Assembly: GCA_009903795.1 (NCBI GenBank) | Contig: WYER01000006.1 | Location: forward strand, 1 to 47,020 | From: Nitrososphaerota archaeon | GTDB lineage: Archaea; Thermoproteota; Nitrososphaeria; Conexivisphaerales; UBA164 | DNA length: 47,020 nt | Direction of reading: 5' to 3' | Shown here: positions 1 through 47,020 of the stretch, piece after piece | Layout: every line of letters starts with the position of its first letter | Numbering within the stretch: position 1 is the first letter of the stretch | Translations under genes and position numbers: made by a program | Notes under the pieces: model-generated | What the model saw: the letters and a program-made list of their open reading frames with translations, nothing else | What the model was told of the DNA's origin: nothing | Database searches by the model: none

Positions 1-438
1 CTCATAGTCATAACTGTAATTGCCGGAATATTCCTTTACAGCTTTGTATCTGGGTACTTGGGGACGCTTTCTGGAACTACAAACCAGCCACCACCGAACG
101 TACAGTTCATTGCAAGCTCAGTAAAGCCGTATCAAAGTAATAATTATTATATCTATAATTTTACCTTTACGGCAGAGAACGCAGGAATGTCTGCCGTAAC
201 TCTTGAAACCAATGCTCTTGTAATAAATGCTAGCAATGGACAATCTATAGGAATTGCAAAAGTATATACTGGCCCAAATGGCGTAATAACTCCGGTAACG
301 ATTGCACCAAATAGTGAAGCAACATTTACGGCCATGTATAACTTTAGCACTTCTCCATTACCAGCAGGCAACTACTACGTTAAGTTCACAACAACATCAG
401 GCTACACAATCCAGTCCCCAACCGTTTATGTCTCATAA
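1..438 (+). CDS. Archaeal type IV pilin-like secreted protein, 5' end outside the window
   Basis: The reading frame is open from base 1, so the gene enters the window already under way, and a start at the TTG at position 58 would be artificial. The first ~20 codons encode an uninterrupted hydrophobic helix (LIVITVIAGIFLYSF), followed by a beta-rich, Asn/Thr/Ser-rich domain of about 120 residues with no cysteines. A hydrophobic N-terminal helix followed by a small beta domain is the architecture of archaeal class III signal peptide proteins (type IV pilins, archaellin relatives); the cleavage site would lie upstream of the window. The stop is TAA at 436-438. The pilin assignment is inferred from architecture, not from a recognised family signature. 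It could also be a type IV pilin-like binding protein. Confidence 0.6.
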   Translation, partial: LIVITVIAGIFLYSFVSGYLGTLSGTTNQPPPNVQFIASSVKPYQSNNYYIYNFTFTAENAGMSAVTLETNALVINASNGQSIGIAKVYTGPNGVITPVTIAPNSEATFTAMYNFSTSPLPAGNYYVKFTTTSGYTIQSPTVYVS

Positions 439-579
439 AAATATTTGAAAACAAAATTATTTTTTTGAACTGGCATTTTCCACCTCCTAAATGGCTATGG
501 TTTGTTGTTTGTATTATAAATGCCCGACATATGGTTTTAGAGCTTACGCTGTCTAAAGGACACTGGAAAAGCAATAGAT

Positions 580-880
580 TTCAGAGTTAAAAGAAACAAT
601 TAAGTATCAAACAAAAAGAAATTAGTTCTAGTGGATTTCGCTTTACTTAAAAGACATGTGCTAAATGCGGATATGTTAAGGGCTTAACATTGGCTGGCCC
701 TGTGTTCAACTGTCCTCTGGTTGAACTGCAGATAGGGACTAAGGGACTATAATGTAGCTTTTAGCCACTTGAGGCTTGAGGAGTGGGAACCACTATTAGT
801 GCCTTTGGTTCCGCATCTACCCGTGGCTTTACGTTATGAGCAAGGTGTGGCAAGAAAACAGTAAGCCACGCCCTTGTGTA
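580..880 (+). pseudogene. Decayed TnpB (IS200/IS605-type) C-terminal fragment
   Basis: Broken coding sequence is readable in shifting frames. Around 582-622 one frame gives SELKETIKYQTKRN, typical of the helix before the TnpB zinc finger. From 651 another frame gives KTCAKCGYVKG and then FNCP, the two halves of the TnpB zinc ribbon, followed near 735 by a degraded RDYN-like motif. Stops occur at 648-650 and elsewhere, and at least one base has been lost around 630-650. The last part, ending near 880, resembles the Pro-rich tail of archaeal TnpB. The N-terminal two thirds are missing. This family differs from the TnpB at 26304-27570, because its zinc-finger spacing and tail are different. The rest of the 439-944 gap shows nothing recognisable. 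Confidence 0.6.
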
Positions 881-909
881 GTAGTTTACTTATCATAAGA
901 AAGAAAAGG

Positions 910-928
910 TTATAACCTTCTTTATCTA
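910..928 (+). promoter_or_regulatory. Likely promoter of the ribose-1,5-bisphosphate isomerase gene
   Basis: An AT-rich box (TTATA at 910-914, with a second AT-rich stretch at 921-928) lies about 20-33 nt before the ATG at 945, the distance expected for a TATA box of a leaderless archaeal gene. No Shine-Dalgarno sequence is visible before the start. Confidence 0.4.
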
Positions 929-944
929 ATTTTTCTATTTAACC

Positions 945-1889
945 ATGTCAGAAGAATTTTCGTCTAAACTGAAACAGACTTTTGAAGATATAAGGACCAT
1001 GAAAGTGAGGGGAGCCGGCAGGATAGCAAGGGCTGCAGTTGCCGCTTTAAGGGACGAAATATTTTACGTTTCAGACAGCTCACCCGAAGAATTTTATAAA
1101 AGGATGCAGGCTGCCGCTAATTTTCTGAAGAGCTCAAGGCCAACAGCGGTTTCCCTTCCAAACGGCATCAACACTGTGATAAAGAGCATACAAAAGGGCA
1201 TTGCTCAGGGTCTTGACCTAAAATCCCTTAAAGAGTACGTAGCAAAAGAAGCCGAAACGTTCATCCAGAAGAGCATTGAAGCCCAGAAAAAGATAGGGGA
1301 AATAGGCACAAAGAGGATAGTCAACGGCGACACAATCCTGACTCACTGCAATAGTCAGTCAGCCATAAGCGTCATAGAAACCGCTTTCAAAGAGGGAAAG
1401 CAGATAAAAGTTTTTGTGACTGAGACAAGGCCAAGGTTCCAGGGGAGGTTAACTGCAGCTTACCTTGCAGATCACGGCATTGACGTTACCTTAATTCCAG
1501 ATACTGCTGCAAGGCTCTACATGAGAAAGATTGACAAAGTTGTCGTCGGTGCTGACGCCATAGCCGTTAACGGCGCCGTCGTGAACAAGATAGGAACATC
1601 TCAGATAGCAGCGCTGGCTTTTGAATCAAGGACAAGGGTCATGGTTGCAGCTGAAACCTATAAGATAAGCCCGCAGACGTACTGGGGAGAGCTGATAGAG
1701 ATAGAAATGAGGAGTCCTTACGAAGTTGCCCCAAAATCGTGGCTTGACAAGCACCCAAGGATAAAGGTAATGAACCCGGCTTTCGATATTACTCCACCTC
1801 AGTACATCGATTTTATAGTTACTGAAAAAGGGATCTACCCGCCACAGGGCATAATCATGCTCTTCAAGGAGCTATACGAGCTAGCCTAA
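945..1889 (+). CDS. Ribose-1,5-bisphosphate isomerase / eIF2B-like protein
   Basis: A 314-residue member of the eIF2B alpha/beta/delta-like isomerase family. The N-terminal helical segment (FEDIRTMKVRGAGRIARAA) and the length match archaeal ribose-1,5-bisphosphate isomerase. In the archaeal AMP pathway this enzyme converts ribose 1,5-bisphosphate to ribulose 1,5-bisphosphate. Expected active-site residues are present: a Cys near residue 135 in THCNSQS and an Asp near 204 in GADAI. The partners of that pathway, AMP phosphorylase and RuBisCO, are not in the window, so a role as an archaeal eIF2B-type or other sugar-phosphate isomerase cannot be excluded. It stands alone on the plus strand, and its last 9 bp overlap the convergent small membrane protein gene. 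Confidence 0.82.
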   Translation: MSEEFSSKLKQTFEDIRTMKVRGAGRIARAAVAALRDEIFYVSDSSPEEFYKRMQAAANFLKSSRPTAVSLPNGINTVIKSIQKGIAQGLDLKSLKEYVAKEAETFIQKSIEAQKKIGEIGTKRIVNGDTILTHCNSQSAISVIETAFKEGKQIKVFVTETRPRFQGRLTAAYLADHGIDVTLIPDTAARLYMRKIDKVVVGADAIAVNGAVVNKIGTSQIAALAFESRTRVMVAAETYKISPQTYWGELIEIEMRSPYEVAPKSWLDKHPRIKVMNPAFDITPPQYIDFIVTEKGIYPPQGIIMLFKELYELA

Positions 1890-2153
1890 AATTAAAGTCA
1901 GAACAAGCATGTAAACTACAAGCCACGTTATTATGTAAGATCCTATCCCGTGATACCCGGCTTTTTTCTTCCCTATAATCTGTATTTGATCTTTGAAAAC
2001 GTATATCAGCAAAGAAGCTAAATAAAATATAAGGGGAGAAAAAACAGCTACATATCCCATACCGTGTACGTAAAGCAGAGCGCTTACAACTCCCGCTGCC
2101 GCTGCAAGCGCTACACGTGACCAGTATAGCTTATTAAGCTCCCTCTCCTTCAT
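1881..2153 (-). CDS. Small three-helix membrane protein (possibly EMC6-like)
   Basis: About 90 residues from the ATG at 2153. A longer start at 2198 would run 38 bp into the divergent Rqc2 gene and adds only a charged, low-complexity N-terminus. After a basic N-terminal helix (KERELNKLYWSRV) there are two closely spaced hydrophobic segments and a third near the C-terminus (IGSYIITWLVVYMLVLTL). The size and topology, with the conserved-looking YWSR and GIGSYI..TW motifs, recall a crenarchaeal protein family that I associate with EMC6-type membrane insertase subunits; this is a weak inference. The stop TAG overlaps the end of the isomerase gene. Its start is only 7 bp from the start of rqc2 on the other strand. 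Confidence 0.65.
   Translation of the reverse strand: MKERELNKLYWSRVALAAAAGVVSALLYVHGMGYVAVFSPLIFYLASLLIYVFKDQIQIIGKKKAGYHGIGSYIITWLVVYMLVLTLILG
2131..2138 (+). promoter_or_regulatory. TATA box of the Rqc2 gene, inside the opposite gene
   Basis: TTATTAAG is centred about 26 nt before the ATG at 2161, the spacing of a leaderless archaeal promoter. It falls within the N-terminal codons of the minus-strand membrane protein gene. Confidence 0.45.
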
Positions 2154-2160
2154 CTTTTCT

Positions 2161-3906
2161 ATGGATTTTTTATCCGACCTTGAACTCGGGGCGCTCATGA
2201 ACAGGATCTACCCAACTATACAGGGAAGGTACATTAATAACGTTTACTCGTTAGATGAGCTCAGGTATTCCTTTACAGTTAAAGATTACGAATACGCCCT
2301 GAACGTTCACCTAAAGATAGGCCTCTGGCTTTCAGACATGTACATAAAAGAAAGGTGGGAAAGCGAATTTATCAGAAAACTCAGGGACTTTATGGAAGGG
2401 AGCAGGATTGAAGGGCTTGAAGTTCCGGCGGGACAGAGGTTGATAGTTATGCGCCTGAGCTCCGGGACAATCTACTTTGAGCTATTCGGAACATCTAACG
2501 TTGTATGCACAGACAGGTCAGGCATAATACAGTGCGCTCTTAGAGAAGAGGAGTTCAGGGATAGGAAGGTGAAACCTGGAGAAGCTTACATCTTGCCAAA
2601 GCTCAAGGGAACCCCGCTTGCCGAGCTTCCGGAACCTCCGTTTAACGAGAAAGTCTCAGTATCCAGGCACCTTGGCTTTTTTATTGCGACTTCAAGAAAG
2701 TTCATAGAGGAGATACTTTTCAGGGCAGGTGTTCAGCCGGAGAAGCCCGCCAACGCGCTTTCTGATGCTGAAAAGGAAGCTATAAAAAGCGCCATGAAGC
2801 AGATAGTCAGCGAGTGCTCTTCCTCCGATAAGATGTACGCTTATTCAGAAGGCACATATTCGTTTATAAAACTTTTATCAAAAGGGGATCCTGTCGCGGT
2901 TTACAGCATCCCTTTTGGCATAAAGGAGGCCTTTGATCCGTTTCTGTTTAAAGTTCAGGAAGAATCCGAAGACGAAAAGAAGAAGGCACTGGCTCAAAGC
3001 TATCTTGAAAAGGCAAAGCTTCTCAGAGATATAGCAGCTAGGCTTATGGAAGGGGATGCTGAAAGCATAAAATCTTATATAGAAGAAAAAGGCGGAAGCT
3101 ATGCTGAAGGGGTGCTGAAGGTTGCAGGAGAAACTGTTAAAGCTGATTCTCTGCCGGCCCTTGCTTCAAAGCTTTACGAAAGGGCGAAAAACTATGAAGT
3201 TGGCGCAAAAAAGGTACTTAACTCAAAGTCAAAGGTAAAGGAAAAAAAGGTAAAGGTCGTCAGCGTAAAGAAGAGGGAATGGTACGAAAAGTACAGGTGG
3301 TTTATAACTTCAGAAGGTTTACTTGCAGTTGGCGGTAGGGACGCCAGCAGCAACGAAGCAATCCTGAGAAAGTACGTCAAGCCAGACGATTACGTTTTTC
3401 ACGCTGAGCTCCCTGGTTCTCCTTTCTTTGTTGTCAGCGGAAGAGCCGGAGAAACGTCGCTCAAAGAAGTAGCTACAGCGACAGCATCTTTCAGCAGGGC
3501 CTGGAAGATGGGTCTGACTACAGCTGACGTTTATTATGTAAAGGGGGATCAGCTGAGCTTAGCTGCGCCTTCAGGTGAGTACATGGGAAAGGGCTCAGCC
3601 ATGATACTCGGAAAGAGGAACTACGTTAAAGGGCTGAAGCTTAAGCTTGGCGTCGGGCTCGCAAGAGTTGGCGATGATCTAAAGGCTTACTGTGCCCCGC
3701 TTAGTTCAGCTTCAAAGATGTGCGACTGGTTCATCGAAATAGAGCCTGGGAGGCTTTCGCAGGCTGAAGCAGCCAAGAAGATTCAGAAAAAGCTTTCAGA
3801 GCTTTATGGTATTGTTATTTCACTTGAAGAGATTCAAAAGGTCCTTCCTGCCGGAAACACCGACATAGTTGGCATAAGGAAGAAAGGTGATATCCCTTTT
3901 ATCTAG
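2161..3906 (+). CDS. rqcH: Rqc2/NEMF homologue (NFACT protein), ribosome quality control
   Basis: A 581-residue NFACT-family protein. The N-terminal NFACT-N domain starts at once with LSDLELGALMNRIY and continues through KIGLWLSDMY. A helix-hairpin and coiled-coil region covers roughly residues 170-370, with the very charged KVKEKKVKVVSVKKREW linker. The NFACT-R (DUF814) domain follows at about 375-500 with WFITSEG, GGRDASSNE and HAELPGSPFF. Family members bind 60S/50S subunits carrying stalled peptidyl-tRNA and add C-terminal tails to the blocked nascent chain. The start at 2161 fits the family N-terminus. The 3' end overlaps the convergent ribK by 4 bp. Confidence 0.92.
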   Translation: MDFLSDLELGALMNRIYPTIQGRYINNVYSLDELRYSFTVKDYEYALNVHLKIGLWLSDMYIKERWESEFIRKLRDFMEGSRIEGLEVPAGQRLIVMRLSSGTIYFELFGTSNVVCTDRSGIIQCALREEEFRDRKVKPGEAYILPKLKGTPLAELPEPPFNEKVSVSRHLGFFIATSRKFIEEILFRAGVQPEKPANALSDAEKEAIKSAMKQIVSECSSSDKMYAYSEGTYSFIKLLSKGDPVAVYSIPFGIKEAFDPFLFKVQEESEDEKKKALAQSYLEKAKLLRDIAARLMEGDAESIKSYIEEKGGSYAEGVLKVAGETVKADSLPALASKLYERAKNYEVGAKKVLNSKSKVKEKKVKVVSVKKREWYEKYRWFITSEGLLAVGGRDASSNEAILRKYVKPDDYVFHAELPGSPFFVVSGRAGETSLKEVATATASFSRAWKMGLTTADVYYVKGDQLSLAAPSGEYMGKGSAMILGKRNYVKGLKLKLGVGLARVGDDLKAYCAPLSSASKMCDWFIEIEPGRLSQAEAAKKIQKKLSELYGIVISLEEIQKVLPAGNTDIVGIRKKGDIPFI

Positions 3907-4589
3907 ATAAAAACGCTTATCTTAACCCTGTCCCCATCCTTGAGGTTCAGCTCTTTTCTTAGGTTGTACTGAGATATTATCTCTACCACGTCGATGCCAT
4001 AGTGAGTCCTCTCAATTATTATTACTGCCCCTCTAATTCCTTCTACAAAAGCGTGAAAGCACCATAAAGAACCGTACGTCCTGAGCCCGTTGGTAAAACC
4101 ATCTATCTTTATCCCGAAGTTTCTGTATTCGTTTAGCTTTTCCCTTTCCTTTATGTACTTGCTGTCTAGCCTTATATTAAGTGTACCTGGATATGGCGTA
4201 AACCCGAGCTTCTTGATGAACTGCTCTTTGTAACCATCAAGAGACATGTAATAAGCACCTTCCCCAAGCCCACTGAACACCGTTCCTTCCATGTTAATCG
4301 TCGTAGGTGCTTCTTCGAGCTCGTTCCTCAACAGAAGGTATACGGTTACAAGCAGGTCCACTCCTTTCTGTGTAAGCCTTACGCTGGTTCCTTCTTTTTC
4401 CACAATCCTCTGTATGTATCCTTCTTTCTCTAGCTTCGACAGATAAATGCTTGCGCTCTGCTGCGATTTTCCGAGAATCTCTGCAAGCTCGCTGGTCTTG
4501 ACCGTAATGAATCTATCTTTTGCCCCCAGCAGCATGAGGTTGAACAACAGCTCGAAGTTCTTCAGCTCAAGCTTTTTCAAAACCAGCAC
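3903..4589 (-). CDS. ribK: CTP-dependent riboflavin kinase with N-terminal winged helix (RbkR type)
   Basis: 228 residues in two parts. Residues 1-90 form a MarR-like winged helix (KTSELAEILGKSQQSASIYLSKLEKEGYIQR). Residues ~100-228 form the archaeal riboflavin kinase domain, with FSGLGEGAYYMSL, PYPGTLNIRL, RTHYGIDVVEII and LRKELNLKDGD motifs. The enzyme makes FMN from riboflavin using CTP. Archaeal proteins with this fused HTH (RbkR) also act as transcriptional regulators of riboflavin genes. No other riboflavin gene is nearby, so any regulation would be in trans. The start is a GTG at 4587-4589; no ATG lies upstream in frame before the AT-rich promoter region. Confidence 0.93.
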   Translation of the reverse strand: MLVLKKLELKNFELLFNLMLLGAKDRFITVKTSELAEILGKSQQSASIYLSKLEKEGYIQRIVEKEGTSVRLTQKGVDLLVTVYLLLRNELEEAPTTINMEGTVFSGLGEGAYYMSLDGYKEQFIKKLGFTPYPGTLNIRLDSKYIKEREKLNEYRNFGIKIDGFTNGLRTYGSLWCFHAFVEGIRGAVIIIERTHYGIDVVEIISQYNLRKELNLKDGDRVKISVFI

Positions 4590-4631
4590 CTTAGCGCTAA
4601 TATAGAAAGCTTTGGCTTAAAACGTTTTGTA

Positions 4632-4988
4632 TCAGGCTTCAGCTGTGATGTCTACTTCCGTCAGGATTTCTTCGTCTATGAAGCTGCAAACCACTGTCGT
4701 TCTTGACGGCTTGTGTGGGAAATACTTTTCAAAGAGCTCGTTCATTTCCTGAAAGTACTTTCTGTCAGCAAGGTAAACTACAACTTTAACTGTTTTGTCG
4801 AGAGAGCTCCCAGCAGCTTTAAGTATTGATTCAGCCTTTCTTACAGCGTTTTCAAACTGTTCCTTAAAGCCTGTCTTCTTTCCCTTTTCTGTCCCTATCT
4901 GTCCTGATACAAAAATCAGCCCTCCTGAAATAACCGCATGGGAATAAGGTCCAGCTTTCGGAAGCGAATCCACGTTTACGTTCTTCAT
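4632..4988 (-). CDS. ridA: RidA family enamine/imine deaminase
   Basis: 118 residues. The frame is open upstream through the tRNA-Ser gene, but the family N-terminus (VDSLPKAGPYSHAV) begins right after the ATG at 4986-4988, which is taken as the start. RidA proteins hydrolyse reactive 2-aminoacrylate-type enamines released by PLP enzymes. Family features seen are GPYSHAV, GLIFVSGQIGT, the middle VVYLADRKYFQEMNE and the C-terminal PSRTTVV, which carries the substrate-binding arginine. An AT-rich TTTTTAG box on the minus strand at about 5011-5017 sits 23-29 nt upstream, so the gene is probably leaderless and transcribed separately from the tRNA. Confidence 0.93.
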   Translation of the reverse strand: MKNVNVDSLPKAGPYSHAVISGGLIFVSGQIGTEKGKKTGFKEQFENAVRKAESILKAAGSSLDKTVKVVVYLADRKYFQEMNELFEKYFPHKPSRTTVVCSFIDEEILTEVDITAEA

Positions 4989-5028
4989 GACATTAAATTG
5001 CAGTAAGCTTCTAAAAAGTCTTGCGTTC

Positions 5029-5038
5029 AAAAAAAAAA
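5029..5038 (-). terminator. Poly-T terminator of tRNA-Ser
   Basis: On the minus strand the tRNA-Ser gene is followed directly by ten T residues. Oligo-T runs end transcripts of archaeal RNA polymerase, so this should separate the tRNA from ridA, whose promoter lies just beyond. Confidence 0.55.
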
Positions 5039-5124
5039 CGCCGGGGGTGGGATTCGAACCCACAAGGCCGATTACGGCCACAGGCTCTCAAGGCCTGCCC
5101 CATACCAGGTTAGGGGACCCCGGC
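5039..5124 (-). tRNA. tRNA-Ser (UGA)
   Basis: Read on the minus strand, an 86-nt cloverleaf has acceptor arms GCCGGGG and CCCCGGC with discriminator G. The anticodon arm is CAGGC-CTTGAGA-GCCTG (anticodon TGA), a long variable arm (GGCCG..CGGCC) marks a class II tRNA, and the T-arm is GTGGGTTCGAATCCCAC. The UGA anticodon assigns serine. CCA is not encoded and no intron is seen. The 5' end abuts the stop codon of the deaminase gene with no spacer. Confidence 0.96.
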
Positions 5125-6492
5125 TTACATCCAGTACTTTAAGCCGCTCCTACTTAAAAGTTCAGCTGCATATTCGTCAGCTTTTTCGTAGACTTCTTCT
5201 TCGTCTACTGTTAGCACCTTTCCTTCCTTCTTTAAGAACTTTCCGTCAACTATAAGATCAGTGCAGTCGTTTCCTGTTCCAGAGTACATGAGGTTTGAAA
5301 GAGGCTGAAGCCTTGGGAACATGTGTGGAGCCCTTGTGTTGAAAACTGCAATGTCGGCCTTCATGCCTTTTTTCAACATTCCAACATCTTTTTCTATTCC
5401 CATGGCCTTTGCACCGTTATATGTTGCCATCTTGAGAACAGTAAAAACGTCAATGGCCTGAGGGTCTAGCGTGCTTACCTTCTGCAGGAGGAGAACTAGC
5501 TTCATTTCCCTTATAAGGTCATAATCATCGTTGCTAGGGCCTCCGTCTGTTCCTAGTGCAACGTTTACTCCGTTCTTCAACATCTTCGTTACAGGTGCTA
5601 TGCCTGAACCAAGCTTGCAGTTAGAAGATGGGTTATGCGACACAGATGTTCCAGTAGATGCAAAAATTTTCATGTCTTCTTCGTTAAGCCACACCCCGTG
5701 CACGTACACATATTTTCTCCCGACCATGCCCAATTCTTTAAGGAACTTTCCAGGCGTTGTACCCCTTCCCGAAAAGTACCTTATGTCATCCCTTACTTCA
5801 GCCAAGTGCATAGTTACTCCTGAGCCTTTTTCTTTGACTATTTGAGCGATAGTCCTGAAAAGGTCATCGCTGACAGCGCCAGGCGTCCTTGGGGAGAACC
5901 ATATCCATATCCTGTCGTCTTTGCCGTTCCATTTTGAAAAAAGATCGTTGAACAGCTTAAGCGAAAGCTGTGGATCCTCTATAAGCCCCTGATGCAGCAT
6001 CTGAGGATGATCAGCATATCCCGGTATGTCCATGATCTGTTTTCCTATGGCGGCCCTCATCCCGCTTCTGTAAACGTTTTCTACAACTCTGTTTACACCA
6101 TACCTAGCATTTATTGACGTTGCAACGAATGATGAGGTGCACGTGTTTATCATTTCCAAAAGGGTTAGCTTTGTGCTTATGTCCATGATATTTTCGTCTA
6201 GGTTTCCCTGTAACGGCCAGACCCAGTCCCTTAGCCATTCTATAAGAGTTACGTTGTCCGGCACAAGGCCCCTTAGGATGCCCTGAGCCAGGTGCACGTG
6301 CGTGTTTATAAGCCCGGGCAAAACAATCCTGTCCTTCCCGTCTATAACAAATTCAGCGCTTTTGCTTTTAACATTCTTCCCTATTTCTACAATCCTGTCA
6401 TCCTCAACGTATATAGATCCTTCTCTTATAATTGGCTGTTCGTCGTCTGCAGTTGCTATAAAAGCGTTCTTAATAAGGACGCTCGTCATCAT
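5125..6492 (-). CDS. Amidohydrolase: MTA / S-adenosylhomocysteine / 5'-deoxyadenosine deaminase type
   Basis: 455 residues, the family's usual length. Metal ligands of the amidohydrolase superfamily are visible: HxH in GLINTHVHLAQG (H65, H67), H in VTMHLAE, H in YVHGVWL and D in LGTDGGPSNDD. The N-terminal and C-terminal beta-sandwich parts (LIKNAFIATADD, GMKADIAVF) are typical. LIEWLRDWVWPLQ and SHNPSSNCKLGSG resemble the deaminases acting on methylthioadenosine, S-adenosylhomocysteine and deoxyadenosine, which feed methionine and purine salvage. Closely related chlorohydrolase-like deaminases cannot be separated by eye. The start is one of two adjacent ATGs (6492 or 6489). A TTATATAAT box on the minus strand at 6509-6517 gives it its own promoter downstream of the ECF genes. 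Confidence 0.85.
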   Translation of the reverse strand: MMTSVLIKNAFIATADDEQPIIREGSIYVEDDRIVEIGKNVKSKSAEFVIDGKDRIVLPGLINTHVHLAQGILRGLVPDNVTLIEWLRDWVWPLQGNLDENIMDISTKLTLLEMINTCTSSFVATSINARYGVNRVVENVYRSGMRAAIGKQIMDIPGYADHPQMLHQGLIEDPQLSLKLFNDLFSKWNGKDDRIWIWFSPRTPGAVSDDLFRTIAQIVKEKGSGVTMHLAEVRDDIRYFSGRGTTPGKFLKELGMVGRKYVYVHGVWLNEEDMKIFASTGTSVSHNPSSNCKLGSGIAPVTKMLKNGVNVALGTDGGPSNDDYDLIREMKLVLLLQKVSTLDPQAIDVFTVLKMATYNGAKAMGIEKDVGMLKKGMKADIAVFNTRAPHMFPRLQPLSNLMYSGTGNDCTDLIVDGKFLKKEGKVLTVDEEEVYEKADEYAAELLSRSGLKYWM

Positions 6493-6525
6493 GTGGGTTA
6501 TATCTTTGCATTATATAACGTTTGA

Positions 6526-7245
6526 TCACGCAAACATTCCTATGTAAACAATAAGTGATAAAATCAGGATCATGAAGATCAAATCAGAAGTTCTTAAAGG
6601 GTATTCATAGATAAACGTTGGCTTCTCTGAAGCGCCATAACCCCTTAACTCAAGCGCTTCTGCTAGCTGCTGACTTCTTACTATTGATACAACAAAAAGA
6701 GGCACTAGTATTGTATAATAATTCTTTAAAAGCTTAAAAATATTTTTTGTATCAAAATCAACGCCCCTGGCTTTCTGAACCTCTATAATCTGAGAAATGT
6801 CAGATGCGAGCACAGGTATGAACTTGTAAGTTGTTGAAATAAGAAAAGAAAAATCCCGCCATCGAAGGACTTTTCTCGCCATATAATCAATTTCGTCAGG
6901 GGAAACGGACGTAAACATTATTGATGAAGAAAAAACAAGGTTGACGAACCTCAGAGCATAAGCAAACCCAGTCAATACGCTTCTCCCGAGCAAAAATTCA
7001 GCAATAAAGATTATTGTAGCAAAAGGCGCTGAGGGCACAAGGGATCCAGCATTGTTCCTGAGCTTTTTTGCGCTCGCGCTCAAAGTCAGCATTAAAACAA
7101 AAAGCGAAAGCGCTTTTTCAAAAGAAAAGAAAGCAAGGGAAGCAACTATAAGTATTAGCCCAGCAGCTATTTTGGTGTATGGATTTAACCTATACAGCCA
7201 GCTATCTTTCTGCTCGTAAACGAAGGCTCTAGATATTGCTGACAC
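6526..7245 (-). CDS. ecfT: ECF transporter transmembrane protein EcfT
   Basis: 239 residues with five or six hydrophobic helices and the two EcfT coupling signatures, QKARGVDFD and LELRGYGASE, whose Arg residues contact the ATPases. EcfT is the scaffold that joins a substrate-binding S component to the EcfA ATPases in vitamin and metal importers. The GTG start (7243-7245) overlaps the end of the upstream ecfA by 17 bp, so it is translationally coupled as the last gene of an ecfA-ecfA-ecfT operon. No S component lies inside the operon. The nearest candidate is the membrane protein at 9394-10098. Confidence 0.9.
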   Translation of the reverse strand: MSAISRAFVYEQKDSWLYRLNPYTKIAAGLILIVASLAFFSFEKALSLFVLMLTLSASAKKLRNNAGSLVPSAPFATIIFIAEFLLGRSVLTGFAYALRFVNLVFSSSIMFTSVSPDEIDYMARKVLRWRDFSFLISTTYKFIPVLASDISQIIEVQKARGVDFDTKNIFKLLKNYYTILVPLFVVSIVRSQQLAEALELRGYGASEKPTFIYEYPLRTSDLIFMILILSLIVYIGMFA

Positions 7246-8029
7246 CTTTTATGACCTCCGCGGCATCTTCAACGCTAAGAGCCGGTTCCTTTAGAGATAG
7301 CTTTTTTGAAATTACTGAAAGCTGTGGTTCTATAAGGTTTGCATCGCTGTAATTAGCTTCTTTAAATAGTTCTTTCATCTTTCCCATCCAGACAACTTTA
7401 CCTTCCTTAACTACAAAAGTTGAAGGGTTAAGGGGCCAAAGAAATTCCATGTCATGAGATGTAATTATAACTCCTTTACCTTCTTTCAGCATCTCATCCA
7501 TCAGATTTCTCAGGTTCTTAAGGTTTAGCCCATCCTGTCCCACTGTTGGTTCATCAAACACTATATACTTTGGATCCCACGCGTAAACTATTGCAAACGT
7601 AAGCCTCTTCTTTTCTCCGCCGCTTAGGCTTAAAGGTGGTCTGTTAGCGTACTTTGAGAGCCCAAACCTATCGAGAGCCTTCATTGCTCTATCCTGGGCC
7701 TCTCTTCTGTCATAGCCCATGTTCTTGAGCGCAAACATGACTTCCTCGAGCACTGTACGTTCAAAAAGCTGGTAGTCCGGATTCTGAAAGATTATTCCCA
7801 CCTTTCTTATTATTTCTAAATGGCTGCTCTTTTTTGTATCAATGCCATCTACGTAAACGCTTCCACGGGTAGGCTTTATGATTCCTGATATGAGTTTTGC
7901 TATCGTGGTCTTCCCCGCGCCGTTTGGGCCCACAAAAGCAGTTACTTCACCTTCTTTTATTTCAAGAGAAACACCTTCTACAGCGTACCGAGTACCGTAG
8001 GTATAGTAAACATCTTTCAGTTTTATCAT
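7229..8029 (-). CDS. ecfA: ECF transporter ATPase EcfA (second copy)
   Basis: 266-residue ABC ATPase. Walker A GPNGAGKT lies near residue 34, the Q-loop is FQNPDYQLF, the signature LSGGEKKR, Walker B YIVFDEP and the switch His is in ITSHD. The QNPDxQ sequence is characteristic of the energy-coupling-factor subfamily (CbiO/EcfA). It overlaps the preceding ecfA by 4 bp (ATGA-type) and ecfT by 17 bp. With the other ATPase it should form the heterodimer that powers substrate uptake across the cytoplasmic membrane. Confidence 0.92.
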   Translation of the reverse strand: MIKLKDVYYTYGTRYAVEGVSLEIKEGEVTAFVGPNGAGKTTIAKLISGIIKPTRGSVYVDGIDTKKSSHLEIIRKVGIIFQNPDYQLFERTVLEEVMFALKNMGYDRREAQDRAMKALDRFGLSKYANRPPLSLSGGEKKRLTFAIVYAWDPKYIVFDEPTVGQDGLNLKNLRNLMDEMLKEGKGVIITSHDMEFLWPLNPSTFVVKEGKVVWMGKMKELFKEANYSDANLIEPQLSVISKKLSLKEPALSVEDAAEVIKGVSNI

Positions 8030-8859
8030 ATAAAGCTTCCACCTTTTTGTCCATTCAATCCTCTAAGAAAGTCGTCAAACCTGCTGTAAATGACCCTACC
8101 ATAAGCTTTTTTCTGTACTTCGATAAAAGCAGGTACCCTAAGCTCTGACCCACTATAATTTTCAAGGACCTCATTAACTTTCCCAAATTCAACAATCCTA
8201 CCATCTTTCATCACGGCAATATAGTCAGCTATCTCAGAAAAAAGTTCAATCCTGTGTTCAACGACTATTGTTGAAGCTCCCCTTTTTCTAATAGCATCCT
8301 TTACTTTTGATGAAACCATCTTTGCTGTGGCAGGGTCAAGAGTGGAAGTCGGTTCATCGAGTATAAGGATTTTTGGGTCCATTACCAATATACCAGCTAT
8401 TGCAACTAGCTGCTTCTGTCCATCGCTGAGCGTCCTGAGAGGTCTGTCCTTAAGTTCATAAATCCCGAGCTCCTTTAAAGCTGATTCTGTCTTGTTTATA
8501 ATTTGCTCCTTTTCAAAGCCAAGGTTTTCTAGCCCGAACGCTACTTCCCTTTCAACAACGTATGAGACGAGCTGGTTTTCAGGATTCTGGAAAACATACC
8601 CAACGCTTAGTGCCAAGTCTTTTTGTGACATTTTGAGCACGTTTTTTCCGTCTATCAACACTTCTCCCGAGTAGCTTCCCTCATATATTTTTGGCACAAG
8701 CCCGGTTATTGCTCTTAGGAGAGTAGTTTTTCCGCACCCGCTGGGTCCTGTTAGCAGCAAAATTTTTCCATAAGGGAGGCTTAAAGAAACATTGTCTAGA
8801 GCTTTTACAGCCTCTCCTTTATAAGTAAAAGAAAGGTTCTTAACTTCAAGTGCGTACAT
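8026..8859 (-). CDS. ecfA: ECF transporter ATPase EcfA (first copy)
   Basis: 277-residue ABC ATPase, first gene of the importer operon. Walker A is GPSGCGKT, the Q-loop FQNPENQL, Walker B ILILDEP and the switch His VVEHR. The signature motif reads LSDGQKQL rather than the usual LSGGQ. The two ATPases are clearly different from each other, as in the EcfA/EcfA' heterodimers. The start is the ATG at 8857-8859. The promoter region holds a 12-bp perfect inverted repeat shared with the divergent gene at 8920. Confidence 0.92.
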   Translation of the reverse strand: MYALEVKNLSFTYKGEAVKALDNVSLSLPYGKILLLTGPSGCGKTTLLRAITGLVPKIYEGSYSGEVLIDGKNVLKMSQKDLALSVGYVFQNPENQLVSYVVEREVAFGLENLGFEKEQIINKTESALKELGIYELKDRPLRTLSDGQKQLVAIAGILVMDPKILILDEPTSTLDPATAKMVSSKVKDAIRKRGASTIVVEHRIELFSEIADYIAVMKDGRIVEFGKVNEVLENYSGSELRVPAFIEVQKKAYGRVIYSRFDDFLRGLNGQKGGSFI

Positions 8860-8867
8860 GCGTTTTG

Positions 8868-8896
8868 TTTAAACTTTATCACAAATAAAGTTTAAA
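8868..8896. promoter_or_regulatory. Inverted repeat between divergent promoters (candidate operator)
   Basis: TTTAAACTTTAT (8868-8879) and its exact reverse complement (8885-8896) are separated by five bases. The palindrome fills the 60-bp gap between the start of ecfA (8859, minus) and the GTG of the cysteine-rich gene (8920, plus). The right arm places TTTAAA 24 nt before that GTG, so it overlaps the TATA box. A dimeric regulator bound here could control both directions. The function is inferred only from position and symmetry. Confidence 0.5.
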
Positions 8897-8919
8897 TTTT
8901 TTGTAAACTTAACATTTTT

Positions 8920-9282
8920 GTGGAAGAAGAAGTTATAAAGATAAAGACCAAGGGATACTTCAAGCTTCCTTCTCTAGGTAAGAAGACATTTTCAGATCTT
9001 ATGAGGGCAGGGCTTTCTTACACCAGTGGAGTAGGCTTCAGCATAAGACCAGGCGCTGATCTTGAGTTTGTTAAAAAAGCGCTCGAAAAAGCTCTCAAGA
9101 AAAAGGTATTTTTTGTTTTTAACTGCGTTATATGCGGAAAAGAGACGGATTGTTCAACATGTATGTTCAGCGATGTTTGTCCAATAGAAACAACTGATAA
9201 TTACTGTCTTTGCGATGAGTGCTTTAGTAAAAGAAACCTGAATGATTATTTTAACGCAACAAAAAAGATCTTTAGTGTTTGA
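8920..9282 (+). CDS. Uncharacterised eight-cysteine, probably zinc-binding protein
   Basis: 120 residues from a GTG start with a well placed TATA-like box upstream. No family is recognised with confidence. The first ~65 residues look like a small alpha/beta domain (GYFKLPSLGKK, RAGLSYTSGVGFSI, FVKKALEKALKKKV). The second half is cysteine-rich, with C69xxC72, C78xxC81, C87 and C96xC98xxC101, enough for two metal sites. It is transcribed divergently from the ECF importer operon across a shared palindrome, so a regulatory or metal-handling role linked to that importer is possible but unproven. There is no signal peptide or membrane segment. Confidence 0.7.
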   Translation: MEEEVIKIKTKGYFKLPSLGKKTFSDLMRAGLSYTSGVGFSIRPGADLEFVKKALEKALKKKVFFVFNCVICGKETDCSTCMFSDVCPIETTDNYCLCDECFSKRNLNDYFNATKKIFSV

Positions 9283-9393
9283 GCATATAAGTTTCCATTT
9301 TTGCTACTTGATTAATAGCTTAATTGCAAAAAAGATGAAGTTTTCCTGTAAAGAGTCTGGTTAATAAAGTTAAAAGTTTAACAATAAGTTATC

Positions 9394-10098
9394 TCACGTA
9401 ACCCAGCCGAGGTTAACGAGCCCGAGCTCTTCAAGGTTTTCCGTCATCGATTTTATCAGGATAGGTTCAATCGTTATGTCACTTATAAAGTTAGAAAAAC
9501 TCCACACATAGAACCAGAAAACGGCTTCATCTTTTGTAAAATAGCTTATTGCATTCAAAAAATAAAGTCCTGAGCCAACTTCAACAAGGTTTAAGAGGAC
9601 ATCGTTGACGATCAAAAAAGCAACCCATGCGTACAACCTTTTGGTCTTTTTACCACCTATCTCAGAACTCAAAAGATCTCTCTTTAGTGGATCGATGCCG
9701 AACCTGTTCAGTACACTTCTGTACACAACAAATGACAGCAAAGCAGGAACAATGTAAACAGAGCTTAAAAATAAGGCATATAACGGCTTTAACCTTGTTG
9801 TATAAAACACCCCTGCGCTTATTCCTGCATAGGAAGCCATAATCCCCCAGATTCCCCAGATCGTTACGAATTCGATTACAAAGGGGAAAAGCATAAAAAA
9901 GATTGTAGATCCTACTTTCCCCCCGATGAATATGTACTGGTTTAGGTATACCAAAGCAAAATCAACGGCAAACGCTGAAAAGTTAAGAATCAGAACCAAA
10001 GGGTTAAGTTTGCTTTTTGGGTTCCATTTGAGCGAATATTTCGTAAACGTGTTATCAGATTCGTTTAAAGACAAACTATTATTATTTTTGAGGATCAA
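9394..10098 (-). CDS. Multi-helix membrane protein, candidate ECF S component
   Basis: 234 residues from the TTG at 10096-10098. After a polar N-terminus of ~30 residues there are about six hydrophobic segments, including one with a GGKVGS loop and one with GIWGIMASYAGISAG. The latter resembles the small-residue face that S components use to dock onto EcfT. It ends near the convergent cysteine-rich gene and has the same strand as ecfA-ecfA-ecfT, about 540 bp upstream of them. I do not recognise a specific S family, so the substrate is unknown. An unrelated integral membrane protein remains possible. Two tandem palindromes lie just upstream of its start. Confidence 0.65.
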   Translation of the reverse strand: MILKNNNSLSLNESDNTFTKYSLKWNPKSKLNPLVLILNFSAFAVDFALVYLNQYIFIGGKVGSTIFFMLFPFVIEFVTIWGIWGIMASYAGISAGVFYTTRLKPLYALFLSSVYIVPALLSFVVYRSVLNRFGIDPLKRDLLSSEIGGKKTKRLYAWVAFLIVNDVLLNLVEVGSGLYFLNAISYFTKDEAVFWFYVWSFSNFISDITIEPILIKSMTENLEELGLVNLGWVT

Positions 10099-10102
10099 AA
10101 TC

Positions 10103-10147
10103 TTAACCTTTACGCGTTAACAAATTCTTTAACCTTATATGGGTTAA
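10103..10147. promoter_or_regulatory. Tandem operator-like palindromes upstream of the membrane protein gene
   Basis: Two similar imperfect palindromes stand in tandem. One is TTAACCTTTACGCGTTAA at 10103-10120 and the other TTAACCTTATATGGGTTAA at 10129-10147, about 26 bp apart centre to centre. They cover the -5 to -49 region of the TTG-started gene at 10098, where its promoter must lie. This layout suits a dimeric transcription factor binding two sites. No other copy of the motif was noticed in the window. Confidence 0.4.
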
Positions 10148-10384
10148 GCCCCTTTATAGAAAGCTTTTATTTTTGAACAACCAAATTATGTTTCTGTGCC
10201 TCCAAACCTTGGGAAGAAGGGGAAGCAAACCTTTTTTAAAAGAAATTCTCAGAAGAAATTCTCGGTGTAGGTTCTAATTGCTTCTTTTTAAGTTCTAAAC
10301 CAGGAAAGAACATGAATAAAATACTTATGAAAATTAATAAAGAGTTTCATAAACAAGGTAACCCATTATGGTAGAAGCTATTCG

Positions 10385-10565
10385 ATAGTAACCAAGATTC
10401 GATATAAGAATCCGCAATGCCTTAAAGAGGAAGGCTAGCTCTCCAGCAAGTGAAATAAGCGATAAACCAAGCTTTGTTTGTGTGAAACATGTAGACGCCT
10501 AAGGATGATTTCGTCAATATTATGAAATGCTTTTAACGCGTAAGCATACTTGCAAACTAAAAAGA
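10385..10565 (+). pseudogene. TnpB C-terminal relic (same family as 26304-27570)
   Basis: The stretch AATCCGCAATGCCTTAAAGA near 10409 matches, apart from one base, the segment of the TnpB copy at 26304-27570 that encodes IRNALKRKAS. After a deletion that removes the zinc finger, the tail (from about 10480) still aligns with the last codons of that copy, ending in CGCGTAAGCATA near 10540. No frame is intact. The remainder of the 10099-10674 gap holds the tandem palindromes near 10103-10147, a short direct repeat (AGAAATTCTC at 10241 and 10254) and no gene. Confidence 0.6.
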
Positions 10566-10674
10566 CCTATATGTAAGGGCGTGATAGTTAATGCAAAAGG
10601 TGAATAAAAAGCAAAATAATATCTAGTATTGAGATTGGGTAAAAATTATATTTGTTTTTTGTGTAAATAATGAT

Positions 10675-12576
10675 GTGAAAGAGCCTACAGTGATACTTAC
10701 CCTTGCAAGTGACATACAAAAAAGAGAAGAAATTTCTAAAAGGCTTCTTAAGTTCGGTAGAGTTAAAATAATTGAAAAGTACGCTAACGCTCCGCAAGAA
10801 ATAGAAGAGGCTGCCAATTTCGTTATAAATGTAGCTGAGAGGGCAGAAATAAGGCCCGAATTAGGATATACAGAAATAATACAGGGGAAAACAATAAAGA
10901 AGTTTGTTTTTAAAGGCTCTAATCTAAATGAAATTTTGAATGACGTCAAGCAGAATGTATTAGGGGCGGCTTATAAGCTTAATGAGAAATTGCAAGAACT
11001 TGAAAAAGCTGAATCAGAACTAACTAACCTAAAAAACGAATATACAAAGCTTTTACCTTTTAAGGGGGTTTCTACAGATCTTACGTTTATAAGTAATTTA
11101 AAAAGGTTTGTAGTCAAATTTTATTTGTCAAAAGAGCCCGTTACATTTGAGTGTTGCCTAAGTTCTGTTCTAGAAAGGGGGAAAGATGAATACCTTATCG
11201 TAGTTTCGGCCGAAGCTAATAAGGCAAGAGAGATCGAACAAATAGCTTATTCCAAAGGTTTAGTCGAATTACAGCCACCATCAGGATCGCCCGAAGCTAA
11301 TCTAAAAGAGATTTCAAAAAGGATAGATGACTTACAAAGGAATTTCCTAAAGTTAAATGAAGAAGTGAAAGAGTTGAAATTGTCTTTGGAACACGAAATA
11401 AATGCGGCGCTTGAATCGCTTCAGGTTTTAAAAGAAGTATCTGAAATAGGAAAACCTGAAGGCAGATTTATCATAAGTAAAGTCGAAATACTTAGGTCAG
11501 ATATACAGAGGTTTTATAACAACTTTAAAGATATAGCTATAATTGGAGGGTTATCTGATGCTGACGAAGTAGAACTTAAGAATCCGATGTACATGAAGAA
11601 CTTTGATCCGTTGACTGAAACGCAGGGTATACCAGGACCTTATGAGATAGATCCAACACCTATAATTTCAATAATCTTTCCTTTCTTTTTTGGGTTTATG
11701 TTTCCAGATATGGGACAGGGTTTAGTATTGTTCATTCTGGGCTTCATTATTTATATGAAAGGCTGGAAGAACAAAAAGAAATGGGGCGCTATGCTTGCCT
11801 CATTCGGTGCTGCAGCAACAATAATGGGATTACTTTCTGGTGAAGTTTTTGGATTTTATGTTTCTTCTATTCCGATTTTAGGATCTTTTCTTGAAAGATT
11901 GGCAGTTTTGAGGTCTTTCAGCTCTTTATCTACTGAGGCAATTATTACAATGCTTTCTGTAGCGATTTTAATCGGAATCTTTCATTTAACTTCAGGATAT
12001 TTCTTGGACTTTAAACAGACCTTAAGAAAAGATAAAGAAGCAGCCTTTTTTGAAAAGCTTCCGATATTGATAGCATACATTGGAGCTGTTTTTATAGGCT
12101 TAAGTATAATAGGCAGCAATTATTCATTTAACTTATTTACAGGAAGAGCTGCGCTGATAGGCGTTCCTAACAGGATACTTAGCTCGATTACGGTACCTGT
12201 TACAGCCATTTCGGTATTTCTATTTTTGTTTTACACCGTAAAAAAGGAAAACCCTCTTGACGCTTCAATACAGTTTATGTTTATAATAATTGAATTTTTG
12301 GCCAACACGATAAGCTATAGCAGGCTTGCAATACTATTTTTAGTTCATATAGTTCTAATGAAAACTTTAAACGAAACCGTGGCAATGGGAGCTGTTTCGT
12401 TACCTCTTTTGATTTTTGGAAACCTAGGAATAATGGCTCTCGAAGGATTAATAGTATATATACAGTCCTTAAGGCTTCACGTTTATGAATGGTTTACAAA
12501 GTTTTACATGGGGAATGGAACCAGGTTTAAAGGCATAACAGATGGTTTGACCCATGCGTTAATTTATGTACTTTAA
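10675..12576 (+). CDS. atpI: V/A-type ATP synthase subunit I (subunit a)
   Basis: 633 residues, the family's normal size. The N-terminal ~320 residues form the soluble arm with two coiled-coil stretches (KLQELEKAESELTNLKNEY; LKLNEEVKELKLSLEHE). The C-terminal half carries about seven or eight membrane helices and the family motifs DPTPIISIIFPFFFGFMFPD near residue 326 and SYSRLAILF near 545. It is the stator/half-channel subunit that passes H+ or Na+ to the c-ring. The start is a GTG at 10675, since the nearby ATGs run directly into stops. The rest of the ATPase operon is not adjacent, so the gene is an orphan here. The next gene is convergent with a 2-bp gap. Confidence 0.94.
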   Translation: MKEPTVILTLASDIQKREEISKRLLKFGRVKIIEKYANAPQEIEEAANFVINVAERAEIRPELGYTEIIQGKTIKKFVFKGSNLNEILNDVKQNVLGAAYKLNEKLQELEKAESELTNLKNEYTKLLPFKGVSTDLTFISNLKRFVVKFYLSKEPVTFECCLSSVLERGKDEYLIVVSAEANKAREIEQIAYSKGLVELQPPSGSPEANLKEISKRIDDLQRNFLKLNEEVKELKLSLEHEINAALESLQVLKEVSEIGKPEGRFIISKVEILRSDIQRFYNNFKDIAIIGGLSDADEVELKNPMYMKNFDPLTETQGIPGPYEIDPTPIISIIFPFFFGFMFPDMGQGLVLFILGFIIYMKGWKNKKKWGAMLASFGAAATIMGLLSGEVFGFYVSSIPILGSFLERLAVLRSFSSLSTEAIITMLSVAILIGIFHLTSGYFLDFKQTLRKDKEAAFFEKLPILIAYIGAVFIGLSIIGSNYSFNLFTGRAALIGVPNRILSSITVPVTAISVFLFLFYTVKKENPLDASIQFMFIIIEFLANTISYSRLAILFLVHIVLMKTLNETVAMGAVSLPLLIFGNLGIMALEGLIVYIQSLRLHVYEWFTKFYMGNGTRFKGITDGLTHALIYVL

Positions 12577-12578
12577 CT

Positions 12579-12983
12579 TCAATCAACTATCATTATTTTT
12601 ACAGGATCAACTTTTTCTTCTTTTAGTATAAAGGCTTGCATCTTTAGGTCAGTCATGGATATTATTATCCATACATATGGGTTTAATTTCATATATTTTA
12701 TATCAGTCGTTGAAGGTACTGGCAAACCGTGATGGCTGTGAACTATAGCAACGATATCTAAACCCTTTTCTTCAGCTCTTTTATATATGTTGAGAAGTTC
12801 ATCAGGCTCTACGTTAAATTCAGCTGGAGAATTTGCTGCATTTTTTGCTTTAACAAGCTCTTTTACGTTATAAACATCGTTATTTATAAATCCTAAAAGA
12901 AAACAAACAGCTTCATTAGGTTTGTTTATATAAATGTAGTTAATCATTTCATTCAGAACGTTTTTAGGTATACTTATTATCAA
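12579..12983 (-). CDS. JAMM/MPN+ metalloprotease-like protein
   Basis: 134 residues, a stand-alone JAMM domain. Expected zinc and catalytic residues are present: E24 in NEAVCFLLG, then H82 and H84 in VHSHHG, S91 and D94 in PSTTD. Archaeal relatives remove ubiquitin-like SAMP proteins from targets or act in sulfur carrier processing. Between the second His and the Ser there are six residues (HGLPVP) rather than the seven of the classical HxHx7SxxD motif. The gene is convergent with atpI and preceded by a long AT-rich gap. Confidence 0.85.
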   Translation of the reverse strand: MIISIPKNVLNEMINYIYINKPNEAVCFLLGFINNDVYNVKELVKAKNAANSPAEFNVEPDELLNIYKRAEEKGLDIVAIVHSHHGLPVPSTTDIKYMKLNPYVWIIISMTDLKMQAFILKEEKVDPVKIMIVD

Positions 12984-13062
12984 GTTATATTTACATATTT
13001 AAGTTAGATTTAAAAGTTTTTTATAACAGCACTAAATCGTAAAAAAATTGAGGTAAACCATA

Positions 13063-13122
13063 ATAAATTTCATTATAAGAGTAAAATTTTATACTTGTGC
13101 GAGTAAATAAATCTGATAATTT
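13063..13122 (+). repeat. 60-bp interspersed repeat, copy 1
   Basis: This stretch is about 75-80 % identical by eye to 30390-30452, sharing an exact 14-bp core (AAATTTTATACTTG) and matching flanks (ATAAATTTC at the left, GAGTA after the core). It lies in the AT-rich gap between the JAMM gene and radA, upstream of a TnpB relic. It is not part of a recognisable gene and could be a mobile-element end or an abandoned promoter region. Confidence 0.45.
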
Positions 13123-13239
13123 ATTGATGCATAAGCAATTATCTTTATGTAAATTAGGTTAAAAATTTTTTAATACAAATACAAAAAGTTTTGTAACTCA
13201 TTCGTATAAATGTTTTCAGTTAAGCTCTAAATAGTGTTT

Positions 13240-13345
13240 TATAACAAAAGGTTCTTGATGAACTAACTCGTCATTAAGGATAGTTCACAATTCATTGATA
13301 TGCTTACGTGTTGAATACGTAGTATCTACCTACATTCCATACGAA
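13240..13345 (-). pseudogene. TnpB 3'-end relic (same family as 26304-27570)
   Basis: TTCATTGATATGCTTACGTG at 13292-13311 and CCTACATTCCATACG shortly after align with the last codons of the TnpB copy ending at 26304 (TTCATCGATACGCTTACGTG and CCTACGTTCCATAGG). Only the C-terminal tail remains. The rest of the 12984-13508 gap contains the 60-bp repeat at 13063 and the radA promoter. Confidence 0.55.
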
Positions 13346-13474
13346 AAGCACATTTGGTATTAATAAAGTAAAATTTCTTTATATGAAAAACCATTTGTAA
13401 TGGGCTATTGATCATTCGTACAAAAGGTCTTTCATCCTTTATTCCCCTGTACTTTAAAAGGAAAATTCAAAAAG

Positions 13475-13484
13475 TTTAATATAT
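13475..13484 (+). promoter_or_regulatory. TATA box of radA
   Basis: TTTAATATAT lies 25-34 nt before the radA ATG at 13509, a strong archaeal TATA box for a leaderless transcript. No ribosome-binding sequence is present between it and the start. Confidence 0.6.
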
Positions 13485-13508
13485 TCTATTTTCTTTTTAG
13501 CATATAGA

Positions 13509-14492
13509 ATGCCTGACGAGTGGAGTTTGGATAACATTGAGGGCATAGGTCCCGTTACTAAACAAAAGCTTAACGAAGGTGGTATTTACAATGTACTCGA
13601 TCTAGCGGCTAGAAATATCTCAGACGTTAGCGATATTTTAGGAGGCGATACAGAAAAAGCTGCTGAACTAGTTAACAAAGCTATGACGTACTTGGTTCAA
13701 AAAGGTATTTTGAGTAAAGATTTCGTTTCTGCTGCTGAGCTTTATAAAATAAGAAAAAGCGTAGAAAGAATTAGCACTGGATCCAAAAATTTAGATGAAC
13801 TTTTTGGAGGCGGTATAGAAACTGGAGCTATTACTGAGCTTTATGGTGAATTTGGATCAGGTAAAACACAGATATGTCATACGTTGGCAGTAATTGTACA
13901 GTTTCCAAAAGATAAAGGCGGGCTTGAAGGCGGTGCTATCTATTTGGATACTGAAAACACGTTTAGGCCCGAAAGAATTTCAGAAATAGCTGAAAACAGA
14001 GGGCTCGATCCGCTAAAAGCTTTAAATAGAATTATAGTTGCAAAGGCTTACAACAGCTCTCATCAAGAGCTTCTTGTAAAAGAAATGGGGAAGTACATAG
14101 AAAGTGAAAAGATTAAACTAGTAATAGTTGATTCAGCGGTTTCACATTATCGTTCTGATTTTCCTGGGAGAGCAACTTTAGCAGAAAGACAGCAACGTCT
14201 AAACGCGTTCATGCATCAGTTGCTCAGAATTGCTGATATGTATAAGGTAGCTGTAGTAGTAACTAACCAGGTTCAAGCATCACCGGATACATTTTTTGGT
14301 GATCCTACGAGGCCTGCTGGCGGTCACGTAGTAGCCCACATGAGCACGTACAGAGTTTATCTTAGAAAATCAGCAAAAGTAAGAATAGCAAGAATGGTCG
14401 ATAGCCCGTATTTGCCTGAAAGAGAAGCTGTATTTATAATAGATGAAAAAGGAGTGGACGATCCTCCAGAAGAAAAGAAAAAGGAAAAGTAA
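13509..14492 (+). CDS. radA: DNA repair and recombination protein RadA
   Basis: 327 residues. An N-terminal helix-hairpin-helix domain ([16 protein letters not shown], residues 11-26) precedes the RecA/Rad51 ATPase core with Walker A GEFGSGKT at 113-120, Walker [19 protein letters not shown] and the DNA-binding L2 region after [12 protein letters not shown] and SPYLPE..FII close the core as in archaeal RadA. It forms the strand-exchange filament in homologous recombination. No intein is present. Its 3' end overlaps the longest possible tyrS reading frame, but the likely tyrS start lies 34 nt after the radA stop. Confidence 0.97.
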
Positions 14493-14526
14493 ATTTTTAT
14501 TAAGTCCCTTAACTTCTACTTTTAAG

Positions 14527-15585
14527 TTGAACGTCGAAGAAAGGTTTAGATTAATTGCTAAAGAGCCAACTGAGGAGATAGTAACGCCTGAAGAACTTAA
14601 AAAACTTCTCGAGAGCGAAAATAAAATAAAACATTATATAGGACTGGAAATATCAGGCCCTTTGCATCTTGGCAGTCTTCTAATAGTTGGTTTAAAATTA
14701 AGGGATTTTATTAAAGCTGGAATAGACGTAACGGTTTTTTTAGCTGATTGGCATAGCTATATAAATGAGAAGCTAGGGAAAGACTTTCAAAAAATAAGGG
14801 CCGTAGCAGAAAGTTATAAGAAAGCGTTTTCAGCGTTTGTTGGTTCAAATTTGAACTATATTTACGGTTCTGAACTTTATGAATCATATAGATCCTACTG
14901 GGAAGATCTTTTAAAAGCCGCAACAAACCTTAACTTGGCAAGAATCTCGAGAGCGCTTACCGTAGCAGGAAGGGATGAGAAAGAGGAATTAACTTTTGCG
15001 CAGTTTATATATCCTTTAATGCAGATCAACGACATACATGCTTTAGACGTCGATATAGCTCATGGCGGAACAGACCAGAGGAAAGCACACATGCTGGCGA
15101 GAGACATCTTTCCTAAACTCGGATGGAAGGTTCCTGTAGCAGTTCATCATCATCTACTTCCAGGATTACAAAAACCTTCTGAGTTTAAAGATGAAAGTTT
15201 TAGCAAGATGAGCAAGTCAAAGCCATCTGGTGCTATATTTGTTCATGATAGCTACTCTCAAATAAAAGAAAAATTGCAAAAGGCATGGTGCCCTCCTGGA
15301 GTAGTGGTGGGAAACCCAGTTTTGGAAATAATAAAATATATAATAATGCCGATAAATGGGGAATTTCTATTAAAAAGGGATCCTAAATATGGCGGCGATT
15401 ATCTTTTTAAAAATTTTAATGAGCTTGAAGAGGCATACAGAGCTAACAAAATACATCCTTTTGACCTTAAATTATCTACAGCAGATCATATTTATGAAAT
15501 AATCAAGCCTGTAAGAGAAACGCTGATAAAAAGCGATGAGTATATAAAAATAATGGAAAGCATCGGTTTCCGTATCGAAGAATAG
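14527..15585 (+). CDS. tyrS: Tyrosyl-tRNA synthetase
   Basis: 352 residues from the TTG at 14527. The frame is open back to 14443 inside radA, but the family N-terminus (VEERFRLIAKEPTEEIVTPEEL) begins right here, and a TTTTTATTAAG box about 30 nt upstream supports a separate leaderless start. Class I signatures are visible: the HIGH equivalent GPLHLGS, and SKMSKSKPS as KMSKS. LADWHSY, FIYPLMQINDI and GGTDQRKAHMLARD are typical of archaeal TyrRS. It charges tRNA-Tyr. The gene is not essential to link with radA, although the two are close and co-oriented. Confidence 0.95.
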   Translation: MNVEERFRLIAKEPTEEIVTPEELKKLLESENKIKHYIGLEISGPLHLGSLLIVGLKLRDFIKAGIDVTVFLADWHSYINEKLGKDFQKIRAVAESYKKAFSAFVGSNLNYIYGSELYESYRSYWEDLLKAATNLNLARISRALTVAGRDEKEELTFAQFIYPLMQINDIHALDVDIAHGGTDQRKAHMLARDIFPKLGWKVPVAVHHHLLPGLQKPSEFKDESFSKMSKSKPSGAIFVHDSYSQIKEKLQKAWCPPGVVVGNPVLEIIKYIIMPINGEFLLKRDPKYGGDYLFKNFNELEEAYRANKIHPFDLKLSTADHIYEIIKPVRETLIKSDEYIKIMESIGFRIEE

Positions 15586-15684
15586 AATATTTTTATATTT
15601 AAGAATTTATATTTGTAATGATTGTTTAGAATTTTGATTTATTTTGAAAAAAGTTTATAAACAAAGCTTGAAGTAAACAACTTG

Positions 15685-16665
15685 ATGGAAATACTGTTTC
15701 TATCTCAAAATGATGTTAATGAACTGGTTTCGATGGCAGAAGTTACAAAAGCTGTAGAAGAAGCGTTCAGGGAAAAATCAAAGGGAAACGTTGAAATGCC
15801 GCCAAAAACGTATGTCTTTTTTAAAGAATTTGAAGGGGATTTCAGAGTTATGCCTGCATACATAAAATCTTTAAAAGCTGCAGGTGTAAAAGTCGTTAAC
15901 GTACACGTAAAAAACAGAGAAAAAGGCCTTCCTACAGTTATGGCCACAATACTTTTACTAAGTCCAGAAACAGGTCAGCCATTAGCTGTTATGGATGGTA
16001 CCCTGCTAACTTCAATGAGGACAGGCGCTGCAGGAGGCATAGCCGCAAAATATTTGGCCAAAAAGGGTTCTAAAAAGGTAGCGTTTGTTGGGGCTGGTAC
16101 CCAAGCGAGATACCAGCTTCTTGGATTAAAAGAATTTTTCACAGGCTTAAAAGGGAAGGCCTATGATATATCAAAAGATTCGTTAGAAAGCTTTTTACAG
16201 TTTGCAAAGTCAAATGATTTTGAACTTAACGCAGCTGATAACGTCAAAGAATGTGTTTCTGATGCAGACATAATTGTTACTACTACGCCTGCAACTAAAC
16301 CTGTTGTTATGCATGAGTGGGTACCAGAAGGTTCTCACATAAACGCCATAGGCGCTGATGCGCCCGGTAAAGAGGAGCTAGACCCTCAAATATTGCTTAA
16401 AGCAAGAATAATAGTTGATGATATGGAACAGGCAATACACTCAGGAGAGGTAAACGTCCCTATATCAAAAGGGTTGCTAAAACCGCAGCAAATTGTCGGC
16501 GAGCTGGGCGATGTATTAGAAGGTAAAATTAAGGGAAGAACATCGGATAAAGATATAACTATATTTGATTCAACAGGCCTCGCAATACAGGACATAGCTT
16601 CTGCAAATGTCGTCTATACTAAAGCGAAAAAGGTTTCAAAAGGATCCCTGTTAAAGTTGTTTTAA
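15685..16665 (+). CDS. Ornithine cyclodeaminase / archaeal alanine dehydrogenase family protein
   Basis: 326 residues from the ATG at 15685 (a TTG lies immediately before it). The N-terminal domain has MAEVTKAVEEAF and PPKTYVFF. The Rossmann part has VAFVGAGTQARYQL as dinucleotide motif, with GTLLTSMRTGAAGGIAAKYLA before it and INAIGADAPGKEELDP after it. The family (mu-crystallin fold) includes ornithine cyclodeaminase, NAD-dependent alanine dehydrogenase of archaea and imine reductases of proline metabolism. The substrate cannot be assigned by eye. It stands alone with about 95 bp of AT-rich sequence upstream. Confidence 0.9.
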   Translation: MEILFLSQNDVNELVSMAEVTKAVEEAFREKSKGNVEMPPKTYVFFKEFEGDFRVMPAYIKSLKAAGVKVVNVHVKNREKGLPTVMATILLLSPETGQPLAVMDGTLLTSMRTGAAGGIAAKYLAKKGSKKVAFVGAGTQARYQLLGLKEFFTGLKGKAYDISKDSLESFLQFAKSNDFELNAADNVKECVSDADIIVTTTPATKPVVMHEWVPEGSHINAIGADAPGKEELDPQILLKARIIVDDMEQAIHSGEVNVPISKGLLKPQQIVGELGDVLEGKIKGRTSDKDITIFDSTGLAIQDIASANVVYTKAKKVSKGSLLKLF

Positions 16666-16699
16666 AATTTATATTACACTAAAAAATATTTTTTTATAA

Positions 16700-17497
16700 A
16701 TGAAAACAGCGTTTATTTTGACCTTGCTCGTTGCTTTAGCTTTTAACGTTAACCCACATGCTAACATAACAGTTTATCCGAACGGTTATGCAGGAATAAA
16801 TATAATGGAAAACGTGACGGAATTTGTACCAGTAAACATAACTGTTATAGGGGTTCCAGAGGGATTGACCGTTTCTTACAGCAACGGCTCTCCAGCATAT
16901 TATTCTTATTCAAACGGAGTTGTTAAAATTATACCTGATGTTAACGGTACTGTTAACGTTAACTATTATACATACACAATAATATTTAAAAATAACGTCT
17001 CTTGGTTTATTAATTTCACTACTCCTTACTATACTATAGTTCAGCTACCTTACGGAGCGAGCCTGGTTTACATAAACGGTGTACCTTCTTTTGTTGAAGC
17101 AATAAACGGCACACTTTACATATCTGTGCCCGCCGGTAAATGGGATATAGGATACATTGTCCCGCCTCCTACTACAAAATCATCTCTTCAGGTTTCTTCA
17201 TCATTTTCAGAGACGTTTTTAATTTATGCGATGTATGCAGTTGTAATACTATCATTAACTATAACAATTGCATTCGTATATTCAAAGAGACATAAGGGAA
17301 AAACTGTAGAAAGATCTTTGGACAATCAAATTCTTGAGTTTATTAAGAAAAAAGGAGGAACCGTAAAGGAAAGTGAAATAAGGGAATCCCTTGTTTTACC
17401 AAAAACTACAGTTTGGAGAGCAATTAAAAGACTTGAGCGTCAAGGCTTAGTAAAAGTAGAAAAGAAAGGTAAAGAAAATTACGTAACATTAACATGA
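16700..17497 (+). CDS. Membrane-anchored winged-helix regulator with extracellular domain
   Basis: 265 residues in clear parts: a signal peptide (MKTAFILTLLVALAFNVNP), an Asn/Thr-rich beta domain to about residue 170 with several N-glycosylation sequons, one transmembrane helix (about 173-195), a basic stop-transfer stretch (SKRHKGK), and a C-terminal winged helix (SEIRESLVLPKTTVWRAIKRLERQGLVKVE). The order places the HTH in the cytoplasm and the sensor-like domain outside. No family name is assigned. Such proteins occur in archaea and are thought to control transcription from the membrane. The four-helix membrane protein gene follows by 39 bp on the same strand. Confidence 0.75.
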   Translation: MKTAFILTLLVALAFNVNPHANITVYPNGYAGINIMENVTEFVPVNITVIGVPEGLTVSYSNGSPAYYSYSNGVVKIIPDVNGTVNVNYYTYTIIFKNNVSWFINFTTPYYTIVQLPYGASLVYINGVPSFVEAINGTLYISVPAGKWDIGYIVPPPTTKSSLQVSSSFSETFLIYAMYAVVILSLTITIAFVYSKRHKGKTVERSLDNQILEFIKKKGGTVKESEIRESLVLPKTTVWRAIKRLERQGLVKVEKKGKENYVTLT

Positions 17498-17536
17498 TTT
17501 ACTAAAAAATATGCAACGTTTAGCAAAATTTGATCC

Positions 17537-18325
17537 TTGATAGTTAATCATTTTAAAGCTAAAAAGCTTTTTAAATCTAATAAAAAACGCGCATTTTCCG
17601 ATATTTTTAATAAAGAGGCTTTAGATTTTTATGTTGTGACTTTTAAAGATTTAAGAAGAACAATAAATGTAAAAATTTCTCTAAAATACATTTTTATTCT
17701 ATGGGCTCTATTCATTTTAAACCTGTTTCTTTATTCGTTTTTTATATATAGTTTGGTGCTTTATTATGCTAGTAATACAACAGCTTCGTATAACGTATTT
17801 TCCTTTTTATATTCAAACATTAGTTTAGTTAGCATAATAGAAATTTTTGGATTTTTGTTCATTGGAACTTTTGCATTCACTGAATACAAACTTTTGCAAT
17901 CTTTAAAAACACACCAGGAAAAGCTCATTCAAATCTTATCTCAAATTCAAATTTCAAACTTAGATTCTCAAGCAAACGAAATAAAAAATTTAAAAATGCC
18001 CAATTCACTTTTATTACCAATCATTATGGTATTTTTCTTTTTTATACCTCTTTTAGGAATTGTTTCGTTAATAATTTCGTTTTATGTGGTTTACAAATCG
18101 CACAAAACATTAAAAGAATTAGAAAACCTCGAAGACAAAGCATTTTCACTACTTGGAATTAAGCTCCAAAGAGAAAAAACTCAGAAGAAGAACTTTGTGC
18201 TTTATTTTATCGTTATTCTTATTACTATTGGCTTTTTTATGCTGTATTTAATTTTTGAAGCAATAAAAGAATTTAATCATCATGTTGAAGAAGATTATAG
18301 GTTACTAGAGAGCATAGATTTTTAA
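17537..18325 (+). CDS. Four-helix membrane protein of unknown function
   Basis: 262 residues from a TTG start with an AAAAAATATG box about 25-30 nt upstream. A lysine-rich N-terminus (about 50 residues) is followed by hydrophobic helices at roughly 49-77, 88-115, 155-185 and 220-243, with a charged helix (KTHQEKLIQILSQIQ) between the second and third. No recognised domain is seen. Its position directly behind the membrane-anchored regulator suggests a functional link, but this is only inferred. Base composition is very AT-rich compared with the housekeeping genes. Confidence 0.65.
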   Translation: MIVNHFKAKKLFKSNKKRAFSDIFNKEALDFYVVTFKDLRRTINVKISLKYIFILWALFILNLFLYSFFIYSLVLYYASNTTASYNVFSFLYSNISLVSIIEIFGFLFIGTFAFTEYKLLQSLKTHQEKLIQILSQIQISNLDSQANEIKNLKMPNSLLLPIIMVFFFFIPLLGIVSLIISFYVVYKSHKTLKELENLEDKAFSLLGIKLQREKTQKKNFVLYFIVILITIGFFMLYLIFEAIKEFNHHVEEDYRLLESIDF

Positions 18326-18404
18326 TTTAAAAAGTACATTTTGCTATTTAAACATTAAATTTTTAAAATTTTTATTAACTATTGGTGTCATTAAGCTCAT
18401 TCTG

Positions 18405-18970
18405 ATCACCTTATGTAATTAACAAAAATTTGCTTAATCCAACGTGGAAGCTATACTTGGATGATAGCGCTGAACCAATTTTTCGTTCTGTTAACACACA
18501 GTTATAGAAGAACCTGAAGAATTTGAACCAGTTCTTTGTATGGTCAAATTTTGGCTTTCTGCACGGTAAAAGGTCGCAAAAAGCTTCTATTCTGTACTTT
18601 ATATGTTCCTTCATCATTTCCATTAGTATCTTTAGGCTATGTTCATATATAACATGATCTATACCTAAGTGCTCTGTCTGTGCAAAAGGTCTTTTTATAC
18701 AAGCTTATTAAGAGCATCAAAAGAGTCTGGTGCCAGCTTATGTAAAATGATAGGAACGCTTTTATTTGAAGTTTATATGCTTTACTAGCCAAGCTTCTCT
18801 AACGTTTATTTCAGTTTCATCAATAAAAATAGATTCAACAACGTGCTTATCAACGTCAAAATCGAACATGAAAGAATACTTCTAGATCCATTTTCATATT
18901 GCTACTCTTGATTATGGACCCGAGTACATGGGAAGCCTTCCTCAAGCTCAAACTGGAGAAATGATTAAAG
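18405..18970 (-). pseudogene. Decayed IS6-like DDE transposase, copy 1
   Basis: Read on the minus strand from about 18965, fragments in changing frames give FELSLRKASHVLG, then FIDETEIN, and near the end RIEAFCDLLPCRK followed by NWFKFFRFFYN. FELSLRK...ILG, the IDET catalytic motif and the terminal DRT.aFdd.FPCRK..W..FF.YN region are hallmarks of the archaeal IS6-type (ISC735-like) transposases. Many stops and frameshifts make it dead. It is clearly homologous to 31290-31830. The rest of the 18326-19236 gap contains only AT-rich sequence and the promoter remnant of the MFS gene. Confidence 0.65.
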
Positions 18971-19081
18971 CTTAGAGTATAAGTGCTATTGGGGTCTAGT
19001 TTGTGTAATTATTTGCTAAAAATAGGGCACTGTTAAAAAATAGGCCTTTAGTTAACGGCACTTTTTTCTACAAAGAAACAC

Positions 19082-19090
19082 TTATATAAT
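19082..19090 (+). promoter_or_regulatory. TATA box of the broken MFS gene
   Basis: TTATATAAT lies 24-32 nt before an ATT codon at 19114 that occupies the position expected for the original start of the transporter gene. This shows that transcription probably still begins near 19110. Confidence 0.45.
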
Positions 19091-19113
19091 ACATATTCAA
19101 TAAAATAATTACT

Positions 19114-20460
19114 ATTAGCTTATCTAAAGAGCCAGATAAAAAGGATGAAAGGCTCACCAATGCGTCCGGCAACGCTGCTGCAGGTCAAGTTCAGACAAAG
19201 AGCAGAATACCCTAGTTAGCGATTTTTGCGCTAGCAATGGGAATGCTTGTTTATGGTGTAGCTGAAAGTTACGGGCCAGTATTTGCAATTACGAGCATAA
19301 TTCCGAGTTCATATTATTACCTTAGTTTGAGCGCAGGCTTTATAGCTGGAGGCTTTGGCGCTTTGCTTGCAGGTTACATGACAGATTACCTGGGAAGGAG
19401 GACATCTTTTCTGATAACAGCAGCCATGATCGTCATTGGCATAGCAATCTATCTGGCGGCTCCTACCAATGCCGCAGCAATCATAATTTCGTTCATACTT
19501 GTCGGTATGGCTGCTATTGGTGCTGAAACGCCAATCCTTGCAGCAATTTCTGAAAGCGTTCCGGCAAAGTACAGGGGGAACCTGCTTGTAGTAGTGCAGA
19601 ACTTTGGGAACATATGCGTTGCGCTTGTTTTTATTCCAGCCCTTCTTGGATTATCATCGATTCAGGATGAAGTAGCATATGCTTTGCTGCTCCTTGCTCC
19701 TTTAATAGCTCTTATAGTAGGCTATTTCTCGGTTAAAGAGTCTGTACCCTGGGAAGCCGCAGAAAAGACCCCAGAATCGGTTAAAGAAGCATGGCAAAAA
19801 ATAGATCAGGAAGCCGTCGAACATGTCAGGCCTACCATGAGCGTACCCATGAGGTGGTTCCTTATAACCCTTATAGGAATAGTTCAGGACGTAGCTTTCG
19901 TATGGATAACATATGATATAGGCTATCTGTACTTTTCCGAATACTCGAGCGTTGTTCCTGTAATAGGCGGTTTTGCCATGGCAATTTTAGGAATAGTGTT
20001 CGGGGTCTTTTTTGTGCACAAAATTTCAAGAAAAAATGCAACTCTGCTCGCTTATGGTTCACAATTTATACTCTGGATCTTGCTTTGGGCATACGTTGCA
20101 ACAACAGGAGCTACAGCCGGTTTGCTTTTGCTAGCCCTCATAACTATTCAGTTCTTTGGTGTTGAGCTTACCTGGGGAGTTAGGGCAATGCTTGAGCCAG
20201 AAGTTTTTCCGACAATATCAAGAGGAAGATGGGTTTCTCTGGCAAGGACATTTGTATGGATCATAGCCGGCGTTATAACGATGGTACTCTCGCTTTACTT
20301 CTATCCTTCAACATCTGCTCAGTTTATGCCGTTCTTTAATTACTCATCTGCCGTGGTTGCTGTCGTGTTCCTGGTAGGATTACTGGCTGCAATATACTGG
20401 TATTACAAAGGCTTTGAAACTGGAGGAAAGAGCTTAGCTGGGCACGATATTAAATCTTAA
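19114..20460 (+). pseudogene. MFS transporter with damaged 5' end (amber codon in first helix)
   Basis: From the ATG at 19237 the frame encodes 407 residues of a 12-helix major facilitator: DYLGRRTSF after helix 2, PAKYRGNL, and KGFETGGKS at the C-terminus. Alignment by eye with the paralogue at 21967-23226 shows that the true N-terminus lies upstream. The same frame codes SLSKEPDKKDERL and KSRIP, then TAG at 19213-19215, then LAIFALAMGM, the first helix. At the place expected for the start codon there is ATT (19114), not ATG. A product from 19237 would lack half of helix 1. Either this is a recent pseudogene, or a shortened protein is made by internal initiation. The remaining 400 codons are undisturbed. 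Confidence 0.75.
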
Positions 20461-20566
20461 ATTTTTTAAATTTTTTTATTTTTTGATTAAAAGGATAAGT
20501 CTCTGATTTTAAAAAATTAGATTATATAATCTTTATGTTTTTAAGCTCTCGATACAACACTCTATT

Positions 20567-20959
20567 ATGCACAGAGGAAGGAGACACTTAGGCCTAAGAA
20601 CATATGTCTTGTTTAGCCTTCTTGAATCTCCAAAGAACGGCATACAAATTGCTTACGATCTTGTAAGGCTTCTTGGCTGGAGACCTTCTCCGGGTTCCCT
20701 TTATCCTCTTCTTATGAGCCTTGAAAGGGAAGGCCTAATAGAAAGAACTGAAGATGGAAAGCTCAGGCTAACGCCTCATGGAATAGATTATATGAGCTCG
20801 ATACCTTTTGCCATAAACGTAAAGAGCATCTTATTTATGATGGAAGTTCTTGTTGACAGGCTAGCAAAAAGGATTGATAGTGAAGGGCTGAACGAGGAAG
20901 AGAAGAAAAAGCTGAGCGAAATAGCACAAAAGATTCTGAGCATGATTAACAGCTCATGA
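20567..20959 (+). CDS. PadR-family transcriptional regulator
   Basis: 130 residues. A winged helix carries the PadR hallmarks: LRTYVLFSLLESPKNGIQIAYDLVRLLGWRP, SPGSLYPLLMSLEREGLIE and a short beta wing (DGKLRLTPHG), then a C-terminal dimerisation helix rich in Glu/Lys. PadR proteins are repressors that often control neighbouring transporter genes. Here it sits between two paralogous MFS transporters, 106 bp after the first. The 3' end overlaps the convergent DUF2250 gene by 6 bp. Confidence 0.88.
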   Translation: MHRGRRHLGLRTYVLFSLLESPKNGIQIAYDLVRLLGWRPSPGSLYPLLMSLEREGLIERTEDGKLRLTPHGIDYMSSIPFAINVKSILFMMEVLVDRLAKRIDSEGLNEEEKKKLSEIAQKILSMINSS

Positions 20960-21247
20960 TTTGTTTCTTTCGTTTTCTTTTAGATAGGCTTTTCCCTTTT
21001 TTGTCAGCATGTAATATGTATGATGTTTTCTTACCTCTGGAGATCTCTTCATCTTTGCCTTTGTTCTCTTTAATCCTCTGCCAAAAACTTTCACTACAAA
21101 ACCTTCATCTTCGAGCTCTTCAAGCCCTTTAACGGCATCTTCTGTTTTAATGCCTAGGTTTCTGGCTATGCTGAAAGCATAATCTACGTTAGCCGCTTTA
21201 AGGTGCCGTAGTATAAGCAGTTTAAGGTCGTTTTTATCATCCTGCAT
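20954..21247 (-). CDS. DUF2250-type winged-helix protein
   Basis: 97 residues, all winged helix: LLILRHLKAANVDYAFSIARNLGIKTEDAVKGLEELEDEGFVV as HTH, a basic wing (GRGLKRTKAKMKRSPE) and YMLTKKGKAYL. This matches the archaeal DUF2250 group of small DNA-binding proteins. The targets are unknown. It is divergent from the DUF1614 gene (58 bp between starts) and convergent with the PadR gene, so it may control the former. Confidence 0.78.
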   Translation of the reverse strand: MQDDKNDLKLLILRHLKAANVDYAFSIARNLGIKTEDAVKGLEELEDEGFVVKVFGRGLKRTKAKMKRSPEVRKHHTYYMLTKKGKAYLKENERNKS

Positions 21248-21305
21248 CTCTTAATTATAAGAAAAGAACAAAAACATATAAACTGAACGCTGCATTGTAT
21301 ATCTG

Positions 21306-21977
21306 TTGAAGCCCTTAATTCACAGGTCGCACACGCTTGCCGTTTATTTTGTTTTTGCAATCTTATTGTTGCTCGTTCTTTTCTTTGTAATTTTTTACTC
21401 CTTCAAAATCCTTGGTTTTACCCCTTTGCAGATCGTACTGATAACGTTTCTTTCGCTTATAGGAGCTAACATAAACATCCCCGTAGCAACAATAAGGAGC
21501 AAAGAACCCATTGTCTTGATCAAGAGCTATACTTTTTTTGGAATTGAATTTTATGTCCCTTTTTATTCTTATGAAAATGTGACTGTTGCTGTTAACGTTG
21601 GTGGAGCGCTCATACCAGTTTTAGCATCAGCATATTTGTTTTTGCTTCATTTAAACATGTGGTTTCCAATACTGATTTCAGTTATAATTTCAACTCTTTT
21701 TATACATTCAATCGCGAAGCCCGTTAAAGGGTTAGGTATCGTAACGCCGTTTTTTATACCTCCTATATTTGCAGCTCTTCTTGGCATATTTTTAGGAGGG
21801 AAAATGGCACCCGTTGTGGCCTATATAGCTGGCACAATGGGTTCTCTCATAGGAGCTGACCTTTTGAACCTAAACAAGATTGACAAGCTTGGCGCTTCAC
21901 TTGTTAGCATAGGTGGCGCGGGAATCTTCGATGGTGTATTCCTTACTGGTCTAGTTGCAGCTTTGCTCACAATTTAA
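21306..21977 (+). CDS. DUF1614 membrane protein
   Basis: 223 residues from the TTG at 21306, with a TATA-like CATATAAAC about 28 nt upstream (leaderless). Around seven hydrophobic helices are visible, and the DUF1614 signature LSLIGANINIPVATI with SKEP follows helix 2. Glycine-rich helices in the second half (AGTMGSLIGADLLNL, GGAGIFDGVFLTGLVAALL) also fit the family. The function of DUF1614 is unknown. The stop overlaps the convergent MFS gene by 11 bp. Confidence 0.82.
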   Translation: MKPLIHRSHTLAVYFVFAILLLLVLFFVIFYSFKILGFTPLQIVLITFLSLIGANINIPVATIRSKEPIVLIKSYTFFGIEFYVPFYSYENVTVAVNVGGALIPVLASAYLFLLHLNMWFPILISVIISTLFIHSIAKPVKGLGIVTPFFIPPIFAALLGIFLGGKMAPVVAYIAGTMGSLIGADLLNLNKIDKLGASLVSIGGAGIFDGVFLTGLVAALLTI

Positions 21978-23226
21978 CGTACTTATCCAAGCTCTTCAAG
22001 CTCTTTCTGCTGGTTTCAAAACCTTTAAAGTACCATATTACTGCGCCAATAAAGCCAAGCGCCCAAAGTCCTATGTTATAGTAAATGTACTGTGATACAG
22101 AAAAGCTGAAAGTGAGATATATAGAAGCTATGTAGGTTCCGTATGCTATCGTGCGTATCAAACCTATTAATCCTGCTCTTAAACCCGTGGGAAACAGTTC
22201 CGGTTCAAGAACTGTTCTTGAGATCCATGCAAACTCGCTAAATGCCATGTTGAGAAAGAGTAGTGCATAAAATAAAACCAAAGATTCAGTGCTTGCATAA
22301 GGAAGTATCAGGAACATCGTTATCAGTCCTCCGAGAAAAGAGAAGAGCAAATAGTTTTTTCTTGGAAACCTGTTGACTAAGTATGATCCTAAAAATCCAG
22401 CTGCTGAAGCTCCAAGGTTTGCCACAAATAGTATTTGAGCTGTAAGTTCAGGAAATTCAGCTGGGCCAAGGATATATGCCATGAGTCCAAAGCTTAATAA
22501 TTGAGAAATCCCAATAATAGCGAGAAAAACAAACCTAAACCAAATGCCTGTTGTAGGAGAAACCTCATCAACCTTTTCTTCTGTAATTTTTACAGAAGCT
22601 GCATATTTCCTTGCTTCTTTATCCTTTCCCTTAACCTCAAGCCATCTGATCGATTCTGGCATGGAAAGCCTTGAAAACACCAGTATTGCTATAGCTATAA
22701 GCGCAGTTATCCCTATAGCTATTTTTGTTGGGAAAAAAGCGCCACCTGTAAGTATAGCTATTCCAGAAGCTACAGCCGCCCCTATGTTAGCAAAGTTCGG
22801 CATTATCCCAAGTATCGCGCCCCTGTACCTTACAGGCATGTTTTCGCTCAGAAGCGCAAGTAAAGCTGGCTCTTCTCCGCCAACACCGAATTGTGTAAGG
22901 AAAAGGGAGAGCATCAGAACGCTGAGGTTTTCAGAAATTATAAAGAGAAAAACTCCTATACTATAGCTCAGCATGGTTATGATAAAAGCCATCTTTCTGC
23001 CTATCCTATCAGCAATAAACCCCATAAGTAAATTTCCAACAAGGGCAAAAATCAATGGTACAGAAAGTACAAAAACGTACATTGACCTGGGTATAAATTT
23101 GCTTATCAGAGTGCTTATCGGGGCAAAAGCTGAAAGCATCCCCCATATGAAAAAGCCCATGGATACAGCTATAAAAGTGTAAACGTGCATTCTGCCAATC
23201 TTGGCCCTTTCAATTAGTTCGCTCAT
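21967..23226 (-). CDS. MFS transporter (sugar/metabolite type)
   Basis: 419 residues with 12 hydrophobic helices. The major facilitator loop motif GFIADRIGRKMAF follows helix 2, MPVRYRGAILG lies before helix 5, a central charged loop is near residues 185-215, and RTVLEPELFPTGLRAG lies in the second half. It is a clear paralogue of the damaged transporter at 19114-20460, sharing PVRYRG/PAKYRG, LEPEL/VFP and KGFET..KSL. The substrate is unknown. The start is an ATG, 62 bp from the divergent Trm5-like gene. Confidence 0.88.
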   Translation of the reverse strand: MSELIERAKIGRMHVYTFIAVSMGFFIWGMLSAFAPISTLISKFIPRSMYVFVLSVPLIFALVGNLLMGFIADRIGRKMAFIITMLSYSIGVFLFIISENLSVLMLSLFLTQFGVGGEEPALLALLSENMPVRYRGAILGIMPNFANIGAAVASGIAILTGGAFFPTKIAIGITALIAIAILVFSRLSMPESIRWLEVKGKDKEARKYAASVKITEEKVDEVSPTTGIWFRFVFLAIIGISQLLSFGLMAYILGPAEFPELTAQILFVANLGASAAGFLGSYLVNRFPRKNYLLFSFLGGLITMFLILPYASTESLVLFYALLFLNMAFSEFAWISRTVLEPELFPTGLRAGLIGLIRTIAYGTYIASIYLTFSFSVSQYIYYNIGLWALGFIGAVIWYFKGFETSRKSLKSLDKYVKL

Positions 23227-23288
23227 AACACCAGCCCGATTAAAAAATTCTATAAAATTTTTTATTTATATATAAACATAATAGATAA

Positions 23289-24119
23289 ATGCCCAGACCT
23301 TTAAAAGAGCTTCTGAAAGGAATAATCGGTGAAAAAGCAACAAACGCAGTTGGCGCTTTTGACCTTATAGGCGACATAGCCGTGATCAGGATACCAGAAG
23401 ATCTTAGGGAGCATGCAAAAATAATAGGAGAAACTCTTATGAAAGTTAACAAGAATGTAAAATCGGTTTGGGCACAGATAGGGCCCGTTGAGGGGGACTA
23501 TAGGCTAAGGGAGCTTATTTATATAGCAGGAGAAAAAAGGAGCGAAACCCTTTATAGAGAAAACGGATGCGTCTTTAAAGTTGATATAACTAAGGTTTTC
23601 TTTACTCCAAGGCTTAGCCAGGAAAGGAAGAGAATAGCTGAGCTAGTTTCAAATGGAGAAACAGTTTTTAACATGTTTGCTGGTGTAGGAACATTTTCGA
23701 TAGTAATAGCAAGAAAAAAAATTTCGACGGTTCACAGTTCAGAAATTAACCCGTATGCGTATGAATATATGCTAGAAAACATAAGGCTAAACAAGCTAAA
23801 AGGAAACGTAATCCCTTATCTTAAAGATGCAGCAGAAGTTGCAGAAGAGCTTAAGGGTAAGGTTGACAGAGTTCTTATGCCTCTTCCTGAAAAAGCCATA
23901 GAATATTTTAAATATGCTCTAAAGTCCTTAAAGCCTCACGGTTTTGTTCACGTTTACCTTCATATCAGCTATTCAAAAGGTTCAGATGAGAAAGAAGCAA
24001 TAAAAAGAGGAGCCGAACAGATTCCTTTAGGAAAAGTAATTTACTACAAAGCTGTAAGGGAAGTTGGTCCAAGAACCGTACAGGTAGTTTACGACGTAGA
24101 AGTAACTAATCACTCGTAA
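23289..24119 (+). CDS. Trm5/TYW2-family tRNA G37 methyltransferase
   Basis: 276 residues, the class I methyltransferase type of COG2520. The N-terminal part (GAFDLIGDIAVIRIPEDL; VWAQIGPVEGDYRLRE) is the Trm5 D2 domain. The SAM site is VFNMFAGVGTFSIVIAR, followed by SEINPYAYEYMLENIRLNK and a VLMPLPEKA catalytic-loop equivalent. Members make m1G37 or act in wyosine synthesis on tRNA-Phe. The short N-terminus (no extra D1 domain) suggests the compact crenarchaeal type. Which subtype it is cannot be decided by eye. Confidence 0.88.
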   Translation: MPRPLKELLKGIIGEKATNAVGAFDLIGDIAVIRIPEDLREHAKIIGETLMKVNKNVKSVWAQIGPVEGDYRLRELIYIAGEKRSETLYRENGCVFKVDITKVFFTPRLSQERKRIAELVSNGETVFNMFAGVGTFSIVIARKKISTVHSSEINPYAYEYMLENIRLNKLKGNVIPYLKDAAEVAEELKGKVDRVLMPLPEKAIEYFKYALKSLKPHGFVHVYLHISYSKGSDEKEAIKRGAEQIPLGKVIYYKAVREVGPRTVQVVYDVEVTNHS

Positions 24120-24160
24120 CTAGAGGTAAACGTTAAAAGCACCTTTTAAAAATTCATATC

Positions 24161-25042
24161 ATGGATTATCTTATTGCTGGGACGCTTAATTATGACATAA
24201 CGCTTTTCGTTAAGTCGCTTCCGAAGCCAGGAGGAGAAACTAAAGTTACCAAATTAAAGAAAACTCTTGGAGGAAAGGGAGGGAACGTTGCAACCGCTTT
24301 TGCAAAGCTAGTCGGCAGAGCTTCTTTTCTTGGAGCTCTTGGGAACGATGAAGCCGCTAGGCTTCATCTTAACTACTTTAAGAACCTCAACATAAGCACA
24401 GAATACATAAAGATTTACGATGACATTGAGAGCGGAACTTCCTACGTCATTGTTGATGAAAATAGTGGCGAAAACATGATAATTTCATACCCAGGAGCAA
24501 ACTCAAGGCTTAAACCTGAAATAGTTGACGATAAGCTCCTTGATGAGCTTTCAAAAAGTAAGCTTGTGGTAGCAGCCAACGTGGTTCCGGAACTCGCTGA
24601 AAAGCTGTTCAAAAATTCTTACGGAATAAAGTTGTATATTCCAGCTACATACGTTAAAAATGCATGTTCTGTCAAAGCCGACTATTTTATAGTTAACGAA
24701 ATCGAAAGCGAATATTTAAAGGGATGCAGTGGTCCAAAAATAGTCAGGACTCTAGGAAAGAATGGCGCTGAAATAGTTGGAGAAGAGAGGATCTACGTTA
24801 AAGGAATTAACCTCGAAAAATTTGGTTTGAAGCCCAGCAGTTCAGCTGGAGCTGGCGATGCGTTTGCAGGCGCCTTTGCTGCGGCGCTAGCTTTGGGTTA
24901 TGATGAAAAGGATTCCCTACAACTTGCTAATTATGCAGCAGCTTATAAAGTTTCGCGGGACGATACAAGAGGAAGCCCTACAAAGGAAGAATTGATAAAG
25001 TTCTTGAAACTTGTTAACCCAGCGTTTAACTTTACTGGTTAA
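24161..25042 (+). CDS. PfkB/ribokinase-family sugar or nucleoside kinase
   Basis: 293 residues. The N-terminal LIAGTLNYDITLFVKSLPKPGGE, the glycine-rich substrate loop LGGKGGNVATAFAKL and the C-terminal catalytic signature SSAGAGDAFAGAFAAAL (base Asp in GAGDAF) identify the ribokinase/PfkB fold. Substrates in archaea include ribose, nucleosides, ribose 1-phosphate and 2-keto-3-deoxygluconate. Nothing visible selects among them. It lies 41 bp after the Trm5-like gene on the same strand. Confidence 0.88.
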   Translation: MDYLIAGTLNYDITLFVKSLPKPGGETKVTKLKKTLGGKGGNVATAFAKLVGRASFLGALGNDEAARLHLNYFKNLNISTEYIKIYDDIESGTSYVIVDENSGENMIISYPGANSRLKPEIVDDKLLDELSKSKLVVAANVVPELAEKLFKNSYGIKLYIPATYVKNACSVKADYFIVNEIESEYLKGCSGPKIVRTLGKNGAEIVGEERIYVKGINLEKFGLKPSSSAGAGDAFAGAFAAALALGYDEKDSLQLANYAAAYKVSRDDTRGSPTKEELIKFLKLVNPAFNFTG

Positions 25043-25195
25043 ACCAACTATATAATTTTCTTCTTTTATTAAAAAATTAAATAATTATGTTTATAAGCTA
25101 ATTCAAAGATAGGTTATTTGCGCAGTATTACTTGCCAATTGAACGCAGGCAAACGCACGAGATAAAGCTAATACAGTGCGGGAAAATATTTCAAG

Positions 25196-25271
25196 GGGGC
25201 TGTCGGCTAGCCTGGTCTAGGCTGCCAGCCTCGGGCGCTGGTGATCGCCGGTTCAAATCCGGCCAGCCCCA
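25196..25271 (+). tRNA. tRNA-Pro (CGG)
   Basis: A 76-nt cloverleaf: acceptor GGGGCTG with CAGCCCC plus discriminator A, D-arm GGCT/GGCT using two G-U pairs, anticodon arm CCAGC-CTCGGGC-GCTGG (anticodon CGG), and T-arm GCCGG-TTCAAAT-CCGGC. CCA is not encoded and no intron is seen. The remainder of the 25043-25412 gap is AT-rich with no gene. Confidence 0.96.
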
Positions 25272-25412
25272 TCAATAAAAAGGATAAAACTTTGTTAAAG
25301 TACCGCTAGAAACATAGTGATACGTACTTGGTACAGAAACGTTTCTGAAACTTTCAATGTTTTTATCTTTGACAAAAAAGCTTATTAATTGCTTATAAAA
25401 TATAAATTTTAA

Positions 25413-26294
25413 ATGTCAGTTCTGGGAGGTTTAGATACGCTGCTTGGTTATCTATTTTGGATATTCTTATTAATAATTATGATCCAACCCTGGCTTTCTA
25501 TGAGGTCTTTGCAAGCCGCAAGGCTGAGGTTGATAGCGGCAATCGAAAAAAAGTATAGGTACAGGGTTATAACAATGATACACAGACAAGAAAAGATGGG
25601 CTTTCTGGGCTTTCCTGTTTACAGATACATAGACATCGAAGACTCTGAGGCCATTATAAGAGCTATAAGGTCTACGCCCCAAAACGTACCCATAATGCTT
25701 ATTCTTCATACTCCTGGAGGCCTTGTTCTTGCGGCTTCACAGATAGCTAGGGCTCTAAAGCAGCACAAAGGAGAAAAAGTTGTGGTTGTTCCTCACTATG
25801 CAATGAGCGGTGGCACACTTATTTCAATAGCTGCAGACAAAATAATAATGGACGAAAATGCAGTTCTTGGCCCCTTAGATCCTCAGCTCGGGGGTCCGCA
25901 GGGAACTTATTACCCGGCACCTTCAATAATAAAAGCTGTGGAGATAAAGGGCAAGGATAAAGTTAGTGATGAAACTCTGATCATGGCCGATGAAGCTGAA
26001 AAAGCTTTAAAGCAAGTTAAGGATCTTGTATACGATCTTATAAGAGACAAGCTTGGTCAGGAAAGAGCACTTCAGGTCGCTGATAAGCTTGTAAACGGTT
26101 ATTATACGCATGACTATCCAATAACAGTAGAAGAGTTAAAAGAGATGGGCTTTAACGTATCAACAGATGTACCTCCTGAAGTTTACGCTCTTATGGAGCT
26201 CTATCCTCAGGCTCGAGCCTACAGACCAGGGATAGAATACCTTCCTTATCCAACAATTCCTAGCTCAAACCAGGGAGAAAAAGAGAAAAAGTGA
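25413..26294 (+). CDS. Membrane-bound serine protease of the SDH/ClpP-like family
   Basis: 293 residues. An N-terminal membrane helix (LLGYLFWIFLLIIMI) is followed by a ClpP/crotonase-fold protease domain: VITMIHRQE, LHTPGGLVLAA, and HYAMSGGTLISIAAD, in which the Ser is the expected nucleophile, then ENAVLGPLDPQLGG. This is the SDH_sah (PF01972) type of archaeal membrane protease related to SppA. The C-terminal ~25 residues (YLPYPTIPSSNQGEKEKK) are low complexity. The stop codon is only 9 bp from the 3' end of a broken TnpB on the other strand, so the natural C-terminus may have been altered by insertion. Confidence 0.85.
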   Translation: MSVLGGLDTLLGYLFWIFLLIIMIQPWLSMRSLQAARLRLIAAIEKKYRYRVITMIHRQEKMGFLGFPVYRYIDIEDSEAIIRAIRSTPQNVPIMLILHTPGGLVLAASQIARALKQHKGEKVVVVPHYAMSGGTLISIAADKIIMDENAVLGPLDPQLGGPQGTYYPAPSIIKAVEIKGKDKVSDETLIMADEAEKALKQVKDLVYDLIRDKLGQERALQVADKLVNGYYTHDYPITVEELKEMGFNVSTDVPPEVYALMELYPQARAYRPGIEYLPYPTIPSSNQGEKEKK

Positions 26295-26303
26295 ACCTGT
26301 GAA

Positions 26304-27570
26304 CTACATTGCCCTCGCGATTGGGTTTTCCCGGTTCATCGATACGCTTACGTGTGGAATACTCGCATATTCCAACATCACAGAGGCGTTTTCATCCCCG
26401 GGCGTCTCCCCTACGTTCCATAGGGAAAGCCCCTCCTTCAATATTACTATTGCTGAAGCTACATCCCTGTCGAACGTTGAGTTACAGGAGGGGCACGTGA
26501 ACTCCCTTTGAGACAGGTCAAGCTTAACGTTTGTTCTGCAAACAGGGCAAACTCCTGTCGTCTTAACGAACCTTCCTACCTCCACAGGGGTGCTAGCCTT
26601 CCTCTTCAAGGCATTGCGGATTCCCCCTATGGAGGTCTCGTAGATATTTTTGCCGAATAGCTTTTGCCACGAATGTATGTCGTCATCTTGAAATACAACT
26701 TTTGAGTAGTTTTTCGTTACGAAGTGGACAACCTTGTTTATTAGATCACGCTTCTTTTTATTCTGTTTCTCGAATTCGCGTTTAATCTTCAAAAGTAACT
26801 TTTCTTTGTTTTTTGATCCAGGTTTTGCTCTAGAAAAGAAGTGATAAAGTCTCCTTAGTCTTTTGCTCATAGGCACTAAATATTGAATTTTGACCCCATT
26901 TGAGAAGGTTATTTGGTTCTTCACGCCTAGGTCTATGCCTATGGCTTTTCTTTTTTACATTTTTCTTCTTTAGTCAGAAAGCATGTAACGTATAAATAGT
27001 AATCTCCGTTCCTTTCTACTAGGTTTGCTGAAGAAAGCTCTGCGTTCTCAGGTATCTGATCTAACCCAGATACCTTAAAGTTCCCAATGCCTTGTATGTG
27101 AACCATTTTATTGTCATTTTTCACCCAATAAGTCACTCCGTACTGCATCAAAGGAATTGAATGCACGGCCTTTACGAATTTTATCTTCCCAACCTTCACA
27201 CCTTTTTCCTTTAACTTTGAAAGAGCTATCACGTTGTCCTGAAGCCTTTTTATCAGGGCTTGTTTCATTTGAGATGAAAGCACTTGAATTTCCCTTTCCT
27301 CAAACGCATTGCATACCTTGACAGGAACCGTTTTTACTTTGTAGTCCGCATGTGATTTGAAGTTAAGTATTCCGTTTGCAATGATGTAATTAGTAAACCA
27401 TTTAGCCTCAAGAAAGAGGCGGTTAAGGATTGCAAGCTTTGTTTTGGAGATCTTGCTTTTATCAAATTTCAGCTCGAAAGTTTTTGCCTATTGAGTCCTT
27501 CTTCTAATTAAGGTTTGTTTCCTCTTCTCCCTGATCTTGGCATTCTTCTCTAAGTTGGCACTAACAATTT
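26304..27570 (-). pseudogene. tnpB: Broken TnpB (IS200/IS605 family), most complete copy
   Basis: On the minus strand a TnpB of about 410 codons is readable from near 27570 to the TAG at 26304. It shows REKRKQTL...AKTFELKFDKSK at the N-terminus, FLEAKWFTNYI, AIGIDLGVKNQITFSNG (RuvC-I Asp), VVFQDDDIHSWQ (RuvC-II region), a zinc ribbon with CPVC and CPSC, and FDRDVASA (RuvC-III Asp). Lesions are an amber codon at 27488-27490, no in-frame start upstream and a one-base frameshift near the A6 run (minus strand) at 26951-26956. No TnpA is adjacent. TnpB is the RNA-guided nuclease of these elements. This copy cannot make a full protein. Confidence 0.85.
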
Positions 27571-27627
27571 AATGTTTTTCTTTATATAAAAACCTGCTGT
27601 AAGGGGCTATCTAAATATCACGGAGAG

Positions 27628-27645
27628 GGACTTTCGCCTCTTAAC
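27628..27645 (-). repeat. Conserved 5'-end motif of the TnpB element, copy 1
   Basis: GGACTTTCGCCTCTTAAC here and GGACTTTCACCCCCTAAC at 42225-42242 are nearly identical and lie at the same side (5') of TnpB sequences of the same family. The motif is therefore probably part of the element's left end. A small GAGG/CCTC stem is possible around this copy. Confidence 0.45.
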
Positions 27646-27654
27646 CCCAAAAAG

Positions 27655-28143
27655 TTAAATTATTTTTGACCTAGTTTTTTTAAGAAGCTCAGAATACCAA
27701 TCTGGAACTTTGAATTCTTTAACAACTCTTTCGTATGAGTATGGTTTTATATCAAGTATTGGCGTCTCGTTAAAAAGATCAAGCCCTTTTACTGTAATGA
27801 CATTTTTGTCTATTTTAATTATCTCTGCTATGCTCAGACCTATAGGGTTTGGTCTGGCTGGAGAATCAACAGCAAAAACTCCAACTTCTGGAAGTTCTTC
27901 TAACTTTAGTCCGTACTTGGTTAACCTTCTTGGCTTAACCTTAAGCACACCGATTTCAAAATCCCTCAGTTTGTTTAAATATGAAATTACCAAAATGTGC
28001 GAATAACCTTCCAGACCCTGTAAACCATCTATGTATTCTTCTTTTATTATTATCTTTGAGATGACGTTTCCGTTCGCTTTTCTTATATCTTCATCGCTCA
28101 TCTCAGTTTTTACATATCCTATTGGATCAAAGCATATGTTCAT
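27655..28143 (-). CDS. trmO: TrmO-like tRNA t6A37 N6-methyltransferase (TsaA family)
   Basis: 162 residues. N-terminal PIGYVKTE, central IDGLQGLEGYSHILVISYLN, VFAVDSPARPNPIGLSIAEI and ILDIKPYS are the conserved motifs of the TsaA/TrmO beta-barrel SAM-dependent methyltransferases, which methylate t6A at position 37 of threonine tRNAs. The normal first motif is complete and the start ATG fits the family. The gene lies directly upstream (in its own sense) of the broken TnpB element, 75 bp from its N-terminal region. Confidence 0.9.
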   Translation of the reverse strand: MNICFDPIGYVKTEMSDEDIRKANGNVISKIIIKEEYIDGLQGLEGYSHILVISYLNKLRDFEIGVLKVKPRRLTKYGLKLEELPEVGVFAVDSPARPNPIGLSIAEIIKIDKNVITVKGLDLFNETPILDIKPYSYERVVKEFKVPDWYSELLKKTRSKII

Positions 28144-28218
28144 ATGTAAAAACCTTTACAAAAAGCCATAAATTTAAATTTATACGCTTTTTAACGTATT
28201 AACTAGAGAAGGTCTATA

Positions 28219-28899
28219 ATGTTCAAGTCTTCATTACCGCTTATAGTTGAACTTTCAAAGAATGATCCTGAGCTGGCATCAGCTTCGCAGGAAGGAGGCG
28301 CGGACGCTGTTCTTCTTCAGATTCTGTCTCAGAAACAAAATTACATAATAGGATCTTTGGATGATGAGTTTGAGAATATAAAAAACGTGCTTGAAAAAGT
28401 TACCGTTAAAAAAGGAATTCTTCTTGGTGATGTAAGAAGCGTAAACAGAGAGGAATGGGTTCAGATAAAAAGTTTCAACTTTGATTTTATAGTGGTATAC
28501 CCTTCTACAGCACCAATATTTTTGTTGGAATCAAACATTCCGATATTTATAAACATACAGACCGGTTTACCTATTGAATATTACAGAGCGCTAAGCCACT
28601 TACCATCGGTGGAAGGTTTTATATACGGACCCTTAACACAGAACAGACTTGAATCTTCGTTCAATTTTATCGATTTAGCAGTGATTGAGCTTCTTTCATC
28701 TAGTTTGTCAAAGCCAGTTTATTTTAGATCGCTTAATGAACTAAAAAATGACGAAGTAATGCTTTTAATAAAGAGAGGAGTTTCAGGAATAATAATCGAT
28801 CCCTACTCAATTGGGCTCATGGATCCCAATGATGTAAAAGAAGCCGTCAGCAGTTATAAGAAAATAATAGATCAGAACGCATATAAGTTCTGGATGTAA
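28219..28899 (+). CDS. TIM-barrel-like protein of unknown function
   Basis: 226 residues. Alternating strands and helices with motifs such as PLIVELSKNDPELASASQEGGADAV, FDFIVVYPS, IPIFINIQTG and a final RGVSGIIIDPYSIGLMDP suggest a (beta/alpha)8 barrel with a C-terminal phosphate-binding type loop. It resembles uncharacterised archaeal TIM-barrel proteins. No catalytic motif is recognised. The gene is divergent from trmO with 75 bp between starts. Confidence 0.7.
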   Translation: MFKSSLPLIVELSKNDPELASASQEGGADAVLLQILSQKQNYIIGSLDDEFENIKNVLEKVTVKKGILLGDVRSVNREEWVQIKSFNFDFIVVYPSTAPIFLLESNIPIFINIQTGLPIEYYRALSHLPSVEGFIYGPLTQNRLESSFNFIDLAVIELLSSSLSKPVYFRSLNELKNDEVMLLIKRGVSGIIIDPYSIGLMDPNDVKEAVSSYKKIIDQNAYKFWM

Positions 28900-28941
28900 A
28901 GCCTCTTTTATTGTCGATTTTTCACTTTTGGCTTAGTGTCG

Positions 28942-29290
28942 TTAAATTCCAAAATTAAATTTTATTGGCGTCATTTTTAAATTATTGGATATTAAGAAAG
29001 GTTTTAATCTAAGTGCACGTAGGCACGCCTTAGCATACCTATCGTACGCGTAGAGCTTGGGCTTCACAACTTCATGCAACTCCATCACGAGTTCATCGGG
29101 AGTCTTCCGCTCCGCCCCTGTCTCGACGTACCCACCTATTCATATGCCTTCCACTTTACTGAAGACATCATGGGGAACGCCGACCATCTTCAGTCCTCAT
29201 CCCCATGTGTTTGCACGTACCCCTCCTTTTCTCTTTCTAAAGGAGGTCTTGGGTCTTTGCTACCACCCTACTGCCCGTGCACACAAATTG
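28942..29290 (-). pseudogene. GC-richer coding relic of unknown family
   Basis: The stretch is visibly richer in G and C than its surroundings. On the minus strand one frame reads MVGVPHDVFSKVEGI (ATG at 29185-29187), a TGA at 29140-29142, then IGGYVETGAERKTPDELVMEL and PKLYAYDRYAKACLRAL, ending at TAA 28942-28944. The amino-acid composition looks protein-like across the TGA, so a longer gene has probably decayed here. I do not recognise the family. Shorter overlapping plus-strand reading frames in the same place look like shadows. The rest of the 28900-29594 gap shows no gene. Confidence 0.4.
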
Positions 29291-29594
29291 TTCATATCCA
29301 GAAATACATATAAACTATCTATTTTGAAACTGTTTATGACGGCGGTGCTCTCCTTATTTATTGATTTTCGTGGTTTTGCTCAAAACCATCAGCCTCCGCT
29401 TACACAGAGTCAGCTACCATCGAAAAGAGAGAACAGGTAAAATGGCTCTGTTTTAGCAGAGATATATTTTATTGAAACAAATATAAGCACTAAATTCAAG
29501 GCCAATGTTATGTTATAGCTCTTGTATGCGAAAATTTATGGCCAAAACCGCGTTTCCTTAAAACTTTATAGCTTGACAATACATAAATTATTAT

Positions 29595-30206
29595 ATGAAG
29601 ATTGCAGATGGGTTATTTGTAATTGATGGAACCAATGCAAACGTTTACGTATTTAAAATCGGCAATAAGGTTTTTCAGGTTGACAGCGCTTTAAAGGGAC
29701 AGTTTAACAAAATCAGGTCATTTTACGAGTCTAACGGCTTAAAGCCTGACGTTGTTCTGATCACCCATGCACACCCTGATCACATAGGCGAACTGCCAAA
29801 GACGGTAAACCTTTATTCGCCAAAAGTTTACGCTCACGGGCTTGACCTAAAAGTTATAAGGGGAGAAGCGAAACTGCCTTCAAAATCTTTCTTGGCTTCA
29901 GTTTTTTCTGCTTTTTATAGGGTAGCGCCTGTAAAGGATGCTGATGATACAGCTAAATTAACAAATGAGGTCACTGTAATTGAAACTCCAGGGCATACGC
30001 CTGGCAGCGTGAGCTATATGATTGAACTTAACGGTGAAAAGTTCATATTTGTAGGAGATGCTGCATTCGAAAAGGACGGTAGATTGTACGTTAACAAGAG
30101 GTTCAGTTTAGATTATCTTTTGGCTGAAGAATCGCTTAAAAAGATAGAATCGTTAAAACCAATAACAGTCCTTCCAGGGCACGGCAAACCAGTTAAGCTT
30201 GTATGA
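29595..30206 (+). CDS. Metallo-beta-lactamase-fold hydrolase
   Basis: 203 residues. The dinuclear metal motif THAHPDHIGEL (HxHxDH) lies near residue 57, followed by ETPGHTPGSVSYM (His), FVGDAAFE (Asp) and VLPGHGKPV (His). The compact size without extra domains fits the glyoxalase II-like branch of small archaeal hydrolases. The substrate is unknown. The start is the ATG at 29595, with AT-rich sequence just upstream. Confidence 0.9.
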   Translation: MKIADGLFVIDGTNANVYVFKIGNKVFQVDSALKGQFNKIRSFYESNGLKPDVVLITHAHPDHIGELPKTVNLYSPKVYAHGLDLKVIRGEAKLPSKSFLASVFSAFYRVAPVKDADDTAKLTNEVTVIETPGHTPGSVSYMIELNGEKFIFVGDAAFEKDGRLYVNKRFSLDYLLAEESLKKIESLKPITVLPGHGKPVKLV

Positions 30207-30389
30207 TAAAGTTAACGACGAGCCTCGCCTCTTCTAGGACGGATAGGAGGGCAAATTTTCAATTTTTTGAAAAGTTTATCCCAAGGTTATCTTTCAGAGC
30301 TTTAGAACAGAGTTTGTACAGCTCGCAAATTTTCTATTGGGCCTTTATCTGGTTCATATATTAAACCGTTAAAACAGATGAGACCACTA

Positions 30390-30452
30390 ATAAATTTCCT
30401 CAGAAGAGTGAAATTTTATACTTGCGGGAGTACTCAAATAATCGAAAAATTT
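30390..30452 (+). repeat. 60-bp interspersed repeat, copy 2
   Basis: Second copy of the repeat at 13063-13122, with the exact core AAATTTTATACTTG and similar flanks. It lies immediately upstream of the SDR gene and overlaps its promoter region, so transcription of that gene may start near or inside it. Confidence 0.45.
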
Positions 30453-30477
30453 AATATTAAGTATTATATTATTAAAT

Positions 30478-31272
30478 ATGATGAGTGGAAAATTAGATGG
30501 AAGGGTGGTTGTAGTAACTGGCGGAGCCATGGGTATAGGAAAAGCTACTGCAATTGCTGCTGCAAAAGAGGGGGCAATAGTTGCTGTATGTGACGTTAAT
30601 GAGGTAGAGGGCAAAAAAACCGTTGATGAAATTAACAAAGCAGGCGGAAAGGCTAAGTTCTACTTTTTGGATGTATCGAACGAGCAGCAGGTCAAGGCAG
30701 TTTGTGAACAGATAGGAAAAGAGCTTGGCGACATATATGGATTGGTAAACAACGCAGGCATAGGAGGAGTCAACAAACCGACTCACGAAATGACACTGGA
30801 AGAATGGAATAAAGTGATGAATGTAAACGTAAATGGTGTATTCCTGTGCACGAAATACGCTGTACCATACATGATAAAGAACAGAGCTGGCAGTATAGTT
30901 AACATGTCGTCCGTAGCTGGATTGATCGGTTCAGGGGGTATTCCTTCCTCCTATCATGCTTCAAAGGGCGCTGTAAGGCTTATGACAAAGAATGACGCGC
31001 TTTTTTATGCAAAATATAACATAAGGGTTAACTCTGTGCATCCCGGGTTCATAGACACTCCAATGGTTGCTAAATTTGCTGAAAGCACAGGAAACAAAGA
31101 AGCCGCTTATGAGGCTTTAAAGAAGCTGCACCCGCTGGGAAGAGTTGGAAAACCGGAGGAAGTAGCTAGCGTAATTGTCTTCCTGCTTTCAGACGATTCC
31201 TCATTCATGACAGGTTCAGAAGTGGTAGTTGACGGAGGACTCGCGGCAGGGGTGCCGTTAACGTTAACTTAA
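30478..31272 (+). CDS. Short-chain dehydrogenase/reductase
   Basis: 264 residues of a classical SDR: TGGAMGIGKATA (NAD(P) binding), D in CDVNEVEG at the end of beta 2, LVNNAGIGG, catalytic Ser in NMSSVAGL, YHASK (Tyr and Lys), and a C-terminal MTGSEVVVDGGL. The Asp after beta 2 favours NAD(H). Close relatives reduce 3-oxoacyl groups or oxidise sugars and alcohols. Two adjacent ATGs (30478 and 30481) can serve as start. Upstream lies the 60-bp repeat, and downstream a long stretch of dead transposons. Confidence 0.92.
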   Translation: MMSGKLDGRVVVVTGGAMGIGKATAIAAAKEGAIVAVCDVNEVEGKKTVDEINKAGGKAKFYFLDVSNEQQVKAVCEQIGKELGDIYGLVNNAGIGGVNKPTHEMTLEEWNKVMNVNVNGVFLCTKYAVPYMIKNRAGSIVNMSSVAGLIGSGGIPSSYHASKGAVRLMTKNDALFYAKYNIRVNSVHPGFIDTPMVAKFAESTGNKEAAYEALKKLHPLGRVGKPEEVASVIVFLLSDDSSFMTGSEVVVDGGLAAGVPLTLT

Positions 31273-31289
31273 GCTCATAACCTGTTCAC

Positions 31290-31830
31290 CTCATGCTTGC
31301 AATTAAAAAAATGGGCTTAATCCATTCATACAGCTGTTCATTTGATAATGGCGCTTTACCAATTTCCTCCTTCGTGAATACATAGTTATAGAAGAACCTT
31401 AAGGCTTTGAACAAGTTCTTTACATTGCTAAATTTTGGCTTTATGCGCGTTCTTAAAAGCTTCTATCCTGTACTTTATATATTCATTCATCCTTCCATGA
31501 GGTTCTTCAAACTTTGTTCATATACCACATGCTATACCCTTTCAAGCATCATGTCATAAAAGCTCCTTCTTTATAAACAGTCTTCCTACAAACTTCCTTA
31601 GGAAAGTTTTTAGTTGAGGTTCGTATGCTACCCCTAGCTTTCTTCCAACTAAAGTTTATTTCAGTTTCATCAATAAATATTGAATTGACATCGTGTTTGT
31701 CAACGTCAAAGGAGTCATACTAAAGAATACTTCTGAATCCATTTCCATATTGCAACATGGCTTCTCTTGATTATTGGCTCGAGTACATGGGAAGCCCTTC
31801 TTAAGCTCAAACTGGAGTATCTTATCCCGA
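31290..31830 (-). pseudogene. Decayed IS6-like DDE transposase, copy 2
   Basis: Homologous to 18405-18970 over its whole length. Shared blocks include the sequence around the IDET catalytic motif (TTTATTTCAGTTTCATCAAT on the plus strand in both), GAGTACATGGGAAGC and CTCAAACTGGAG near the N-terminal end, and TAGTTATAGAAGAACCT versus CAGTTATAGAAGAACCT near the C-terminal end. Multiple stops and indels disrupt all frames. The two copies differ by many substitutions and several deletions, so the insertions are old. Confidence 0.62.
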
Positions 31831-31910
31831 AATTATTACATACCCTTAGATATTTAAAAAATAAAAGTTATTTGAGTGATTTTTGGATAAGCATAGTTAA
31901 AAAATACAGG

Positions 31911-32842
31911 ATGAGAAGACTTAGCAATGAACAGATAGAGTAGATAATAAAAGCAAAGGTTAATGGTAAGCTAACCAATAAAGAGATAGCAGATGTGCAG
32001 GGTATATATCAATTAGCAGAGTGCAACAGCTTTATAGAGAGTACAAAAGTACAGGGGTTATTCATGTTCAGAAAAGAGCTGGAAGACATAAAAGGCCTGT
32101 TCCTGAGAGTGTTAGGAATGAAATCGTTGAGCTGCACAGAAAATACAGAATTAGCACAAGCTATATCGGCAAAATCCTCAAAGCGAAAGGATTACACATC
32201 AGAAATGAAAAGATCAACCAAGTCCTTAAGGAGGCTGGCTTTGCAATGAGTGAGCCTAAAAAGTGGCACAGAAAGAAGTGGATAAGGTATGAAAGAGAAT
32301 GCTCAAACTCATTGTAGCACGTTGATTGGCACGAAATAAAGGATCCTAGGTGGAAAGGTCTATGGTTAATAGTTTATGAAGATGATTCTTCTAGGTTTAT
32401 AGTTGGCTATGGCGTTTATCCAACTCCGAAATCTAAGTACTTAGTTGATGTATTGAAGAAGGCAATAGAAAAGTACGGCAAGCCTGAGGAGATTTTATCA
32501 GATCACGGAACAACTTTCTATGCTGTTGAATCAGATGAAAGGGATAAAGGACTAACTGATTTTGAAAAGTTCTTGATAAAGGAGAAGATAACTTTGATAG
32601 TTGACAGGGTTGATCATCCTCAGACAAACGGAAAGGTTGAGAAGTTCTTCGACATATTTGAGAAGAAGGTAAAGTTCTTTGATTCTGTTGATTAATTCAT
32701 GAATTGGTACAACTCCATAAGGCCACATGGAGCCTTTGGCATTGAAAGGCTTGAAACTCCAGCAATGATCTTCTACAAGAGGCTTCCCAAAAAGGAGATC
32801 ATTGATCAATCATTCTTTGATATGCTGGAGAGGGGAGTGTAA
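31911..32842 (+). pseudogene. Broken IS481-like transposase (integrase core)
   Basis: About 310 codons from the ATG at 31911 to TAA at 32840-32842. An N-terminal HTH (RRLSNEQIE, LTNKEIADVQGIS) and a second one (VQKRAGRHKRPVPESVRNEI) precede the integrase core. The DDE residues are seen in HVDWHEIKD, ILSDHGTTF and NGKVEKFFD. Lesions are in-frame stops after RLSNEQIE, before HVDWHE and after FDSVD, plus a frameshift near 32010. The C-terminal part (WYNSIRPHGAFG) is otherwise well preserved, so the element died more recently than its IS6-like neighbour. No clear terminal repeats were identified. Confidence 0.78.
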
Positions 32843-33113
32843 TAATTTGGGAATAAAACAAGCAAAGATAGCGTTTAAAATCTTATTTAAAAATCTGTTA
32901 TAATGTAGCAAAAAACTCAAAAACAAGAAAGGTTTTGATTTACTATCATATATTTGATGTTTTTATTGGCAAGTAATATTATTAAAGGGATATAACCCTT
33001 AAGATCTTAAGAACTTTTGACCACTTTAAGTTGAAAATGTTATTAAAGATCTTTATTATAGAAATGACCAGCTATTTTAAAAATTGCTCTTGCGTTTAAC
33101 ATTTAAGAAAAGA

Positions 33114-33138
33114 TTAAACGTTTATATAAACGGTTTAA
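33114..33138. promoter_or_regulatory. Palindromic promoter of the GNAT gene
   Basis: The perfect palindrome CGTTTATATAAACG (33119-33132) lies inside a longer near-palindrome (TTAAACG to CGGTTTAA) and contains the TATA box TTTATATAAA 21-30 nt before the ATG at 33151. A repressor dimer bound here would block TBP. The remainder of the 32843-33150 gap is AT-rich and holds no gene. Confidence 0.4.
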
Positions 33139-33150
33139 AAAATATGGCAT

Positions 33151-33612
33151 ATGCCAATAAGAAAAGCAACCGAATCGGACATCCAGAGTTTGACTAATAT
33201 GTTTACCAAAATGTATCAGCTAAACTCTGAATTTGATCCAATGCTTCAAGTTGTTGATGACCTAGGAGTTAAAGTAGAAAAAATGGTTAAAGAAGCGCTT
33301 GCTGATAAAAATTCCTTTATTTACGTTTATGAGGAAGAAGGCGAAATATGGGGAGCAGTAAAAATAAAGCTTGTAGACAGAGTGTTTTACGTGCCTCAGA
33401 TTGTTGCCCAAATAGAGGAATTTTACGTTCATCCCGCTAAGAGAAGGTCCACAATAGGCAGGCAGCTTATAGAGTACGCCGAAAGCGATCTAAGAAAGAT
33501 AGGAATAAAGGTCCTTATGGCAAGATTTCCTTCAAAGAACATTATAGCAACTTCATTTTATACAAAAAACGGTTTCAGAGAAGTTCACAACGAGTACGGC
33601 AAGCTCATTTAA
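33151..33612 (+). CDS. GNAT-family N-acetyltransferase
   Basis: 153 residues with the GNAT fold: IRKATESDIQSLTNMF at the start, VYEEEGEIWGAVKIKL as beta 2-3, IEEFYVHPAKRRSTIGRQLIEYAE as motif A for acetyl-CoA binding, and SFYTKNGFREVH near the end. It transfers an acetyl group to an unknown amine or protein N-terminus. The nitroreductase gene follows by 46 bp on the same strand. Confidence 0.85.
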   Translation: MPIRKATESDIQSLTNMFTKMYQLNSEFDPMLQVVDDLGVKVEKMVKEALADKNSFIYVYEEEGEIWGAVKIKLVDRVFYVPQIVAQIEEFYVHPAKRRSTIGRQLIEYAESDLRKIGIKVLMARFPSKNIIATSFYTKNGFREVHNEYGKLI

Positions 33613-33658
33613 AAATTTTCCCATAAGTTTAATTCTTCGTTTTTCTTTTTAATATTTA

Positions 33659-34165
33659 ATGGACGCTTTAGATGCTGTTATTACCAAAATAGAAGTGAGA
33701 GAATTTTCACCAGAAGAAGTACCATATGATGTTCAGAAAAAGGTTCTTGAAGCTGGCAGGATGGCGGGTAGCGCATATAATAGACAGCCCTGGGTTTTTA
33801 TATTGATAAACGATAAAGATCTCCTAAAAAAGGTTGCCGCTTTAGCAACCACGGGCCCTTATATTTCAAAAGCAGCTTTTGCCGTTGCAGTTTTTGTTGA
33901 TCCAAACAATCCGTTTCACATAATAGACGGCACAAGGGCTGTTCAGAACATGATGATAGCTGCCTGGTCACTTGGGCTTGGCTCTGTCTGGGTCGCAGGT
34001 CTGGAAAGGGAAAAAATAACAGAACTTCTTAAAGTTCCAAATAATCTTTACCTTTTAACTATAATACCTTTTGGAAAACCCGCAAAGAATTTTAAGGGAA
34101 AGAAGAGAAGGAAATCGTTAAAAGAAATTGCATACCTAAACTATTACGGCAACACACTTAAATAG
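33659..34165 (+). CDS. Nitroreductase-family flavoprotein
   Basis: 168 residues. VREFSPEEVPYDVQKKVLEAGRMAGSAYNRQPWVFI is the FMN-binding N-terminus of nitroreductases, and QNMMIAAWSLGLGSVWVAG and LTIIPFGKPA are the second half. These enzymes use FMN and NAD(P)H to reduce quinones, nitro compounds or enones. The substrate is unknown. It probably forms a small unit with the GNAT gene before it. Confidence 0.9.
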   Translation: MDALDAVITKIEVREFSPEEVPYDVQKKVLEAGRMAGSAYNRQPWVFILINDKDLLKKVAALATTGPYISKAAFAVAVFVDPNNPFHIIDGTRAVQNMMIAAWSLGLGSVWVAGLEREKITELLKVPNNLYLLTIIPFGKPAKNFKGKKRRKSLKEIAYLNYYGNTLK

Positions 34166-34269
34166 AAGGTCTAAAATTTTTTGCTATTTATTATCTTTAT
34201 ACTGTCACAAAAGGGTCAAAATAATTTTACAAAAAACTATATTTTTTAACTCTTTTAAAAAGTTTTGGA

Positions 34270-36762
34270 ATGATTGAATATGTTATAAAAAGGGACGGTA
34301 GGAAGGTTAAGTTTGACAGGAATAAAATAGTTGAAGCTGTATGGAAAGCCGAAAAGGCTGTAGGCATATTTGATAAAAAGATAGCAGAAGAAGTTGCTGA
34401 TGCAGTTATTCAGGAACTCGAAACGAAGGGCGGTACCCCGCACGTTGAAGAAATCCAGGATATAGTGGAAAAGAAGCTGATCGAAAAGAACCAGCCGAAG
34501 ATTGCAAAGGCATACATACTTTACAGAGAAAAAAGAACACAAATAAGGGAAGAAAAAAAGAAGATACTCGGCAAAAACGTAATAGACGAAGTAGATAAAG
34601 TATTCGACTTGAACGCTCTTAGGGTTTTAGCCAGCAGGTACCTCAAGCGGGATGAGAATGGCAAAATAATAGAATCTCCAAAGCAACTCTTCACAAGAGT
34701 TGCAGTTCATGTTGGATTGCCAGAGATACTTTTTGATCCTCGTGTTTACTCGAAGGATCCAGTTCAGCCAAAAGAAGTTGAACCTCTTGACGAAAGCGTT
34801 CCCATAAAAATAGGTAAGTACGAACTTAATGTCTTTCATAAGAGAGGACTAAAGGAACTATATGATAAGCTTAATGCAGAGGGTCACATTAAAGTAAAGT
34901 GGAGCGATCTTATAAAGATGCTCAACGATGATGAGTTCAAAAACGTTGAAGACATGATAGATAAGTTCTATAATCTTATGGTATCCAAGAAATTCATACC
35001 AAACACGCCAGCTCTTATAAACTTTGGCTCTCATTACGGCATGGGTTCAGCCTGCTTTGTGCTTGGTATCGAGGATTCTCTTGAAAGCATAATGGATACG
35101 CTAAAGCATGCAGCCCTTATCTTTCAAGCGGGTGGGGGAGTCGGTTACAATTTCAGCAAACTCAGGCCAGAAGGAGACGTAGTTAAGTCTACTGGCGGTA
35201 TAGCAAGCGGGCCAATAAGCTTCATGAAACTTTTTGATTTTATGACTGAAATAATAAAGCAGGGTGGCGTCAGGCGCGGCGCTAACATGGGCATACTTAA
35301 CATAAACCACCCTGATATACTTAAGTTCATAACAGCAAAGAAAGGCAATCAACAGCTAAGGAATTTCAACATCTCTGTCCTGATATTTCCCGATTTCTGG
35401 GACGCTTTTAACCAGGGTAAAAAATATCCTTTGGTTAACCCAAGGAACAACAAAATAGTAGGCGAAGTTGACCCGCTTCAGGTACTTGATCTTATAGCAT
35501 ATCAGGCATGGGAAAGCGCAGAGCCAGGCGTAATATATTTTGATAACGTTAATCGGTACAACCCGCTTCTTGACGTTCTTGGCCCTATAACAACTACCAA
35601 TCCGTGCGGAGAAGTGCTGCTGTACGAAAACGAGTCCTGTAACCTTGGTAGCATTAACGTATGGGCTTTTGTTAAGGAAAAAGAAGACGGTAGCGTTGAA
35701 TATGACTGGGAAGGCCTTAAAGAGACAGTTATGCTTGCAACAAGGTTCCTTGATAACGTGATTGAAATAAACAAATATCCGCTTAAAAGCATAGAAGAAA
35801 TGACAAAAAAGACAAGGAAAATTGGGCTTGGCGTAATGGGTGTGGCTGACCTACTGTTTGAGATGAAACTACCTTACGACAGTGAGGAAGGAAGGGCTTT
35901 TATGGAAAGGCTGATGGAGTTCATAAACTACTACTCCAAGGTTCAATCTGTTCAACTTGCCAAGGAAAGAGGTCCATTCCCGCTGTTTGAAAAAAGTAGC
36001 TATGCGAGAGGGGAAATGCCTTTTTCAGGTTTTTACGATAGGTCATCCTGGCACTTTGACTGGCAATCGTTAGTGGAGGACATAAAGAAAAATGGTATAA
36101 GAAACGCCTACACTACAGTAATAGCCCCGACCGGCAGCATATCCATGATTGCTGGAACAAGCAGCGGTATAGAACCCGTTTTTGCTCTTGTTTTTGAAAA
36201 AGATGTAACTGTAGGCACCTTTGAGTATATAGATCCTGTCTTTGAAAAAGTGATGAGAAAACTCGGAATACTAGATTCTGAGCTTTTAAATGATGTAGTA
36301 TCAAGGGGCGGAAAGCTAAAAGGAATAAACTATATACCGGAAGACATTAAAAGAGTGTTCGTAACAGCACTCGAAATAACGCCAGAAGATCACATAAGGG
36401 CTCTTGCGGCTTTCCAGAAATGGGTTGACAGTTCCATTTCAAAGACCATCAACATGCCTTCAAACATAACCCCTGAAGAAGTAAGACAGCTAATAATTAT
36501 GGCTCATGACCTAGGCGTAAAGGATCTTACAGTCTACAGGGACAAATCTATCAAGGTCCAGGTTCTAAAAGCGCCAGAAAAAAAGGATAAGGAAAAAGCG
36601 AAAGAAGAAAAAGAAGCGCCAAGAGTACAGATAACCGCTTTTGCAGGTAGCAGCATAGCAGCTGAACAGGAAACCTGTCCAGTATGCGGTTCAAAGCTAG
36701 TCTTTAAAGAAGGATGTGCCACTTGTCCTGTCTGTGGTTGGAGCGTGTGCGCTTCTGCTTGA
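34270..36762 (+). CDS. nrdJ: Adenosylcobalamin-dependent (class II) ribonucleotide reductase
   Basis: 830 residues. Residues 1-95 form an ATP-cone (YVIKRDGRKVKFDRNKIVEAVWKA). The barrel begins near 220, with a redox Cys in GMGSACFVLG, the radical/acid site TTNPCGEV (Asn, Cys, Glu), its partner Cys in ESCNLGSIN, and the phosphate loop IAPTGSISMIAG. A Lys/Glu-rich linker leads to a C-terminal ribbon with two CPVC motifs (about 803-825) that supplies reducing equivalents or binds zinc. It makes deoxyribonucleotides without oxygen and needs cobalamin. Length and architecture match archaeal class II enzymes. It is a single-gene unit, nearly touching the convergent DUF2070 gene. Confidence 0.95.
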   Translation: MIEYVIKRDGRKVKFDRNKIVEAVWKAEKAVGIFDKKIAEEVADAVIQELETKGGTPHVEEIQDIVEKKLIEKNQPKIAKAYILYREKRTQIREEKKKILGKNVIDEVDKVFDLNALRVLASRYLKRDENGKIIESPKQLFTRVAVHVGLPEILFDPRVYSKDPVQPKEVEPLDESVPIKIGKYELNVFHKRGLKELYDKLNAEGHIKVKWSDLIKMLNDDEFKNVEDMIDKFYNLMVSKKFIPNTPALINFGSHYGMGSACFVLGIEDSLESIMDTLKHAALIFQAGGGVGYNFSKLRPEGDVVKSTGGIASGPISFMKLFDFMTEIIKQGGVRRGANMGILNINHPDILKFITAKKGNQQLRNFNISVLIFPDFWDAFNQGKKYPLVNPRNNKIVGEVDPLQVLDLIAYQAWESAEPGVIYFDNVNRYNPLLDVLGPITTTNPCGEVLLYENESCNLGSINVWAFVKEKEDGSVEYDWEGLKETVMLATRFLDNVIEINKYPLKSIEEMTKKTRKIGLGVMGVADLLFEMKLPYDSEEGRAFMERLMEFINYYSKVQSVQLAKERGPFPLFEKSSYARGEMPFSGFYDRSSWHFDWQSLVEDIKKNGIRNAYTTVIAPTGSISMIAGTSSGIEPVFALVFEKDVTVGTFEYIDPVFEKVMRKLGILDSELLNDVVSRGGKLKGINYIPEDIKRVFVTALEITPEDHIRALAAFQKWVDSSISKTINMPSNITPEEVRQLIIMAHDLGVKDLTVYRDKSIKVQVLKAPEKKDKEKAKEEKEAPRVQITAFAGSSIAAEQETCPVCGSKLVFKEGCATCPVCGWSVCASA

Positions 36763-36764
36763 AT

Positions 36765-38420
36765 CTATATAACAATCGCAAGTACAAAAAGAGCACTTAT
36801 TGCTGCAAGATAATATTTTAAAAATTTTAAAGACAGACCCATAGCCTGTTTTAATTTGTTCAATCCTTCTTCTCCTATAACACTTATTTCGTTGTTCCAG
36901 ATTAAGAGGCTGGCTTCGACTTTTTCAAGATTTAAATCGGGTTTGTTCTTTATCATCTTTATTATTTTTTGGATATCTGTCAACTCACCAAACGCCCAGT
37001 ACCCTTTTCTGTTAGCAAGAGTTTTTATTGCATGTGTATCACTTGTTACAACAAGATAACCAGTGCTTTCGTATATAGCTTCGCGCACGTTTGGAAGAGC
37101 GTTGTTTGAATCAACATACAGGATCTTAAGTCTGGAATAACCATCAGAAAACTCTATCCTGTAAACGCCACATTTACCAACTTCTTCCATGTTGCTTGAA
37201 TCTAATTTTTCTACAGCAAAATAAAGTTCTTTTAAATCTGGTAAAGGAGTTTTAATTTTTAAAGGTTCATAAAAATCAACGTTGCCTACATAGCTCGAGA
37301 GGTTGCTGTGGGAATCCACAATAATAAGATCCTTTTTTCTTTTTTTATTCTCATTGTAAAGTATCTGCATAAAACCCATAGGAAAGTCGTCCATTGTAAT
37401 CTTTGGCATTGTTATCACTAAATCACAAACATCAGTTGATATGCCATGATATGCAAAGTACTTGCCTTCTTCTTTAAAGATCTTAAAAGCTTTTATAACT
37501 TTTTCTTCTGCGCCAGCATCCAGCTGTGCAATGTATTCCATCATTGATTTTTTGGACGGCAAGTTCATGTCGTGATTTGAAGCAGAATGAAGCACTATAA
37601 CATCATCGAACCCTTTTTTCTTAAAATGCTCAGCAATAACTTCTGTTATGTTGTAGCTTCCAACTCCTTTAAAGGGCCCCGGATGAACTGGAGGTATTAT
37701 TATACAGCTGCTTGAACCATCTTTTTTAAGTTTTATACAGTATGTTTTTGTTTTGATTTTTATCGAATTTGATTCAAGAAGTTTCTCGAATCCTTCGGTA
37801 TATTCCACCATCCATGCGTCAAGAACTCCCTGCGTTATTTTTGGAAGTTTTACTCCGAGCTTGTTTAATGCAATTCTGTCAACGCTATAATAAAAGGCAG
37901 CAGTTATTATGAGGGCTGCAATCCAGAAGTAAAGCTCAATGTAGTTAAAACTTTTTTCTATAGCTCTGTAGATTGGAAGTAACAGAAAAAAATAGTAAAA
38001 AAGCAGGCTTACTAGCGGTTCAAGACGCCCTTCAAGAAATTCTCCTCTTAAGATGACATAGGAAAAACTGAAAACTGCTGATAGGGCACTAATGTAAGAG
38101 TATAAAGGCTTTGACAAAAGCACCAAAATAACTGTAGCTAAAAAAGTTAACAAGAGGAAAAAAGAATGTGTTGCAGATACCCTTCTTATTGTGGAAAAAG
38201 ACACTCTTTTCCCTGTAAGGTAACGTAGTACTAGAAGATAAAAAATAACACTAACAAAACCAAAAGGTATAAGATAAAGATCTCCTTTATAAGCAAAAGT
38301 AATTATTATCTGAATTATTAAAAATAGTACAATGTGAAATGCAGGAAGAACAAACCTGTTAGAAGGTAAACTGAACACTATTTTAAATAATGTAGAAACA
38401 TTCTGATTTGTTTTTTGCAA
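36765..38420 (-). CDS. DUF2070 family membrane protein
   Basis: 551 residues. The N-terminal ~190 residues contain six or seven membrane helices. The C-terminal part is a soluble domain with IIPPVHPGPFKGVGSYN, HSASNHDMNLPSK, VDSHSNLSS and SDTHAIKT, a His/Asp-rich set suggesting a metal-dependent hydrolase, and a last hydrophobic segment closes the protein. This is the crenarchaeal DUF2070 architecture, whose function is unknown. The start is a TTG, 4 bp after the stop of the Sec61-beta gene, so the two are probably one transcript. Confidence 0.86.
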   Translation of the reverse strand: MQKTNQNVSTLFKIVFSLPSNRFVLPAFHIVLFLIIQIIITFAYKGDLYLIPFGFVSVIFYLLVLRYLTGKRVSFSTIRRVSATHSFFLLLTFLATVILVLLSKPLYSYISALSAVFSFSYVILRGEFLEGRLEPLVSLLFYYFFLLLPIYRAIEKSFNYIELYFWIAALIITAAFYYSVDRIALNKLGVKLPKITQGVLDAWMVEYTEGFEKLLESNSIKIKTKTYCIKLKKDGSSSCIIIPPVHPGPFKGVGSYNITEVIAEHFKKKGFDDVIVLHSASNHDMNLPSKKSMMEYIAQLDAGAEEKVIKAFKIFKEEGKYFAYHGISTDVCDLVITMPKITMDDFPMGFMQILYNENKKRKKDLIIVDSHSNLSSYVGNVDFYEPLKIKTPLPDLKELYFAVEKLDSSNMEEVGKCGVYRIEFSDGYSRLKILYVDSNNALPNVREAIYESTGYLVVTSDTHAIKTLANRKGYWAFGELTDIQKIIKMIKNKPDLNLEKVEASLLIWNNEISVIGEEGLNKLKQAMGLSLKFLKYYLAAISALFVLAIVI

Positions 38421-38424
38421 TTCT

Positions 38425-38592
38425 TTACACTGGTTTCAGTATAAGAAGAACTATTGAAATGACTATAAAGCTTATCGTTAAAGCCAAAATAGCTGTAGGT
38501 GTTACTTTTATTCCCGGTTGGTCAGTGTTGTAAAATGAAATAAGCCCAGCGCTAGACATTGGCATAACAGTTTTTTTCTTTTTAGAGCTCAT
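38425..38592 (-). CDS. Preprotein translocase subunit Sec61-beta (SecG)
   Basis: 55 residues from the ATG at 38590-38592; a start 15 nt further upstream would add residues foreign to the family. The N-terminus is SSKKKKTVMPMSSAGLISFYN, followed by DQPGIKVTPTAIL and one tail-anchor helix (LTISFIVISIVLLIL). This is the archaeal Sec61-beta pattern (MPMSSAGLI and PGIKV.P). It forms the small subunit of the SecYEbeta protein-conducting channel in the membrane. It precedes the DUF2070 gene. Confidence 0.92.
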   Translation of the reverse strand: MSSKKKKTVMPMSSAGLISFYNTDQPGIKVTPTAILALTISFIVISIVLLILKPV

Positions 38593-38793
38593 TGAAAAAA
38601 TTATCAAAAATCGCCCTATATATTTTTTTCTATTAGGTTAAATCATCTTTAGCGCTCACAAATTTTAAAGAATTATTAAAATCCTTTTAGATTCCTGAAT
38701 CAATCATCAAGCTTGATTTTATAAAAGTTGTTGTTTTAAATTGGTACTGGCTTTTAGGTTTCTGCATTTCCTTTCAGCAACTATTTTAATACT

Positions 38794-39615
38794 TTATCTT
38801 TTACTTGCCAACAGGTTAAAATCTTCTTCGGTCAGTCTCCATCCCATAGCTCCTGCATTTTCTTTTATGTGTTCAAGCTTTTCAGCTTTAGGTATTGCTA
38901 TAACGGGTTCCCTGTATATCAACCAGTTAAGCGCAACCTGCGCGGCTGTCTTACCGTACTTTTTTCCTATTTCTATCAAGTATTTGTCACTGGCTAAAGC
39001 ACCCTTTTCTAGAGGCGTGTAAGCTATAAGGGTTATCTTTTCTTTCTCGCAGTAAGGCAAAAGTTCCTTTTCTGGTTCCCTGTACCATAAGCTGTACCTG
39101 ACTTCATCAGCAACTATATCGCTTCTTGGCATTTCTTCTCTTGCCTTTTTTAGCAGTTGAAGGTCAAAGTTGCTGACACCTGCATACCTGATCTTACCTT
39201 TGTCTATCAATTCTTGCATCGCAGATAAAGTTTCTCTTAAAGGCACTCTTTCGCTTGGCCAGTGTATCAAATAAAGATCTATGTAGCTCAAAGAGAGCCT
39301 CCTCAACGATCTTTCAGCAGCCTGCAGCACCTGTTCCCTTTCCAAATGCGTATACCAGACTTTGCTTATTATGAAAACATCATCTCTCCCAAAATTTTTT
39401 ATTGCCTCCCCTACTAGTTCCTCAGTGTGTCCCTGCGCGTAAAATTCAGCAGTGTCGATAAGCCACATTCCGTTTTCCACAGCATACCTTATGGCTTCAA
39501 CCCATTCTCTATCTTTTGAGTAATCAGGCATCGTTTTTCCTCCTATTCCCCACGTTCCCAATCCTATTGTAGGAACCATATCGTCGCCTAATTTTTTGAG
39601 ATCCTTAAAACTCAT
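38794..39615 (-). CDS. Aldo/keto reductase
   Basis: 273 residues with the AKR (beta/alpha)8 signatures: IGLGTWGIGG, IDTAEFYAQG (Asp and Tyr), IISKVWYTH (Lys), YIDLYLIHWPS (His), AGVSNFD and the nucleotide-binding AIPKAEKLEHIKENAGA. It reduces aldehydes or ketones with NADPH. The substrate is unknown. The start is an ATG and the gene is a single unit. Confidence 0.92.
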   Translation of the reverse strand: MSFKDLKKLGDDMVPTIGLGTWGIGGKTMPDYSKDREWVEAIRYAVENGMWLIDTAEFYAQGHTEELVGEAIKNFGRDDVFIISKVWYTHLEREQVLQAAERSLRRLSLSYIDLYLIHWPSERVPLRETLSAMQELIDKGKIRYAGVSNFDLQLLKKAREEMPRSDIVADEVRYSLWYREPEKELLPYCEKEKITLIAYTPLEKGALASDKYLIEIGKKYGKTAAQVALNWLIYREPVIAIPKAEKLEHIKENAGAMGWRLTEEDFNLLASKR

Positions 39616-39789
39616 ACATTATGCAATGAGGTTCAAAATCTTAAACTTTTTTAGCGCAAGATATGGGTTTTAATGTTTATGTAAATTATATACAATCTTA
39701 CAATTTAATAATGGTAAAGCGCATTATAAGTTAAATTCATTAAAAAATCTATCGATATGCTTGTTTTTAAACCTGCGTACACAGAGTGT

Positions 39790-39920
39790 AAGGATCAAAC
39801 CAAGGAAGCAGACTGATAGGACATGAGTAAAACGAGGAAATCATAGAAATGAAAGATTCTTGCGCGTTCAAAAACCTGCCATCTTGTTGGTTGGCATGAA
39901 ATGTGCATTTTTATCGTAAA
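39790..39920 (+). pseudogene. Small relic of the IS481-like transposase
   Basis: A short stretch aligns with the element at 31911-32842. GATCAAACCAAGGAAGCAGACTG corresponds to the region before its core, and CATCTTGTTGGTTGGCATGA matches CACGTTGATTGGCACGA, which codes the DWHE catalytic block. No frame is intact. The rest of the 39616-40456 gap shows AT-rich sequence without a recognisable gene. Confidence 0.45.
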
Positions 39921-40421
39921 ATATTAGTTCTTAAGAGAACAAAACCAAAAATGGGATTGGCGTACCAGTTCGCAACCACATCTTTTGTAACCAATAAGAA
40001 AATTTAAGTGAATTTTTGGAACTTGGCACGTTTGATTAATTAAATTGATCGTCCTAAGCTATTTTTAAAGGAAAGCTGCTCATAAAAAACTGTTAATGTG
40101 AGAGATTCCTCATAAAATCAATGTTTTGATCTACCAATAGTAAAGGCAGGGTATTTACAAAAGTTTAAACCTTTGCCGCTTATGGCTTAGGTTGAAACAA
40201 AGAATAACCTTTTATATGTCATTTACCTTTTTACGTTACAAGCAAGTCAACTTATAGCTGGGCTTTTGAGCCTGCTCATGAACAAGTTTATTATTTTAAA
40301 GTATTTCAAAGGTGCTATCATATCTCATGTTTCATATTGAGTAAAACCAGTCAATGGTGTAGCCCTTTAGGCGTCGAGGAACATTAGGCCCATTCAAGAT
40401 AGAGAAGATGTCAGAGAAAGG

Positions 40422-40430
40422 TTTTTATTT
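40422..40430 (+). promoter_or_regulatory. TATA box of the LSm gene
   Basis: TTTTTATTT is centred about 31 nt before the ATG at 40457. Transcription would start near 40452, so the earlier in-frame TTG (40430) would lie upstream of the transcript start and cannot be used. Confidence 0.45.
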
Positions 40431-40456
40431 TGAGAAATTTATCTCTCATGCGATTG

Positions 40457-40720
40457 ATGCAAAATTTAAAACCTTTTCAAATAGAAACGGGAAAAAAGCC
40501 TATGGAAGAGCTTCTAAAACTGATTGGAAGTCCTGTATTGGTTAAACTGAAAAACGGGATGAGCTATAAAGGGAACCTTGTAAAGATAGATAACTATATG
40601 AACATATATCTTCAGAATGCGGAAGAATATGACGATAACGAAAAACAGATAGCATCTTATGGCGATATAATAATAAGGGGTAACAACATACTTTATGTTA
40701 TCAACCCATCGCTTGCCTGA
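40457..40720 (+). CDS. LSm/SmAP RNA-binding protein
   Basis: 87 residues from the ATG at 40457, chosen because the TATA box excludes the earlier TTG; ATG 40448 is an alternative. The Sm1 motif is VLVKLKNGMSYKGNLVKIDNYMNIYLQNAEE and the Sm2 motif DIIIRGNNILYVI. Archaeal Sm proteins form heptameric rings that bind U-rich RNA in RNA processing. The 3' end overlaps the convergent methyltransferase gene by 28 bp. Confidence 0.9.
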   Translation: MQNLKPFQIETGKKPMEELLKLIGSPVLVKLKNGMSYKGNLVKIDNYMNIYLQNAEEYDDNEKQIASYGDIIIRGNNILYVINPSLA

Positions 40721-41427
40721 TTGTTTCTGTTCAAGTCCAGAACGTTTAAAATATCTCTGAAGAACCCTAAAAGCGTTAACATATCACGTTCGTCTTCAAG
40801 CTTGTTGAGGGCTATATCTCTGTACAGCTTAATTACCCTGTAGGCTCTTTCTTCTTCAAGCTCTACAATTTTTGCTATACTTCTAATGTAGTTTATTAGC
40901 GCATCAACTTCTTCCCGTGGCACGTTTACCTTTTTGATCCTAGTTTTTCTGTTCATAGTCGTCCAGACGTAAAGCAGTATTGCGAGGCTGTGTGAGATGT
41001 TTAGAGCTGGATATTCTTCGCTAGTTGGTATCCTAATAAGATCGTCACATTTCATTATTTCTTCGTTTGTCAATCCGGTAGTATCCCTGCCAAGTATCAG
41101 AAGAACTTTTCTGTGTTTTAAAGCATTTTTAAATGATTCCTCTGGATACCTAGCCCGTCTTATAACAGTCCTCCAGTCCTTGCTTGCCCTTGCTGAAGTA
41201 GCTATTCTGTAATCATATTCTTTCAAAGCCTCGTCAAACTCCATAATTTTTGCGTTTTTCAGTATATAACCTGCATGTGAAGCAAACCTGTAAGCTATTT
41301 CCGGTATCTTTTTTTTACCAGTTATAATTAGATCTTTAATTCCAAAGTTAGCCATGGTCCTTGCAACGTAACCTATGTTTATTCCATATTGGGGTTCAAC
41401 CAACATAACCGCTAGCTGGCTTTTCAT
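40693..41427 (-). CDS. TrmJ-like SPOUT RNA methyltransferase
   Basis: 244 residues from the ATG at 41425-41427, whose ATGA overlaps the stop of the phosphatase gene. An upstream in-frame start at 41460 would lie 37 bp inside that gene and adds only a basic tail. Motifs are VMLVEPQYGINIGYVARTMANFG, LILGRDTTGLTNEEI and IPTSEEYPALNISHSLAIL, the trefoil-knot SAM site of the TrmH/TrmJ group. Archaeal TrmJ methylates the 2'-O of C32 in tRNA. A C-terminal helical part follows. Translation is coupled to the upstream phosphatase. Confidence 0.88.
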   Translation of the reverse strand: MKSQLAVMLVEPQYGINIGYVARTMANFGIKDLIITGKKKIPEIAYRFASHAGYILKNAKIMEFDEALKEYDYRIATSARASKDWRTVIRRARYPEESFKNALKHRKVLLILGRDTTGLTNEEIMKCDDLIRIPTSEEYPALNISHSLAILLYVWTTMNRKTRIKKVNVPREEVDALINYIRSIAKIVELEEERAYRVIKLYRDIALNKLEDERDMLTLLGFFRDILNVLDLNRNNQASDGLIT

Positions 41428-41984
41428 TGCACTAAGGCGCCTCTTTGTTCTTTTAACCATTTTTCATAAGCATAAACACACTCTTCCTGTAGTTTGTCAG
41501 AAACAGAGCCTTTTCTAAGTTCCCTCAATTTTCTCAGCGCATTTTCTGCGTTAATTCCATATTTATATATAAGGTAGCACGAAAGGACCATTCCTGTTCT
41601 CCCAAGCCCAGCGCTGCAATGAACAAGGGTTTTTCTTTTATTTTTTTGATAATTTTCAACGGCCAGCACGGCCTTGTGAATAATTTCAGGCCTTTGGGGT
41701 AGTCCGTTTTTCATAGGAATACGAACGTTTTCCATACCATCATAATCAAGGTTTTTCTCTGTCAAGTTAACTACTGCTTCTATCCCTTTTTTCTTTATCC
41801 ATCTTACGGCCCTTTTTCCATAAGGAATACCGGAAGCATAAACGTAACCATCAAAGTGAGAAAAGTTTGAAGGTTTTCCTACAACAAAACTCAATACCAT
41901 TCTAAAAATGTCAGAAGCTTTTAACTGAACTCGTTTGAAAAAGCTTAGATCATATGATTGGCAAAGGCTTTTTTCTTTCAACAT
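41424..41984 (-). CDS. Dual-specificity/tyrosine protein phosphatase
   Basis: 186 residues. The CX5R loop VHCSAGLGRTGM (C123, R129) and the upstream general-acid region around IPMKNGLPQRPEII place it among compact archaeal protein tyrosine/dual-specificity phosphatases. DGYVYASGIPYGKRAVRWIKKKGIEAVVNLT is the usual N-terminal part. The first ~40 residues are less typical, and a start at Met-29 is possible. It overlaps the TrmJ-like gene by 4 bp, so the two proteins are made together. Confidence 0.88.
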   Translation of the reverse strand: MLKEKSLCQSYDLSFFKRVQLKASDIFRMVLSFVVGKPSNFSHFDGYVYASGIPYGKRAVRWIKKKGIEAVVNLTEKNLDYDGMENVRIPMKNGLPQRPEIIHKAVLAVENYQKNKRKTLVHCSAGLGRTGMVLSCYLIYKYGINAENALRKLRELRKGSVSDKLQEECVYAYEKWLKEQRGALVQ

Positions 41985-42054
41985 TTATCATTAATAAAAA
42001 GTAAACGTTTTAAACTATTGCTATTTTTGTGAACTATTCTGACCTTAAATTCAT

Positions 42055-42165
42055 AGCTCCCTAATTCATCTATACGCTTACATAGAGTACACTTGCAAAG
42101 CATTCCATCAGTTTGGCAAAATCATCCTTAGCTTCTCGCCTGCGTCCTACAAGCAAAGCCAATTT
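42055..42165 (-). pseudogene. TnpB 3'-end relic (same family as 26304-27570)
   Basis: TTCATCTATACGCTTACATA at 42066-42085 and the following stretch to CATCCTTAGC...CGCCTGCGTCCTAC align with the C-terminal codons of the TnpB copy at 26304. The zinc finger and everything before it are deleted, but the element's 5'-end motif is kept at 42225-42242. The rest of the 41985-42424 gap holds the proteasome promoter. Confidence 0.55.
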
Positions 42166-42224
42166 TGGCATCAATAATTCTTTAATAAAAAAATCTAATA
42201 GGTTATCAAAAGCTAGCTGAAGAT

Positions 42225-42242
42225 GGACTTTCACCCCCTAAC
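42225..42242 (-). repeat. Conserved 5'-end motif of the TnpB element, copy 2
   Basis: GGACTTTCACCCCCTAAC matches 27628-27645 at 15 of 18 positions and marks the outer end of this internally deleted element, about 190 bp from the TnpB 3' end. Confidence 0.4.
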
Positions 42243-42370
42243 TTATTATGCGTTAAGATAATTAAGCTCAGATCAGAATAGATACATTCTCAGGAAAGAG
42301 CATTTTAAAAATCGATTTTTTAGTAGAAAAATCGATAAATAAAAACAGTTAATACATGGGTTTTAAAATT

Positions 42371-42419
42371 TATATAAAAAATTTTAAAAAGCCCAGATTT
42401 AATTATAATGTTAGGTGAA
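42371..42419 (+). promoter_or_regulatory. Promoter and Shine-Dalgarno of the proteasome/exosome operon
   Basis: TATATAAAAA at 42371-42380 is the likely TATA box, and AGGTGA at 42413-42418 is a Shine-Dalgarno sequence 6 nt before the ATG at 42425. This transcript therefore has a leader of about 25 nt, unlike the many leaderless genes of the window. The site also favours the ATG at 42425 over the TTG just before it. Confidence 0.5.
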
Positions 42420-42424
42420 TTTTG

Positions 42425-43156
42425 ATGTTTGCACCATCAGCTGGATATGATAGGGCATTAACCATATTTTCACCTGATGGTAGACTATATCAAGTGGAAT
42501 ATGCAATAGAAACAGTTAGAAGAGGTACTATTGCGGTTGGTATTAAGGTAAACGATGGCGTTGTTCTTGCTGTGGAAGAAAGGGTGAAAAAGCTCCAGAA
42601 TCCAAGGTTAAGCCAGAAGATATTTCAGGTTGACGATCATATAATGATAGCTGCAGCGGGTTACGTCCCAGATGCAAGAGTTCTGGTTGACAATGCTAGA
42701 ATTCTCGCCCAAAACAACAGGCTTATTTACGATGAAGCCATTGAGGTTGAAACTGTTGCAAGGGCGTTGGGCGATCTAGCCCAACAATATACACAATATG
42801 CGGGCGTTAGGCCATTTGGAGTATCATTGATTATAGCTGGCATTGATAAGGAAGCTCCTGCTTTATACACAACTGATCCCAGTGGCACATACCTTGAGTA
42901 CGATGCCATAGCAATCGGCGGCGGTAGTGATGTAGCAAACGAATACCTTGAACAGAATTACAAAGAGGATATTAAGCTGGATGATGCAATAGACCTGGCT
43001 CTAAAATGCATTCTAAGAGTTAATGAAGGTAAAGTAGATCCCACTAACATTAAAGTTGCCTACATAAGCAAAGAAGAAAGAAAGATGAAAATGCTTCCGC
43101 CATCAGAGATTGCAGAGAGAGTATCAAAACTTTCAAAAGAGTTTCAGAGTAAGTAA
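42425..43156 (+). CDS. psmA: Proteasome subunit alpha
   Basis: 243 residues from the ATG at 42425. The N-terminus SAGYDRALTIFSPDGRLYQVEYA is the conserved alpha-subunit gate and H0 helix. GTIAVGIKVNDGVVLAVEE, ITSK-type YISKEERK, and RPFGVSLIIAG are typical. Alpha subunits form the outer heptameric rings of the 20S proteasome and lack the catalytic Thr. No beta-subunit gene is in the window. It opens the operon with SBDS and the exosome genes, 2 bp before the next start. Confidence 0.97.
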   Translation: MFAPSAGYDRALTIFSPDGRLYQVEYAIETVRRGTIAVGIKVNDGVVLAVEERVKKLQNPRLSQKIFQVDDHIMIAAAGYVPDARVLVDNARILAQNNRLIYDEAIEVETVARALGDLAQQYTQYAGVRPFGVSLIIAGIDKEAPALYTTDPSGTYLEYDAIAIGGGSDVANEYLEQNYKEDIKLDDAIDLALKCILRVNEGKVDPTNIKVAYISKEERKMKMLPPSEIAERVSKLSKEFQSK

Positions 43157-43158
43157 AA

Positions 43159-43848
43159 ATGTCATCTAAAACAGCAATAATAAAATACGTTAAAGGGTCA
43201 GAAAAATTTGAAATTGTAGTTTATGCTGATGCTGCCTTTGAGTACAGGCAGAATAAACTTAAAGACATCGATAAGGTTCTCGTTATAGATGAAGTGTTTA
43301 CGGATTCTTCTAAAGGGCAAAGAGCTTCACGTGACAAATTAAAAAAGGCCTTTGGAACAGAAGATATAAGAGAAATAGAAAAAGAAATACTTACGAAAGG
43401 TGAGCTCCCTTTAACTACAGAGCAGAGAAGAAAACTAATAGAGGATAAAAAGAAACAGATAATCACAATAATATCAAAAAACTATGTTGATCCAAAGACA
43501 AACCTTCCTCATCCTGTAATAAGGATAGAAAAAGCAATGGATATGGCTGGCATTTCAATCGATCCTTTAAAGCCAGCTGAAGAACAGGCCAAACTCGTTG
43601 TGGAAAAGATAAGACCCTACATCGCTTTAAAGACAGGCAGCATAACTCTGAGCTTTAAGATACCTGCAAAGTACGCATATCAGGTAATAAAGGTCCTTAA
43701 AGAATACGGAGAAATAAAACAGGAAAACTGGGAAAGTGATGGAAGCTTAAGCGGTTTAATTACGATACCACTTGCTACTCAGGCAGCATTTCTTGACAGA
43801 ATTGCTTCTTTAACCCATGGCGAAGGGTTGGTTAAGTTAATTGAGTAA
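43159..43848 (+). CDS. Ribosome maturation protein SBDS (Sdo1)
   Basis: 229 residues in three domains: an N-terminal domain (KYVKGSEKFEIVVYADAAFEYRQN), a central helical part (TKGELPLTTEQRRKLIEDKKKQIITIISKNYVDPKTNLPHP) and a ferredoxin-like C-terminus. The PLTTEQR and YVDP..NLPHP motifs are diagnostic. Archaeal SBDS helps release aIF6 from 50S subunits. It lies between psmA and rrp4, the classic archaeal order, and its stop lies inside the rrp4 start region (8-nt overlap). Confidence 0.96.
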   Translation: MSSKTAIIKYVKGSEKFEIVVYADAAFEYRQNKLKDIDKVLVIDEVFTDSSKGQRASRDKLKKAFGTEDIREIEKEILTKGELPLTTEQRRKLIEDKKKQIITIISKNYVDPKTNLPHPVIRIEKAMDMAGISIDPLKPAEEQAKLVVEKIRPYIALKTGSITLSFKIPAKYAYQVIKVLKEYGEIKQENWESDGSLSGLITIPLATQAAFLDRIASLTHGEGLVKLIE

Positions 43849-44512
43849 GCTGGTAGTTCCTGGTGAAATTGTAGCAAAAGGAAATTTTAGATCATGGGTA
43901 AACGTGCTGAAAAAAGGCGAAGAATACTTATCGCTTTTTGTCGGGAGAGCTGAAATAAGCGGAGGTCGTGTTCGCGTTATCAGGTTATCAGGTCCTTACA
44001 TACCAAAGGTTGGGGACTTTGTGATTGGCGTAGTCACTGACGTTCAGCCACTTGCTGCCACGCTCGATATAAATTCGTACGTTAACGGCTATATACTGGC
44101 AAACGCTTTTTTTAAAAGAAGAATAGATCCGTCAAAGTTTGACCTGTCAAATAAAGTTAACATAGGTGATCTTGTAGCTGCAAGGGTTAAGAAAATAGAA
44201 AGAGGTAAGGACATAGTGCTTCAGCCAGACCAGAAATGGAAGGTTGAGGGAGACGCCATTTTTTACATTTCCCCAGCAAAAGCGCATTACCTTTATGCGA
44301 GCCGCAGCAGAATACCGAGCAAGATAAAGGAGCTTACTGGCGCAGAACTTAGGCTTGGTGCTAACGGCATAGTAGTAGTAAAGGGAGATTTAAAGAAGAT
44401 AGAAATGGTTAAAAGAGCCCTAGACGTGATAGAATCTACGTATAATTTAAATGGTTTATATAATGAAATAATAAAGGTGTTGAATAAAGATGGAAAATCA
44501 GCTGATAATTAA
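43841..44512 (+). CDS. rrp4: Exosome complex RNA-binding protein Rrp4
   Basis: 223 residues from the TTG at 43841. An N-terminal domain (VVPGEIVAKGNFRSW), an S1 domain (PKVGDFVIGVVTDVQPLAATLDINSYVNGYIL) and a KH-like C-terminal domain (GAELRLGANGIVVVKGDLKKIEMVKRALDVIE) are in order. Rrp4 caps the archaeal exosome and feeds RNA into the Rrp41/Rrp42 ring. The 3' end overlaps rrp41 by 23 nt, indicating tight coupling. Confidence 0.95.
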   Translation: MSKLVVPGEIVAKGNFRSWVNVLKKGEEYLSLFVGRAEISGGRVRVIRLSGPYIPKVGDFVIGVVTDVQPLAATLDINSYVNGYILANAFFKRRIDPSKFDLSNKVNIGDLVAARVKKIERGKDIVLQPDQKWKVEGDAIFYISPAKAHYLYASRSRIPSKIKELTGAELRLGANGIVVVKGDLKKIEMVKRALDVIESTYNLNGLYNEIIKVLNKDGKSADN

Positions 44513-45206
44513 CGGTAAAAGAAGTGATGGGAGAGGTCCTACTGACCTTCGTCCTCTGAAGATAGACGTGGGTATAATAAAGAATGCAGCAGGTTCATCT
44601 TATATTGAACACGGGAAAAACAAGATAATAGTTGCAATATATGGTCCAAAGGATTCGCATAGGTATGGAATGAACCTAGAAAAAGCAACGCTTAGATGCA
44701 GGTATCACATGTCACCGTTTTCAACTGAAGAAAGGAAAAACCCTCAGCCTTCAAGAAGAGAAATAGAAATATCAAAAGTAATCAGGGATGCCCTTGAACC
44801 TTCACTTATACTTGAAAATTTTCCAAAAACAATGATAGATATATTTGTTGAAGTTCTCCAGAGCGATGGCGGAAGCAGGAGCGCGAGCATAACTGCGGCT
44901 TCTGTTGCGCTAGCTGACGCAGGAATACCTATGAAAGATCTCGTAGAGGCTGTCGCCGTTGGTAAGGTTAACGGGACTCTTGTTGTTGATCTTAACGATA
45001 TTGAAGATAAAGAAGGAGAGGCAGACATGCCTGTTGCTTTTATGCTCAACGAAAACAAAATAACGTTGTTGCAGATGGATGGAAAGATGACTGTTGAAGA
45101 GTTTAAAGCTGGGTTGATGATGGCCATGGAAGCAGCTAAAAAAATAAAAGAAATTCAAAAGGAAGCCCTTTTGAAAAAATATTCACATGATGAAAACAAA
45201 AAATGA
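44490..45206 (+). CDS. rrp41: Exosome complex exonuclease Rrp41
   Basis: 238 residues of RNase PH fold. KRSDGRGPTDLRPLKIDVG opens the protein, RCRYHMSPFSTEERK carries the RNA-binding and phosphate-binding Arg residues, and LQSDGGSRSASITAASVALADAGIPM with VVDLNDIEDKEGEADMPVAF carries the catalytic Asp region. Rrp41 is the active phosphorolytic subunit that degrades or tails RNA 3' ends in the ring with Rrp42. It overlaps both neighbours, ending 4 nt inside rrp42. Confidence 0.97.
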   Translation: MENQLIINGKRSDGRGPTDLRPLKIDVGIIKNAAGSSYIEHGKNKIIVAIYGPKDSHRYGMNLEKATLRCRYHMSPFSTEERKNPQPSRREIEISKVIRDALEPSLILENFPKTMIDIFVEVLQSDGGSRSASITAASVALADAGIPMKDLVEAVAVGKVNGTLVVDLNDIEDKEGEADMPVAFMLNENKITLLQMDGKMTVEEFKAGLMMAMEAAKKIKEIQKEALLKKYSHDENKK

Positions 45207-46021
45207 TGCCAAGCAAAAAACTTCTTGTAAGCGCTGTAAGAAAAGAACAAATACTTAAATCGCTCGCTCAGGGAAAAAGAGTTGATAACAGAGGACTTCT
45301 TGACTACAGGCCGTTAACAATAACACCAAACATCATAGATAAGGCAGAAGGATCTGCATTAGTAAAGCTTGGAGACACGCAGGTGATAGCGGGCGTTAAA
45401 ATAGGCGTTGGTACACCTTTCCCTGATACTCCTAATGAAGGAATCCTGATAGTAAATGCAGAAATACTTCCGACGGCTAGTGAATACCAAGAGCCAGGTC
45501 CTCCGGATGAAGATGCGATAGAGCTTGCGAGGGTCGTAGACAGAGGTATAAGAGAAAGCAAGATGATCGACTTCACAAAACTTGTAATAGAACCCGGTAA
45601 ACGTGTCTACACAGTTTATGTGGACATAAGCGTCATAGGAATGGATGGAAACCTTTTTGACGCTTCATCTTATGCAGCAGTTGTAGCTTTGCTTACAACA
45701 AAGTATTATCCTCTAATAAATCAGAACGGCACGCTTGTTAAGGGTTCAGAAAAGGTATCGCTGCCGGTTCAGGATCTTGGAGTTTCAACCACGTTTGCCA
45801 AGGTAGACAACTACATAATTGTAGATCCTACGTGGGAAGAAGAAAGCATAATGGAAGCAAGGCTAACAATAGTATACGACAAGAGCGGTAACATTTGTGC
45901 TGTCCAAAAAGGTGGTAACGGCGCTCTGCTGGTTGACGACGTCCTTAACATAATAGATTTAGCAAAATCTAAATCTGAGGAGATGAGAAAGGTATTGGAG
46001 GGTGTGATATCAAATGCCTAA
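45203..46021 (+). CDS. rrp42: Exosome complex component Rrp42
   Basis: 272 residues of RNase PH fold without the catalytic Asp set of Rrp41. RVDNRGLLDYRPLTI, GSALVKLGDTQVIAGVKIGVG, PPDEDAIELARVVDRGIRES and LVIEPGKRVYTVYVDI are family motifs, and GNICAVQKGGNGALLVDDV closes the domain. It is the structural partner that completes the hexameric ring and RNA binding. Two ATGs stand together at the start (45203, 45206). Its last codons overlap the L37Ae start by 8 nt. Confidence 0.96.
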   Translation: MMPSKKLLVSAVRKEQILKSLAQGKRVDNRGLLDYRPLTITPNIIDKAEGSALVKLGDTQVIAGVKIGVGTPFPDTPNEGILIVNAEILPTASEYQEPGPPDEDAIELARVVDRGIRESKMIDFTKLVIEPGKRVYTVYVDISVIGMDGNLFDASSYAAVVALLTTKYYPLINQNGTLVKGSEKVSLPVQDLGVSTTFAKVDNYIIVDPTWEEESIMEARLTIVYDKSGNICAVQKGGNGALLVDDVLNIIDLAKSKSEEMRKVLEGVISNA

Positions 46022-46208
46022 CCTTGGTGTAAAATACGGTTTAACTTTAAGGAGAAGGTACCTTTCAGTATGGAACAGGTTAAAGAAGAAAAGGACATGT
46101 CCAAAATGCGGTTCTATTCATTTCAGGAGATTAGTGATAGGAATTTGGGAATGTGAAAAGTGCGGTTATAAGGTAGCAGGAGACGCCTACGATCTTGTCC
46201 AGGAGTAG
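46014..46208 (+). CDS. rpl37ae: 50S ribosomal protein L37Ae
   Basis: 64 residues, somewhat short for the family. After a basic N-terminus (RRRYLSVWNRLKKKR) comes the zinc ribbon C29-C32...C47-C50 (CPKCG, CEKCG), then KVAGDAYDL as in L37Ae/L43e. It is a structural protein of the large ribosomal subunit. It overlaps rrp42 by 8 nt and pcc1 by 14 nt, in the conserved exosome-L37Ae-Pcc1 order. Confidence 0.92.
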   Translation: MPNLGVKYGLTLRRRYLSVWNRLKKKRTCPKCGSIHFRRLVIGIWECEKCGYKVAGDAYDLVQE

Positions 46209-46401
46209 AAGGATTAGTATTAAAATATCGTTAAAAGGGGATAAAAGAACTTTAGAATCTTTAAAAAAAGCTCTTGACGGTTCTAAAGTTGTAGACAAAA
46301 CTCTTGTCATTGTTTTTGACAGTGATGATATAGGAGATGCCCGCGCTTTTATCAATTCGACCCTTAGAGTTATAAATGCGTCTGTTAATAGCTTAATATA
46401 A
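46195..46401 (+). CDS. pcc1: KEOPS complex subunit Pcc1
   Basis: 68 residues from the TTG at 46195. The pattern RRISIKISL, then DKRTLESLKKAL, then LVIVFDSDDIGDARAFINSTLRVINAS, matches the small Pcc1 dimerisation subunit of KEOPS, the complex that makes t6A37 in tRNA. The assignment rests on both the sequence and the conserved position between rpl37ae and prefoldin beta. The overlap with rpl37ae is 14 nt. Confidence 0.85.
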   Translation: MSRSRRISIKISLKGDKRTLESLKKALDGSKVVDKTLVIVFDSDDIGDARAFINSTLRVINASVNSLI

Positions 46402-46402
46402 A

Positions 46403-46774
46403 ATGAGCGAAAATATTCCCGCATGGTTACAAGAAGAACTTGCGAGATATGATCAGCTTCAGCAAACGCTTCAGGTTTTGCTAGCGCAAAAACAACAGGT
46501 AGATCTAGAAATAGCTGAACTTGATAGAGCGTTAGAAGAACTTCAGAAACAGCCGGATGACGTAGAGGTATATAAAGTGGCAGGCAGTATTATGATAAAG
46601 AGCAACAAACAGGACCTTTTAAAAGAGCTTCAGGAAAAGAAAGAGCTTGCAAACACAAGGAGAACAGTGCTGAGCAAGCAGGAGGAAAAGGTCAGGCAAT
46701 CTCTGCAGGAAGTACAGAGCAAACTGGCGCAAGCTTTAAGAGGGGGTTCAACCGGACAACAAGTTGCTACTTGA
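46403..46774 (+). CDS. pfdB: Prefoldin subunit beta
   Basis: 123 residues: two long coiled-coil helices (LARYDQLQQTLQVLLAQKQQVDLEIAELDRALEEL and LQEKKELANTRRTVLSKQEEKVRQSLQEVQSKL) joined by two beta hairpins with DDVEVYKVAGSIMIKS. This is the archaeal prefoldin beta layout. The alpha2-beta4 hexamer holds unfolded proteins for the thermosome. It starts 1 nt after pcc1 and ends the operon just before tRNA-Ile. Confidence 0.96.
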   Translation: MSENIPAWLQEELARYDQLQQTLQVLLAQKQQVDLEIAELDRALEELQKQPDDVEVYKVAGSIMIKSNKQDLLKELQEKKELANTRRTVLSKQEEKVRQSLQEVQSKLAQALRGGSTGQQVAT

Positions 46775-46775
46775 T

Positions 46776-46850
46776 GGGCCGGTAGCTCAGCCTGGTTAGA
46801 GCGTTCGGCTGATAACCGAAAGGTCGCCGGTTCGAATCCGGCCCGGCCCA
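46776..46850 (+). tRNA. tRNA-Ile (GAU)
   Basis: A 75-nt cloverleaf: acceptor GGGCCGG with CCGGCCC plus discriminator A, D-arm GCTC...GAGC, anticodon arm TCGGC-TGATAAC-CGAAA region giving anticodon GAT, and T-arm GCCGG-TTCGAAT-CCGGC. CCA is not encoded. It begins 1 nt after the prefoldin stop and is probably co-transcribed with the operon or from an internal promoter. Confidence 0.95.
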
Positions 46851-46863
46851 TCTAGACAAAAGA

Positions 46864-46876
46864 TTTTTTGTTTTTT
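46864..46876 (+). terminator. Oligo-T terminator after tRNA-Ile
   Basis: Two runs of six T residues separated by one G follow the tRNA by 13 nt, typical of archaeal transcription ends. The next 130 bases are AT-rich without a gene. Confidence 0.45.
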
Positions 46877-47013
46877 ATTGTTGCTAACTTAACTTAAATT
46901 TTTGTGCTATTTCTAGCAAATTATTACGTAAAACAAAAAACTCAATAACACTTAGCATTATATCTTAAGTTTAAGCTTCCAATCTGCTTGAGCCCATAAT
47001 TAAGAGGTGCAAT

Positions 47014-47020
47014 ATGGAAA
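47014..47020 (+). CDS. Possible start of a gene cut by the right window edge
   Basis: An ATG at 47014 is preceded by GAGGTG, a good Shine-Dalgarno sequence 6 nt before it (47003-47008). Only seven bases of the frame are available, so nothing can be said about the product. Confidence 0.25.

Follow-up and report, generated by a model that had tools for sequence, protein, structure and literature searches.

A candidate archaeal ECF importer with an uncatalogued S-component family, adjoined by an eight-cysteine protein from clamp-loader neighbourhoods

The locus considered here lies within a window of 47,020 nucleotides (the whole stretch of DNA that was analysed) from a Nitrososphaerota archaeon. 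It comprises the genes of an ECF energy-coupling module, an inverted repeat, a gene for an eight-cysteine protein (CYS8), a gene for a 234-aa membrane protein and the neighbours downstream of ecfT, as follows:

3903-4589, minus strand: HTH plus CTP-dependent riboflavin kinase, RbkR type (Pfam CTP-dep_RFKase, 4.9e-44)
5125-6492, minus strand: amidohydrolase of the deoxyadenosine/MTA/guanine deaminase type (family matches below equivalog cut-offs)
6526-7245, minus strand: ecfT, transmembrane scaffold of the ECF module (Pfam CbiQ, E 1e-18; motifs ARG159 and LRG200)
7229-8029, minus strand: ecfA2, ECF ATPase (best NCBIfam match ECF_ATPase_2, 206 bits, below the equivalog cut-off; Walker A/B and signature)
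8026-8859, minus strand: ecfA1, ECF ATPase (best NCBIfam match ECF_ATPase_1, 206 bits, below the cut-off; Walker A/B and signature)
8868-8896, no strand: inverted repeat TTTAAACTTTAT-cacaa-ATAAAGTTTAAA with 12-bp arms and a 5-bp spacer, holding TATA-like elements of both divergent genes
8920-9282, plus strand: CYS8, eight-cysteine protein of 120 aa from an rfcL-linked family (eight invariant Cys in 30 homologs)
9394-10098, minus strand: candidate ECF S-component of 234 aa with six helices and a TTG start (conserved part from about residue 20)

The genes ecfA1, ecfA2 and ecfT (A-A-T) form a tight operon with overlapping reading frames. Motif inspection identified Walker A, the signature and Walker B in both EcfA1 and EcfA2, and EcfT carries two Ala-Arg-Gly-type motifs, ARG159 and LRG200, as befits an EcfAA'T module. 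The A-A-T gene order is kept across families f1 to f6, and the module is class-wide. The original prediction had described a module lacking an S component, which is true of the operon, from which an S gene is absent, but not of the genome, where two further orphan S-components (PF12822) are encoded away from it. EcfA1-EcfA2-EcfT is therefore probably a module shared by S-components encoded elsewhere. A stand-alone A-A-T operon with unlinked S genes in the same genome is the arrangement of group II ECF modules (shared EcfA-A'-T), from which this case differs in that one candidate S gene lies near the module and sharing is presumed. One of the two orphan S-components is weakly RibU-like. An Rfam search of the window recovered tRNAs only, and a riboswitch was not found.

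With regard to the 234-aa protein, the gene set and order around its reading frame are conserved in two sister species, which indicates that these are real genes. Its reading frame extends to 10098, 49 bases short of the end first given for the region (10147). It is convergent with the eight-cysteine gene, so the two do not form one operon. The protein matched no Pfam or NCBIfam family and thus no curated S-component model, and a PDB sequence-profile search with the membrane family gave no match. S-components diverge widely in sequence, and a match to a curated model is not a defining requirement. An AF2 model with six helices was confident (pLDDT 88.7, pTM 0.85), and a fold search of the PDB with Foldseek returned S-components (BioY, ThiT, RibU and others) at probabilities of 0.8-1.0, while other folds reached at most 0.20 among the matches listed (top 50). 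These S-component matches are weak by E-value (0.16 and up) and moderate by TM-score (0.5-0.6), and they are the sole high-probability ones. In addition, the N-terminus and loop 4 are rich in Lys/Arg, fitting the usual S-component topology.

Gene neighbourhoods point in the same direction. Among 24 distant homologs from other parts of the phylum, at least 17 have ecfT directly after the S gene; a paralog in the window genome (G000:C6) heads an S-T-AA operon; and, in three species of the genus, the window copy lies near the A-A-T module. The proposal that the membrane protein resembles an S component is thus strongly supported by the predicted fold, the S-T-A operons of its homologs and the operon of its paralog. 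The membrane family is probably an uncatalogued Thermoproteota (archaeal) S-component family, of which the window copy is a diverged member. In the tree, an 11-member family clade is supported at 100/100; the branch of the window clade is long, at 2.15 changes per column, and motifs common to the relatives of this clade are partly lost in it. The closest known proteins are the S-components BioY (4dve), ThiT (3rlb) and RibU (5kbw) and the QueT family (PF06177), which the 234-aa protein resembles in its predicted six-helix fold and in having homologs in S-T-A operons; distant family members match QueT weakly (3.6e-5, below the cut-off). It differs from all of these in lacking a significant match to a Pfam/NCBIfam S family and in its longer charged loop 4; a purine link like that predicted below was not found for them in the literature searched.

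An AXXXA docking motif in helix 1 is relatively conserved among S-components (PMC11109136). In the family described here it is not conserved, being present in the window copy (A44-A48) and absent from the two sister species and most relatives. Receptors with the S-component fold have also been described (PMC11109136), and one distant family member matches MASE1 at 4.9e-6. Together with the long branch of the window clade, these observations would suit a receptor-like or degenerate relative that has kept the fold without docking or transport. Such a loss is unlikely, since the reading frame is intact in three species and lies beside an intact A-A-T module in all three, and, unlike MASE1 / 5TMR-type sensor domains, the protein is ecfT-linked and has no fused kinase, signalling or other output domain.

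CYS8 is, as first noted, an unrecognised protein divergent from the ecf operon, with exactly eight Cys, all of them within residues 69-101. Searches of Pfam, NCBIfam and the PDB, by sequence and by fold, gave nothing usable and recognised no DNA-binding domain, and the structure model is only moderate (pLDDT 73). The same eight-cysteine pattern occurs throughout an rfcL-linked family that has no name, whose f7 members (f7 presumably being ammonia oxidisers) differ in a second, N-terminal domain, CxxC...HxxxC. The gene directly follows rfcL in families f5-f9, f23, f36 and f45, and outside the window order it does so at every locus examined, including lineages without EcfT; in eleven CYS8-bearing f7/f9 genomes, 98-99% complete, CbiQ/EcfT was not found. 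Within the window order, it is the same-strand neighbour after ecfT in 9 genomes of four families, adjoins the ecf operon divergently in the window genus, and lies away from that operon in 6 genomes. The window member thus adjoins ecf genes instead of rfcL, and UbiA-rfcL is still present elsewhere in the window genome, without CYS8. Apparently, CYS8 was moved beside the ecf genes by rearrangement in this one order.

The conserved adjacency of CYS8 to ecfA/ecfT is real but confined to a single order, where its retention in four families may reflect a secondary functional link. That CYS8 serves this importer as regulator or metal handler is nevertheless very improbable: the same-strand and divergent adjacencies are what speak for it, and the rfcL linkage in every other lineage examined, the carriers without EcfT, the 6 separated genomes and the lack of a recognised DNA-binding domain speak against it. 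The suggestion of a metal-sensing or metal-handling role for CYS8 is not supported by these comparisons. In particular, a role as ECF metal sensor was rejected given the rfcL linkage and the occurrence without EcfT and, judged by gene neighbourhoods, CYS8 is by origin a DNA-replication (clamp-loader) neighbour. An eight-cysteine protein following the clamp-loader gene in several lineages represents a testable candidate replication accessory factor.

The inverted repeat between ecfA1 and CYS8 is the sole repeat in the window with 12-bp arms and a short spacer, and first-order Markov simulations yielded 0.1 such repeats on average, which places it beyond chance. The 12-bp perfect palindrome noted earlier is thus present, but its arms are imperfect in two sister species, where the TATA-like half is invariant. 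The repeat contains TTTAAA at -29 of the CYS8 gene and TTTATTT at -30 of ecfA1, and across the genes of the window TTTAWA is over-represented between -32 and -28 (8 observed vs about 0.7 expected). With TATA-like elements at these positions of both genes, the repeat is probably a bidirectional core promoter. Its uniqueness and its place between the two gene starts would also fit an operator through which a dimeric regulator controls both divergent genes, a role made doubtful by the mismatched arms beside an invariant TATA-like half and by TATA-like hexamers whose spacing to each of the two starts is the modal one.

Taken as one, the locus is best explained, at a probability of roughly 0.6, as ECF importer genes with an unrelated neighbour, CYS8. 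This explanation draws on the gene identities, the predicted S-component-like fold and the homologs' S-T-A operons, together with purine-gene neighbourhoods (see below), the rfcL linkage and the CYS8 carriers without EcfT; the substrate, the docking of the window copy on the window module, the role of CYS8 and the promoter function are inferred. Briefly, EcfA1-EcfA2-EcfT would serve as a stand-alone, group II-like energy-coupling module open to S-components encoded elsewhere. The 234-aa protein would bind its substrate outside the cell, dock on EcfT and topple, freeing the substrate inside as the ATPases cycle. CYS8 would be an accessory protein, of zinc (or Fe-S) type, that belongs to the clamp-loader neighbourhood of RfcL, its gene placed beside the ecf genes in the ancestor of the window order, and the inverted repeat would drive ecfA1 and CYS8 as a bidirectional core promoter.

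Owing to the gene neighbourhoods, the substrate question can be tested directly. In the window genome, the single adenine deaminase gene lies 1.07 kb from the paralog G000:C6, whose S-T-AA operon is directly followed by an adenosine-deaminase gene. Adenine deaminase adjoins the family S gene in G008, G010 and G005:C65 (above the equivalog cut-off in the last), and a true adenine deaminase (567 bits vs a cut-off of 472.5) follows S-T-AA in the same operon in G605. In G588, G450, G474 and G521, S-T-AA has a divergently oriented APRT/PurR-like neighbour, the one scored reaching 183.8 bits against a cut-off of 184, and xanthine-dehydrogenase-like genes also recur near family members in separate lineages. 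The recurrence beside adenine deaminase, adenosine deaminase and APRT/PurR-like genes suggests that the family's relatives import adenine or a related purine, which the neighbouring enzymes would then deaminate or ribosylate. As the window copy sits on a long branch, a purine-like substrate for it is a first guess. Apart from the amidohydrolase across the module, no purine gene directly adjoins it, and the sister species G004 lacks adenine deaminase in its genome.

The 5-formyl-THF cyclo-ligase family includes a thiamin-linked paralog. By Pfam, several homologous S-T-A operons contain a gene of this family, and some homologs adjoin a paralog of the cyclo-ligase instead, which may point to another substrate. 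In G020, an S-AA-T-adenine deaminase operon is independent evidence for a purine link, yet its S gene is of a different family, PF09819 (cobalt permease by Pfam name). The RbkR-type gene, possibly tied to riboflavin uptake, lies on the same strand as ecfT, three genes downstream. These observations, with the weakly RibU-like orphan, would favour thiamin precursors (HMP) or riboflavin as substrate. A non-purine cargo of this kind is nevertheless rather unlikely, given that thiamin biosynthesis/salvage genes were not recognised beside close relatives and that separate lineages repeatedly show genes for adenine deaminase and ADA as well as APRT-like and xanthine-dehydrogenase-like genes.

ECF importers can carry metal ions. 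Those described in the literature found carry vitamins, cofactors or their precursors; a search mainly of openly available papers gave no report linking ECF importers to purine or adenine deaminase. A purine-specific S family, if true, would broaden the known ECF substrate range and provide a transporter for archaeal purine salvage. The full joint reading is tentative, at somewhat below even odds: a new archaeal class of ECF importers that would use an uncatalogued S family to take up adenine or related purines, with a fast-evolving window member on a class-wide shared EcfAAT and an adjoining eight-cysteine protein that would be an unrecognised clamp-loader accessory. On the module's other side, the amidohydrolase of uncertain substrate may be linked to the transporter; it lies directly downstream of ecfT, a position kept in the genus.

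The window makes up contig 28 in a genome of 1.36 Mb (G000; 92% complete) whose close relatives are Conexivisphaerales/Thaumarchaeota MAGs. All of the ecf, cysteine-rich and membrane protein genes originally described are found in it, and their order is identical in two sister species. The relevant features are:

3903-4589, minus strand: RbkR-type gene (CTP-dependent riboflavin kinase with an HTH part), encoded downstream of the ECF operon
6526-7245, minus strand: ecfT
7229-8029, minus strand: ecfA2
8026-8859, minus strand: ecfA1
8868-8896: inverted repeat (12-bp arms, 5-bp spacer)
8920-9282, plus strand: CYS8, a 120-aa protein with exactly eight cysteines, as first noted
9394-10098, minus strand: 234-aa membrane protein
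12579-12983: JAB-domain gene, 3 kb from CYS8

The ecfA1, ecfA2 and ecfT frames overlap, and the Walker A, signature and Walker B motifs of EcfA and the ARG and LRG motifs of EcfT are intact. CYS8 is divergent from this operon and convergent with the membrane protein gene. At 4632-5124, the RidA ORF as called begins with a GTG at 5081 and overlaps the tRNA-Ser gene at 5039-5124; the real start probably lies deeper inside the frame, like that of a sister locus (L003, 118 aa).

The membrane protein was originally guessed to be an S-component, which proved right in kind. Its AF2 model, built from a 21-sequence alignment, is six-helical and confident, and the leading PDB matches in Foldseek are S-components: BioY (probability 1.00, TM 0.63 by target length), 5edl (0.99), ThiT chains and RibU, with non-S matches at probabilities of at most 0.20 among the top 50 listed. 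The E-values to S-components are weak, and therefore the fold result counts together with operon evidence. Homologs occur in 9 of 300 genomes of the class and, by profile search, in 24 more genomes of the phylum, at least 17 of which have ecfT immediately after the homolog, then mostly a fused EcfAA. A paralog in the window genome (contig C6; 33% identical) is the first gene of such an S-T-AA operon, also present in G008, G010 (S gene incomplete) and G017. The predicted fold and this operon context together give good support for the family being S-components. Within an 11-row clade (100/100 support), the window clade forms a long branch. Matches of distant members to QueT and MASE1 fall below the cut-off, and the family is uncatalogued, with a likely new substrate class.

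EcfT of the window type is present through class families f1-f6 and absent from f7. In most relatives, the A-A-T operon has no recognisable adjoining S gene and often lies near exosome and prefoldin-like genes. The window genome has four CbiQ-family proteins in total; elements elsewhere in it include:

C26 and C16 (L251:6054-6584, L245:6055-6645): two orphan PF12822 S-components, one weakly RibU-like
C26:42717-43280 and C5:78609-79127: further CbiQ-family proteins, with no EcfA gene recognised near the former

The simplest reading is a shared A-A-T module.

Regarding the substrate, several neighbourhoods point to purines. The window genome has a single adenine deaminase, 1.07 kb away from the C6 paralog, whose operon is directly followed by an adenosine deaminase gene. 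In G008 and G010, an orphan S gene and adenine deaminase are oppositely arranged (convergent) and ~0.24 kb apart. Adenosine deaminase is nearby in both, joined in G010 by a ribokinase-like gene; in G005 (C65), the distance between S gene and adenine deaminase is ~0.4 kb. Other orphan copies adjoin xanthine-dehydrogenase-like genes, amidohydrolases and an ABC permease. In a different class-level lineage, a true adenine deaminase directly follows S-T-AA (G605), or an APRT/PurR-like gene is divergent from it (G588, G450, G474, G521). Purine is thus moderately probable as the substrate of the family's close members. It is rated lower for the window copy, because the enzyme closest to it is an amidohydrolase of deoxyadenosine/MTA/guanine deaminase type and sister G004 lacks adenine deaminase. 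In another sub-clade of the superfamily, the recurrent neighbour is a 5-formyl-THF cyclo-ligase paralog, which suggests another substrate there; more than one substrate is therefore probable for the superfamily as a whole. A gene of this ligase family closes the S-T-AA operons of L160, L167, L168, L176, L177 and L178. An adenine-linked ECF operon with a second S family was also observed:

L243:6095-10932 (G020, C14): S (PF09819)-EcfAA-EcfT-adenine deaminase

The 12-bp perfect palindrome between ecfA1 and CYS8 is the only inverted repeat with such arms and a short spacer within the window, but its left arm is altered in the sister species, where the right part, CACAAATAAAGTTTAAAT, is invariant. 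Across the window, TTTAWA hexamers concentrate at position -30 relative to start codons (four genes at -30; eight observed versus 0.7 expected at -32 to -28), and TTTAAA lies at -29 of CYS8 and TTTATTT at -30 of ecfA1. Judged from these motifs, a putative bidirectional core promoter yielding near-leaderless transcripts would explain the palindrome, with no regulator needed.

CYS8, proposed as a metal sensor or handler of the importer, belongs instead with rfcL, apart from the ECF system. Of 61 relatives, 55 carry a homolog, as do 93 of 398 genomes of the phylum, and all eight cysteines and one Phe are invariant among 30 aligned members. Adjacency to ecfA/ecfT holds within Conexivisphaerales, where CYS8 follows ecfT in nine f1-f4 genomes; the window genus has it divergent from ecfA1, and six genomes have it elsewhere. 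In f5, f6, f7, f8, f9, f23, f36 and f45, however, its immediate upstream neighbour, encoded on the same strand, is rfcL. Moreover, no CbiQ-family protein was found in 11 CYS8-bearing f7 and f9 genomes (98-99% completeness). In f5, ~10 kb containing moaA/B/C-like genes (named by eye) separates the rfcL-CYS8 pair from the ecf operon. Several Conexivisphaerales genomes retain moaB/moaC-like neighbours of CYS8 while the upstream partner is now ecfT, so the present adjacency looks like a rearrangement that was later kept. The CYS8 structure model is moderate and gave no match in the fold search; its cysteines are spaced as C-x2-C-x5-C-x2-C-x5-C-x8-C-x-C-x2-C, a pattern suggestive of two metal sites, most likely for zinc.

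The CYS8 family is directly behind rfcL over many lineages (L081:812-3407, L180-L208 and other loci). In f7, which we infer to be ammonia oxidisers from their complete genomes of 1.2-1.9 Mb and a carboxyl-transferase gene adjoining rfcL, a 371-aa protein without Pfam match precedes rfcL in the same gene row, and the cysteine protein has an extra zinc-finger-like N-terminus. In one genus (L013-L015; G005, G008 and G010), CYS8 adjoins a homolog of the window JAB-domain gene.
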